Positions 1-36,111 of a stretch of DNA of 36,111 nucleotides are shown piece after piece (within the stretch, counting starts at the first letter, position 1; every line of letters starts with the position of its first letter). The notes under the pieces were generated by a model. The model was not told the origin of the DNA and searched no databases. It saw only the letters and a program-made list of their open reading frames with translations. The DNA comes from Meiothermus cerbereus DSM 11376. Its GTDB lineage: Bacteria > Deinococcota > Deinococci > Deinococcales > Thermaceae. The DNA is taken from NCBI RefSeq assembly GCF_000620065.1, contig NZ_JHVI01000031.1:1-36111 (forward strand). The letters run 5' to 3'. Made by a program: the position numbers and the translations under genes.

Positions 1-4
1 GAGC

Positions 5-1500
<1,496 letters not shown>

Positions 1501-1581
1501 AGCGTTTACGCAGCGTGTCTGCGTCATCTTGCGTCGCCTAGCGCCGCAAGCAAGCTCGGCTGATCTTTCTTTGTTCAAGGC

Positions 1582-1607
1582 AAGCGCCCTTCGGGGCGCT
1601 TTTTTAT
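1582..1607 (+). terminator. intrinsic terminator of the 16S rRNA gene
   Basis: An 8-bp stem AAGCGCCC/GGGCGCTT closes a TTCG tetraloop and runs into a T tract. It lies about 85 nt after the 16S 3' end, so the 16S gene is its own transcription unit. This agrees with the split 16S / 23S-5S arrangement known in Thermus. Confidence 0.9.
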
Positions 1608-1665
1608 TTGCTCGTCCCCTCAAAGCTCGAGTCCGCTCCAAACCGCAGGATATGTGCCTTCATAC

Positions 1666-1694
1666 ACGACAAATGCGCTTGTTCCGTGTAAACT
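1666..1694 (+). promoter_or_regulatory. possible promoter of the Nudix gene
   Basis: ACGACA (1666-1671), a 17-nt spacer and TAAACT (1689-1694) give a sigma-70-like match, which would start transcription near 1701. A short hairpin ACCCA/TGGGT follows at about 1706-1719. The rest of the 16S-Nudix gap (1498-1738) shows nothing else recognisable. Confidence 0.35.
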
Positions 1695-1738
1695 AAAACA
1701 AGGTACCCATTTTTGGGTCATTGGAAAGTTGTTACAGT

Positions 1739-2278
1739 ATGCGTTATTCAGTTGGTTCGCGCCGCCGTAGACCCAAGCGCGGCATGTCCGGGGTTACCAG
1801 GCCCCAGGTGCTGCCGCAATCGCGCCGCCGTGTGACTTCGGCGGGGGGTGTGGTATTGCGGGAGCGGGCGGGCGGAAAGGGCCTCGAGGTGCTCCTCATC
1901 GCCATCAAGGATGGGCGGGTCTGGAGCCTGCCCAAAGGCCAGGTGGAACCAGGGGAGCGCTACCCGCAGACAGCAGTCCGCGAAGTACGCGAGGAAACCG
2001 GCATCGAGGCCAAGGTGCTGGCCCCTTTGGGTAGCATTCGCTACCACTTCACTGTAAAGGACGATGGCATCCAGACCACCGTGACCAAAGAAGTGCATCA
2101 CTTTTTGATGGGCTATGTGGGCGGAACCCCCCGGCCCCAAAAGGAAGAGGTGGACGGGGTAGCCTGGTTTCCCGTGCGCGAAGCCCTAAAACGGCTCTCT
2201 CACCAGAACGAGCGCAACGCCGTTCTCAAGGCCCTGGCCTGCTGGGACACCCAGGCCCCGCTGGGGGCACAGCCATAA
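1739..2278 (+). CDS. Nudix hydrolase (MutT/Ap6A-hydrolase-like)
   Basis: 179-residue Nudix protein. The Nudix box (G-x5-E-x7-RE-V-x-EE-x-G-I) is complete, beginning GQVEPGERYPQ and ending REVREETGI, so metal-dependent pyrophosphohydrolase activity is expected. The core also has SAGGVVL at the start of the fold and SLPKG just before the box, an arrangement shared with diadenosine polyphosphate hydrolases such as Thermus Ndx1. The exact nucleotide substrate is inference. About 30 basic residues (several Arg runs) precede the domain. The start is uncertain: ATG 1739 is used, with TTG 1721 upstream and ATG 1784 downstream also possible, and no strong ribosome binding site decides. It stands alone between the 16S terminator and a convergent small gene. 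Confidence 0.85.
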   Translation: MRYSVGSRRRRPKRGMSGVTRPQVLPQSRRRVTSAGGVVLRERAGGKGLEVLLIAIKDGRVWSLPKGQVEPGERYPQTAVREVREETGIEAKVLAPLGSIRYHFTVKDDGIQTTVTKEVHHFLMGYVGGTPRPQKEEVDGVAWFPVREALKRLSHQNERNAVLKALACWDTQAPLGAQP

Positions 2279-2322
2279 TAGCGGTTCTCTTGGTTTATGC
2301 GCTTGAGCAAAACGCGCCTTGA

Positions 2323-2442
2323 TCAATCTTTCTTTTTGAATACCTCTCCAAAGGGGGCAGTTATCAGGAGGATGAGCACCAGCAAGCCCAGGCCCACCAC
2401 AGCTCCTAAAATCCATTCCATTGGGGTTACACTCGAGAGCAT
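2323..2442 (-). CDS. 39-residue single-helix membrane protein
   Basis: Small gene with a strong ribosome binding site, GGAGG seven nt before ATG. The product starts MLSSVTPMEWILG, carries one hydrophobic helix of about 19 residues (roughly 11-29), then a short charged tail ending VFKKKD. The positive-inside rule suggests the C-terminus is cytoplasmic. It lies 62 nt downstream of the sarcosine oxidase gene on the same strand, so it may end that operon or have its own promoter. I do not recognise a family. The good RBS and clean membrane topology argue for a real gene, but no homology evidence is available here. Confidence 0.6.
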   Translation of the reverse strand: MLSSVTPMEWILGAVVGLGLLVLILLITAPFGEVFKKKD

Positions 2443-2504
2443 CGTCTAGCCTCCGTATCACCACAGAGCATAGCATACCCCCCTTGGGTATTTGAAGCCC
2501 TATC

Positions 2505-3674
2505 CTATCCCCAGGCCGGTCGTTGGGCCAGGCGGAAGGGGGTCAGGTCGAGCGGGCTGCGCCCATACAGGGCCAGCTCAGCCATAGCCTCCCCTACTGC
2601 CGCCGAGTGTTTGAAGCCGTGGCCCGAACAGGGCGAGGCCACCAGGATGCGCTCGGAGTTGGGGTGGTGGTCGAGGATGAAGTCGCCATCGAGCGTAGAG
2701 GTATACAGGCAGGTGGCGCTCCTAAGACACCCAGGACCCAGCCCTTTCAAACGACCCTGCACGTAGCGGGATAGGAAGGACTGGGTCTCGGCTTCGGATA
2801 TTTGGCGCTCTACCTGGTCGGGGTGGGTGGACACCTGCGACTGCTCGGTAGCTACTTTTACGCCCTGCAAAACCTGGGGGAAGCCATAAAAGTGCTGTCC
2901 TTCAGCGCTGCCAAAGATCCAGATAAAGATGGGAAAGCGCTCTGGCCCGTAAGCCTGGGGATTTTGGGCCTCGAGCCAGAACAACACCTGGCGATAGACC
3001 CGAAGCACCCGCACGAAAGGCTCGCCCAGCAGGTCGGCGGCCCAGGCCCCTGCGCTCACCACCACTTTGGCCGCGGAGTAGCGGCTTTTATCGGTTTCGA
3101 CCAGCACCCCGTCGGATTGGGGAGTAATCTTGAGCACCTGTTCACCGGTTTTCACCGCTGCGCCGAGGCGCCGGGCCTGACTAAGCTGCACTTCCAGGCA
3201 ACGTTCAGGGTAAAGTAGCCCCGCGCCGGGTTCGTAGTAGCCGATTTCGTCGCCTTGCAGGATAAACTGTGGAAACCGCTTTTGTATTTGCGCCGCATCC
3301 AGCACTTCGTGGGCAATGCCAAACCGCTGGGCGGCCTCGAGGGTACGCGGCAAAAACTGCGGCTTGCCGTGGTGCAGGGCTTCACCTACGGGGCTGCTCA
3401 GAATGAGGCCCCCGCAGGCCAGAAAAAGCGAGCGGCCGGTCTGGGCCTCGAGCTCGCGCCAGATCTGGTGTGAACGCAGTACCAACGGCACATAGGCCAC
3501 CCCTTCGCCGATGGCCTGCCGGGTGATGCGGGTCTCGCCGTGGCTGGAGCCATAGGTATGCGGCGGCACATGCCGGTCTATCCCGATGACCCTGGCCCCC
3601 CGCTGGGCGAGCTGGTACAGGCTGGCGCTGCCCATCGCGCCCAGTCCGACCACCACCACATCGGCGGTATTCAT
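2505..3674 (-). CDS. soxA: monomeric sarcosine oxidase-type FAD amine oxidase
   Basis: 389 residues, the length of monomeric sarcosine oxidase (MSOX). The N-terminal FAD-binding Rossmann motif is VVVGLGAMGSASLYQL (about residues 7-22). Near the C-terminus are SATCLYT (Cys about 322, the family's covalent flavin attachment position), DFILDHHP and SGHGFKHSAAVGE, all in MSOX order. The family oxidises N-methyl amino acids such as sarcosine or N-methyltryptophan, giving the demethylated amino acid, formaldehyde and H2O2. The exact substrate is not readable. Its ATG overlaps the stop of the upstream quinone oxidoreductase (ATGA), so the two are translationally coupled. Confidence 0.88.
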   Translation of the reverse strand: MNTADVVVVGLGAMGSASLYQLAQRGARVIGIDRHVPPHTYGSSHGETRITRQAIGEGVAYVPLVLRSHQIWRELEAQTGRSLFLACGGLILSSPVGEALHHGKPQFLPRTLEAAQRFGIAHEVLDAAQIQKRFPQFILQGDEIGYYEPGAGLLYPERCLEVQLSQARRLGAAVKTGEQVLKITPQSDGVLVETDKSRYSAAKVVVSAGAWAADLLGEPFVRVLRVYRQVLFWLEAQNPQAYGPERFPIFIWIFGSAEGQHFYGFPQVLQGVKVATEQSQVSTHPDQVERQISEAETQSFLSRYVQGRLKGLGPGCLRSATCLYTSTLDGDFILDHHPNSERILVASPCSGHGFKHSAAVGEAMAELALYGRSPLDLTPFRLAQRPAWG

Positions 3675-4654
3675 GGCTCCAGGATCACCTTTCCGGTGTT
3701 CTTACGGCTTAGCACAAACCTGAACGCTTCGGCGGCCTCCTCTAGCTTGAAGCGCTGGCCCACCACCGGCCTGATCTGGCCCGAAGCCACCAGGGGCATC
3801 AGGAAGGCCGTGGCCGCCTGCATCTCGGCAGGGTCGCTCAGGAAAGGGGTAAGCCACACACCAATGACGCTCTGGTTGCCCTTCATTAGGCTTACCGGGT
3901 ACATCTGGGCCATCTGGCGGGAGGCCGAACCAATCACCAGCAAGCGCCCCCGGTAGGCCAGCATCTTGAGGCTCTGGGCAAAACCCTCACCCCCCACCAC
4001 CTCCATCAGGATGTCTACCCCCTTGCCCTCGGTGGCGTTTTTGACCGCATCCACCAGGTCGCCCTGGGTATTGAGCAAGGCCACCTCGGCCCCCAGGCCC
4101 TGGCAAAGGGCCAGTTTTTCCTCGCTGCTGGCCAGCGCTATCACCCGCAGCCCCAGCACTTTGGCCACCTGAATAGAAGCCGTGCCCAGCGCACCGGCGG
4201 CGGCTTGCACCAAAACCCATTCTCCCGGCCTGGCCCGGGCCTGGGTGGCTAGGGCAAAGTAGGCGGTGAAGTAAGAAACCGGGAAAGCGGCGGCCTCGGC
4301 AGCGCTCATCTGGGCTGGCACCGGCAGCACCGAGCGGGCTGGCACCAGCGCATACTCGGCAAATGCACCGCTGCCCCCCAGGGCTGCCACCCGCTGGCCC
4401 GGATGCAACCCCTCTACCCCTTCGCCCAGCGCCTCAATGACCCCGGCAAACTCCATGCCCGGAATCGTGGGGTAGCGAGTACGCACCAGATACTCGCCTG
4501 CCACATACAAGATATCGGCGAAGTTGAGGCCCACTGCTTCCACCTTGACGAGCACCTGCCCAGGGCCGGGGTGGGGTTTGGGGAGGTCGGTGAGTTCCAA
4601 GACTTCGGGGCCGCCTGCACGGTGTACTTGGATGGCTTTCATGTTGCACAGCAT
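3671..4654 (-). CDS. zinc-free quinone oxidoreductase (MDR family)
   Basis: Medium-chain dehydrogenase/reductase of 327 residues, typical of NADPH:quinone reductases. It begins MLCNMKAIQVHRAGGPEVLEL. GMEFAGVIEALGEGVEGL is the GroES-like part, and QAAAGALGTASIQVAKVLG is the NADPH-binding loop. The zinc ligands of true alcohol dehydrogenases are not apparent. ATG 4654 is chosen because AGGAG lies 6 nt upstream; ATG 4642, four codons later, would have an RBS 18 nt away. The gene overlaps the sarcosine oxidase gene by 4 bp (ATGA) and diverges from crtI. A detoxifying or redox role next to an H2O2/formaldehyde-producing oxidase is inference. Confidence 0.85.
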   Translation of the reverse strand: MLCNMKAIQVHRAGGPEVLELTDLPKPHPGPGQVLVKVEAVGLNFADILYVAGEYLVRTRYPTIPGMEFAGVIEALGEGVEGLHPGQRVAALGGSGAFAEYALVPARSVLPVPAQMSAAEAAAFPVSYFTAYFALATQARARPGEWVLVQAAAGALGTASIQVAKVLGLRVIALASSEEKLALCQGLGAEVALLNTQGDLVDAVKNATEGKGVDILMEVVGGEGFAQSLKMLAYRGRLLVIGSASRQMAQMYPVSLMKGNQSVIGVWLTPFLSDPAEMQAATAFLMPLVASGQIRPVVGQRFKLEEAAEAFRFVLSRKNTGKVILEP

Positions 4655-4691
4655 ATAACGCTCCTGCAAATGTAGTTTCACCTGAAGAATG

Positions 4692-4721
4692 TCCTTGGCC
4701 CTTGGGGGTATCCTTGGCCCT
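4692..4721. repeat. 11-bp direct repeat upstream of crtI
   Basis: TCCTTGGCCCT occurs at 4692-4702 and again at 4711-4721, with a period of 19 bp. The second copy ends 3 nt before the crtI ATG. The spacing and position would suit a dimeric or tandem regulator covering the crtI promoter/start. No regulator is identified. Confidence 0.5.
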
Positions 4722-4724
4722 GAT

Positions 4725-6365
<1,641 letters not shown>

Positions 6366-6377
6366 TATTGGCGGGTG

Positions 6378-6584
6378 ATGAAGTTTGAAGTTCTACTAGA
6401 GTTCGCCAAAAGTGCTGCCGAAGCACTCAACAAGCCCTGGGATGAAAAGCTTGTGACTATTCTGGAATATTGCTGGAATAACCTAGACAGTGGTGCTTTT
6501 CCAAAAATTAGCAAGTTCACTTTGAAAGAGATTGTCGAAAAAGGCTTACATGAGGATTTGGCTACTTATACCAGATTCGGTTAG
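6378..6584 (+). pseudogene. hypothetical ORF, probable 5' remnant of a restriction-modification gene
   Basis: 68 residues beginning MKFEVLLEFAKSAAEALN, 12 nt after the crtI stop, with AT-richer base use than its neighbours. No family recognised. The last codons (ATYTRFG and stop) lie inside the left arm of a perfect inverted repeat, and a C-terminal fragment of a cytosine methyltransferase follows directly in another frame. The arrangement suggests the front of a gene, perhaps the partner endonuclease, left by an internal deletion. A genuine small protein cannot be excluded. Confidence 0.4.
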
Positions 6585-6613
6585 TTCGGTGACGAACTAA
6601 CCGAATCTGGTAT
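6568..6613. repeat. perfect 21-bp inverted repeat with 4-nt loop
   Basis: Left arm 6568-6588, loop GTGA, right arm 6593-6613; all 21 positions pair. The left arm contains the stop of the upstream fragment and the right arm leads into the methyltransferase remnant. There is no T tract, so it is not a standard terminator. Its place at the junction of two truncated genes suggests a rearrangement scar or a small palindromic insertion. Confidence 0.9.
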
Positions 6614-6847
6614 GACATGTGCCATCCTAGTGAGCTTCGGCCCATCAGCGTTCGAGAAGCCGCTCGTTTGCAAGGCTTCCCCGATGAATGGATCTTTTGC
6701 GGCTCTATGTCAGACCAGTACAGACAAATAGGCAATGCCGTGCCTGTCGGTATGGGCAAAGCCATCGGTGAGGCTATCCTTGCAGTTATCCTTGGCAATT
6801 CGCGAGAAATAGTTAAGCAAGGGAGCTTATTTGAGTTCGCAAGTTAG
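6593..6847 (+). pseudogene. C-terminal remnant of a C5-cytosine DNA methyltransferase
   Basis: The reading frame is open from 6593, with a first ATG at 6617. It encodes CHPSELRP, SVREAARLQGFPD (motif IX region) and YRQIGNAVPVGMGKAIGEAI (motif X), the last segments of bacterial C5-cytosine methyltransferases. The catalytic PCQ motif (IV), ENV motif (VI), SAM-binding motif I and target-recognition region are all missing, so it cannot methylate. It is about 76 residues against 300-400 for the family. The stop TAG overlaps the convergent ilvA stop (shared TTAG). AT-richer composition and truncation mark a decayed, probably acquired restriction-modification locus wedged between crtI and ilvA. Confidence 0.85.
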
Positions 6848-8076
6848 TCGGGCCAGTCGCCCACGTTTTCACGTTCAACGACATAACCGGCCTGCTCGAG
6901 GCCAGCTACCACCTCGCTGCCATGCTGGGCATCGCGTACCTCCAGCACCAGCTCCACCCCCACCTTGCCCAGCGGGGCCAGCCAGAGCGCCCGCCGGTGG
7001 AAGATATCAATGATGTTGGCCCCTGCAGCGGCCACATGATCCACCACCCGCGCCAGGGCTCCTGGGCGGTCTATCACTGCCAGTTTGAGCAAGAGGTAGC
7101 GACCCTGCCGCACCATTACCTGTTCAATTACCCGCGAGAGCAGGTTGCCGTCGATATTGCCCCCGCACAGTACGGTAGCCACCGTCTGGCCCGGCTGCAC
7201 CGGCACTTTACCTGCCAGAATGGCTCCCATTCCGGCAGCCCCGGCCCCCTCCACCACCAGCTTGAGGTTCTGGACGCAGTGGGCAATGCCCCGGGCGATT
7301 TCGTCGTCGGTGACCTCGACCACCTGGTCCACGTACTGCTGGATGAGGGGCAGGGTGAGTTCCCCGGGACGCTTGACCGCAATACCATCGGCGATGGTCT
7401 GGGCCACCGGCACGCTTACGGGTTTCCCGACCTTGAGCGAGAGGTTGACCGGCGCACAGCCCACCGCCTGTACCCCCACGATGCGGGTCTTAGGGCGCAG
7501 GCTCTTGACCGCAATAGCAATGCCCCCAATCAGGCCGCCGCCGCCGATGGGCACCACCAGCACATCCAGCTCGGGCAAATCCTCCAGCAGCTCGAGGCCG
7601 ATGGTGCCCTGGCCGGCGATAATTTTTTCGTCGTTGAAGGCGTGCACGTAGGTGTAGCCGTGCTGCTGCTGGAGTTCGTGGGCGTGGGCTACGGCATCGT
7701 CGAAGCTAGTTCCATGGAGCACCACCTCAGCCCCCAGGCGGCGGGTGGCCACCACCTTGGTGAGGGGGGCGTGCTGGGGCATCACAATCACCGAGCGAAT
7801 GCCCTGCATAGCGGCTGCCAGGGCCACCCCCTGGGCGTGGTTGCCCGCCGATGGGGCAATCACGCCCCGGGCTTTTTCCTCGGGAGTGAGGGCGGCAATT
7901 TTGTGGTAGGCCCCGCGAATCTTGAAGGAGCCGCTTTTTTGCAGGCACTCGGCCTTGACGAAGACCCGCGCCCCCAGCTCGTCGGAAGCAAGGGGGTCGG
8001 GCAGGGTGGGCGTAGTAGCGATAACGCTGCGAATCACCTCGCGGGCGGCCTGGATGTGCTCGAGTCGAACTGCCAT
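6844..8076 (-). CDS. ilvA: threonine dehydratase (ilvA/tdcB type, with ACT domain)
   Basis: 410-residue PLP-dependent threonine ammonia-lyase making 2-oxobutanoate for isoleucine synthesis. SGSFKIRGAYHKI holds the PLP lysine, APSAGNHAQGVA the phosphate/Asn loop, PIGGGGLIGG the glycine loop, and LCGGNIDGN closes the catalytic part. The last ~80 residues (RYLLLKLAVIDRPGALARV onward) form an ACT-like regulatory domain. ATG 8076 starts MAVRLEHIQAAR and is preferred to the longer in-frame ATG 8157 because a TACAAT -10 box sits 6 nt before it, predicting a leaderless mRNA. It converges on the methyltransferase remnant with overlapping stops. Confidence 0.92.
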   Translation of the reverse strand: MAVRLEHIQAAREVIRSVIATTPTLPDPLASDELGARVFVKAECLQKSGSFKIRGAYHKIAALTPEEKARGVIAPSAGNHAQGVALAAAMQGIRSVIVMPQHAPLTKVVATRRLGAEVVLHGTSFDDAVAHAHELQQQHGYTYVHAFNDEKIIAGQGTIGLELLEDLPELDVLVVPIGGGGLIGGIAIAVKSLRPKTRIVGVQAVGCAPVNLSLKVGKPVSVPVAQTIADGIAVKRPGELTLPLIQQYVDQVVEVTDDEIARGIAHCVQNLKLVVEGAGAAGMGAILAGKVPVQPGQTVATVLCGGNIDGNLLSRVIEQVMVRQGRYLLLKLAVIDRPGALARVVDHVAAAGANIIDIFHRRALWLAPLGKVGVELVLEVRDAQHGSEVVAGLEQAGYVVERENVGDWPD

Positions 8077-8088
8077 GTGGTGATTGTA
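8077..8088 (-). promoter_or_regulatory. leaderless -10 box of ilvA
   Basis: On the minus strand TACAAT (8088-8083) is followed by CACCAC and then ATG. Transcription would start at or next to the A of ATG. No clear -35 hexamer and no Shine-Dalgarno sequence are present. Confidence 0.6.
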
Positions 8089-8241
8089 TCGCGCATATGA
8101 TATGAACCCCGCATGAATCGTTCCGTTAGGAATTGTCATAGCACCCTGGTATTTCAAGCTAATGCTGCCCGCGCTTCAGGCGGGGGCCCCAGAAAATGAA
8201 CAAATCAAAGCATTTAGATTTAGCAAAACAATGTGCCGGAG

Positions 8242-8715
8242 TCAGAGTTTTCCCCACCTGGAGAACGGTTGCTCCACCAGGTTGGCGTTCAGGTAGCGGG
8301 GGTCGTGGGTGACCTCCTCCCCCACCCAGTCCGGCAGCTCGAGGGGCTGGTCAGGCCACTCGAGCTCCACTTCCGCCACCACCAAGCCCTGGTTCTCCCC
8401 GGCAAACTCGTCCACCTCCCACACTCGCCCGCCAAACTCAAGGCGGTAGCGGGTTTTCTCGATCAGGGGCTTCAAACAAAGCTGCTCGAGCAAGTCCTGG
8501 GCATCGGCCAAGGGGATGGGGTACTCGTACTCCAGGCGGGTAATGCCCTGGGCCTGACCCTTGATGGTCAGGTAGGCCTGCCCGCCTGCAACCCGTACCC
8601 GCACGGTACGGGCGGCCTGGCGGCACAGGTAGCCCTGGCGGTATGGCACGCCCACTGCACCAGGCTTCCAGTCTTCTGAGCGCACCAGGAATTTACGCTC
8701 GATCTCGCTGCCCAT
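8242..8715 (-). CDS. CYTH domain protein (inorganic triphosphatase / class IV cyclase fold)
   Basis: 157 residues starting GSEIERKFLV, the EIERKF signature of the CYTH superfamily. Alternating charged strands follow: VRVRVAGGQAYLTIKG, RLEYEYPIP, KTRYRLEF, VWEVDEFAG and VAEVELEWPD, in the order that builds the triphosphate tunnel. The family includes tripolyphosphatases, thiamine triphosphatases and class IV adenylate cyclases. The short bacterial form without a CHAD domain most often hydrolyses inorganic triphosphate; which activity applies here is inference. The ATG follows a TACAAT box by 6 nt, so translation is probably leaderless. It sits 42 nt downstream of bshA on the same strand. Confidence 0.87.
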   Translation of the reverse strand: MGSEIERKFLVRSEDWKPGAVGVPYRQGYLCRQAARTVRVRVAGGQAYLTIKGQAQGITRLEYEYPIPLADAQDLLEQLCLKPLIEKTRYRLEFGGRVWEVDEFAGENQGLVVAEVELEWPDQPLELPDWVGEEVTHDPRYLNANLVEQPFSRWGKL

Positions 8716-8727
8716 ACTTGCATTGTA
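8716..8727 (-). promoter_or_regulatory. leaderless -10 box of the CYTH gene
   Basis: Minus-strand TACAAT (8727-8722), then GCAAGT, then ATG: the same box and the same 6-nt spacing as ilvA. There is no Shine-Dalgarno sequence and no evident -35. Confidence 0.6.
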
Positions 8728-8757
8728 TGGGTTGGGGTGTCGGGGGTAGCCTTTGCA

Positions 8758-10038
8758 CTACTTCCCAACCAGGGCCCCCTCGAGGGTCTTTTCGTAGACC
8801 TCCAGGTATTTGGGCAGCACCACCTCGGGCCGGAAGCGTTCGATGGCCCGCGCGCGGGCCGCCTCGCCCATGTTGCGGCGGCGGGTGCGGTTGGCGAGGA
8901 TTTCCAGGCTGGCCTCGAGCATCCCCGGTATGTCCCCCATCGGGCGCAAAAAGCCGGTTTTGCCCTCCTCGACCAGTTCGGGCAGCCCCCCCACCCGGCT
9001 GGCCACCACCGGAACCCCACTGGCCATGGCCTCTAAAGCCACCAGTCCGAAGGACTCTTGCTCGGAGGGCAGCAAAAACAGGTCGGCCACACTCATAAAC
9101 TTCTCGATGCTGGGCGTAGACTCCAAAAACTGCACCCGCCCGGCAATTTCTAGCTCGTGGGCCAGCTCTACGCATTCCTGGCGCAGCGGCCCATCGCCAA
9201 TCATGAGCATACGGGCCGGCATCCGCTCGAGAATGCCGGCAAACACCCGCAGCGCATCCAGGGGGCGCTTGACCGTGCGAAAGTTGGACACGTGCAGCAC
9301 GATAGCCTCCTCGGGCTGGGCAAAGCGGGCCCGGTAGACCGGGTCGCGGTTGGGCTTGAAACGCTCAGGATCCACCCAATTGTAGATAACCTCAATCTCG
9401 CGCTCCACCCCCAGCTTGCTGCGGGCATCCTGGGCCAGCGAGTGCGAGACCGCCGTCACTGCATCGGAGGTACGCACCGCGTGTTGGGTAGTTTTGGCAA
9501 AAGCTGGCTCGAGCCCCACCAGGGTCACGTCGGTGCCGTGCAGAGTGGTTACAACCTTGATGTCCAGGCCCATCTCGCGGGCCAGAATGGCGCTGGTGGC
9601 GTGGGGAATGGCGTAGTGGGCATGCACCAGCTCGATTTTGTAGCGCTCGATTAGCTCGGCGATAGAGTTGGCCGCAGTCAGGGGGGTAAGTGGTTCCTGG
9701 AACAAGGGGTAATCGGCGCTCAGGATCTGGTGGAAGTGCAACGAACCTGTTTGCAGCGGTTTTTTGAGCAGAGCCAGCCAGCGGGCCACACTCTGCCTGG
9801 AAGCCCGAAAAATGCGGCCTAGCCCACCCACAGGGTCTTGACCCGTCGAGACAGGCCGTCCCCCCAGCAGGTTACTGCTCAGGCCAAGCTGGCTGAGCCG
9901 TTCTTCGGTGAGACGAAAGGGCCGTTCGGTAGCCACCACGTGTACCTTGTGCCCCAGCCCGGCCAGGGCCAGGGCCAGCTCGGTAGCCACCACACCCGAA
10001 CCTCCGGCGCTGGCATGGCAAAGAATGGCTATATTCAT
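8758..10038 (-). CDS. bshA: N-acetyl-alpha-D-glucosaminyl L-malate synthase (bacillithiol pathway)
   Basis: GT4-family glycosyltransferase of 426 residues. The N-terminus ILCHASAGGSGVVATELALAL matches the BshA signature (GGSGVVATEL), with HAHYAIPHATSAILA in mid N-domain and FGLVALEAMASGVPVVASRVGG (EX7E region) in the C-domain. BshA joins GlcNAc from UDP-GlcNAc to L-malate, the first step of bacillithiol. It is longer than usual BshA (about 380) because of an extra segment near residues 65-110, between the PFRL motif and DYPLF. ATG 10038 has AGGAGG 4 nt upstream. bshB and bshC are not in the window. Confidence 0.85.
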   Translation of the reverse strand: MNIAILCHASAGGSGVVATELALALAGLGHKVHVVATERPFRLTEERLSQLGLSSNLLGGRPVSTGQDPVGGLGRIFRASRQSVARWLALLKKPLQTGSLHFHQILSADYPLFQEPLTPLTAANSIAELIERYKIELVHAHYAIPHATSAILAREMGLDIKVVTTLHGTDVTLVGLEPAFAKTTQHAVRTSDAVTAVSHSLAQDARSKLGVEREIEVIYNWVDPERFKPNRDPVYRARFAQPEEAIVLHVSNFRTVKRPLDALRVFAGILERMPARMLMIGDGPLRQECVELAHELEIAGRVQFLESTPSIEKFMSVADLFLLPSEQESFGLVALEAMASGVPVVASRVGGLPELVEEGKTGFLRPMGDIPGMLEASLEILANRTRRRNMGEAARARAIERFRPEVVLPKYLEVYEKTLEGALVGK

Positions 10039-10486
10039 GTAACCTCCTGTTTGGGTTAGCTCAAGCTCACATCAGCAACGCCCGCTAAAGCGGTGTCTTC
10101 ATCCTGCATGTGCCAAGTCAGCACATTTTCAGATGCAAGGCTCACCTCTTGAGGGCAAGTCCAGCCTAAGGTTTAGAGGTGAGAAATTGTCTAAAGCCCT
10201 GTTGGGGCAGTTTCTCATAATGAACCTAGAGGAGAAGGCCGCTCGGGACGCGCTTTTGCCAGGAGCAAGGGTCAACACATCCCCATGCCTCGGCATATTC
10301 TGGTTTTGTAGGCATCCCGTTCCTGGCCTATTTAACAGTATTAAGGCTTCCTGTGAGGCGGCCTTAAGAAAACCCGCCCGCTCCGCCAGCATGCCCGTGC
10401 AAAAAAGCTGCTGCACACCCAAGGGCTTACCGGGTTTACCTGCGTATATTGCGCCATTCGCCATGCTTGCGTGTAGAATTTTCGCA
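10039..10486. other. 448-bp intergenic region without a convincing gene
   Basis: Lies between the divergent bshA and D12 methyltransferase starts. A 9-bp inverted repeat CTCACCTCT (10141-10149) / AGAGGTGAG (10175-10183) with a 25-nt loop is present. The methyltransferase frame stays open back to 10133, but that stretch shows no methyltransferase motif and is probably untranslated. I see no RNA gene or mobile element. Confidence 0.5.
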
Positions 10487-10489
10487 GTG
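10474..10489 (+). promoter_or_regulatory. leaderless -10 box of the adenine methyltransferase gene
   Basis: TAGAAT (10474-10479) lies 7 nt before GTG 10487, the same geometry as the ilvA and CYTH promoters. It supports the GTG start and a leaderless mRNA. The -35 is weak. Confidence 0.45.
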
Positions 10490-11554
10490 GTCAAATATAT
10501 TGGCTCCAAACGCGCGCTTTTGCCCTGGATTACCGGGGTGGTAGGGCAAATCGATGGCATCAGCCCCATCAAAGACGCTGTGGATTTGTTCTCCGGCAGC
10601 GCCCGGGTGGGGCACGCACTCAAAAACATGGGGTTTTTTGTAACCGCCAACGACCTCCATACCTACGCCTGGGTGCTGGCCCAGACGCTGGTACAGGCCA
10701 ACCGGAACCAGTATCCCCCTGAGCGCATCCAACCCATCTTGAAGCGGCTACAACGGCTAAAAGGCCGGCCTGGCTGGTTTACCCGCACCTACTGCCAGGA
10801 GTCTCGCTATATTCAGCCCCACAATGGGGCCAAAATCGAGGCCATCCGCGAGCGTATCGAGCTCGAGGCTGCCACAGACCAAACCCTGTGGGCCATTCTG
10901 CTCTTTAGCCTGATGGTTGCTGCCGACAAAGTAGACTCCACCACCGGCATCCAGATGGCCTACCTTAAGCGCTGGGCCCCCCGCTCGTTCAACTCCTTGC
11001 GCCTGGAATACCCACCCCTGCTGGCAGGCGATGGACTGGCCCTCCAGGCCGACGCCCTGGAAATCGCCCCCCACCTGCAGGCTGACCTCATCTACCTCGA
11101 CCCACCCTACAACCAACACTCCTACCTGGGTAACTACCACCTCTGGGAAACCCTGGTTCGCTGGGACAGGCCCCAAACCTATGGCGTCGCCCGCAAACGC
11201 ACCGAGGTACAAAAGCGCAAAAGCCCTTTCAACTCCAAACGCGAGGCCAGAGGCGCTATGGAAAAACTGTTGGGGAGTCTAAAGGCCAAACACCTGGTGT
11301 TGTCGTTCAACAACGAGGGCTTTTTCCGCGCCGAAGAAATTGAGGCCATGCTGAAGGAGTGGGGCTATGTGGTGCGGATGAGCCAGACCCACCGCCGCTA
11401 CGTAGGTGCGCGCATCGGCATCTACAACCCCCAGGGCCAGAAAGTGGGGCAGGTCTCGCACACCGAAAACCAGGAGTATCTGTTTGTGGCAACCCACAGC
11501 AAAAGGGTCTACAACGCCTTGCGCTCAAAGGGGACCAGCCGCCTGGCAGGTTAG
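10487..11554 (+). CDS. orphan D12-class DNA adenine (N6) methyltransferase
   Basis: 355 residues from GTG 10487 (MVKYIGSKRALLPWI-like start; ATG 10463 is an alternative). The opening KYIGSKR and DLFSGSARVGHALK form the SAM-binding motif I region. YLDPPYNQHSYLGNY holds the DPPY catalytic motif of N6-adenine methyltransferases of the D12/Dam type. Between them lies a long target-recognition segment containing VAADKVDSTTGIQMAYLK. No endonuclease gene is adjacent, so it is a solitary methyltransferase or part of a dispersed system; the recognition site cannot be read. Its TAG stop overlaps the convergent glycosidase stop (TTAG). Confidence 0.85.
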   Translation: MVKYIGSKRALLPWITGVVGQIDGISPIKDAVDLFSGSARVGHALKNMGFFVTANDLHTYAWVLAQTLVQANRNQYPPERIQPILKRLQRLKGRPGWFTRTYCQESRYIQPHNGAKIEAIRERIELEAATDQTLWAILLFSLMVAADKVDSTTGIQMAYLKRWAPRSFNSLRLEYPPLLAGDGLALQADALEIAPHLQADLIYLDPPYNQHSYLGNYHLWETLVRWDRPQTYGVARKRTEVQKRKSPFNSKREARGAMEKLLGSLKAKHLVLSFNNEGFFRAEEIEAMLKEWGYVVRMSQTHRRYVGARIGIYNPQGQKVGQVSHTENQEYLFVATHSKRVYNALRSKGTSRLAG

Positions 11555-13074
11555 GGCCTGGGGTACAGCGCCAGTCCGCTCACCACCGGGCGCGCCCCCA
11601 GCAGGCCGTTGCCTGGGTTGCGCAGGCGGCCCTGTACCCATAGCTGGGCCGAGCCGCCCCCGTCCATACGAATGGCGCCCCACAAGCCCTGTTCTTGCAG
11701 CACCCGGGCCAGGGCCTCGGGGCGCATGGGCTCGGTCACAATAAAGAAGAGGGCTCCTTCCTGTGACCAGGCCACCGCCGACTGGGCCGCTACTGCCTCT
11801 ACCGGGGCCCGGTCGCGGAAGGGCTCGGCGTTGGGGTCAAAGACGTTCACCCCCGCCTGGAGCAGCAGGGGGCCGGCCTCGAGCGCATGGTTTGCCGGCG
11901 GCTCAAGGCTCACCACCAGCCGCAGGGTCTCGCCGGTGCGGGCCACGGGCTCTTCGGCAGGAAAGGTAAGGGCCCACAGCCCCTCGGGGAGTTGGTAGGG
12001 TGCAGGATAGGTGGCGATAATCTGCTCGCCCCGCACCAGGTGTACATTTTCGCCCGCCCTGCCCACCAGCCCCGGCAGGGTGTGCACCGTATAGCGGGCC
12101 CGGGCCAGGTTGAGCCCCACCCGCAGGCTGCGCCCGTCCATCAGCTGCACCGAGGCGGTAAAACGGGGACGTCCGGCAAATACCGTGTCGTCCTGCCAGA
12201 ACAGAGCACTGCGCCCAAAGGGAAAGCTAAGGGGCACCCCGGAGCGCACCCAAAGGCCAATGGGCGTTCCGGTGGGCCCATCAAAATAGCCGCCATTCAG
12301 GATGGCCAGGGCGCCGGGGGCCATCTCCGGCAGGAGCCTCCGCTCACCCGGACGGCCCACCGGCTCCATGCGCCAGCGGCCCGGAGAGGCCTCGAGCCAG
12401 TACATCCGCACCGGCTCGGGTGTCCAGGCCCACAGCTCGCGGTAGCGGAACCCCGGTTGCAGGGCCTCTTCGCGCTCGGGCTCGAGGTAGTACACGTCTA
12501 GCACATAGCGGCTGGGGTTGGAAAGCAAAAATGTACGGTAGCGGTAAAAGCGACCCGGCGGGGCTTGCAGCGTGAGCAGGGTGCTTTGCGGCTCGTAGCG
12601 GGCCTCCACCTCAACTCCTGCAACCCGCAGCCCCTCGAGGCCCGGCACAAAGTAGGGCAGGCTGAGTTCCAGGCGGCCCGGATAGGGGGCCAGGCCCGAA
12701 GGCGCGGGCTGCACCGCGTCGTTCTCGGGCAGATCCAGCACCAGGCGCAACCGGCTGGCGTCGGCGGAAAAGCGCACCCTGGCTTCCGGCGCGCTCACCA
12801 GGCCCACCGCCCGGATCACCTCGAGGGGCAGCAGCGTTCCCTGGGGTGGGGGCAGGCCGGGCTCCAGCGGAGGTGTCCAGCCGATGCCTTCCACGTAGGT
12901 AAAACTCAGCTCGGCTTTGCGAAAGGTGATGGCCCCGTTCTCCTGGGTTACGCTCAGCCCCAGCCGACTGGCCGGAAGCATCGGCGGGTTTCCCGCTGAG
13001 GGCGTTTGCGCATAGGCCAACGTCCAAGACACCACCAGAACCATCCAGCGCCACATAGCTCCATTCCAAGACAT
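11551..13074 (-). CDS. exported phosphodiester glycosidase (NAGPA/DUF2233 family)
   Basis: About 507 residues with an N-terminal signal peptide: MWRWMVLVVSWTLAYA is a hydrophobic core ending in AYA-Q. The middle is beta-rich and unassigned (about 60-230, perhaps an AMIN-like carbohydrate/peptidoglycan module). The C-terminal half carries NAGPA family blocks: AILNGGYFDGPTGTPIGL, FGRSALFW, and near the end IRMDGGGSAQLWV with the family DGGGS motif. Such enzymes cleave sugar-1-phosphodiester linkages, for example in cell-wall or exopolysaccharide material, outside the membrane. The start is 13074 or 13056; neither has a strong RBS. It is convergent with the methyltransferase and 171 nt downstream of lysZ on the same strand. 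Confidence 0.8.
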   Translation of the reverse strand: MSWNGAMWRWMVLVVSWTLAYAQTPSAGNPPMLPASRLGLSVTQENGAITFRKAELSFTYVEGIGWTPPLEPGLPPPQGTLLPLEVIRAVGLVSAPEARVRFSADASRLRLVLDLPENDAVQPAPSGLAPYPGRLELSLPYFVPGLEGLRVAGVEVEARYEPQSTLLTLQAPPGRFYRYRTFLLSNPSRYVLDVYYLEPEREEALQPGFRYRELWAWTPEPVRMYWLEASPGRWRMEPVGRPGERRLLPEMAPGALAILNGGYFDGPTGTPIGLWVRSGVPLSFPFGRSALFWQDDTVFAGRPRFTASVQLMDGRSLRVGLNLARARYTVHTLPGLVGRAGENVHLVRGEQIIATYPAPYQLPEGLWALTFPAEEPVARTGETLRLVVSLEPPANHALEAGPLLLQAGVNVFDPNAEPFRDRAPVEAVAAQSAVAWSQEGALFFIVTEPMRPEALARVLQEQGLWGAIRMDGGGSAQLWVQGRLRNPGNGLLGARPVVSGLALYPRP

Positions 13075-13245
13075 TTTGGTCTCACGAAAAAGGGAAAGGT
13101 TCAATAGCATCCCTGCCTGATAATCCGCTGTACAGGCCACGTTTTGTGCTAGCGGTCGAGTTCGCACGGGGGCAAGGGCTCGAGGCCGTAAGGGGTGGGC
13201 CGATCCATAATGGCGCAATTTTACCGCCCATCCTTCCCTGGGGGT

Positions 13246-14055
13246 TTAGCGCACCACCGTACCGGCCCCGGCCAGCGCAGCCGAAATCGGGTTCTCGATA
13301 CGGGCATCGCCAAACACCACCCGGCCCACCCCGCCCTGCACCGCCTCTACTGCGCCCAGCACCTTTTTCTTCATGCGGCCCTGGGCCACGCTCATGTACT
13401 GGGGGTCGCCCACCTGGGCCGCTGGAATTTCGCGGATCAGGCTCGACTCATCCGGAAAGTCCGCTAACAAGCCCGGAACATTGGAAAGGAGCAACAGCGC
13501 CTCGGCCCGGAAGGCCCTCGCCAGCATGGCCGCCGCCGTATCGCCGTCGGTGTTGATGGCCTCGCCCTGGTAGGACACCGCCGGCGGGGTCAGCACCGGT
13601 AGGTAGCCCGCGTCCATCAACAGGGTCAGCAAGCCCGTGTTGACCTTTTCCACCGAGCCCGTGTAGTCGCCCCGGTGAATTTTTATTTTGCCGTTTTCAA
13701 TGTACTTGACGGCATCTTTGCGCTTACCCTCGAAGATGCGGCCATCCAGGCCCGAAAGGCCCACCGCGTTCACACCCTCGCGCTGCAAAAGCTCTACGAT
13801 GCGCTTGTTCACCAGGCCGCAGTAGACCATCTCGAAGATTTCCAGGGTTCTGCGGTCGGTGAGGCGGCTGGTCAGGCCGCCGGGGTGGGTGAGAAACTGC
13901 GGCGGGTGGCCCAACGCCTCGGCTATTCGGTTGGTCTCGCTGCTGCCCCCGTGCACAACGATGAGCTTTTGACCCGACTTCCAAAGCGAAGCGGTATCTT
14001 TAGCCACTGCCTCGTAGTTGATGCCTTCCGAACCGCCTACCTTGACTACAATCAT
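13246..14055 (-). CDS. lysZ: [LysW]-aminoadipate kinase
   Basis: 269-residue amino-acid kinase of the ArgB fold. MIVVKVGGSEGIN and IVVHGGSSETNRI are the N-terminal phosphate/substrate loops, VNAVGLSGLDG follows in mid-protein, and INTDGDTAAAMLARAF is the nucleotide-binding region. In the LysW pathway it phosphorylates the delta-carboxyl of alpha-aminoadipate carried on LysW. ArgB from the acetyl-arginine route is the main alternative, but the surrounding lysT-U-W-X-Y genes fix the lysine role; a dual role in arginine synthesis is possible in relatives. It is the last gene of the lysine run, 38 nt after the ITP/XTPase gene. Confidence 0.93.
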   Translation of the reverse strand: MIVVKVGGSEGINYEAVAKDTASLWKSGQKLIVVHGGSSETNRIAEALGHPPQFLTHPGGLTSRLTDRRTLEIFEMVYCGLVNKRIVELLQREGVNAVGLSGLDGRIFEGKRKDAVKYIENGKIKIHRGDYTGSVEKVNTGLLTLLMDAGYLPVLTPPAVSYQGEAINTDGDTAAAMLARAFRAEALLLLSNVPGLLADFPDESSLIREIPAAQVGDPQYMSVAQGRMKKKVLGAVEAVQGGVGRVVFGDARIENPISAALAGAGTVVR

Positions 14056-14093
14056 CGGCCAACCTCTAGCCTGCCATCATATTGGGTAAGGCT

Positions 14094-14615
14094 CTACTCT
14101 GGATAGAGCTCCGGGCGCAAAAACGGTGGCAGGGCCAGCTCGAGGGTGTGCCGCCAGAACTCCACCCGCTCGACGCGGGAGAGGGTGAGGATGCCCACCG
14201 CCCCCAGGGCCTTCTTAGTGTCTTTTTGGCCCACCAGGTCGTCCATAATGGGGCCCAGTTCCTCGCCTTGGCGCAGCCGCTCCCCCACCACCGGCGGCAG
14301 CAAGACCGAGCCCCCTCGAGCCATGCCCCGGCGTCCGTCGGCGCGCAGGATCACCGCGATGTTGAAAAGCCAGCTCCCGTAGGCATTGAACTCCACCCCG
14401 GCTTCCAGGCCCAGCCCCCAGGTGGCGCCGGGCTGGGCCAGGGCCGCCCTGGCGCGGTTTTCCGCCCCCAGGCGGGTTTCCTCGTAGCCGATGGGCTGCA
14501 CACGCACCCCGCTGGGCACCTCCACGCCGCTTACTTGCAGCCCCGGAAACAGCTCCGCAAACACCAGGCGCACGGGTTCGAGCTTGGCCGGATTGGTAGA
14601 GCCGACAACCACCAT
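14094..14615 (-). CDS. inosine/xanthosine triphosphatase (YjjX/DUF84)
   Basis: 173 residues with VVVGSTNPAKLEPV at the N-terminus (the SxNxxK motif of house-cleaning NTPases), then GYEETRLGAENRAR and WGLGLEAGVEFN, as in YjjX. The family removes ITP/XTP produced by purine deamination, which is relevant at high temperature. It lies inside the lysine operon: the stop of lysY is 3 nt upstream and lysZ starts 38 nt downstream. No link to lysine chemistry is known to me, so co-transcription is probably incidental. Confidence 0.85.
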   Translation of the reverse strand: MVVVGSTNPAKLEPVRLVFAELFPGLQVSGVEVPSGVRVQPIGYEETRLGAENRARAALAQPGATWGLGLEAGVEFNAYGSWLFNIAVILRADGRRGMARGGSVLLPPVVGERLRQGEELGPIMDDLVGQKDTKKALGAVGILTLSRVERVEFWRHTLELALPPFLRPELYPE

Positions 14616-14618
14616 GGC

Positions 14619-15677
<1,059 letters not shown>

Positions 15678-15811
15678 CTAGAAAAAGGCTCTATCGAAAA
15701 AGCTTTTGGGGAGTTGCGCCCTGATTTCTCCCAATCCAGCGTTTTGCGATGCCCTAAAGCATCCTCGAGCCTTTGCGTGCGGTTCGCCTGCCGGCAACCC
15801 CACTCACAGCT

Positions 15812-16654
15812 CTAGCGACGGATGCTCCAGGCGTACTCCAGTATCTTGGCTGGAATGTCCACCCCAGTGGTGCTTACAGAGTTTTTGAACTCCATGGTGT
15901 GGTTGACCTCATTTACCAGCAAGCCTCGAGGGGACTCGAACAGGTCAATAGCCACCACCCCACCCCCCACCGCTTTGGCCGCCGTTACAGCCAGCGCGGC
16001 CAGTTCGGGCCTCACCGGGCAGTTGGAGGCCTTGCCCCCACGGGCGGTGTTGGTAATCCAGTGGTCCGAACTGCGGTAGATGGCCGCAATGCAGCTATCC
16101 CCTACCACAAAAGCCCGGATGTCCCGGCCTCCTTTTTCCACCAGCTCTTGTATGTAATAGAGCTGGTGCTGGTAGCCGCCCAGCACCTCCTTGTGCTCGA
16201 GCACCGTTTCGGCGGCATCGCGGTCGCGGATGAGCGAGAGCAGGCGGCCCCAGCTCCCCACCACCGGCTTCATCACCACCGGATAGCCCATCTGCTCGAT
16301 GAGCTTCAGGGCTTCCTCGGCTTCGGTAGCCAGGGCGGTCTTGGGCTGGGGAACCCCATGTGCTGCTAAAGCGCAGCTGGTGGCCCACTTGTCCCCGCAA
16401 ACCTCGATGACCTCCGGGGCATTGACCACCGGAATCCCCAGACTCTTGAGATAGCGCGAGACCGCCAGGCCCTTGCTCTGTGAGACCAGGCGCTCCACCG
16501 CACAGGTAACACCCTCGAGCTCCGGTGGACGCTCCCCCAGGCGCATGGGCATCTGTTTGGCATAGATTTTCTTGAAAGGAATGCCCAGCCCCTCAGCGGC
16601 TTTGAAGAGCATCTCCTCGTCGGGGCGGATGCGGTCGTACAGAATCGCTAGCAT
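15812..16654 (-). CDS. lysX: [LysW]-aminoadipate ligase (ATP-grasp)
   Basis: 280 residues, the length of Thermus LysX, from ATG 16654 ([16 protein letters not shown]). The RimK-like ATP-grasp fold shows [16 protein letters not shown] (ATP-binding loop), [25 protein letters not shown] (substrate-specificity segment typical of LysX/ArgX) and [15 protein letters not shown] (metal/ATP residues). It ligates the alpha-amino group of aminoadipate to the C-terminal Glu of LysW, protecting it for the rest of the pathway. A TTG codon at 16660 gives a 2-residue longer form but is less likely. A 10-bp inverted repeat lies between it and lysW. Confidence 0.94.
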
Positions 16655-16674
16655 ACGCAAAGGGGCGGGTCGTT

Positions 16675-16714
16675 GGAGGGCAGGGTCTGGGGCTTACCTC
16701 CCGGCCTGCCCTCC
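16675..16714. repeat. 10-bp inverted repeat between lysW and lysX
   Basis: GGAGGGCAGG (16675-16684) and CCTGCCCTCC (16705-16714) pair perfectly around a 20-nt loop. On the minus strand it falls 11 nt after the lysW stop and about 20 nt before lysX. No T tract follows. It could protect the lysW mRNA 3' end or reduce read-through, raising LysW carrier levels over LysX; this is inference. Confidence 0.65.
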
Positions 16715-16724
16715 AGGCCCAACC

Positions 16725-16889
16725 TTACTCGCCCCAGTCCTCCGCTTCTTCGGGGGCCGCTTGTAGTTTGAGGGGCTCCAACCCCACCACCTCGAGCTCC
16801 GCACCGCAGGTTTCGCAAACCACCAGCTCCCCCAGTTCGGGGTTCTCCAGCTCAATCGGGCTTCCGCATTCCACACATTCGGCTGTCAT
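16725..16889 (-). CDS. lysW: LysW amino-group carrier protein
   Basis: 54 residues, the exact size of Thermus LysW. Zinc ligands are CVECG and CETCG in the N-terminal half, and the acidic tail ends EDWGE, the conserved C-terminus whose terminal Glu is the attachment site for aminoadipate. It acts as a scaffold handed between LysX, LysZ, LysY and later enzymes. ATG 16889 has AGGAG about 5 nt upstream (within aaaggagagacc). It lies between orfE and lysX in the minus-strand operon. Confidence 0.95.
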   Translation of the reverse strand: MTAECVECGSPIELENPELGELVVCETCGAELEVVGLEPLKLQAAPEEAEDWGE

Positions 16890-16952
16890 GGTCTCTCCTT
16901 TCCTCACATTGCTATGCTTCAAGCCGCCGGCCACCGGCCATTGGCTGTTAGC

Positions 16953-17264
16953 TCAGGCCAGGTCTTCCTCGTCCTCTTCAATATCCGACCAGTCGGGCGT
17001 AAAGCGGTGGCCACACTCCGGGCAGACCACCTCGTCTTGGCTATCCACCTCGAAAGTTAGACCGCACTCCGGGCAGTCTACAAAAAGTCCCTCCTCGCCG
17101 TCTTCGATAACCACCACTTCCAGCGGGTCGGTGGATAGAATCTGCAGGTAGGCCCCGCAGGACTCACACTCGAAAAAGTCGTCGGGGGTGAGCTCCTCGA
17201 GGTCTTCAGCAAGGAGGTAGTTGGCTTCACCGCATTCCGGACAGATCACTTCCAGGTCTTCCAT
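16953..17264 (-). CDS. acidic double zinc-ribbon protein of the lysine operon (OrfE position)
   Basis: 103 residues, very acidic (tail DWSDIEEDEEDLA). Four Cys pairs make two ribbons: ICPECG with ECESCG in residues ~8-39, then DCPECG with VCPECG in ~63-85. LysW has one such ribbon plus an acidic tail, so this looks like a LysW-like tandem duplication, but it lacks the EDWGE/EDWGE-like terminal Glu. It lies between lysU and lysW, the place of the uncharacterised orfE in the Thermus cluster. Function unknown; a chaperone or interaction partner for LysW enzymes is a guess. Confidence 0.7.
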   Translation of the reverse strand: MEDLEVICPECGEANYLLAEDLEELTPDDFFECESCGAYLQILSTDPLEVVVIEDGEEGLFVDCPECGLTFEVDSQDEVVCPECGHRFTPDWSDIEEDEEDLA

Positions 17265-17285
17265 AAAAACCTCAACCCCTTCAGT

Positions 17286-17789
17286 TTACCCGCCGGTGCG
17301 CTCGCCAGGGAAACGCCCGTACTTGCGGTAATACTCCAGAATGCTGCCTTCCTTGAGGGCTTCCAACAAAAAAGCCGGTGGGGGCTTTAGCAGGAAGGTT
17401 TCGGCCCCCCGCCGCAGAATGCCCTGCTCTAAATCCAGCTCCACCTCATCGCCATCCTGCAAAGCATCTACCACCTCTGGCGCCTCGAAAGGCATAATGC
17501 CCAGGTTAACCAGGTTGCGGTAGAAGATGCGGGCATAGCTTTTGGCGATAATGGCCTTGAGGCCCAGCTTGCGCAGGGCTTCCGGGGCATACTCCCGCGA
17601 GGAGCCCAGGCCTGTGTTCTTGCCGCAGACCAGGATGTCGCCTGGCTGGTAGTTGGGTGCAAAATCGGGGCGAAGGTGGGCAAAGGCGTAGGTATGAAAC
17701 CTGTCCTCGCCCACCATAAAGGGCGCATACTTGCCCGGCAGAATGTCATCGGTGTTGATGGCATCGCCAAACTTCCAGACTCTAGGCAT
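17286..17789 (-). CDS. lysU: homoaconitate hydratase small subunit
   Basis: 167-residue swivel domain of the homoaconitase/IPM isomerase family. INTDDILPGKYA is the N-terminal signature, GKNTGLGSSREYAPEAL holds the GSSRE substrate-binding loop, and KSYARIFYRNLVNLG follows. With LysT it interconverts homocitrate/homoaconitate and homoisocitrate. Its ATG overlaps the last codons of lysT by 8 nt, so the subunits are translationally coupled. LeuD is the paralogous alternative, excluded by the operon context. Confidence 0.93.
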   Translation of the reverse strand: MPRVWKFGDAINTDDILPGKYAPFMVGEDRFHTYAFAHLRPDFAPNYQPGDILVCGKNTGLGSSREYAPEALRKLGLKAIIAKSYARIFYRNLVNLGIMPFEAPEVVDALQDGDEVELDLEQGILRRGAETFLLKPPPAFLLEALKEGSILEYYRKYGRFPGERTGG

Positions 17790-19035
17790 AAGTTGCCTCC
17801 TCCAAAGCCTCCGGGGTGGTGATGTAGCCGGCTACCGCAGTTGCGGCGGCCACCCGGGGCGAGGCCAGGTAAATCTCGGCGTCGGCTGCGCCCATCCGTC
17901 CCCTAAAGTTGCGGTTGGAGGTGCTCACGCACACCTCGCCCGGTGCCAGCACGCCCTGGTGCCGTCCCATACAAGGCCCGCAGCCAGGGGTTCCCAGCGT
18001 AGCCCCGGCTTGCAGCAAGGTGAGCAGGGTGCCGTCGGCGGTGGCCTGCTCGAGCACCTGCGACGAGGCCGGAATAACCAGCAACCGTACCCCCGGCGCC
18101 ACCTTACGGCCCTTCAGAATTTCGGCCACCTGGTGTAAGTCGTCCAGCCGCCCATTGGTACAGGTGCCCACAAACACCTGGTCTACCTTTTTGCCCCTTA
18201 CCTTTTCTACCTCTTCCACGTTGTCCACGTAAAACGGCACCGCAACCCGTGGGGTAAGGTTAGAGAGGTCAATCTCGACTTCCCTGGTATACACCGCGTC
18301 GGGATCGGGCGACAGCCAGCCGGGCACGTCATACATCTGCAAAATCTCTCCGCTGGGCACCACCAGCCCACACTTGGCCCCGGCCTCCACGGTCAGGTTG
18401 GCCAGGGTCAGGCGTTGGCTGCGGGTCAGGGACTCGGCCCCATCCACCAGGTGCATCTCGATGCTCATGTAGGTAGCCCCATCGGCAGTGAGCAGCCGAA
18501 CCATCTCCAAAGCCGCATCCTTGGCCGTTGTGCTGGGTGCAAGCTGTCCCCGAAAAGTTACCTTGACCGTTTCTGGCACGCGCAACCAGGTACGCCCCGA
18601 GGCGGCGGCCAGTGCGATGTCGGTAGCCCCCATCCCGCTACCAAAGCAGCCGATACCCCCATAGGTGGTGGAGTGGCTGTCCGAGCCCAGCACGATGCCC
18701 CCCGGCAGGGCCAGCCGCTCTTCCACCAACACCTGGTGGCAGATACCCCGCCCCACGTCAAACACCCGGCAGCCGTACTGCTTGCCCCACGCCCGGATTT
18801 CCTTCTGGGCCTTGGCCACCTCGACGTTGGCGGCGGGGGCCACATGGTCAATCACGATGGACACCTTTTCAGGGAAGCGCGGGGTGGCCTCGAGCTGCTC
18901 CAAGCGCTTGAAAAAGCTCCCGGCAATGGAGTCCACCACCATCACCTGGTCTACCTCAACCACCACCAGTTCCCCCGCCCTGACCTCACGGCCCGCTCGC
19001 TTGGAAAGAATTTTTTCCGCTAAAGTTAGCCCCAT
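17782..19035 (-). CDS. lysT: homoaconitate hydratase large subunit
   Basis: 417 residues of the aconitase superfamily. VVVEVDQVMVVDSIAG, IVIDHVAPAANVEVAKAQ, GSDSHSTTYGGIG and, for the [4Fe-4S] cluster, FVGTCTNGR plus TPGCGPCMGRH. It catalyses (de)hydration of homocitrate with LysU. ATG 19035 (MGLTLAEKIL) is preferred over ATG 19047: it matches family N-termini and has GGGGGA a few nt upstream. It starts 34 nt after the homocitrate synthase stop. Confidence 0.94.
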   Translation of the reverse strand: MGLTLAEKILSKRAGREVRAGELVVVEVDQVMVVDSIAGSFFKRLEQLEATPRFPEKVSIVIDHVAPAANVEVAKAQKEIRAWGKQYGCRVFDVGRGICHQVLVEERLALPGGIVLGSDSHSTTYGGIGCFGSGMGATDIALAAASGRTWLRVPETVKVTFRGQLAPSTTAKDAALEMVRLLTADGATYMSIEMHLVDGAESLTRSQRLTLANLTVEAGAKCGLVVPSGEILQMYDVPGWLSPDPDAVYTREVEIDLSNLTPRVAVPFYVDNVEEVEKVRGKKVDQVFVGTCTNGRLDDLHQVAEILKGRKVAPGVRLLVIPASSQVLEQATADGTLLTLLQAGATLGTPGCGPCMGRHQGVLAPGEVCVSTSNRNFRGRMGAADAEIYLASPRVAAATAVAGYITTPEALEEATYA

Positions 19036-19069
19036 CGCATCCCCCATCAAAACGTGTTCTAATAAACCC

Positions 19070-20308
19070 TCAGTCCAGGTTCTCCAGCCGGGCAGTCGGC
19101 ACCTCCTCGGGCAAGGCGTGGCGCAAAAGGCCGTGGGCTTCTGCGATTTCCAGCAAAAGTTCCTCGGGTTTCTTGCTGCGCCCAATTTCAGCGGTGCGGC
19201 TTTTGAACTCCTGCGCCACCTGCCTAGCCTGTTCTTTGCTGATGATAAAGTTCTCCACTTCCTTCAGGTAGTAGTAAATCAGGTTCCAGCCCGATAGGGG
19301 GCCCAGAAGTAGCTGGTTTTTGTCCACCCCAAAGTCGTGCAGATTGTGCGCCTCGTAAACTTTTTTCTCGTTCAAAACTGCTTTCTGGTGTACTCCGGCG
19401 GTGTGCGTGCGGTTGGTCAGCGAGACCGGCTCGGTATAGGGCACCAGCGTACCCAGAATGGAGGCCATAAGCACATTAAGCGGATAACACTGGCTCAGGT
19501 TGTACTGCTTTGGAATTTCGGGATAGCGCTTGGAAAGGTTAAACAGCACACCCGTAACCGAAGGAATGCCGGAGCGCTCCGCCAGGCCCCAGATGGAAGC
19601 ATCCACATAACGCACCCCCGCCCGTACCGCCGCAATTACGTTGGCTAGGGCCAGGCCCCGGTCGTTGTGAAAGTGGCACTCCAGGGCGGCGTTGGGGTAG
19701 CGCTGGCGCAGCTGGGCCACCACCGCACTCACATCTTCGGGCTCCGCTACCCCCACGGTATCGGGCATGCCCAGGGTGTTCACATAGGGATAAACAGCAT
19801 CGTACAGGCAAAAGATGTCCTCGAGCGGGGTGCGGAAGGCGTCCTCGGCGCTAAAGCGCAGGTAAAGGTCGGGGTGGGCCTTACGGGTTGTCCCAATCAC
19901 CTCCTGGGCCAGCTGAACCGACTCTTCCAGGGATTTTTGGGCATTGTGCTGCTGGGCCAGGGGCGAAACCCCCAGGTAGAGGTTCAGGCCGTTGCAGCCT
20001 GTCTCGAGGGCCCGCTCGATATCATCCAGGTGGCAGCGGCAGTGGGCCAAAAACATCAGGGGCTTCTGGGTGAGGGCCCTGGCATGAGCTATCAGCTCCT
20101 GCACGTCCTGCGCCTCGGCCACCCCGACCACCGGCGAAAAAAACTCGAAATGGGTTACCCCTAACTCTATCAAGCCAGCCATCAGCACCTTCTTCTCTTC
20201 CAGCGTAAAGCGGTACTTCTCGGTGTCAAAGAGCAGCGGCGACTGCTGGCCATCGCGAAAGGTGGTGTCCACGATTTCGATACGGTGTGTTGAGGTGAGT
20301 GCTGCCAT
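19070..20308 (-). CDS. hcs: homocitrate synthase (LeuA/HMGL-like family, divergent type)
   Basis: 412-residue HMGL-like (alpha-isopropylmalate/homocitrate synthase) TIM barrel. IEIVDTTFRDGQQ is the N-terminal catalytic segment, ALECHFHNDRGLALANV the metal-binding HxH, and THTAGVHQKAVL the distal His loop. Position at the head of the lys operon and its attenuator with Lys codons argue for homocitrate synthase (2-oxoglutarate + acetyl-CoA), the committed step. The sequence departs from the Thermus/yeast LYS20 form I know (DSTLREGEQ start), so it may be a different subfamily. ATG 20308 has AAGGAGG only 2 nt upstream; ATG 20320 is the alternative but abuts the terminator T tract. Confidence 0.82.
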   Translation of the reverse strand: MAALTSTHRIEIVDTTFRDGQQSPLLFDTEKYRFTLEEKKVLMAGLIELGVTHFEFFSPVVGVAEAQDVQELIAHARALTQKPLMFLAHCRCHLDDIERALETGCNGLNLYLGVSPLAQQHNAQKSLEESVQLAQEVIGTTRKAHPDLYLRFSAEDAFRTPLEDIFCLYDAVYPYVNTLGMPDTVGVAEPEDVSAVVAQLRQRYPNAALECHFHNDRGLALANVIAAVRAGVRYVDASIWGLAERSGIPSVTGVLFNLSKRYPEIPKQYNLSQCYPLNVLMASILGTLVPYTEPVSLTNRTHTAGVHQKAVLNEKKVYEAHNLHDFGVDKNQLLLGPLSGWNLIYYYLKEVENFIISKEQARQVAQEFKSRTAEIGRSKKPEELLLEIAEAHGLLRHALPEEVPTARLENLD

Positions 20309-20320
20309 AACCTCCTTCAT

Positions 20321-20351
20321 AAAAAAAACCGCCCGCAAGCAGTGTGCGGGC
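20321..20351 (-). terminator. attenuator terminator before hcs
   Basis: On the minus strand a 7-bp stem GCCCGCA/TGCGGGC (7-nt loop) is followed by GG and eight T residues, ending 12 nt before the hcs ATG. It lies downstream of the promoter and leader peptide, so it regulates instead of ending a gene. An upstream GCCCGCGCAA stretch and a GCCGGG/CCCGGC pairing can compete with this stem, giving plausible antiterminator folds. Confidence 0.85.
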
Positions 20352-20377
20352 CGGGATACGCAGTTGCGCGGGCTAGC

Positions 20378-20422
20378 TCAGACCAGCCCCCCGGCACTGG
20401 ATTTTTTTGCACTTAAGATCAT
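20378..20422 (-). CDS. lysine-operon leader peptide (two adjacent Lys codons)
   Basis: 14-codon ORF MILSAKKSSAGGLV, with AAA AAA at codons 6-7 and a TGA stop 27 nt before the terminator hairpin. Its ATG is 9 nt after the -10 box, so the transcript is nearly or fully leaderless. Scarcity of charged Lys-tRNA would stall the ribosome at the Lys pair and favour read-through into hcs. Leader-peptide attenuation of the lysine cluster has been described for Thermus thermophilus; here all parts are visible directly. Confidence 0.85.
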   Translation of the reverse strand: MILSAKKSSAGGLV

Positions 20423-20431
20423 CCTGGGGGA

Positions 20432-20461
20432 AGTGTACCCGTGCTCTGCTGGGGCTGTCAA
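20432..20461 (-). promoter_or_regulatory. promoter of the lysine operon
   Basis: TTGACA (20461-20456), an 18-nt spacer and TACACT (20437-20432) on the minus strand: the strongest sigma-70-type match noticed in the window. Transcription should begin at about 20422-20426, at the leader peptide start. Confidence 0.88.
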
Positions 20462-20491
20462 GGCTGGCAGTCCAGCAATAAGACCAGCTAA

Positions 20492-20512
20492 TGATGCCCA
20501 GGTCGGGCATCA
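20492..20512. repeat. 8-bp inverted repeat upstream of the lysine promoter
   Basis: TGATGCCC (20492-20499) and GGGCATCA (20505-20512) around a 5-nt loop, 31 nt upstream of the -35 box. It may be an operator or a weak end for the upstream transporter transcript. No T tract. Confidence 0.5.
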
Positions 20513-20540
20513 GCGTTGTGAGGAATCTTTGTCTCGTTTG

Positions 20541-20580
20541 GCCTATTGCGCGAAATCAATCATCTCTGCGCGCAATAGGC
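20541..20580. repeat. 12-bp inverted repeat downstream of the ABC-transporter operon
   Basis: GCCTATTGCGCG (20541-20552) and CGCGCAATAGGC (20569-20580) pair perfectly with a 16-nt loop. It follows the solute-binding-protein stop (20654) on the minus strand and could act as a transcript-end hairpin, though it lacks a T run. Confidence 0.65.
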
Positions 20581-20619
20581 GCCCAATGCCCCCTCGCGGC
20601 TCCCAACCATTGCAGCGCA

Positions 20620-20635
20620 CCAGTACATGTACTGG
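20620..20635. repeat. 16-bp perfect palindrome
   Basis: CCAGTACATGTACTGG is fully self-complementary without a loop, a shape typical of a homodimeric regulator site. It lies just after the binding-protein stop and about 160 nt before the lysine promoter. Confidence 0.5.
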
Positions 20636-20653
20636 GTGTCGGCTCAAGTTGTA

Positions 20654-21853
20654 CTAGCGGCGTTCAACGCTGTTGGCGCGGCGCTGGGCTTCTTCCAGTA
20701 CCTGCCTGGCGTTGGCGTTGCCCTTCAGAGCCCGCTCGAGGGCATCTTCTAAAAAGCTGTACCAGATGGTAAACTCGGGATCTTGCAACCAAACGTCGGC
20801 GTGTTCTACCTGGCCAAAAGCCACCCGGCGGCGGGGGTCTTCCTTGTAGAAGTCCTCCAGGAGGGGCTGGGCCGAGCGGCGCATGGGCATGTAGTAGGTG
20901 GCCTTGACCCATCGGGCAATGTTGGCGGGCTCTATCAGGAAGCGCCAGAAGGCTACTGCGCCACGGGCTTGCTGCTCGCTGGCCCCGCGGAGCACCACCA
21001 AGGTACCGCCAGCCAGGGGCACCTTCCCGCCCTCCGAGCGGGGAACTGCTGCCACGCCGAGCCTGAAGGGAATGGGCGCACGGTTTTCAATCAGCGGCCA
21101 CAGGGTAATGGGTGCAATGCCCATAAAGGTCTTGGTGCGCAAAAAGTCGGCTACGGAGAACTGGGCCTCAGCAATGTTGCGGCTCTGGGCTACGTTCTTT
21201 CGAACCAGGTCTTGCAGGAACTCCAGGCTCTCCACCACTTTGGGGTTGGTAAAGTCGGGGCGGCCCTGGCTGTTGACGATAGACCCCCCTCGGCTCATCA
21301 CCAACACCACAAAGCTGTAGATGTCACTCGAGACCGTGTAGCCTTTTGCCGCGCGGGTGGTCAGGCGTTGGGCAGCGGTGGCTACATCGTCCCAGGTGCG
21401 TGGGGCACCAAGCCCTTTGGAGGCGAACTGGTCGGCATTATAAAAAAGCACCGGAATCGATAGGCCGATGGGCAGCCCGTAGGTACGGCCCCGCAGCTTG
21501 CCGGTCTCCAAAAATCCAGGATAAAAATCGCCCGGCAGGTTCCCCAGGTATTCGTCTAAAGGCAGGGCCACATTGTCCTGAGCCATCCGCCCCAGAAAGG
21601 AAATTTCGGCGTGAAATAGCGCTGGCGCGCCCCCAGAACGCAGCGCGGCCAGTAGCTTCAGGCCCCCCTCACGGTAGTCTCCCACAAAGCTGGGCACAAT
21701 CCGGTAGTCCCGTTGTCGAGCGTTGAACTCGCGGATCATCTCCTCCAAAGGCTGCTGGCCCGGAGGACCCGCAGTGTGCCAGAAAGGGATATCTACCGGG
21801 CGCTGAGCCAAGGACCATCCCAGCGCAACCAACAGCACAATCAAAAAACGCAT
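20654..21853 (-). CDS. ABC transporter solute-binding protein (family 1, UgpB-like)
   Basis: 399 residues with signal peptide MRFLIVLLVALGWSLAQ. DIPFWHTAGPPGQQPLEEMI at the mature N-terminus, GGLKLLAALRSGGAPALFHAE, and YGLPIGLSIPVLFYNADQF are typical of family-1 sugar or glycerol-3-phosphate binding proteins of the UgpB type. It delivers the ligand to the two permeases encoded upstream on the same strand; the ligand cannot be read reliably. GGAGGG lies about 9 nt before ATG 21853. It is the third and last gene of the transporter operon, and no ATPase gene follows. Confidence 0.87.
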   Translation of the reverse strand: MRFLIVLLVALGWSLAQRPVDIPFWHTAGPPGQQPLEEMIREFNARQRDYRIVPSFVGDYREGGLKLLAALRSGGAPALFHAEISFLGRMAQDNVALPLDEYLGNLPGDFYPGFLETGKLRGRTYGLPIGLSIPVLFYNADQFASKGLGAPRTWDDVATAAQRLTTRAAKGYTVSSDIYSFVVLVMSRGGSIVNSQGRPDFTNPKVVESLEFLQDLVRKNVAQSRNIAEAQFSVADFLRTKTFMGIAPITLWPLIENRAPIPFRLGVAAVPRSEGGKVPLAGGTLVVLRGASEQQARGAVAFWRFLIEPANIARWVKATYYMPMRRSAQPLLEDFYKEDPRRRVAFGQVEHADVWLQDPEFTIWYSFLEDALERALKGNANARQVLEEAQRRANSVERR

Positions 21854-21950
21854 CTGCTTCACCCTCCGGGGTTTGCTGCTGGGCAAACCCCGTCCTAGTT
21901 TGCCACACCCTGGATGAGAAAAAAGTTCGATCCAACCAAGAGCGGCTGGC

Positions 21951-22745
21951 TTACCCTTTAAGGCCTTCCTCAAAGGTTTCCACGATTCTCCGCTCGTAGA
22001 GCAAATAGATGATGACCAGCGGCAGGGTTGCAGCCAGGGCCGCCGCCGACAAGGGCCCCCAGTCGGCGGGGTTCTGGCGCTGCAAATCGGTGATCCAGGT
22101 CTGTACCGTTTTGAGCTCTTTGCTGCCAGCCACAATTCGCGGGTAGAGCACCAGGTTCCAGTGGGCAGCAAAGGCCAGCACCCCCGCCGCGATCAGCTGA
22201 GGGCGCAAGAGTGGCAGCAGAATGCGGCTCAGCAAAACGCGATGGCCGGCCCCATCGAGCCGGGCGGCCTCGAGCAGTTCTTCTGGAACCGTACGCATCC
22301 CCTGGAAAAGCAGGTACACGATGAAGGGGCTGGCAGCAAAAGGCAGCACCAGCGCCCAGATGGTGTCTAAAATCTTGAGCCCTACCAGCAGGCCATACAG
22401 GGGAACCAGCAACAACTCAACGGGAATAGCCAAAAGCACCAGAAAGAACGGCAGAATCCTGGCACCTTCCTTAATGGCGTAGGCCGCCAAAAAGCCGGTG
22501 GTGAGCTGAAGCAGGGTTACGCTCCCGGTCAGGAGCACCGAGAACACCAGGCGGCCCCAAAAGCCTTCCCAGAATCCTTCGCGGCCCAGCACCTCGAAGT
22601 TGGCCAGGCTAAAGCCCAGTTTCCCAAAAATGTCGCCGCTAAAGACCGCTTCTGGTGGGATGAAGGCTGCATAAGCCATCCAGACAAAGGGCAGGGCCAC
22701 CAGGAAGGCCACCGTCCAAACCAACAAATGCCCTAACCAGCGCAC
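21951..22745 (-). CDS. ABC transporter permease, MalG/UgpE-like
   Basis: 264 residues (GTG 22745; GTG 22751 also in frame). GTG 22745 is preferred because GGAGG then lies 7 nt upstream. Six hydrophobic helices are evident, starting LVWTVAFLVALPFVWMAY, with the cytoplasmic EAA loop at EEALLEAARLDGAGHR-like residues (seen as LEAARLDGAGHRVLLSRILLPLLRP) that docks the ATPase. It pairs with the UgpA-like permease 115 nt upstream. It is followed 97 nt later by the binding protein gene. Confidence 0.88.
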   Translation of the reverse strand: MRWLGHLLVWTVAFLVALPFVWMAYAAFIPPEAVFSGDIFGKLGFSLANFEVLGREGFWEGFWGRLVFSVLLTGSVTLLQLTTGFLAAYAIKEGARILPFFLVLLAIPVELLLVPLYGLLVGLKILDTIWALVLPFAASPFIVYLLFQGMRTVPEELLEAARLDGAGHRVLLSRILLPLLRPQLIAAGVLAFAAHWNLVLYPRIVAGSKELKTVQTWITDLQRQNPADWGPLSAAALAATLPLVIIYLLYERRIVETFEEGLKG

Positions 22746-22799
22746 AAACACACCTCCAGGCAGAAGGGCGGGGTAGCGCAGAAAGTCTGTCCAACCCGG

Positions 22800-22815
22800 C
22801 TGGGCTCGAGCCCAG
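22800..22815. repeat. 16-bp palindrome between the two permease genes
   Basis: CTGGGCTCGAGCCCAG is a perfect palindrome in the 115-nt gap between permease genes. Its centre is the CTCGAG hexamer over-represented throughout the window. It may form a hairpin tuning expression of the downstream genes. Confidence 0.5.
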
Positions 22816-22860
22816 GGGAAATGTGCGGTTCAGAGTACGCAAGCCGCATAACTTTCCCCT

Positions 22861-23694
22861 TCATTTCTCCTCCCGCAAAAGCCGGGCCTGGGCCAGGGCA
22901 AAAGACAGCGTCAACAACAAAATGATTACCGTGAGGGCAGCCGCATAACCAAGGCGGCCCGCTTCAAAACCGGTCTTGTAGAGGTAGTAACCCAGCACCT
23001 CGGTACCACCAAACGGCCCCCCCCGGGTCAGCAGGAACACCGCTGTATAGCCTTGCAGGGTCAAAACAGTGCCAATCACCACCAAAAAGGTAATGGCCGG
23101 GCGCAAAAGGGGCAGGGTGATAAAGCGGAAGGCCTGGGCCGGGGTCGCCCCATCTACGGCGGCGGCCTCGAGCAAGGTCTTGGGAATGGCCTTCAAGCGC
23201 GCCGAGACCACCAGCACCCCGTAGCCAATATGCCGCCAGATGGTAAAAAGCATAATGAGCACCAGGGCCCAAAACGGACTCTGATCCCAGCGTGGCACCG
23301 GAACCAGCGAAGCCAGTGCGCCGTACTCGGGCGAAAACAGGGTGTACCAGGCCACCGCAGCACCACCTAGCGTGACCAGCCCTGGCAAGAAGAGCAGGGC
23401 CTTGATGGGGCGCTCGTAGGGCTGGCCATCCAGGGCTAAGGCCAGCAGCAGCGAAAGCAAGACAAAAGGAATCAGGGTCATGAATGCAAAAATCAAGGTG
23501 ATGCGCAGGCTGTTGTAAAAATCCGGGTCGCGCAGAATGTTTTGGTAGTTTTCAAGGCCAATGGGTGTAGGCTCCGACAAGCCCGACCAGTCCCAGGTTG
23601 AAAAGCGCAGCACATCCAAAAATGGGTACAGCAAAAACAGCCCCAGCAAAGCAACTGCTGGGAGTGCGAACCAGAAAGCGTTATTGCGACCCAT
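22861..23694 (-). CDS. ABC transporter permease, MalF/UgpA-like
   Basis: 277 residues, six predicted membrane helices beginning FWFALPAVALLGLFLLYPFL. The EAA loop is LLEAAAVDGATPAQAFRFI followed by TLPLLRP. GLENYQNILRDPDFYNSLR is the conserved periplasmic segment of sugar-type permeases. It is the first gene of the importer operon. No UgpC/MsmK ATPase gene is nearby, so a shared ATPase elsewhere must energise it (inference). The upstream region contains a TATAGT box and an operator-like palindrome. Confidence 0.88.
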   Translation of the reverse strand: MGRNNAFWFALPAVALLGLFLLYPFLDVLRFSTWDWSGLSEPTPIGLENYQNILRDPDFYNSLRITLIFAFMTLIPFVLLSLLLALALDGQPYERPIKALLFLPGLVTLGGAAVAWYTLFSPEYGALASLVPVPRWDQSPFWALVLIMLFTIWRHIGYGVLVVSARLKAIPKTLLEAAAVDGATPAQAFRFITLPLLRPAITFLVVIGTVLTLQGYTAVFLLTRGGPFGGTEVLGYYLYKTGFEAGRLGYAAALTVIILLLTLSFALAQARLLREEK

Positions 23695-23734
23695 GTTTCA
23701 TCCCTGTCCAGCAATAGCCAAACAACATCAGGGT

Positions 23735-23763
23735 ACTATACCAAAACTCCCGTACGGGTGTTT
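23735..23763 (-). promoter_or_regulatory. possible promoter and operator of the ABC importer operon
   Basis: TATAGT (23740-23735, minus strand) is a candidate -10. Immediately upstream, CCCGTACGGG (23749-23758) sits in a near-perfect 20-bp palindrome (AAAC-x-CCCGTACGGG-x-GTTT, 23744-23763), where the -35 would lie. A LacI/GntR-type repressor site is a natural reading. The -35 hexamer itself is poor. Confidence 0.45.
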
Positions 23764-23860
23764 GCATCGCACTTTTGTTTTTTTGGAGTTTTCGAAAATA
23801 GCGCCACAGCTTTCCCGTGCCAATACATGCTTCTAGCCCGCCGCCGCTCCTGGTGCCTGC

Positions 23861-24916
23861 TCAGCTTTGCGTCAGCGGCGCAGGCAACAGGAAGGCCCCT
23901 TCGTGGACACACTGTAAAAATACTCTGACCACATCGGGGTCGAATTGAAAACCCGCCTGGCGCTTAATTTCTGCAACAGCCTGTGGCACAGGCCAGGCCT
24001 GTTTGTACGGGCGTCTACACACCAGGGCGTCAAAGACATCTACTACTGCTACAATTCGGGCCTCCAGGGGAATGGCTTCGCCTTTGAGGCCGTCTGGGTA
24101 GCCTCCACCATCGAAGTGTTCGTGGTGCGAGCGCGCAATGCGGCTGGCCATTTGTAAGTAAACCGACTTACCCCCCTCAAGCAGCGAAGCACCCACCACA
24201 GTATGGCTCTTCATGAACTCATACTCTTCTGGGGTAAGCCGGGAAGTTTTGCGGAGTATGGCGTCCGGTATTGCAATCTTACCTATGTCGTGCAGGGGAG
24301 CCGCCTGACGAAGCGCTTCCACCACAGCGGACTCCAGGCCCAGGCCCTGCGCAATTTTGCAGGCGTTTTCGGCAACCCTGTGCACGTGCTCACCCGTATC
24401 GTCATCGCGAAATTCGGCGGCGTGCGCCAGGCGTCGAAGCACATCCAGATGCGCTTCGTGCAATTCCTGGGTACGGGCCCGCACGGCTGCCTCCAGGCGC
24501 GAATTCTCATCTTTCAGCTGCAGGTGCAGGTAACGGGTCTGGAGCAAGCGACGCACCCGTAAGGCAACCTCGAGTAAGTCAAAGGGTTTTTGCAAAAAAT
24601 CTTCAGCCCCAAGCTTCAGGGCTCGGCGCTTGGCTTCGGCTGTGGGGTCGGCGGTAAGCACAAGCACCGGCAGGTATTCACCGTCCACCTGGCGCTCCTG
24701 CAGGTACTTGAGTATTTCAAAGCCATTCCGTTTGGGCATGTGCAAATCCAGCAGAATCACGTCGGGCCGAAATCTGCTCAAACACTCTTCAAAGCGGGTT
24801 GGATCCGTGGTGGCGTAAATGCGGGAAAACCCCACACGCTCGAGGGTTCTTTGCAACAAAGCCACGTTTGTCGGCTCATCATCCACAATAAAAACGGTCA
24901 TGTCTTCTAATTGCAT
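23861..24916 (-). CDS. response regulator with HD-GYP c-di-GMP phosphodiesterase domain
   Basis: 351 residues from ATG 24916 (AAGGA 7 nt upstream; ATG 24931 and 24901 also in frame). Receiver domain residues 7-125: acidic pair D12/D13, phospho-acceptor D57 in VILLDLHMP, T88 and K110 in FLQKPF. A coiled linker spans ~130-160. HD-GYP domain ~160-345 with LHDIGK (HD at 209-210), then HHEHFDGGGYPDGLKG and DVFDALVCRRPYK, so the catalytic metal ligands are intact. It should hydrolyse c-di-GMP when phosphorylated. No histidine kinase is adjacent. It is divergent from the protease/Cas7-like operon that ends in a diguanylate cyclase, hinting at opposing control of the same signal. Confidence 0.92.
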   Translation of the reverse strand: MQLEDMTVFIVDDEPTNVALLQRTLERVGFSRIYATTDPTRFEECLSRFRPDVILLDLHMPKRNGFEILKYLQERQVDGEYLPVLVLTADPTAEAKRRALKLGAEDFLQKPFDLLEVALRVRRLLQTRYLHLQLKDENSRLEAAVRARTQELHEAHLDVLRRLAHAAEFRDDDTGEHVHRVAENACKIAQGLGLESAVVEALRQAAPLHDIGKIAIPDAILRKTSRLTPEEYEFMKSHTVVGASLLEGGKSVYLQMASRIARSHHEHFDGGGYPDGLKGEAIPLEARIVAVVDVFDALVCRRPYKQAWPVPQAVAEIKRQAGFQFDPDVVRVFLQCVHEGAFLLPAPLTQS

Positions 24917-25358
24917 GGTTCCATCCTTCATGGCCAAAACAAATCCCCCGACACTTACCTTAGTGCCTGCAAAAAAAACGTGGGCAAATTCAACCAAGGG
25001 GGCCATTGCTTATGGGTAATTTGTGGAGTATACCAGGCTTGGCAAAATAATGTGGGTTATTTGCACTTTAGGAAGCCCGTTTGTAGATAAGTGCGTGCTG
25101 GGCGAGTTTTTTGGGATTCGCGGACAGCCCCTATGGCTTGGCTGCGGTGGGGCACGTTGGTGCAAATATAGTGTGGCACGGGGTTTATGGCCCCCGCTTC
25201 AAGTGTGTGCTATCTGAACCAAACCGCCCGACCCGGCCTGCCTAAGCTCATGACAGGTGGTCAGCTTTGCAAACGCTTGCACACTCAAACCAGACCAAGT
25301 CCCACCCCATACGGGTGTCAAGGTGCAGGGGTACAGGGTTGACCGAGGCGGCTATGAA
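24917..25358. promoter_or_regulatory. long divergent intergenic region with promoter candidates
   Basis: 564 nt separate the HD-GYP and protease genes. On the plus strand TTGCTT-17 nt-TATACC (25006-25034) and TTGCAC-17 nt-TAGATA (25061-25089) are reasonable promoters; the second would give a leader of about 385 nt. Small stems CACCC/GGGTG (25303-25317) and GTCAA/TTGAC (25317-25343) precede the larger structured element. No convincing protein gene is seen: the frame at 25267-25665 is open but lacks an RBS and any recognisable motif. Confidence 0.4.
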
Positions 25359-25446
25359 GACTGTTCTGCGGGATATTGAGGACAGTCGGAGCCTGAGAAG
25401 CAGTCCGGCTAAAGCGAAAGGGCTTTATTCCGCCGGACTCAATATC
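25359..25446 (+). promoter_or_regulatory. structured leader RNA with pseudoknot
   Basis: Three mutually compatible helices are visible. Hairpin 1 pairs 25359-25366 with 25380-25387 (8 bp, one G-U). Hairpin 2 pairs 25402-25409 with 25432-25439 (AGTCCGGC/GCCGGACT) and continues with 25410-25415/25422-25427 (TAAAGC/GCTTTA, GAAAGG loop), with TTCC bulged. The loop of hairpin 1 (GATATTG, 25372-25378) is complementary to CAATATC (25440-25446) directly after hairpin 2: a 7-bp pseudoknot. The protease RBS follows 22 nt later. I do not recognise a known riboswitch class. Confidence 0.6.
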
Positions 25447-25467
25447 TCGTTCGAAAAGCTAAGTTCG

Positions 25468-25483
25468 GAGGTGATGATCCGTG
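25468..25483 (+). promoter_or_regulatory. strong ribosome binding site fixing a GTG start
   Basis: GGAGGTGAT (25468-25476) is a near-complete complement of the 16S 3' end and lies about 4-5 nt before GTG 25481, fixing the protease start despite the rare codon. It sits just downstream of the pseudoknot, so the fold could gate access. Confidence 0.8.
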
Positions 25484-27262
25484 ATTCCCAATCTGGGCAC
25501 CAAGGGAAACGGGGAGCCAGTGGTGCAACCGGCCGAACGCTATGGCGTTACTGCTGCGCACTGGATAGCCCCTATACAACAGAAGCTCCTTGGATTAGCA
25601 CTGATGGTTCTGGCTGCAATAACCTTAACCGCGTGCTCATCGAATCAAAGTCAGGTAGGCATTGAAGTTACGCCTCAAGCCGTACCTTATGTGGGGGGGC
25701 AGGTAAATCTTAGCTGGAATATAGAGGGGGCCCAGTTTTATACGGTTCGTAGCGAGCCCCCGCTGCCCGACCTGCCCCTTATCACCACCAGCTCTTCTGT
25801 CAGCCTCCAGCTCGAGGGCAACCAGAGCCCCGACCCTAAAAGTTATCGGGTAATTATTGAGGCCAATACCCCCAAAGGCCTCGAGCGCCTCATCGTCAAC
25901 CTGCGCGTAGAGGGCAGGTCGGTCTGCTCCAGCAGCATCAAATCGCAAGCGCAGCTTCCTGCGGCCAAATCGGTGCTAAAAGCGACAGGGTTGGGCCACT
26001 TTGACGTACCGCACGTGGCAGGACGCCTGATCGTCTATCACAAGAGCGGCTTAAGCCTGCAAAGCCAAATCGCCAGCGCCCAAAGCCTGGGGGCCCAGTG
26101 GGTGCGGGATCTGGGGGGTGGCTGGAACCTGTACCGCACCCAGCCCGGCCAAGAGGCTAAGGTGGCCCAAAGTCTGTATCAGCACGGGCTGGGCCAGTAC
26201 GTGCAGCCCGAGTACCTCTACCAGCCCGACAGCCTGGCCGTGCCCCCCCATAACCGCAGCTACCAGCTAGAACAAGCGCCCCTGTTTAGGCTTATGAACC
26301 TTGAGCAGGCCTGGCAAAAGCTAGATGAAGTGAAACCGGGGTGCGATGCACCGGTAGTCGCCGTGGCCGACACCGGGTTTTATACCCAGCGGGGCGACCT
26401 GGCGCCCAATTTGACTCCCCAAAATAGCTGGTTGGACGTAGTGGGAGACGAGATCGAAAACCCCCGCCCCGTCCGAGGTGCAGTAGAACCAAAACCCGGC
26501 GCCGGCGCCAACCACGGAACCCAGGTGGCGAGCATCATCGCGGCCACCACCAACAACGGCTCGGCCCTGGCTGGCACTGCCTATAACCTGCTGCGCGTAC
26601 TGCCTATCAAGGTTTTCGATGCCAAGCGGCAGGCCGGTACGCTGCAAGTGGCCCAGGCGCTGGAGTACGCCGCTGGGGCAACCCAAATCGCCGGGCAGGT
26701 TTTCATCAACCCCACCCCGGCTCAGGTTGTCAACTTATCGCTTTCCATCTCCAAACCGGGTTTCCGCGACCCCTACCTCGAGCAGGTACTCGAGCAGGTT
26801 ACCCAGCAGGGTGTGGTGGTGGTGGCCTCGAGCGGCAACGCAGACCTGCCCTCGGTGGGCTACCCCGCATCCTCGCCTTACGTCATCGCAGTAGGCGCCA
26901 CCGACATCAACCAAGCCCGGGCAAAATGGTTTAGCGGCTATGCATCCAACTATGGCGCCGAGCTCGAGTTTGTTGCCCCTGGCAGCGGTGTACCAGTAGC
27001 CTACGGGCCCAGCAAGGACGACTACGCCCTGGCCTATGGCACTTCCGCCTCTGCACCTTTCATCAGCAGCGCCATCGGCCTGTATCTCCTACAGCAGCAG
27101 CAGCTTGGCAAATCTCACACAGACCGGCTGACCCAGGTACGCAACTGCTTGAAAAGCGCTGGGCAAAACGCTTCGGCCTGGAACAGCCAAACCGGCTACG
27201 GCCTCGTGGACGTGGCCAAGGTGGTGGATCCCCACAACACCGCCTGTTTTCCTAAGGAGTAG
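25481..27262 (+). CDS. lipoprotein subtilisin-like serine protease (S8 family)
   Basis: 593 residues from GTG 25481. A ~33-residue polar N-region precedes a hydrophobic helix (LLGLALMVLAAIT) and the lipobox LTAC (Cys52), predicting an acylated protein on the outer face of the membrane. Residues ~60-150 form a beta-rich domain, ~165-260 a propeptide-like region, and ~285-580 the S8 catalytic domain: D297 in AVADTGF, H345 in NHGTQVAS, S522 in YGTSASAPF, with VVASSGN for the oxyanion Asn. The triad is complete. The Cas7-like gene starts 2 nt after its stop, with its RBS overlapping this gene's end. Confidence 0.93.
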   Translation: MIPNLGTKGNGEPVVQPAERYGVTAAHWIAPIQQKLLGLALMVLAAITLTACSSNQSQVGIEVTPQAVPYVGGQVNLSWNIEGAQFYTVRSEPPLPDLPLITTSSSVSLQLEGNQSPDPKSYRVIIEANTPKGLERLIVNLRVEGRSVCSSSIKSQAQLPAAKSVLKATGLGHFDVPHVAGRLIVYHKSGLSLQSQIASAQSLGAQWVRDLGGGWNLYRTQPGQEAKVAQSLYQHGLGQYVQPEYLYQPDSLAVPPHNRSYQLEQAPLFRLMNLEQAWQKLDEVKPGCDAPVVAVADTGFYTQRGDLAPNLTPQNSWLDVVGDEIENPRPVRGAVEPKPGAGANHGTQVASIIAATTNNGSALAGTAYNLLRVLPIKVFDAKRQAGTLQVAQALEYAAGATQIAGQVFINPTPAQVVNLSLSISKPGFRDPYLEQVLEQVTQQGVVVVASSGNADLPSVGYPASSPYVIAVGATDINQARAKWFSGYASNYGAELEFVAPGSGVPVAYGPSKDDYALAYGTSASAPFISSAIGLYLLQQQQLGKSHTDRLTQVRNCLKSAGQNASAWNSQTGYGLVDVAKVVDPHNTACFPKE

Positions 27263-27264
27263 CC

Positions 27265-27984
27265 ATGATCTGCAACCCAGATCTACATCACAAGTTTGTG
27301 CTGCTGTTTGAGATCAAAAACGCCAGCCCGCTCGACCTGTCCTTTCTGAGCAGCCCCCACCAGCTCGCCCAGGATGTGCGCTATGGGCTGGTGTTCGATG
27401 AGGCGATCAGGGAAGCGCTAAACCTGTACTTTGAGAAAGAGTCGTTGCCCGTGCTCAGAAAGTGGCCGGTCATTGAGCAAGCCTACGCCGCAAAGGGGGC
27501 TAAGGCCCTGTGTGCAGGGTTTTACAACCTGCGGATGTTTGGCCTCGTCCACCCCGCAGGGCACACCCTGATTCCGGGCCCAGTTCGCTTTTCGCTGGCC
27601 CGCTCGGTTGATCCTATCTTCCCGCTCACCTCGGGCCGCAATGCAGCCTATGGGCTTTACCGCATGCACGGATACTACACCCCCACCGCCGGAAAGGAGA
27701 ACGGTGTAAGCGCATCGGATTTGGAACAGCTCTGGAAAGGACTATCCAGCGTGTTTGCACCAGATACCTCGAGCTGGCCTATCGAAACATCCATGCGGGG
27801 CTTGTGGGTCTTTACCCACCAGGCCAAACGAGCCGAGCCTATCCCCTCCAGGGAATTGTTCAACCTGGTGCAAACCCCAGCCCTAAAATCTCAGGCCCAG
27901 AAATTTGAAGACTACTCCATCCAGGCTCCTCCCCCGGGCAGGCTCGAGGCCATGCCCAGCGTCTTTCTAACCCAGTTTGCGTGA
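27265..27984 (+). CDS. orphan Cas7 (Csd2, type I-C)-like protein
   Basis: 239 residues. Blocks follow Csd2/Cas7 order: FVLLFEIKNASP (10-22, cf. FVxLFDVxxGNPNGDP), GLVFDEAIREAL (41-52, cf. GLVTDVCLKRKI), FYNLRMFGLV (86-95, cf. xYDVRTFGAV), GPVRFSLARSVDPIFPL (105-121, cf. GPVQxxFARSxDPxxP), YGLYRMHGYYTP (129-140), SDLEQLWKGL (151-160), SMRGLWVFTH (176-185) and SRELFNLV (195-202). The family binds crRNA along the Cascade backbone. Differences: about 45 residues shorter, NPNGD replaced by ASPLD, and the basic KRKIR replaced. No cas3, cas5, cas8, cas1/2 or array is present. It is tightly coupled to the protease upstream and a small membrane protein downstream. Family assignment is from memory of the motifs; function unknown. 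Confidence 0.8.
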   Translation: MICNPDLHHKFVLLFEIKNASPLDLSFLSSPHQLAQDVRYGLVFDEAIREALNLYFEKESLPVLRKWPVIEQAYAAKGAKALCAGFYNLRMFGLVHPAGHTLIPGPVRFSLARSVDPIFPLTSGRNAAYGLYRMHGYYTPTAGKENGVSASDLEQLWKGLSSVFAPDTSSWPIETSMRGLWVFTHQAKRAEPIPSRELFNLVQTPALKSQAQKFEDYSIQAPPPGRLEAMPSVFLTQFA

Positions 27985-27991
27985 GGTTCCA

Positions 27992-28135
27992 ATGCCCATC
28001 AGGTCATGGTTTCGTTCAGGCTTTTGTCCGCTAGCGGTTGGACTGGCTATATGCGTTGTTCCGGTAGCGAGCTACCTACAGATTCAGAATCTAAATCAGG
28101 CTATTTCGGCTTACCGAGCTCAGACATCCAGGTAA
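27992..28135 (+). CDS. 47-residue one-helix membrane protein
   Basis: Starts 7 nt after the Cas7-like stop, with GAGG overlapping that stop as RBS. MPIRSWFRSG is a basic start, then one hydrophobic helix (about 11-29, FCPLAVGLAICVVPVASYL), then a polar, probably helical tail rich in Gln/Asn ending RAQTSR. The positive-inside rule puts the tail outside, on the same side as the lipoprotein protease. It ends 21 nt before the GGDEF gene. No family recognised. Tight packing in the operon supports it. Confidence 0.65.
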   Translation: MPIRSWFRSGFCPLAVGLAICVVPVASYLQIQNLNQAISAYRAQTSR

Positions 28136-28156
28136 CTGCTTTGAAGGGGTTCTCCT

Positions 28157-30427
28157 ATGAAACCTGGAGATCTTCCCAACACCAAACCCCTCTCTGGGAA
28201 AACCCGGCCCTATCAAGCCAAAAAGCCGCACAGGGGCCTGCTGGCTGTATCGCTGCTGGCAGCAGTGGCGGCGGTTCTGCTGCTCTGGCACCACTCCTTC
28301 CTGGCTTCGCCTCTGTGGATCTGGCTGGTGCTGGGCAGTACAGCTTTCCTCTCGTACAGGAGCAGGCAGGTTTGGCAGCAGCTGCTTTGGGGCCAGAAGG
28401 AAACCTCCAATCAGCTGGCCCTGCTGGTCAGCGCCTTGCAGGTGCTGTCGACCCTTCCCAGTCGCGATCAGGTGCTCAGGGCCATGCCCGAATTGCTCGA
28501 GCAGCAAGCAGAGCGCATCACGGTATGGCTGCCGCAAATAGACCGATTGCAGTTGTATTATTCCAGCACCCCGTCGGCAGCCAGTACCCTCGAGCAGAGC
28601 GTAGCTCAGCGGGCCTATGTGCAGGGTTCCATCGTGTATGAGGAGGAAACCGAAGGGTTTTCGCAGATGCCAAACACCCCCCGCAGGCCTCGCTGGCTAC
28701 AGCGGGTGCTTGCCAGAATTACGCCCGGCCCAGGTAGACAAACCCCACCAGACCGGCAACCCCCCAGCCGTTGTATGGCCATTCCCCTCTTCGAGCACGA
28801 TGAGGTTGCTGCTGTGGTATGCCTGAAGCGCCGCCGCGATTTTCAGCCTCGAGAACAGGTCTGCTTCGATCGCTTCGCCAAAACCGTAAGCAACCGCCTT
28901 ACCTGGATTGCCGAGCAAGCAGAAGCCCGGCTGCTTCATCAGCTTTCCATTTCACTGGCCGCTGCTGGTTCGGTAAAGGAGCTTGCCGAGCGGGCACTGG
29001 TGCTGCTGGCCTCGGGCCTAAACGCACCACACGGCGTCATCTTGCAACAACAGGGCCAGCAGTTACGCACTTTAGCTCAATACCAGGCAGTGCAAACCCC
29101 GGGTGCAGCCTGGAGTCCCCCCACATCCGCCAGCGAGCGCCTGTTCTGGAAGGTTTACCATACCGGGCAAGCTGTTTTTGTGGACAACCTGGCCCAGGAG
29201 GGCAGCCCCCTAGCCGACCATCACGGGAGCCTCGCAGTTCATCCCATTACCTTGCCCAACATGCCTCGAGCCCGCGTACTGCTGGGCCTGGCCCACCCGC
29301 AACCCCACCGATGGAAACCTTCTGAACAAAACCTGCTGAACCTGGCCTGCCGCTCTATTAGCCTGGCGCTGGAGGGCGCCCTGGCCCGGCAACGCCTGGA
29401 AACCGTGCTCGATCTATCGCACCAGGCCGCCCTGGATAACTCAGAGAGCCTCTACCAGCAGGTGTTGAATTCGGCAGTGGAGCTCATTCCAGGTGCAGAA
29501 GCAGGCAGTCTGCTCGTGCGCCAGGGGGAGCGCTTCCACTTTAAGGCTGCGGTGGGCTACGACCTCGAGCACCTCAAAGACATCACCTTTACTGAGCAGA
29601 ACCACCAGCAGTGGTACGGAGCCAACCTCGAGGGGTGGTATAGGGGCGAACCGCGCATCCTATCCAATGAATGGGCATCCATCGAGGCACACAGTGTTAA
29701 AAGCTCCTCGGCTGAGGCAGACCTGGCCGCTTATACCAGGCGTATCCAGTCCAACCTGGCCATTCCGGTGCTTTATCAAGGGCATGTGCTGGCCCTGCTC
29801 AATCTGGACAGCTTCCACGACACACGGGCCTTCGGCCAGGATTCTTTAGAGGTCGCTCGCTTTTTTGTTACCCCTGTGGCAACGCTGCTTCACCAGGCGC
29901 ACACCCGTCAAAGCCTGGCAGAAGCAGCCCTGACCGATTCCTTGACGGGCCTTGCCAACCGTCGGGCCTTTAATGCCTTTTTCGACGAGGAATTGGCTTT
30001 GGCAAAGCGGTATCGGCATCCATTTTCGCTGCTGCTGATGGACCTGCAAGGCTTCAAAGCCATAAATGACCAGCTAGGGCATGCCCTGGGCGACGAAGCC
30101 CTGGTAAGGGTGGCCGAGGCCCTAAAAAGGACATGCCGCGAATCGGACGGCTTATTCCGCTTTGGCGGGGATGAGTTTGCCGCCGTATTGCCTTATGCCA
30201 CAGAAGAACAAGCCCTTCATGCTGCCCAACGCTACGCCAGGGCCATCCAGGAAATCGGCATCAGAGGCTGTACCCTGGGGGTAAACATTGGCGTGGCCAC
30301 TTACCCCCTGGATGGCTCCGACAAGGAAACTTTGCTGCGGATGGCAGATGAGCGCATGTATGCAGCAAAAGAGCGACGCCTCAGCGTTTTGCAGGAGCCC
30401 GGCTTTACGCTCGACAGGCCAGGTTGA
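28157..30427 (+). CDS. membrane GAF-GAF-GAF-GGDEF diguanylate cyclase
   Basis: 756 residues. Two membrane helices lie at about 28-60 (GLLAVSLLAAVAAVLLLW, then LWIWLVLGSTAFL). Three GAF-like domains follow at roughly 80-255, 260-415 and 420-590, then a GGDEF domain from ~595 (DSLTGLANRRAFN). The active-site FGGDEF is at 669-674 and the inhibitory-site RxxD (RESD, 661-664) is five residues before it, so the enzyme should make c-di-GMP and be product-inhibited. ATG has AAGGGG 7 nt upstream. It is the fourth gene of the protease/Cas7-like operon and functionally opposite to the divergent HD-GYP regulator. Confidence 0.92.
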   Translation: MKPGDLPNTKPLSGKTRPYQAKKPHRGLLAVSLLAAVAAVLLLWHHSFLASPLWIWLVLGSTAFLSYRSRQVWQQLLWGQKETSNQLALLVSALQVLSTLPSRDQVLRAMPELLEQQAERITVWLPQIDRLQLYYSSTPSAASTLEQSVAQRAYVQGSIVYEEETEGFSQMPNTPRRPRWLQRVLARITPGPGRQTPPDRQPPSRCMAIPLFEHDEVAAVVCLKRRRDFQPREQVCFDRFAKTVSNRLTWIAEQAEARLLHQLSISLAAAGSVKELAERALVLLASGLNAPHGVILQQQGQQLRTLAQYQAVQTPGAAWSPPTSASERLFWKVYHTGQAVFVDNLAQEGSPLADHHGSLAVHPITLPNMPRARVLLGLAHPQPHRWKPSEQNLLNLACRSISLALEGALARQRLETVLDLSHQAALDNSESLYQQVLNSAVELIPGAEAGSLLVRQGERFHFKAAVGYDLEHLKDITFTEQNHQQWYGANLEGWYRGEPRILSNEWASIEAHSVKSSSAEADLAAYTRRIQSNLAIPVLYQGHVLALLNLDSFHDTRAFGQDSLEVARFFVTPVATLLHQAHTRQSLAEAALTDSLTGLANRRAFNAFFDEELALAKRYRHPFSLLLMDLQGFKAINDQLGHALGDEALVRVAEALKRTCRESDGLFRFGGDEFAAVLPYATEEQALHAAQRYARAIQEIGIRGCTLGVNIGVATYPLDGSDKETLLRMADERMYAAKERRLSVLQEPGFTLDRPG

Positions 30428-30537
30428 GTTTGCAGTCCACGCTTGCATCGGTGGCACGAACCACATCATCGGCACAGCCAAAAACAATCACACTCCCAAA
30501 CCAAGACTGGGTGTAGCCTTGAATAAGGGTGAGAGCA

Positions 30538-31983
30538 ATGCGCTGGCACAAGCTATATAGCCGCTGGGTGTTGCAAAGGCATTTTCGCTTTGCAAAAGAA
30601 CATCTGGGTGATTATTTTTTCGATGCCCTCACGGCTTATGCCCTGGGCCTGGGCAAGCTCGGCATCCTCGAGGCCAAGGAGGCCGCCTGGGCCTTGAGCG
30701 AGTTGCGCAAAGACCCCATTCCGGGCTTTAGCGGGCAGCTCGAGGACGTTTTTTTTACCATAGACTTCCACCTGCGCGAGCGCTTCGGTTCCGAGGTGGC
30801 CGGTGCGCTAAGGCGGGGCCTCTCGCGCAACGACCTCGACCTCACCGTCTTTCGCGCATATGCCTGCGAGCGGCTCTTGCGCATTTTGGCCGCTTTGTCC
30901 GACCTACGGCGGGAGCTGCTGGGCCTGGGCCAGAACCACCGCCAGACCCTCCTCACCGCCTATACCCACCACCGCCCGGCCCAGCCCACCACCCTGGGAC
31001 ACTACCTCACGGGAGTGGAAAACCTGCTCTCGCGCGATTATCAGCGCTTGCGCTCGGCTTTCCTGACCACCGACAAGTGCCCTTTGGGGGCCTCGACCCT
31101 GGCCGGCAGCCCCTACCCGGTAGACCGCAAAGCCCTGGCGCACTGGCTGGGTTTTGGCGGAACCCTCGAGCACACCTACGACGCCATTGCCGCAGGCGAC
31201 TGGGCTTTAGAGATCGCCTATGCTCTGGCAGGCATGGCTACCAGTTTGTCGCGTCTGGTGGCCGACCTTCTGTTCTGGGCCGAACAGGGGGGGTTCCTGG
31301 TGGCCGAAAAAATCAGCCAGGGCTCTTCGATCATGCCGCAAAAGGTGAATCCGGTGGTTTTGGAGCACGTGCGCGGCTTCCTGGCCGAGCTGATGGGCGG
31401 CCCCACCACCCTGGGCCACCTCAACTACAGCACCCCCTTTGGCGACGTCAACGACCACGGCCCGGCGGTACTCGAGCCCCTGCACAGCCTGTTCTACGCT
31501 GCCGAGGGGGCCGTGGCGCTTCTGCGGGTGGCCTTGCAGGAGAGCCGCTTTGTGCCCGAGGTGCTGGCCCAGGGGCTGCACGACCGCAGCGTGCTGGCCT
31601 CCGAGCTGGTAGATGTGCTGGTTTCCCGCAAGCGTCTGCCGCTGGCCGAAGCCTACCCCAAGGTGCAGGGGATGCTGCGCGAGCTGAGCAGCAAAGGCCG
31701 CACCGTGGCCGAGCTGGGCCTGGACGACCTGCAAAGCCACCTGGGGTTTGGCGACCCCGAGCTGTTGCAGGCTTTAGAGCCCGAGCGCTTCCTGGCCCGG
31801 CGCAAAGTGCTGGGGGGGGCCGCCCCCGAGGCCCAGGCGGTCTACCTGGACTTCGCCCTGAACCGGCTAAAGCTCGAGCGCCTGGAGCTCAAAGAGCTCA
31901 AGCGTCGCCGCCGCAAGGCCTTGCGAACGCTGGCTCAAGAGCCTTTGAGCCTGCTGGCGCAGCCTGCCCAGGCCTCGACATAA
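30538..31983 (+). CDS. argininosuccinate lyase-family protein
   Basis: 481 residues of the fumarase/aspartase superfamily, closest to argininosuccinate lyase by SRNDLDLTVFR, YTHHRPAQPTTLGHYL, CPLGASTLAGSPYPVDR and the signature loop GSSIMPQKVNP with its catalytic Ser. It differs from canonical ArgH: the THxQ segment reads THHR, the N-terminal GGRF/W-type start is missing, and a basic ELKRRRRKAL tail is added. It may be a divergent paralogue or the arginine enzyme itself; adenylosuccinate lyase is less likely. ATG 30538 is used, with AAGG about 9-10 nt upstream; GTG 30529 is in frame. It follows the GGDEF gene by 110 nt and does not clearly belong to that operon. Confidence 0.75.
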   Translation: MRWHKLYSRWVLQRHFRFAKEHLGDYFFDALTAYALGLGKLGILEAKEAAWALSELRKDPIPGFSGQLEDVFFTIDFHLRERFGSEVAGALRRGLSRNDLDLTVFRAYACERLLRILAALSDLRRELLGLGQNHRQTLLTAYTHHRPAQPTTLGHYLTGVENLLSRDYQRLRSAFLTTDKCPLGASTLAGSPYPVDRKALAHWLGFGGTLEHTYDAIAAGDWALEIAYALAGMATSLSRLVADLLFWAEQGGFLVAEKISQGSSIMPQKVNPVVLEHVRGFLAELMGGPTTLGHLNYSTPFGDVNDHGPAVLEPLHSLFYAAEGAVALLRVALQESRFVPEVLAQGLHDRSVLASELVDVLVSRKRLPLAEAYPKVQGMLRELSSKGRTVAELGLDDLQSHLGFGDPELLQALEPERFLARRKVLGGAAPEAQAVYLDFALNRLKLERLELKELKRRRRKALRTLAQEPLSLLAQPAQAST

Positions 31984-32097
31984 CGCACCAAGGTTTTCAC
32001 ACAACCCCGCATCCAAAGCCTGTAAGCCAGTGCTGGAAAGGATGGCCCCAAAATGACCAAAACCCATTGAGGGAGCTTCTCGATCTGGCCTATGGGC

Positions 32098-32110
32098 TAC
32101 AATCTTGAGT
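32098..32110 (+). promoter_or_regulatory. leaderless -10 box before the mini-ORF
   Basis: TACAAT (32098-32103) lies 7 nt before ATG 32111, the same geometry as the ilvA and CYTH promoters. It probably drives the VWA-kinase-FHA operon. The -35 is weak. Confidence 0.55.
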
Positions 32111-32164
32111 ATGCTCGCATTGAAGCGCAATCGACTCATCAAGCACAAACCCACTGCTGTGTAG
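32111..32164 (+). CDS. leaderless 17-codon upstream mini-ORF
   Basis: Encodes MLALKRNRLIKHKPTAV, a basic 17-residue peptide, ending in TAG 15 nt before the VWA protein ATG. Its ATG would be at the 5' end of the mRNA. The distance to the next RBS (AGGAGG, 32171-32176) would let a ribosome finishing this ORF feed into the VWA gene. It may be a translational relay or a chance ORF. Confidence 0.45.
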   Translation: MLALKRNRLIKHKPTAV

Positions 32165-32179
32165 GTGTACAGGAGGCGT

Positions 32180-33565
32180 ATGCTCGAGACCCGTCTACAA
32201 CCCCACCGTGAATACCTGCTGGCCCATATGCCCGGCCAGAAGATGTTTTTAGCCCTCAAGGTGCGCCCCGAGGCCCAAGCCGCCAGCGCCCGCCCCCAGC
32301 TCGCTATCGCTTTTGTGGTAGACACCTCCGGCTCGATGCGCGAGGTGGTGACCGAGCCCACCCAGCGCACCGGGCAGAGCGTGCGGGTAGACGGCAGGGA
32401 GTACGAGGTGGTGCGCGGGGCCAAGAGCAAGATGGATCTGGTGGTGGAGGCGCTGCAAAGCCTGCTCAATAGCCGCCAGCTCGAGCCCACCGACCGCCTG
32501 GCCCTGATCAAGTTCGACGACCACGCGGGCGTGGTGCAGCCCTTTACCGACGCCGCCCACAAAGCCCGCTTGATGGCCGCCGTAGAGCAGCTGCCGCAGT
32601 TTTCCGGCGGAACCCACATGGGCGCGGGCATGCTGGAGGGCATGAAGCAACTGCAAAAAGAGTCGGGCAGCCGCCGCATGATTCTGCTGACCGACGGACA
32701 GGCTTTCGACGAGCCGCTGGTGGAAGAGGCCGCAGCGCAACTGGCCGAGGCCCACATCCCGGTAACGGCCATTGGCGTGGGCGACGACTGGAACGACGAC
32801 CTCCTGATGGCCATTACCGACCGCACCCAGGGCAGGCCCTTCCACATCGTGCCGGACACCCAGAACCCCATGCCGCCCAGCCTGAAGGCCAGCGAGCTGC
32901 CCCAGGCCATTCTGGGCGAGCTGGAAAGTGCAGCCAGCGAGGTCATCACCGACATTGGCTTGTCCGTCCGAACAGTTAAGGACGTAACCCTGGATAGGGT
33001 GACGCGGGTGTATCCCACCCAAGCCGAAGTGGAACAAAAAACGCCCTACCCCCTGGGCAACGCGGCCAAGGGCGACTGGACGGTATTTATCCTCGAGTTT
33101 ACCCTGCCGGCCCGCCCCCCTGCGCGCATCCGCCTGGCCCAGTTAGGTCTGACCTACCAGGTGCCGGGCCAGGGCTACCGGGGCGAGGTTCCCCCCATGG
33201 ACGTGGTGGTGGAGTTCACCACCGACGAGGCCCTGGCCGCCCGCATCGACCCCGAGGTGATGCAGTGGGTGCAGCAACGCAACATCGAGATGCTGGTCAA
33301 GCAAGCCACCCAAGAGGCCCGCACCGACCCCGCCAAGGCTGCCAAGACACTGGAACTGGCCCGCAACCTGACCGTCAAGCTGGGCAACAGCGCCATGACC
33401 CGCGCCCTCGACCAGGCCGTGGGCGAGCTCAAGAGCAGCAAGACCATCAGCCTCGGCACCGCCAAGACCATCAAGATTGGGGCCAAAACCCAGGTGCTCA
33501 AGCAGGGGCCCGGCGGGGGCGACCTGCCCTCCGACGAAGAGATTCGCAAGATCACCGGCGCCTGA
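32180..33565 (+). CDS. von Willebrand factor A domain protein
   Basis: 461 residues. The VWA domain spans ~40-240 with a complete MIDAS site: DTSGSM (D48, S50, S52), SGGTHMGAGM supplying Thr, and LTDGQAFDE supplying the last Asp, so divalent-metal ligand binding is expected. The C-terminal half is a beta-sandwich-like region followed by a helical segment (~350-460). AGGAGG lies 3 nt before ATG 32180. No signal peptide, so cytoplasmic. The kinase gene starts 2 nt after its stop. VWA proteins beside Ser/Thr kinase and FHA genes are a recurring signalling arrangement; this one may be a phosphorylation target or scaffold. Confidence 0.87.
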   Translation: MLETRLQPHREYLLAHMPGQKMFLALKVRPEAQAASARPQLAIAFVVDTSGSMREVVTEPTQRTGQSVRVDGREYEVVRGAKSKMDLVVEALQSLLNSRQLEPTDRLALIKFDDHAGVVQPFTDAAHKARLMAAVEQLPQFSGGTHMGAGMLEGMKQLQKESGSRRMILLTDGQAFDEPLVEEAAAQLAEAHIPVTAIGVGDDWNDDLLMAITDRTQGRPFHIVPDTQNPMPPSLKASELPQAILGELESAASEVITDIGLSVRTVKDVTLDRVTRVYPTQAEVEQKTPYPLGNAAKGDWTVFILEFTLPARPPARIRLAQLGLTYQVPGQGYRGEVPPMDVVVEFTTDEALAARIDPEVMQWVQQRNIEMLVKQATQEARTDPAKAAKTLELARNLTVKLGNSAMTRALDQAVGELKSSKTISLGTAKTIKIGAKTQVLKQGPGGGDLPSDEEIRKITGA

Positions 33566-33567
33566 GG

Positions 33568-35430
33568 ATGGAACGCTGCCCCTACTGCGCCTCGTCCATT
33601 CCCCCCGGTGCAGCCACCTGTCCGGCCTGCGGCATGGGCGTGGATGTGCACGGGGCCCATCACCTGCCGGTGGGCACCCGGCTCAAGGGGGGGCGCTACA
33701 CCCTGGGCAAGGTGCTGGGGCAGGGCGGGTTCGGCATCACCTACCTGGGGGCCGACACCCAGGAAAACCGCCCTGTAGCCATAAAGGAACTCTTCCCCGA
33801 AGGCTCCACCCGCAGGCCCCAGACCCGTCAGGTGGTGCCCCCCACCAGCCTCTCGGGGGCTGGTTTCGCCGAGACCATGGAGAAGTTCGAGGACGAGGCC
33901 CGGGTGCTGAGCCAGTTCAACCATCCGGGCATCGTGCGGGTCTTCGATATTTTTGAGGAAAACGGCACCGCCTATCTGGTGATGGAGTTCCTGAAGGGCC
34001 AGACCCTGGGCAAGCGCATCGAGAAACAGGGCAAACTGCCCGCCCGCGAGGTGCAGGACATCGCCCTCAAGCTGCTGGACGCCCTGGAAGTGGTGCACAA
34101 AGCGGGCATGCTGCACCGCGACATCAAGCCCGATAACGTCTTCTTGCACCAGGATGGCCGGGTGGTGCTGATTGACTTTGGCTCGGCCCGGCAGTTTGCC
34201 CAGGGCAAAACCCAAAAACACACCCGGCTGGTCACGCCCGGCTACGCGCCGCTGGAACAGTATGGCACCGCGGGCAAGTTTGGCCCCTACACCGACCTCT
34301 ACGCGCTGGGGGCCACGCTGTACCACGCGCTGATGGGGGTGGTACCCCCCGCCGCCACCGACCGGGTGCAGAGCAACCAACCCCTGCGACTGCCGCGCGA
34401 AACCCCCGATGGCCTCGAGCAGGCCGTCAACCGGGCCCTGGAGATTCGGGTGGATCGGCGGCCCCAGAGCGTGGCCGAGTTTCGGGCCATTCTGCTGGGC
34501 CAGCGCCAGCCCGCCCCCACCCCCGCTACCGGTAGCCTTTCGATCCGGGTCAGCCCGCCCCAGACCGCGGTGCGGCTGAAAGGCCCCAATAACTTTCAGC
34601 GAGTGGTGCGGGGCAATACCGACCTGGATGGTCTCCCCCTGGGCAGCTATACCCTGTATGCCGACGCACCCGGCTACCAACCCCAGCAGGTCAGGGTAGA
34701 GCTCAAAGCCGGGAGCCGCCTCGAGGCCCGCTTTACCCTGGTCCCCCTTAGGCGTCCGGCCCCGACCCCTGCGCCCCCACCCCAGCCCGCCCCCAGGCCC
34801 GTTCCACCCCCCCGACCCTCGCCCAACCCCACGCCCAGCCCGGCACCCAATCCAAACCCCGCTCCCCAAAGAGCTGCTCGTCACGACCTCTGGCTCAACT
34901 TGTTGACGCTAGCGGCCTCGGCATCCCTGTTTTATCTGCTCTACGAAGTACGTCCAACCACCCTGCAGACGCTTCTGCAGCCCCTAGATGACCGGCTGCA
35001 ACGCGACTTCCACACCTGGGTGCCAGGCTACTCCGAAATTTTCCCCTGGCTGCGGGCAGGGCTTTACACCGCTACCGCGCTGGGCGTCTTTTACATCCTG
35101 AGCTTCCTGGTAACGCAGCTTGGCTGGCTGTTGCCGTTGCTGGTGCTGGGGGGTGCGGGGGTGCTTTATAACAGGAACCAGATCACGCTCGAGCAAGGGG
35201 CCCTGGCCGCAGCCCTTCTGGGGGGCGTGTACCTGGGGGTGTTGCTGCTGGAACGTTTTAGCTTCCCCCTGGCGGTGCTCCTGGGCCTGGTGGCAGCTTT
35301 TCGCTGGGCCGACCCCGCCCAGGGGGAAACCCTCGAGCCCGGCGGCCTGGCCGTGGCGGTGCTTATTCTATGTTTAGGTGGTATCGTTCGCTTGACCCGC
35401 GAACGAGGCAGAAAGGAGCGTAGTCCATGA
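33568..35430 (+). CDS. zinc-ribbon Ser/Thr protein kinase with PEGA domain and membrane helices
   Basis: 620 residues. N-terminal zinc ribbon CPYC...CPAC (Cys4, 7, 18, 21). Kinase domain ~44-310: GQGGFG loop (51-56), catalytic K73 (VAIKE), HRDIKPDN with D185, DFG at 203-205, and an activation segment TPGYAPLEQYG. A PEGA-like domain (GSLSIRVSPPQTAVRLKG onward) covers ~316-395, then a Pro-rich linker to ~435. Several hydrophobic helices (about 445-605) anchor it in the membrane. All catalytic residues are present. The stop overlaps the FHA gene start (ATGA). Substrates probably include the neighbouring FHA and VWA proteins (inference). Confidence 0.92.
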   Translation: MERCPYCASSIPPGAATCPACGMGVDVHGAHHLPVGTRLKGGRYTLGKVLGQGGFGITYLGADTQENRPVAIKELFPEGSTRRPQTRQVVPPTSLSGAGFAETMEKFEDEARVLSQFNHPGIVRVFDIFEENGTAYLVMEFLKGQTLGKRIEKQGKLPAREVQDIALKLLDALEVVHKAGMLHRDIKPDNVFLHQDGRVVLIDFGSARQFAQGKTQKHTRLVTPGYAPLEQYGTAGKFGPYTDLYALGATLYHALMGVVPPAATDRVQSNQPLRLPRETPDGLEQAVNRALEIRVDRRPQSVAEFRAILLGQRQPAPTPATGSLSIRVSPPQTAVRLKGPNNFQRVVRGNTDLDGLPLGSYTLYADAPGYQPQQVRVELKAGSRLEARFTLVPLRRPAPTPAPPPQPAPRPVPPPRPSPNPTPSPAPNPNPAPQRAARHDLWLNLLTLAASASLFYLLYEVRPTTLQTLLQPLDDRLQRDFHTWVPGYSEIFPWLRAGLYTATALGVFYILSFLVTQLGWLLPLLVLGGAGVLYNRNQITLEQGALAAALLGGVYLGVLLLERFSFPLAVLLGLVAAFRWADPAQGETLEPGGLAVAVLILCLGGIVRLTRERGRKERSP

Positions 35431-35981
35431 TGGTGTGCAAGGTATGCGGAAGCGAGAATCCCGATGGAACCCAGTACTGCGAAAGCTGTGGGGTCGAACT
35501 CACCCCAGGCCAGTCTCCCGAGCCCGTAATTACCGAGACCCCGGCCACACCCTCATCAGCGCCGGTTGAACCCGCCCCTCACCCGGAGGCCCTCCCGAGC
35601 ACCCCCGAACCCAGCCCCGCCCCACCCCCTGCCCCCCTCTTCCGCCCGGCCCGGCTGGTCTTCAAGCGCTATGGCGCCCTCACCAACGAGAGCATTCCCC
35701 TGCAAGGCCCGCGCCTGGTGGTGGGGCGCTTTGATGCCTCGACCGGCCCGGTGGAGATTGACCTGGCCGGGGCGCCGGGGGCCGAGAATATCTCGCGCCG
35801 CCACGCCGAGCTGTTTTTCGAGGGGGTCTGGAAGGTGCGCGACCTGGGCTCTACCAATGGGGTCTTCATCAAGCGGGCCGGCGAGGAGGCTTACTCCCCC
35901 CGCCTGGTGGAGCCCGCCGAACTCCGGGATGGCGACGAGATTGCCTTTGGCAACGTCACGCTGGTCTTCCAGGAGGGTTAG
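35427..35981 (+). CDS. zinc-ribbon FHA domain protein
   Basis: 184 residues. N-terminal zinc ribbon VCKVCG...YCESCG (Cys4, 7, 18, 21), matching the spacing of the kinase's ribbon. A Pro/Ala-rich linker (~28-72) leads to an FHA domain with VVGRF, ISRRHAEL and DLGSTNGVF, the phosphothreonine-binding residues Arg, Ser-Arg-Arg-His and Asn. It should bind phosphorylated partners of the neighbouring kinase. ATG 35427 overlaps the kinase stop and has AAGGAG 8 nt upstream, so the two are coupled. Confidence 0.9.
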   Translation: MMVCKVCGSENPDGTQYCESCGVELTPGQSPEPVITETPATPSSAPVEPAPHPEALPSTPEPSPAPPPAPLFRPARLVFKRYGALTNESIPLQGPRLVVGRFDASTGPVEIDLAGAPGAENISRRHAELFFEGVWKVRDLGSTNGVFIKRAGEEAYSPRLVEPAELRDGDEIAFGNVTLVFQEG

Positions 35982-35983
35982 TC

Positions 35984-36111
35984 ATGCCGGGCCAGAACCC
36001 CGACGAAGAGGAACTGCAGGAAATTTTGCAGGCCGAGGCCGAGGGCATGACCCACGCCGACATGGGCCTGCCGCCGGAGGAGGAGCTGCCGCCCCCTGGC
36101 GTTCAAACATC
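35984..36111 (+). CDS. acidic ORF, cut by the window end
   Basis: Begins 2 nt after the FHA stop, with GGAGGG about 7 nt upstream of ATG. The visible 42 residues start MPGQNPDEEELQEIL and are rich in Glu and Pro, likely helical then disordered. It belongs to the kinase operon. Too short to assign; a phosphatase or another FHA protein would be usual here, but nothing visible shows either. Confidence 0.6.
   Translation, partial: MPGQNPDEEELQEILQAEAEGMTHADMGLPPEEELPPPGVQT

Follow-up and report, generated by a model that had tools for sequence, protein, structure and literature searches.

The region directly upstream of the homocitrate synthase gene (hcs) in Meiothermus cerbereus is very probably a leader-peptide transcription attenuator that senses charged lysyl-tRNA. 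This reading is based on the anatomy of the element, its conservation, the covariation of its stems and a constant spacing, and from these we infer the transcription start site, the stalling of the ribosome, the termination and the response to lysine. The whole 36,111-nt stretch of DNA that was analysed is called the window below, and all parts of the switch lie on its minus strand.

Anatomy of the lysine leader

All parts of the switch, from the promoter to the T tract of the terminator, were found inside 141 nt. The promoter consists of a -35 hexamer TTGACA (20456-20461) and a -10 hexamer TACACT (20432-20437) with an 18-nt spacer, and it matches 10 of the 12 consensus positions. The leader ORF (20378-20422) starts with an ATG at 20422, 9 nt after the -10 hexamer, and encodes MILSAKKSSAGGLV in 14 sense codons followed by the stop TGA (20380-20378). 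Its putative sensing codons AAA AAA (Lys6-Lys7) are at 20407-20402. The 5′ arm of the antiterminator, GCCGGGG (20389-20395, nt 28-34 of the leader ORF), begins 12 nt after the first nucleotide of Lys6 and is complementary to the 3′ arm TCCCGGC (20350-20356, nt 67-73), and a further hairpin, GGGCTGG/CTAGCCC (20370-20389), lies within the antiterminator. The terminator hairpin GCCCGCA-loop-TGCGGGC (20351-20331) joins nt 72-78 with nt 86-92 by 7 pairs and is followed by GG and then by a T8 tract (20328-20321), which ends 12 nt before hcs (ATG at 20308). Thus, the consensus promoter, the 14-codon leader with adjacent Lys codons and the terminator with eight T residues that the preliminary description had named are all present, and so are its competing GC stems, yet the antiterminator and the terminator have just 2 nt in common in the window. 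Its word "complete" is too strong in the sense of the E. coli trp attenuator, because no separate 1:2 pairing region was seen in the leader. The lys leader is a two-state antiterminator/terminator.

The 1.2-kb region contained one promoter-like site, while 0.2 were expected in shuffles. The combined pattern "TTGAC + 16-18 + TANNNT + 5-10 nt + ATG" occurred a single time in the whole 36-kb window, at the lys leader. When the window was simulated 300 times by a first-order Markov model, the pattern came with a short ORF (8-30 codons) in 8 cases, none of which had Lys-Lys. With the start site predicted 6-7 nt after the -10 hexamer, the 5′ UTR would be about 2-3 nt long, so the leader is apparently leaderless, as judged from the promoter.

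In the proposed mechanism, RNA polymerase would start about 7 nt after the -10 hexamer, and the 5′ end of the transcript would be within about 0-4 nt of the leader AUG, on which the ribosome must initiate without a Shine-Dalgarno site. When Lys-tRNA is scarce, the ribosome would halt with Lys6 or Lys7 in the A site, its leading edge lying at about ORF nt 26-29, slightly before GCCGGGG. The free GCCGGGG could then pair with TCCCGGC to form the antiterminator, which would occupy the base of the terminator stem and allow the polymerase to continue into hcs-hacA-hacB-lysW-lysX-lysY-lysZ. With ample lysine, the ribosome would reach the UGA (nt 43) and cover GCCGGGG, and the terminator would form and end transcription at the U8 tract.

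Judged by its sequence, the leader precedes a LysW-type lysine operon, because the gene order reads hcs-hacA-hacB-lysW-lysX-lysY-lysZ. The hcs gene (19070-20308, minus strand) encodes 412 aa and has a Shine-Dalgarno sequence AAGGAGG just upstream. There are two candidate starts, ATG 20308 and an in-frame ATG at 20320, and ATG 20308 is likelier because the ATG at 20320 becomes ATA in relatives such as L004. The genes hacA, hacB, a 103-aa zinc-ribbon ORF, lysW, lysX, lysY, an NTPase-like ORF and lysZ follow at 13246-19035 (minus strand). The large and small homoaconitase subunits (hacA, hacB) were above the cut-off of PRK14023, and LysW (54 aa, C-terminal EDWGE) was above that of TIGR01206, while lysX, lysY, the NTPase and lysZ were named by reading their sequences. 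The 103-aa protein between hacB and lysW (16953-17264, minus strand) has two zinc-ribbon motifs, is under the LysW cut-off and has no EDWGE end.

The Rfam families matching the window were 16S rRNA and a distant c-di-GMP-II riboswitch only, and the scan gave no lysine riboswitch (L box) and no T-box. The c-di-GMP-II riboswitch (25458-25543, plus strand, 64 bits) lies at the start of an ORF that by eye is a subtilisin-like protease, and an HD-GYP-like ORF (23861-25006, minus strand) and a GGDEF-like ORF (28157-30427, plus strand), both also named by eye, are close to it.

Conservation of the leader

All 50 genomes of the family had an HCS match. The upstream regions of 30 hcs loci were collected, every one of them contained a short ORF with AAAAAA, and a covariance model was built from these 30 loci. 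The model matched every one of the 50 family genomes and, over the whole phylum, 63 of 111 genomes; 30 of the matched genomes had been used for training, which leaves 33 of the 63 as independent matches. One model covered all 28 genomes of g4 and g5 (the Thermus-type genus) and all 22 genomes of g1-g3 (Meiothermus/Calidithermus), 30 of these 50 being the training genomes. Thirteen matches were outside the family (in families f3 and f4), and the 12 that were read lay upstream of an HCS-like ORF or, in L078 and L079, of a start that the script had not called. One match in the window's own genome (G000:C2:174965, L071, E 0.003) was inside a prs-like ORF by reading and was rejected as a false positive.

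The claim that a leader-peptide attenuator of the LysW-type lysine operon has been retained was borne out by the spread of these matches, and the comparison with Thermus leaders that had been suggested with it gave the same answer, as all the g4/g5 genomes matched the one model.

We could parse 61 of the 63 leaders; the other two were L077, at a contig end, and L102. Lys-Lys was present in 61/61 parsed leaders. The -35 hexamer was TTGACA in 60 and TTGACG in 1, and the start codon was 6-11 nt after the -10 hexamer in all 61 and exactly 10 nt after it in 37. The -10 search was confined to 4-12 nt upstream of the start, which means that this range is partly set by the method, while the high -35 scores are not. 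The leaders had 12-16 codons (14 in 48 of them) and encoded 33 distinct peptides. Since Lys-Lys was constant despite 33 different peptides, it is the codons that are kept in lys leaders and not the peptide.

Transcription could also come from a second promoter upstream, with a long 5′ UTR, the ORF being read from a normal ribosome-binding site or not at all, and the terminator working alone or with a protein factor. The start site of the lys transcript is a prediction only, and there is an in-frame GTG just before the leader ATG in L011, L012 and L024, but the nearly invariant TTGACA and the distance from the -10 hexamer to the start codon mean that a transcript from that promoter would be too short at its 5′ end to include a Shine-Dalgarno site, and the window holds only one promoter of this pattern, so we regard such an upstream start as improbable.

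Among genomes with hcs and no model match, no such leader was present in 4 of 4 genomes of family f2, and the f4 locus L221 was cut by a contig end with the end of a terminator visible. Ten such genomes belonged to f5, and in four of them (L222, L223, L226, L230) a short ORF that starts with GTG or ATG and contains Lys codons was seen by eye directly after a promoter; in six it was not. In two Deinococcales MAGs with a Meiothermus-type HCS (L244, L245), inspection by eye showed a leaderless ORF ahead of a terminator, with one Lys codon in one case and three in the other. These sequence comparisons support the retention of the lys attenuator in Meiothermus and Calidithermus, in the Thermus-type genus and in further families of the phylum.

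Covariation, spacing and folding of the competing stems

Pairing was analysed in 24 diverse leaders, and the pairing of the inferred stems was compared with that after sliding by 1-3 columns. The antiterminator was paired in 87.4% of cells (34-66% when slid), with 5 cells changed on both sides, and the terminator in 92.7% (25-47% when slid), with 14 cells changed on both sides. For the inner hairpin of the antiterminator, the values were 73.2% of cells paired and 15 cells with changes on both sides. Examples of compensation are GCCGGGG/CCCCGGC versus GCCGGAGG/CCTCCGGC and CGGGGAGG/CCTCCCCG in the antiterminator, and GCCCGCA/TGCGGGC versus GGCCTGCG/CGCAGGCC in the terminator.

The overlap between antiterminator and terminator was 2-7 nt over 51 distinct leaders. 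In 47 of the 51, the distance from the first A of the Lys-codon A run to the start of the antiterminator was 12-13 nt, and this is where the front edge of the ribosome footprint is expected when the first Lys codon occupies the A site. By the rule of the script, 3 of 54 distinct leaders had no terminator (L015 and L083 through a wrong T run, L078 because it was trimmed short), and all were counted; the counts also include L013, L017, L073 and L074, for which the script chose stems other than those of the family.

Both Lys codons were AAA in 61/61 leaders, and the A run was 6 nt long in 42 and 7 nt in 19, while the Lys codons of the window's operon were AAG in 65 cases and AAA in 29, and those of hcs in L025 were AAG in 18 and AAA in 0. 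This preference for AAA AAA may slow the ribosome further, or the A run may have another role. Slippage of the polymerase or the ribosome on the A6-A7 run, in place of stalling at Lys, could set the share of ribosomes that reach the stop codon, and the constant A run with its invariant AAA AAA would fit this; slippage on longer A runs is known from T. thermophilus dnaX. But the related leaders of the same genomes have Thr, Asp/Asn, Trp or branched-chain codons and no A run, the thrS antiterminator is similarly placed, and the register of the antiterminator arms suits a stalled ribosome, so slippage seems very improbable as the basis of control. Control of the operon by a lysine riboswitch, a T-box or a repressor, with the short ORF being incidental, is hardly credible: an arginine repressor is involved in the T. 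thermophilus lysine genes and many lys promoters of Meiothermus, the window's excepted, have a GGTATACC palindrome between the -35 and -10 hexamers, but neither RNA class was matched in the window and the Lys-Lys of all parsed leaders would be left unexplained.

For the attenuator with stalling at Lys, a ribosome mask was applied to 30 leaders in equilibrium folding at 37 °C. For the window's leader, stalling at Lys6 or at Lys7 gave a probability of 1.00 for the antiterminator and 0.00 for the terminator base, and a ribosome at the stop codon gave 0.00 and 0.63, respectively. A clean switch was defined as antiterminator above 1/2 and terminator below 1/2 with the ribosome stalled at Lys6, and the reverse at the stop codon. 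Such a switch was found at equilibrium in 16 of the 30 leaders including the window's, and the other 14 did not show it, L015 among them through its wrong T run. In L019 and L021 the terminator won wherever the ribosome sat, and in L008, L009, L011 and L012 both stems coexisted. The terminators of L014, L016 (Calidithermus), L019 and L021 were so strong that equilibrium scarcely favoured the antiterminator, and in these leaders the order of folding during transcription may matter. The unrestrained fold of the leader also varied between relatives. Masked-ribosome equilibrium folding is the weakest part of the case for an attenuator and is not decisive.

Apparent replacement of hcs under a kept switch

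HCS of the Thermus type was found at E ≤ 1e-60 in 55 of the 111 phylum genomes, including families f2, f3, f4 and f5, and in 0 of the 22 genomes of g1, g2 and g3. The HCS of g1-g3 shared 55-57% identity with that of Candidatus Roizmanbacteria MAGs (L247-L249) and 31% with the Thermus type. In the g2 loci L019 and L021, the ORF that ends just upstream of the promoter resembles by eye its counterpart in the Thermus-type genus. The simplest reading of these sequences is that hcs was apparently swapped in place in Meiothermus/Calidithermus while the switch was kept.

Other putative leaderless leaders in Deinococcota

Matches of the covariance model beyond hcs included Thr-codon leaders before thrS and Arg/Lys leaders before lysJ. 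We therefore scanned five genomes (G000, which is the window's genome, and G001, G008, G029 and G058) for the pattern of promoter plus ATG. The pattern gave 23, 25, 33, 24 and 16 matches per genome and the reversed pattern 3, 7, 2, 0 and 1, which makes 121 versus 13 in total. Of the 121 places, 111 were read, and 10 in G001 and G008 were left out. By this reading, amino-acid synthesis or tRNA-charging genes were preceded by short leaders at 36 of the 121 places, a count that includes the weak leuC and argG leaders, and many of the remaining matches were ordinary genes that start near a promoter. Leaderless short ORFs before prfB (L116, L180) were rejected as attenuators, as CTTTGAC is present there, which we take to be the start of the RF2 frameshift.

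In G000, such leaders were found before thrS (MRSRPTTRPRENF), asd (MVWYTTTT), ilvB (MLLPSSLILVVVGLITRPTGDLV), aspS (MLRADNNL), a DAHP synthase gene (MQTSRGSASQNARFFGYFYWPVRPVRPA) and trpB (MRPRTPRSYKWHHQRWWRC), and also before hcs and leuC, and the G000 leaders had counterparts in G008, G001, G029 and G058. NCBIfam confirmed the G000 genes and the lysJ of G001, with aspS being a non-discriminating aspartate--tRNA(Asn) ligase. The long antiterminator of thrS leaders starts 9-13 nt after the first Thr codon, that of aspS leaders 15-16 nt after the first Asp/Asn codon in 4 of 5 genomes, and that of lysJ leaders 20 nt after the first Arg codon in two. The p values for leader codons assume amino-acid frequencies, and several thrS leaders reached only 0.02-0.1 each. 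The leuC leaders of the five genomes were weak (Leu counts not significant, p 0.2-0.6). The argG leaders of G001 and G058 had Arg codons and no terminator was found for them, and that of G000 had one Arg in 29 codons. Terminators were likewise not found by the script in the G008 ilvB leader or the G058 trpB leader. The stems it chose were weak in the G029 ilvB and aspS leaders, and the one it chose in the G058 leuC leader was internal to the ORF.

The aspS leaders of the five genomes (L114, L186, L205, L169, L193) encode MLRADNNL, MLRADDNL, MLGLRNDNS, MRLPQGNDA and MALAASRNNDT, and 4 of 5 have a G-rich/C-rich stem that overlaps the terminator. To our knowledge, there is no known attenuator with Asp/Asn codons. 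At E ≤ 10, the motif of the trpB leader, RTPRS[YF]KWHHQRW(W), had matches in 66 of the 111 genomes of the phylum, and many of these matches were weak; in G000 it is at C53:109943-109987. Among the 30 loci fetched (L251-L280), 26 contained the motif; their start codons followed a -10-like site by 6-10 nt, and many lay before a trpB-like ORF. Synonymous Arg, Thr and Pro codons are used freely in this leader, which by its sequences looks like selection on the peptide, and it is perhaps a Trp-sensing arrest peptide.

Some other features were seen in these promoters and leaders. In several Meiothermus genomes (L008-L013, L015, L111, L112, L183, L184, L200), the spacers of the lys, ilvB and leuC leader promoters contain the GGTATACC palindrome, which some carry as TTTGGTATACCAAA and which is possibly the operator of a shared regulator. 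An identical leaderless 9-codon ORF, MRFSARATL, precedes an aminotransferase-like gene in two Meiothermus genomes (L109, L138), and its start can pair with the terminator stem; at 1e-80, NCBIfam gave the gene no name. Two leaderless ORFs of 7 codons, MRKVRVF and MRKVRAF, are nearly identical and come from two further loci of two Meiothermus genomes (L127, L188), one of them about 185 nt before an S-layer-like gene.

Discussion

Taken together, we think it fairly likely that the Lys leader belongs to a lineage-wide attenuation network of leaderless leaders in Deinococcota for Lys (hcs and lysJ), Thr (thrS and asd), branched-chain (ilvB), aromatic (DAHP synthase), Trp (trpB) and Asp/Asn codons (aspS), in which the Lys leader keeps its codons only, the trpB leader keeps its peptide and may be an arrest peptide, and the lys switch was held while its enzyme was swapped for a foreign one. 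The analysis gives a comparative anatomy of the lysine attenuator over several families, with compensatory changes and a fixed distance between ribosome and antiterminator, which goes beyond single-species work. It suggests that ribosome-stalling control needs no Shine-Dalgarno start, and this may be a general form of amino-acid control in the lineage. The predictions are easily testable in Thermus. Two sharper questions are whether Asn/Asp codons control the non-discriminating AspRS and whether an arrest peptide is encoded by the trpB leader.

In the classical trp, thr and his attenuators of E. coli, the position of the ribosome on the cognate codons selects the antiterminator or the terminator, and their leaders have a Shine-Dalgarno site and a 1:2 pairing region. 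The logic of ribosome position would be the same in the window's leader, but neither of these two features was seen there.

Leaderless leader peptides are described for leuS, leuA, trpE, trpS, ilvBHC, thrS and metN in Streptomyces lividans (PMC8079986), and the ilvBNC attenuator of Corynebacterium glutamicum is discussed as a leaderless mRNA (PMC11857589). As described there, leuL, trpL, ilvL, thrL and metL of S. lividans and the C. glutamicum ilvBNC leader share with ours an ORF at the 5′ end of the transcript, cognate codons and hairpins; they differ in that the passages name no lysine member and several lack a clear U-tract terminator. In Sinorhizobium meliloti, peTrpL/rnTrpL likewise has a 14-aa leaderless leader peptide, which is made from the first AUG of the RNA (PMC7298713), but it is a Trp leader, and the peptide and the attenuated RNA act also in trans. 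With these cases and six or seven more in the window's own genome, the earlier statement that ribosome-stalling control seldom uses a leaderless leader peptide is not supported. A search among open-licence PubMed Central papers did not find literature on attenuation of Thermus or Meiothermus lysine genes or on a Deinococcota attenuator set, and passage searches of PMC3766115 and PMC3556520 gave nothing on the lys attenuator. The wider set of leaders may already be partly in print (Lopatovskaya et al. 2010, cited in PMC4833913).

On the evidence of its sequence, the window's leader is homologous to that of the Thermus-type genus, from which it differs in the peptide (MLARAKKLGRRGVG type there and MILSAKKSSAGGLV in the window), in the overlap of the arms (5 nt in most of the Thermus-type genus and 2 nt in the window) and in the HCS downstream, which is only 31% identical to the Thermus type. 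The HCS of the Thermus-type genus is nearly identical to PDB 2ZTJ/3A9I, which we take to be T. thermophilus HCS. Tsubouchi and colleagues are said to have described, in J Biol Chem in 2005, a leader-peptide attenuator of the T. thermophilus lysine cluster, and it has the same layout of a short Lys-Lys leader upstream of hcs with an antiterminator and a terminator. The lys leader is an added member of the kind of attenuator known from T. thermophilus, and the wider set of leaders is the less expected part.

Follow-up and report, generated by a model that had tools for sequence, protein, structure and literature searches.

We consider it likely that the leader of a protease operon in Meiothermus cerbereus is a diverged tandem riboswitch, in which a canonical c-di-GMP-II aptamer (aptamer 2) would sense the ligand and, by directly occluding its own ribosome-binding site, turn off the translation of an operon that feeds back on c-di-GMP. 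The pseudoknotted element immediately upstream would be the former first aptamer, now a ligand-independent module. All of the evidence in this analysis is computational. The window is the whole stretch of DNA analysed (36,111 nucleotides), from a genome (G000) of 3.0 Mb in 54 contigs, and its relevant features are collected in Table 1.

Table 1. Leader elements and neighbouring genes, with positions in the window
Feature	Position	Strand	Basis
Response regulator with HD-GYP, candidate c-di-GMP phosphodiesterase, divergent	23861-25006	-	PF13487, PF00072
Putative diverged first aptamer core: P2, P3, 3' segment GCAGUCC (canonical GCAACC)	25347-25406	+	model R1
P2 5' strand GGC of the element, pairing with GCC 25391-25393	25350-25352	+	invariant in 5 variants
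P3 hairpin (first hairpin) of the element, 8 bp, loop 25367-25379	25359-25366/25380-25387	+	minimum-energy fold, covariation
Pseudoknot 5' strand, P3 loop GATATTGA (GAUAUUGA)	25372-25379	+	covariation, shuffles
Hairpin B, inserted	25402-25409/25432-25439 (8 bp) around 25410-25415/25422-25427 (6 bp)	+	minimum-energy fold
Pseudoknot 3' strand, tail TCAATATC (UCAAUAUC), spacer "anti-L3" element	25439-25446	+	covariation, shuffles
Aptamer 2, canonical c-di-GMP-II	25458-25543	+	RF01786, 64 bits, E 3.3e-12, full length 1-84
GGAGG, P1/A13/P2 nucleotides of aptamer 2 doubling as putative Shine-Dalgarno	25467-25471	+	RF01786 alignment
Putative GTG start codon, in P3 5' strand of aptamer 2	25481-25483	+	orthologue frame comparison
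Candidate anti-aptamer strand GCGUUACUG, complementary to aptamer-2 core CAGUGGUGC (25518-25526)	25545-25553	+	tentative
S8 (subtilisin-family) protease lipoprotein, operon gene 1	25481-27262	+	PF00082, E 1.2e-34; lipobox Cys codon 52
Cas7-like protein, operon gene 2	27265-27984	+	PF05107, 80 bits
GAF-GAF-GGDEF diguanylate cyclase, RxxD and GGDEF motifs, operon gene 3	28157-30427	+	PF00990, E 2.5e-41

A pseudoknotted element and a canonical aptamer in one leader

Both hairpins of the upstream element belong to the minimum-energy fold of 25359-25480 (z = -2.5; 2 of 200 shuffles were equally stable). The pairing of the first loop with the tail is unlikely to be due to chance, because 2000 dinucleotide-shuffled versions of that downstream stretch contained no helix of equal quality; U25439 is common to hairpin B and the pseudoknot, which therefore measures 7-8 bp. 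Across seven Meiothermus leaders 54 of 56 pseudoknot pairs are standard, and 5 of its 8 base pairs have changed on both sides; P3 retains 40 of 40 pairs in five leaders, with two-sided changes at 2 of 8 pairs. A stem is present at the position of hairpin B in all five full-length variants. These covariation counts come from a hand alignment of the helices, and the covariance model described below was restricted to the core, because full-length MAFFT alignment misplaced the 3' part of G021 and G008. The two hairpins and loop-to-tail pseudoknot proposed in the earlier note were thus recovered at 25359-25446 by folding, shuffling and covariation; given the two-sided changes, the Meiothermus leaders do not show the lack of covariation on which that note would have given the structure up. 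Its broader claim of a structured leader RNA adjoining a translation start is borne out as well, and this RNA is under selection. The element lies where it was placed, from 25359 onward, except that its true 5' limit is some 12 nt further upstream, at 25347. An HDV-like topology, raised by the order of the helices (P1-P2-P4), was rejected: HDV P3 is absent and there is no Rfam ribozyme match.

Aptamer 2 begins 12 nt downstream of the pseudoknotted element, and its score of 64 bits exceeds the Rfam gathering score of 53.5. The c-di-GMP contacts in 3Q3Z are A13, A14, U37, G39, U60, A61 and C68-A74 (review PMC7288161). In the RF01786 alignment, aptamer 2 retains the mapped contacts A13, U37, G39, A61 and C68-G73. 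The contacts were mapped with the 3Q3Z sequence, which has the expected base at each of the 13 listed positions. The leader thus holds a genuine c-di-GMP-II aptamer, and c-di-GMP, one of the ligands that the note had suggested, would be the relevant signal. The accompanying statement that the leader matches no riboswitch class does not hold: RF01786 matches within it, and the element itself appears to be a diverged copy of the same class, therefore not a member of an unknown one.

The near-perfect ribosome-binding site reported 22 nt from the element corresponds to GGAGG and GTG, and both lie within the aptamer. GGAGG is present in nearly all of the Thermaceae second aptamers listed (G027 has GGGGG); among 40 aptamers taken from two other families, not one has this motif with a start codon at such spacing. 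The frame from the GTG at 25481 crosses aptamer 2 and continues into the lipoprotein signal peptide, with the lipobox Cys at codon 52 from this GTG in all eight Meiothermus-group sequences; a GTG GTG pair at 25520-25525 provides alternative in-aptamer start candidates. Because four orthologues (L015-L018) have no in-frame ATG, GTG or TTG between aptamer 2 and the lipobox Cys, the protease start most likely lies inside aptamer 2, either at 25481 or within this GTG pair. In other orthologues, later start candidates sit just about 3-12 codons ahead of this Cys. Codon changes 3' of aptamer 2 show no strong coding bias and are uninformative.

In five second aptamers of Thermus (L003, L007, L010, L014 and L020), an in-aptamer GTG opens a frame of ~43-52 codons that appears to overrun the start of the downstream gene and could couple the translation of a short leader peptide to that of the main gene. 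The window genome contains a second c-di-GMP-II match (G000:C4:112895-112979; L002 1501-1585), at 45 bits below the cut-off, which lies ahead of a gene that has a Shine-Dalgarno sequence of its own and codes for a small secreted protein; similar singlets occur in several Thermus.

Descent and remodelling of the upstream element

A covariance model of the core (R1), built solely from the five full-length Meiothermus elements, was searched against 111 genomes of the class; it recovered all five training loci, together with another 26 loci at E <= 0.01. Twenty-three of these 26 are RF01786 aptamers (best score 40 bits, best E 4e-7, in other genera). The matches shown span the full model length with P2 aligned to P2 and P3 to P3, and the P2 of the element accordingly coincides in position with that of canonical aptamers. 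The remaining three (G015, G019:C156 and G074; 24.6-26.3 bits) lie in coding sequence, are not matched by any Rfam family and resemble chance hits. The element and the c-di-GMP-II class share common descent. RF01786 itself finds no second aptamer in the window even at E <= 10, which counts against a tandem reading, and matches the element weakly in the sister genome G019 (19.9 bits, positions 13-68); in neither genome does it score the element above the gathering score.

The position of the element is that of canonical aptamer 1 in its relatives. Two canonical aptamers, with starts about 150-160 nt apart, are found in M. granaticius (G005), the Thermaceae MAG G011, Calidithermus (G003 and G004) and several Thermus; in the window and six close relatives RF01786 scores the second aptamer only. 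Judged from these sequence comparisons, the element at 25347-25446 is a former first c-di-GMP-II aptamer that has been remodelled. A protease orthologue (E < 1e-140) occurs in exactly 13 of 50 family genomes, and the RNA is present in all 13. In G016 and G017 only the loop and tail strands of the element are left, as a plain hairpin, P3 and P2 having been lost, and in G001 and G002 the element is absent, with the protease and aptamer 2 retained. A single family thus offers a series from canonical tandem through rewired first aptamer and truncated hairpin to absence, which shows that a riboswitch aptamer is able to lose its ligand contacts yet retain its fold.

What was lost includes the pocket. 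All five full-length variants have C in place of A13 (GGAGGC to GGCGGC), U in place of A61 (GCCAGU to GCCUGN, or GCCUAA in G012) and an altered A70 (CAACCGG to CAGUCCGG, with CAGUCC, or to CGUCC), and because these contacts have changed throughout, the element is unlikely to bind c-di-GMP. P2 and P3 are retained, P1 is absent, and the variable hairpin B (25402-25439) occupies the place of the 3' half of a canonical aptamer. The canonical pseudoknot of the P3 loop with GUGGYGCAA is also absent, the loop pairing with the spacer instead. The spacer of canonical Thermus tandems complements the aptamer-1 loop over 11-12 bp, a match equalled in 0-4 of 2000 shuffles; some other Deinococci show 10-13 bp of complementarity between spacer and first-aptamer loop. 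Such complementarity is not significant by shuffling in canonical Meiothermus and Calidithermus tandems, which counts against our reading of the element as an aptamer fixed in one of two formerly alternative pairings. In the Thermus genome G027 (L020 1408-1484), the first aptamer has been rewired separately, its loop UGGACCCCC pairing with GGGGGUCCG directly after P2; it is without the AACCG strand and scores 28.5 bits with RF01786. This separate case suggests that rewiring of the first aptamer happened more than once.

Proposed control of the operon and its alternatives

The protease operon is separated by a 475-nt gap from the divergent HD-GYP response regulator gene, whose product carries an HHEHFDGGGYP motif and scores 175 bits with a NosR-family c-di-GMP phosphodiesterase model, below the cut-off of 400. 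Candidates for the making, breaking and sensing of c-di-GMP, in the form of the cyclase operon, the HD-GYP regulator and the riboswitch, are therefore found at one place. A LacI-family-like palindrome (25249-25270, TGCAAACGCTTGCA) lies in the interval that separates the HD-GYP gene from the leader, and four close relatives have a related GGTGGTCAGC..TGC.ACGCTTG stretch upstream. As no promoter-like sequence was recognised, the presence of the element on the transcript is an assumption. The Cas7-like annotation of the second operon gene is fair, though the protein falls under the NCBIfam cut-offs (76 bits with the Csd2 model, below its cut-off). Seven Meiothermus-group genomes have this gene, at 37-69% identity to the copy in the window, and two lack it; a lone Cas7 relative in a c-di-GMP operon, with no other cas genes adjoining, is odd.

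We infer OFF polarity, direct occlusion and feedback for this leader, as follows. On binding c-di-GMP, aptamer 2 would fold: its GG would become part of P1 and its GGU part of P2, A13 would contact the ligand, and P3 would take up the start codon. Because the putative Shine-Dalgarno GGAGG and GTG start are part of aptamer 2, its folding would itself shut ribosomes out, and translation would stop. At low c-di-GMP, aptamer 2 would open, perhaps aided by complementary strands in the early codons; the candidate anti-aptamer strand in the coding region varies among orthologues, which counts against it. The switch would control the lipoprotein protease, the Cas7-like protein and the diguanylate cyclase, and because the operon encodes a GGDEF protein, the outcome would be a negative feedback loop on c-di-GMP. 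The P3 loop of the upstream element would be permanently paired with a spacer strand that is an alternative partner in canonical tandems, and the element is probably a ligand-independent structural module ahead of the ribosome-loading site.

Three Thermus relatives have a strand, TTGCGCCAC, with which the aptamer core GTGGCGCAA pairs; this strand runs on into CCACCTCC, opposite the Shine-Dalgarno sequence GGAGGTGG. The downstream gene there has its own Shine-Dalgarno sequence, in a hairpin whose other arm follows the core-complementary strand, and this predicted arrangement is a standard translational OFF layout. Pseudoknot-free thermodynamic folding gave no clean open/closed switch, which counts against the proposed mechanism; in the predicted ligand-free folds the Shine-Dalgarno bases are largely paired at 37 C and less so at 55 C. 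The characterised c-di-GMP-II switches of Clostridioides difficile are ON switches (PMC11477304), which also counts against the OFF reading, and Thermus spacers carry alternative hairpins adjoining a U-run, as might be expected if these leaders acted on transcription rather than on ribosome access. The U-run is not shared by Calidithermus. Since the window leader has no intrinsic terminator or terminator-like site, and the putative Shine-Dalgarno sequence and start lie within an aptamer whose Thermus relatives display an OFF layout, we regard an ON switch or transcriptional action through spacer hairpins as unlikely.

Other explanations concern the element itself. Its truncation in G016 and G017, its absence from G001 and G002, where protease and aptamer 2 remain, and the loss of its pocket residues would suit a decaying relic with no present role; the retention of 40 of 40 pairs in P3 and 54 of 56 in the pseudoknot, seven two-sided changes and a loop-tail pairing that persists even in the truncated forms make such decay an unlikely description. 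Somewhat less probable still is that the element evolved from c-di-GMP-II into an aptamer of changed specificity, for another cyclic dinucleotide, pGpG or a nucleotide, and that it and aptamer 2 together form a two-input gate. In favour of this, five genomes share an unchanged P2, UGCGGG and most of the junction sequence, the pseudoknot has been maintained, and there is precedent in glycine tandem riboswitches, some variants of which have mutated cores and do not accept glycine (PMC9481103). However, the ligand-contacting 3' strand has been disrupted in different ways (GCAGUCC vs GCGUCC) and is separated by a variable hairpin from the pseudoknot strand, P1 is gone, and the loop-tail helix that is all G016 and G017 keep would not preserve the pocket needed. 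We consider equally improbable the gate as a whole, in which a first aptamer rebuilt into a pseudoknot senses an input other than c-di-GMP and the c-di-GMP aptamer 2 is a translated ribosome-entry site of the protease/Cas7-like/diguanylate cyclase operon. The Cas7-like product, which the earlier note had offered as a regulator, is unsupported in that role, since Calidithermus G003 and G004 have the canonical tandem and the protease without this gene. The gene is present in all seven checked Meiothermus-group genomes with a full-length variant or an intact tandem and missing in G016 and G017, where the element is truncated, but this coincidence amounts to a single event and descent from an aptamer already explains the element; autoregulation through a protein-binding site is accordingly very doubtful.

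Relation to known riboswitches

Our preferred reading, a sensing aptamer 2 behind a remodelled first aptamer, departs from known systems in several respects, and our search of the open-access literature turned up no work on these leaders in either Meiothermus or Thermus. Within the c-di-GMP-II class (RF01786), aptamer 2 is a full member and the element is a descendant of that fold, visible in P2, P3 and the junctions, but the element is without P1, the canonical pseudoknot and the contacts A13, A61 and A70, and the putative Shine-Dalgarno sequence and start codon lie within aptamer 2. Tandem c-di-GMP-II riboswitches are known (59 doublets and 9 triplets, mostly in Paraclostridium; PMC9481103), and canonical tandems occur in Thermus, Calidithermus, M. 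granaticius and other Deinococci. These likewise place two aptamers of one class in series ahead of one operon, whereas in the lineage of the window the first appears pocket-less and rewired to the spacer. Glycine tandem variants provide a parallel in which one aptamer has lost its usual ligand contacts (PMC9481103), although they belong to another class with another ligand, and a change of ligand is only hypothetical here.

Direct occlusion is known for SAM-II/V, SAM-III, SAM-SAH and preQ1-I/II, a list in which c-di-GMP-II does not figure (review PMC10907184). As in those riboswitches, the putative ribosome-binding site, here the GGAGG of aptamer 2, is part of the ligand-folded aptamer; the difference is that this aptamer also takes in the GTG start and some 20 codons, so that it would be translated. 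This arrangement predicts that the bases of an aptamer that are most conserved can double as a Shine-Dalgarno and start region and that a riboswitch can be partly translated. Relative to all of these systems, what appears to be new is the combination of a pocket-less, rewired tandem partner with a sensing aptamer within which translation of the gene would begin.
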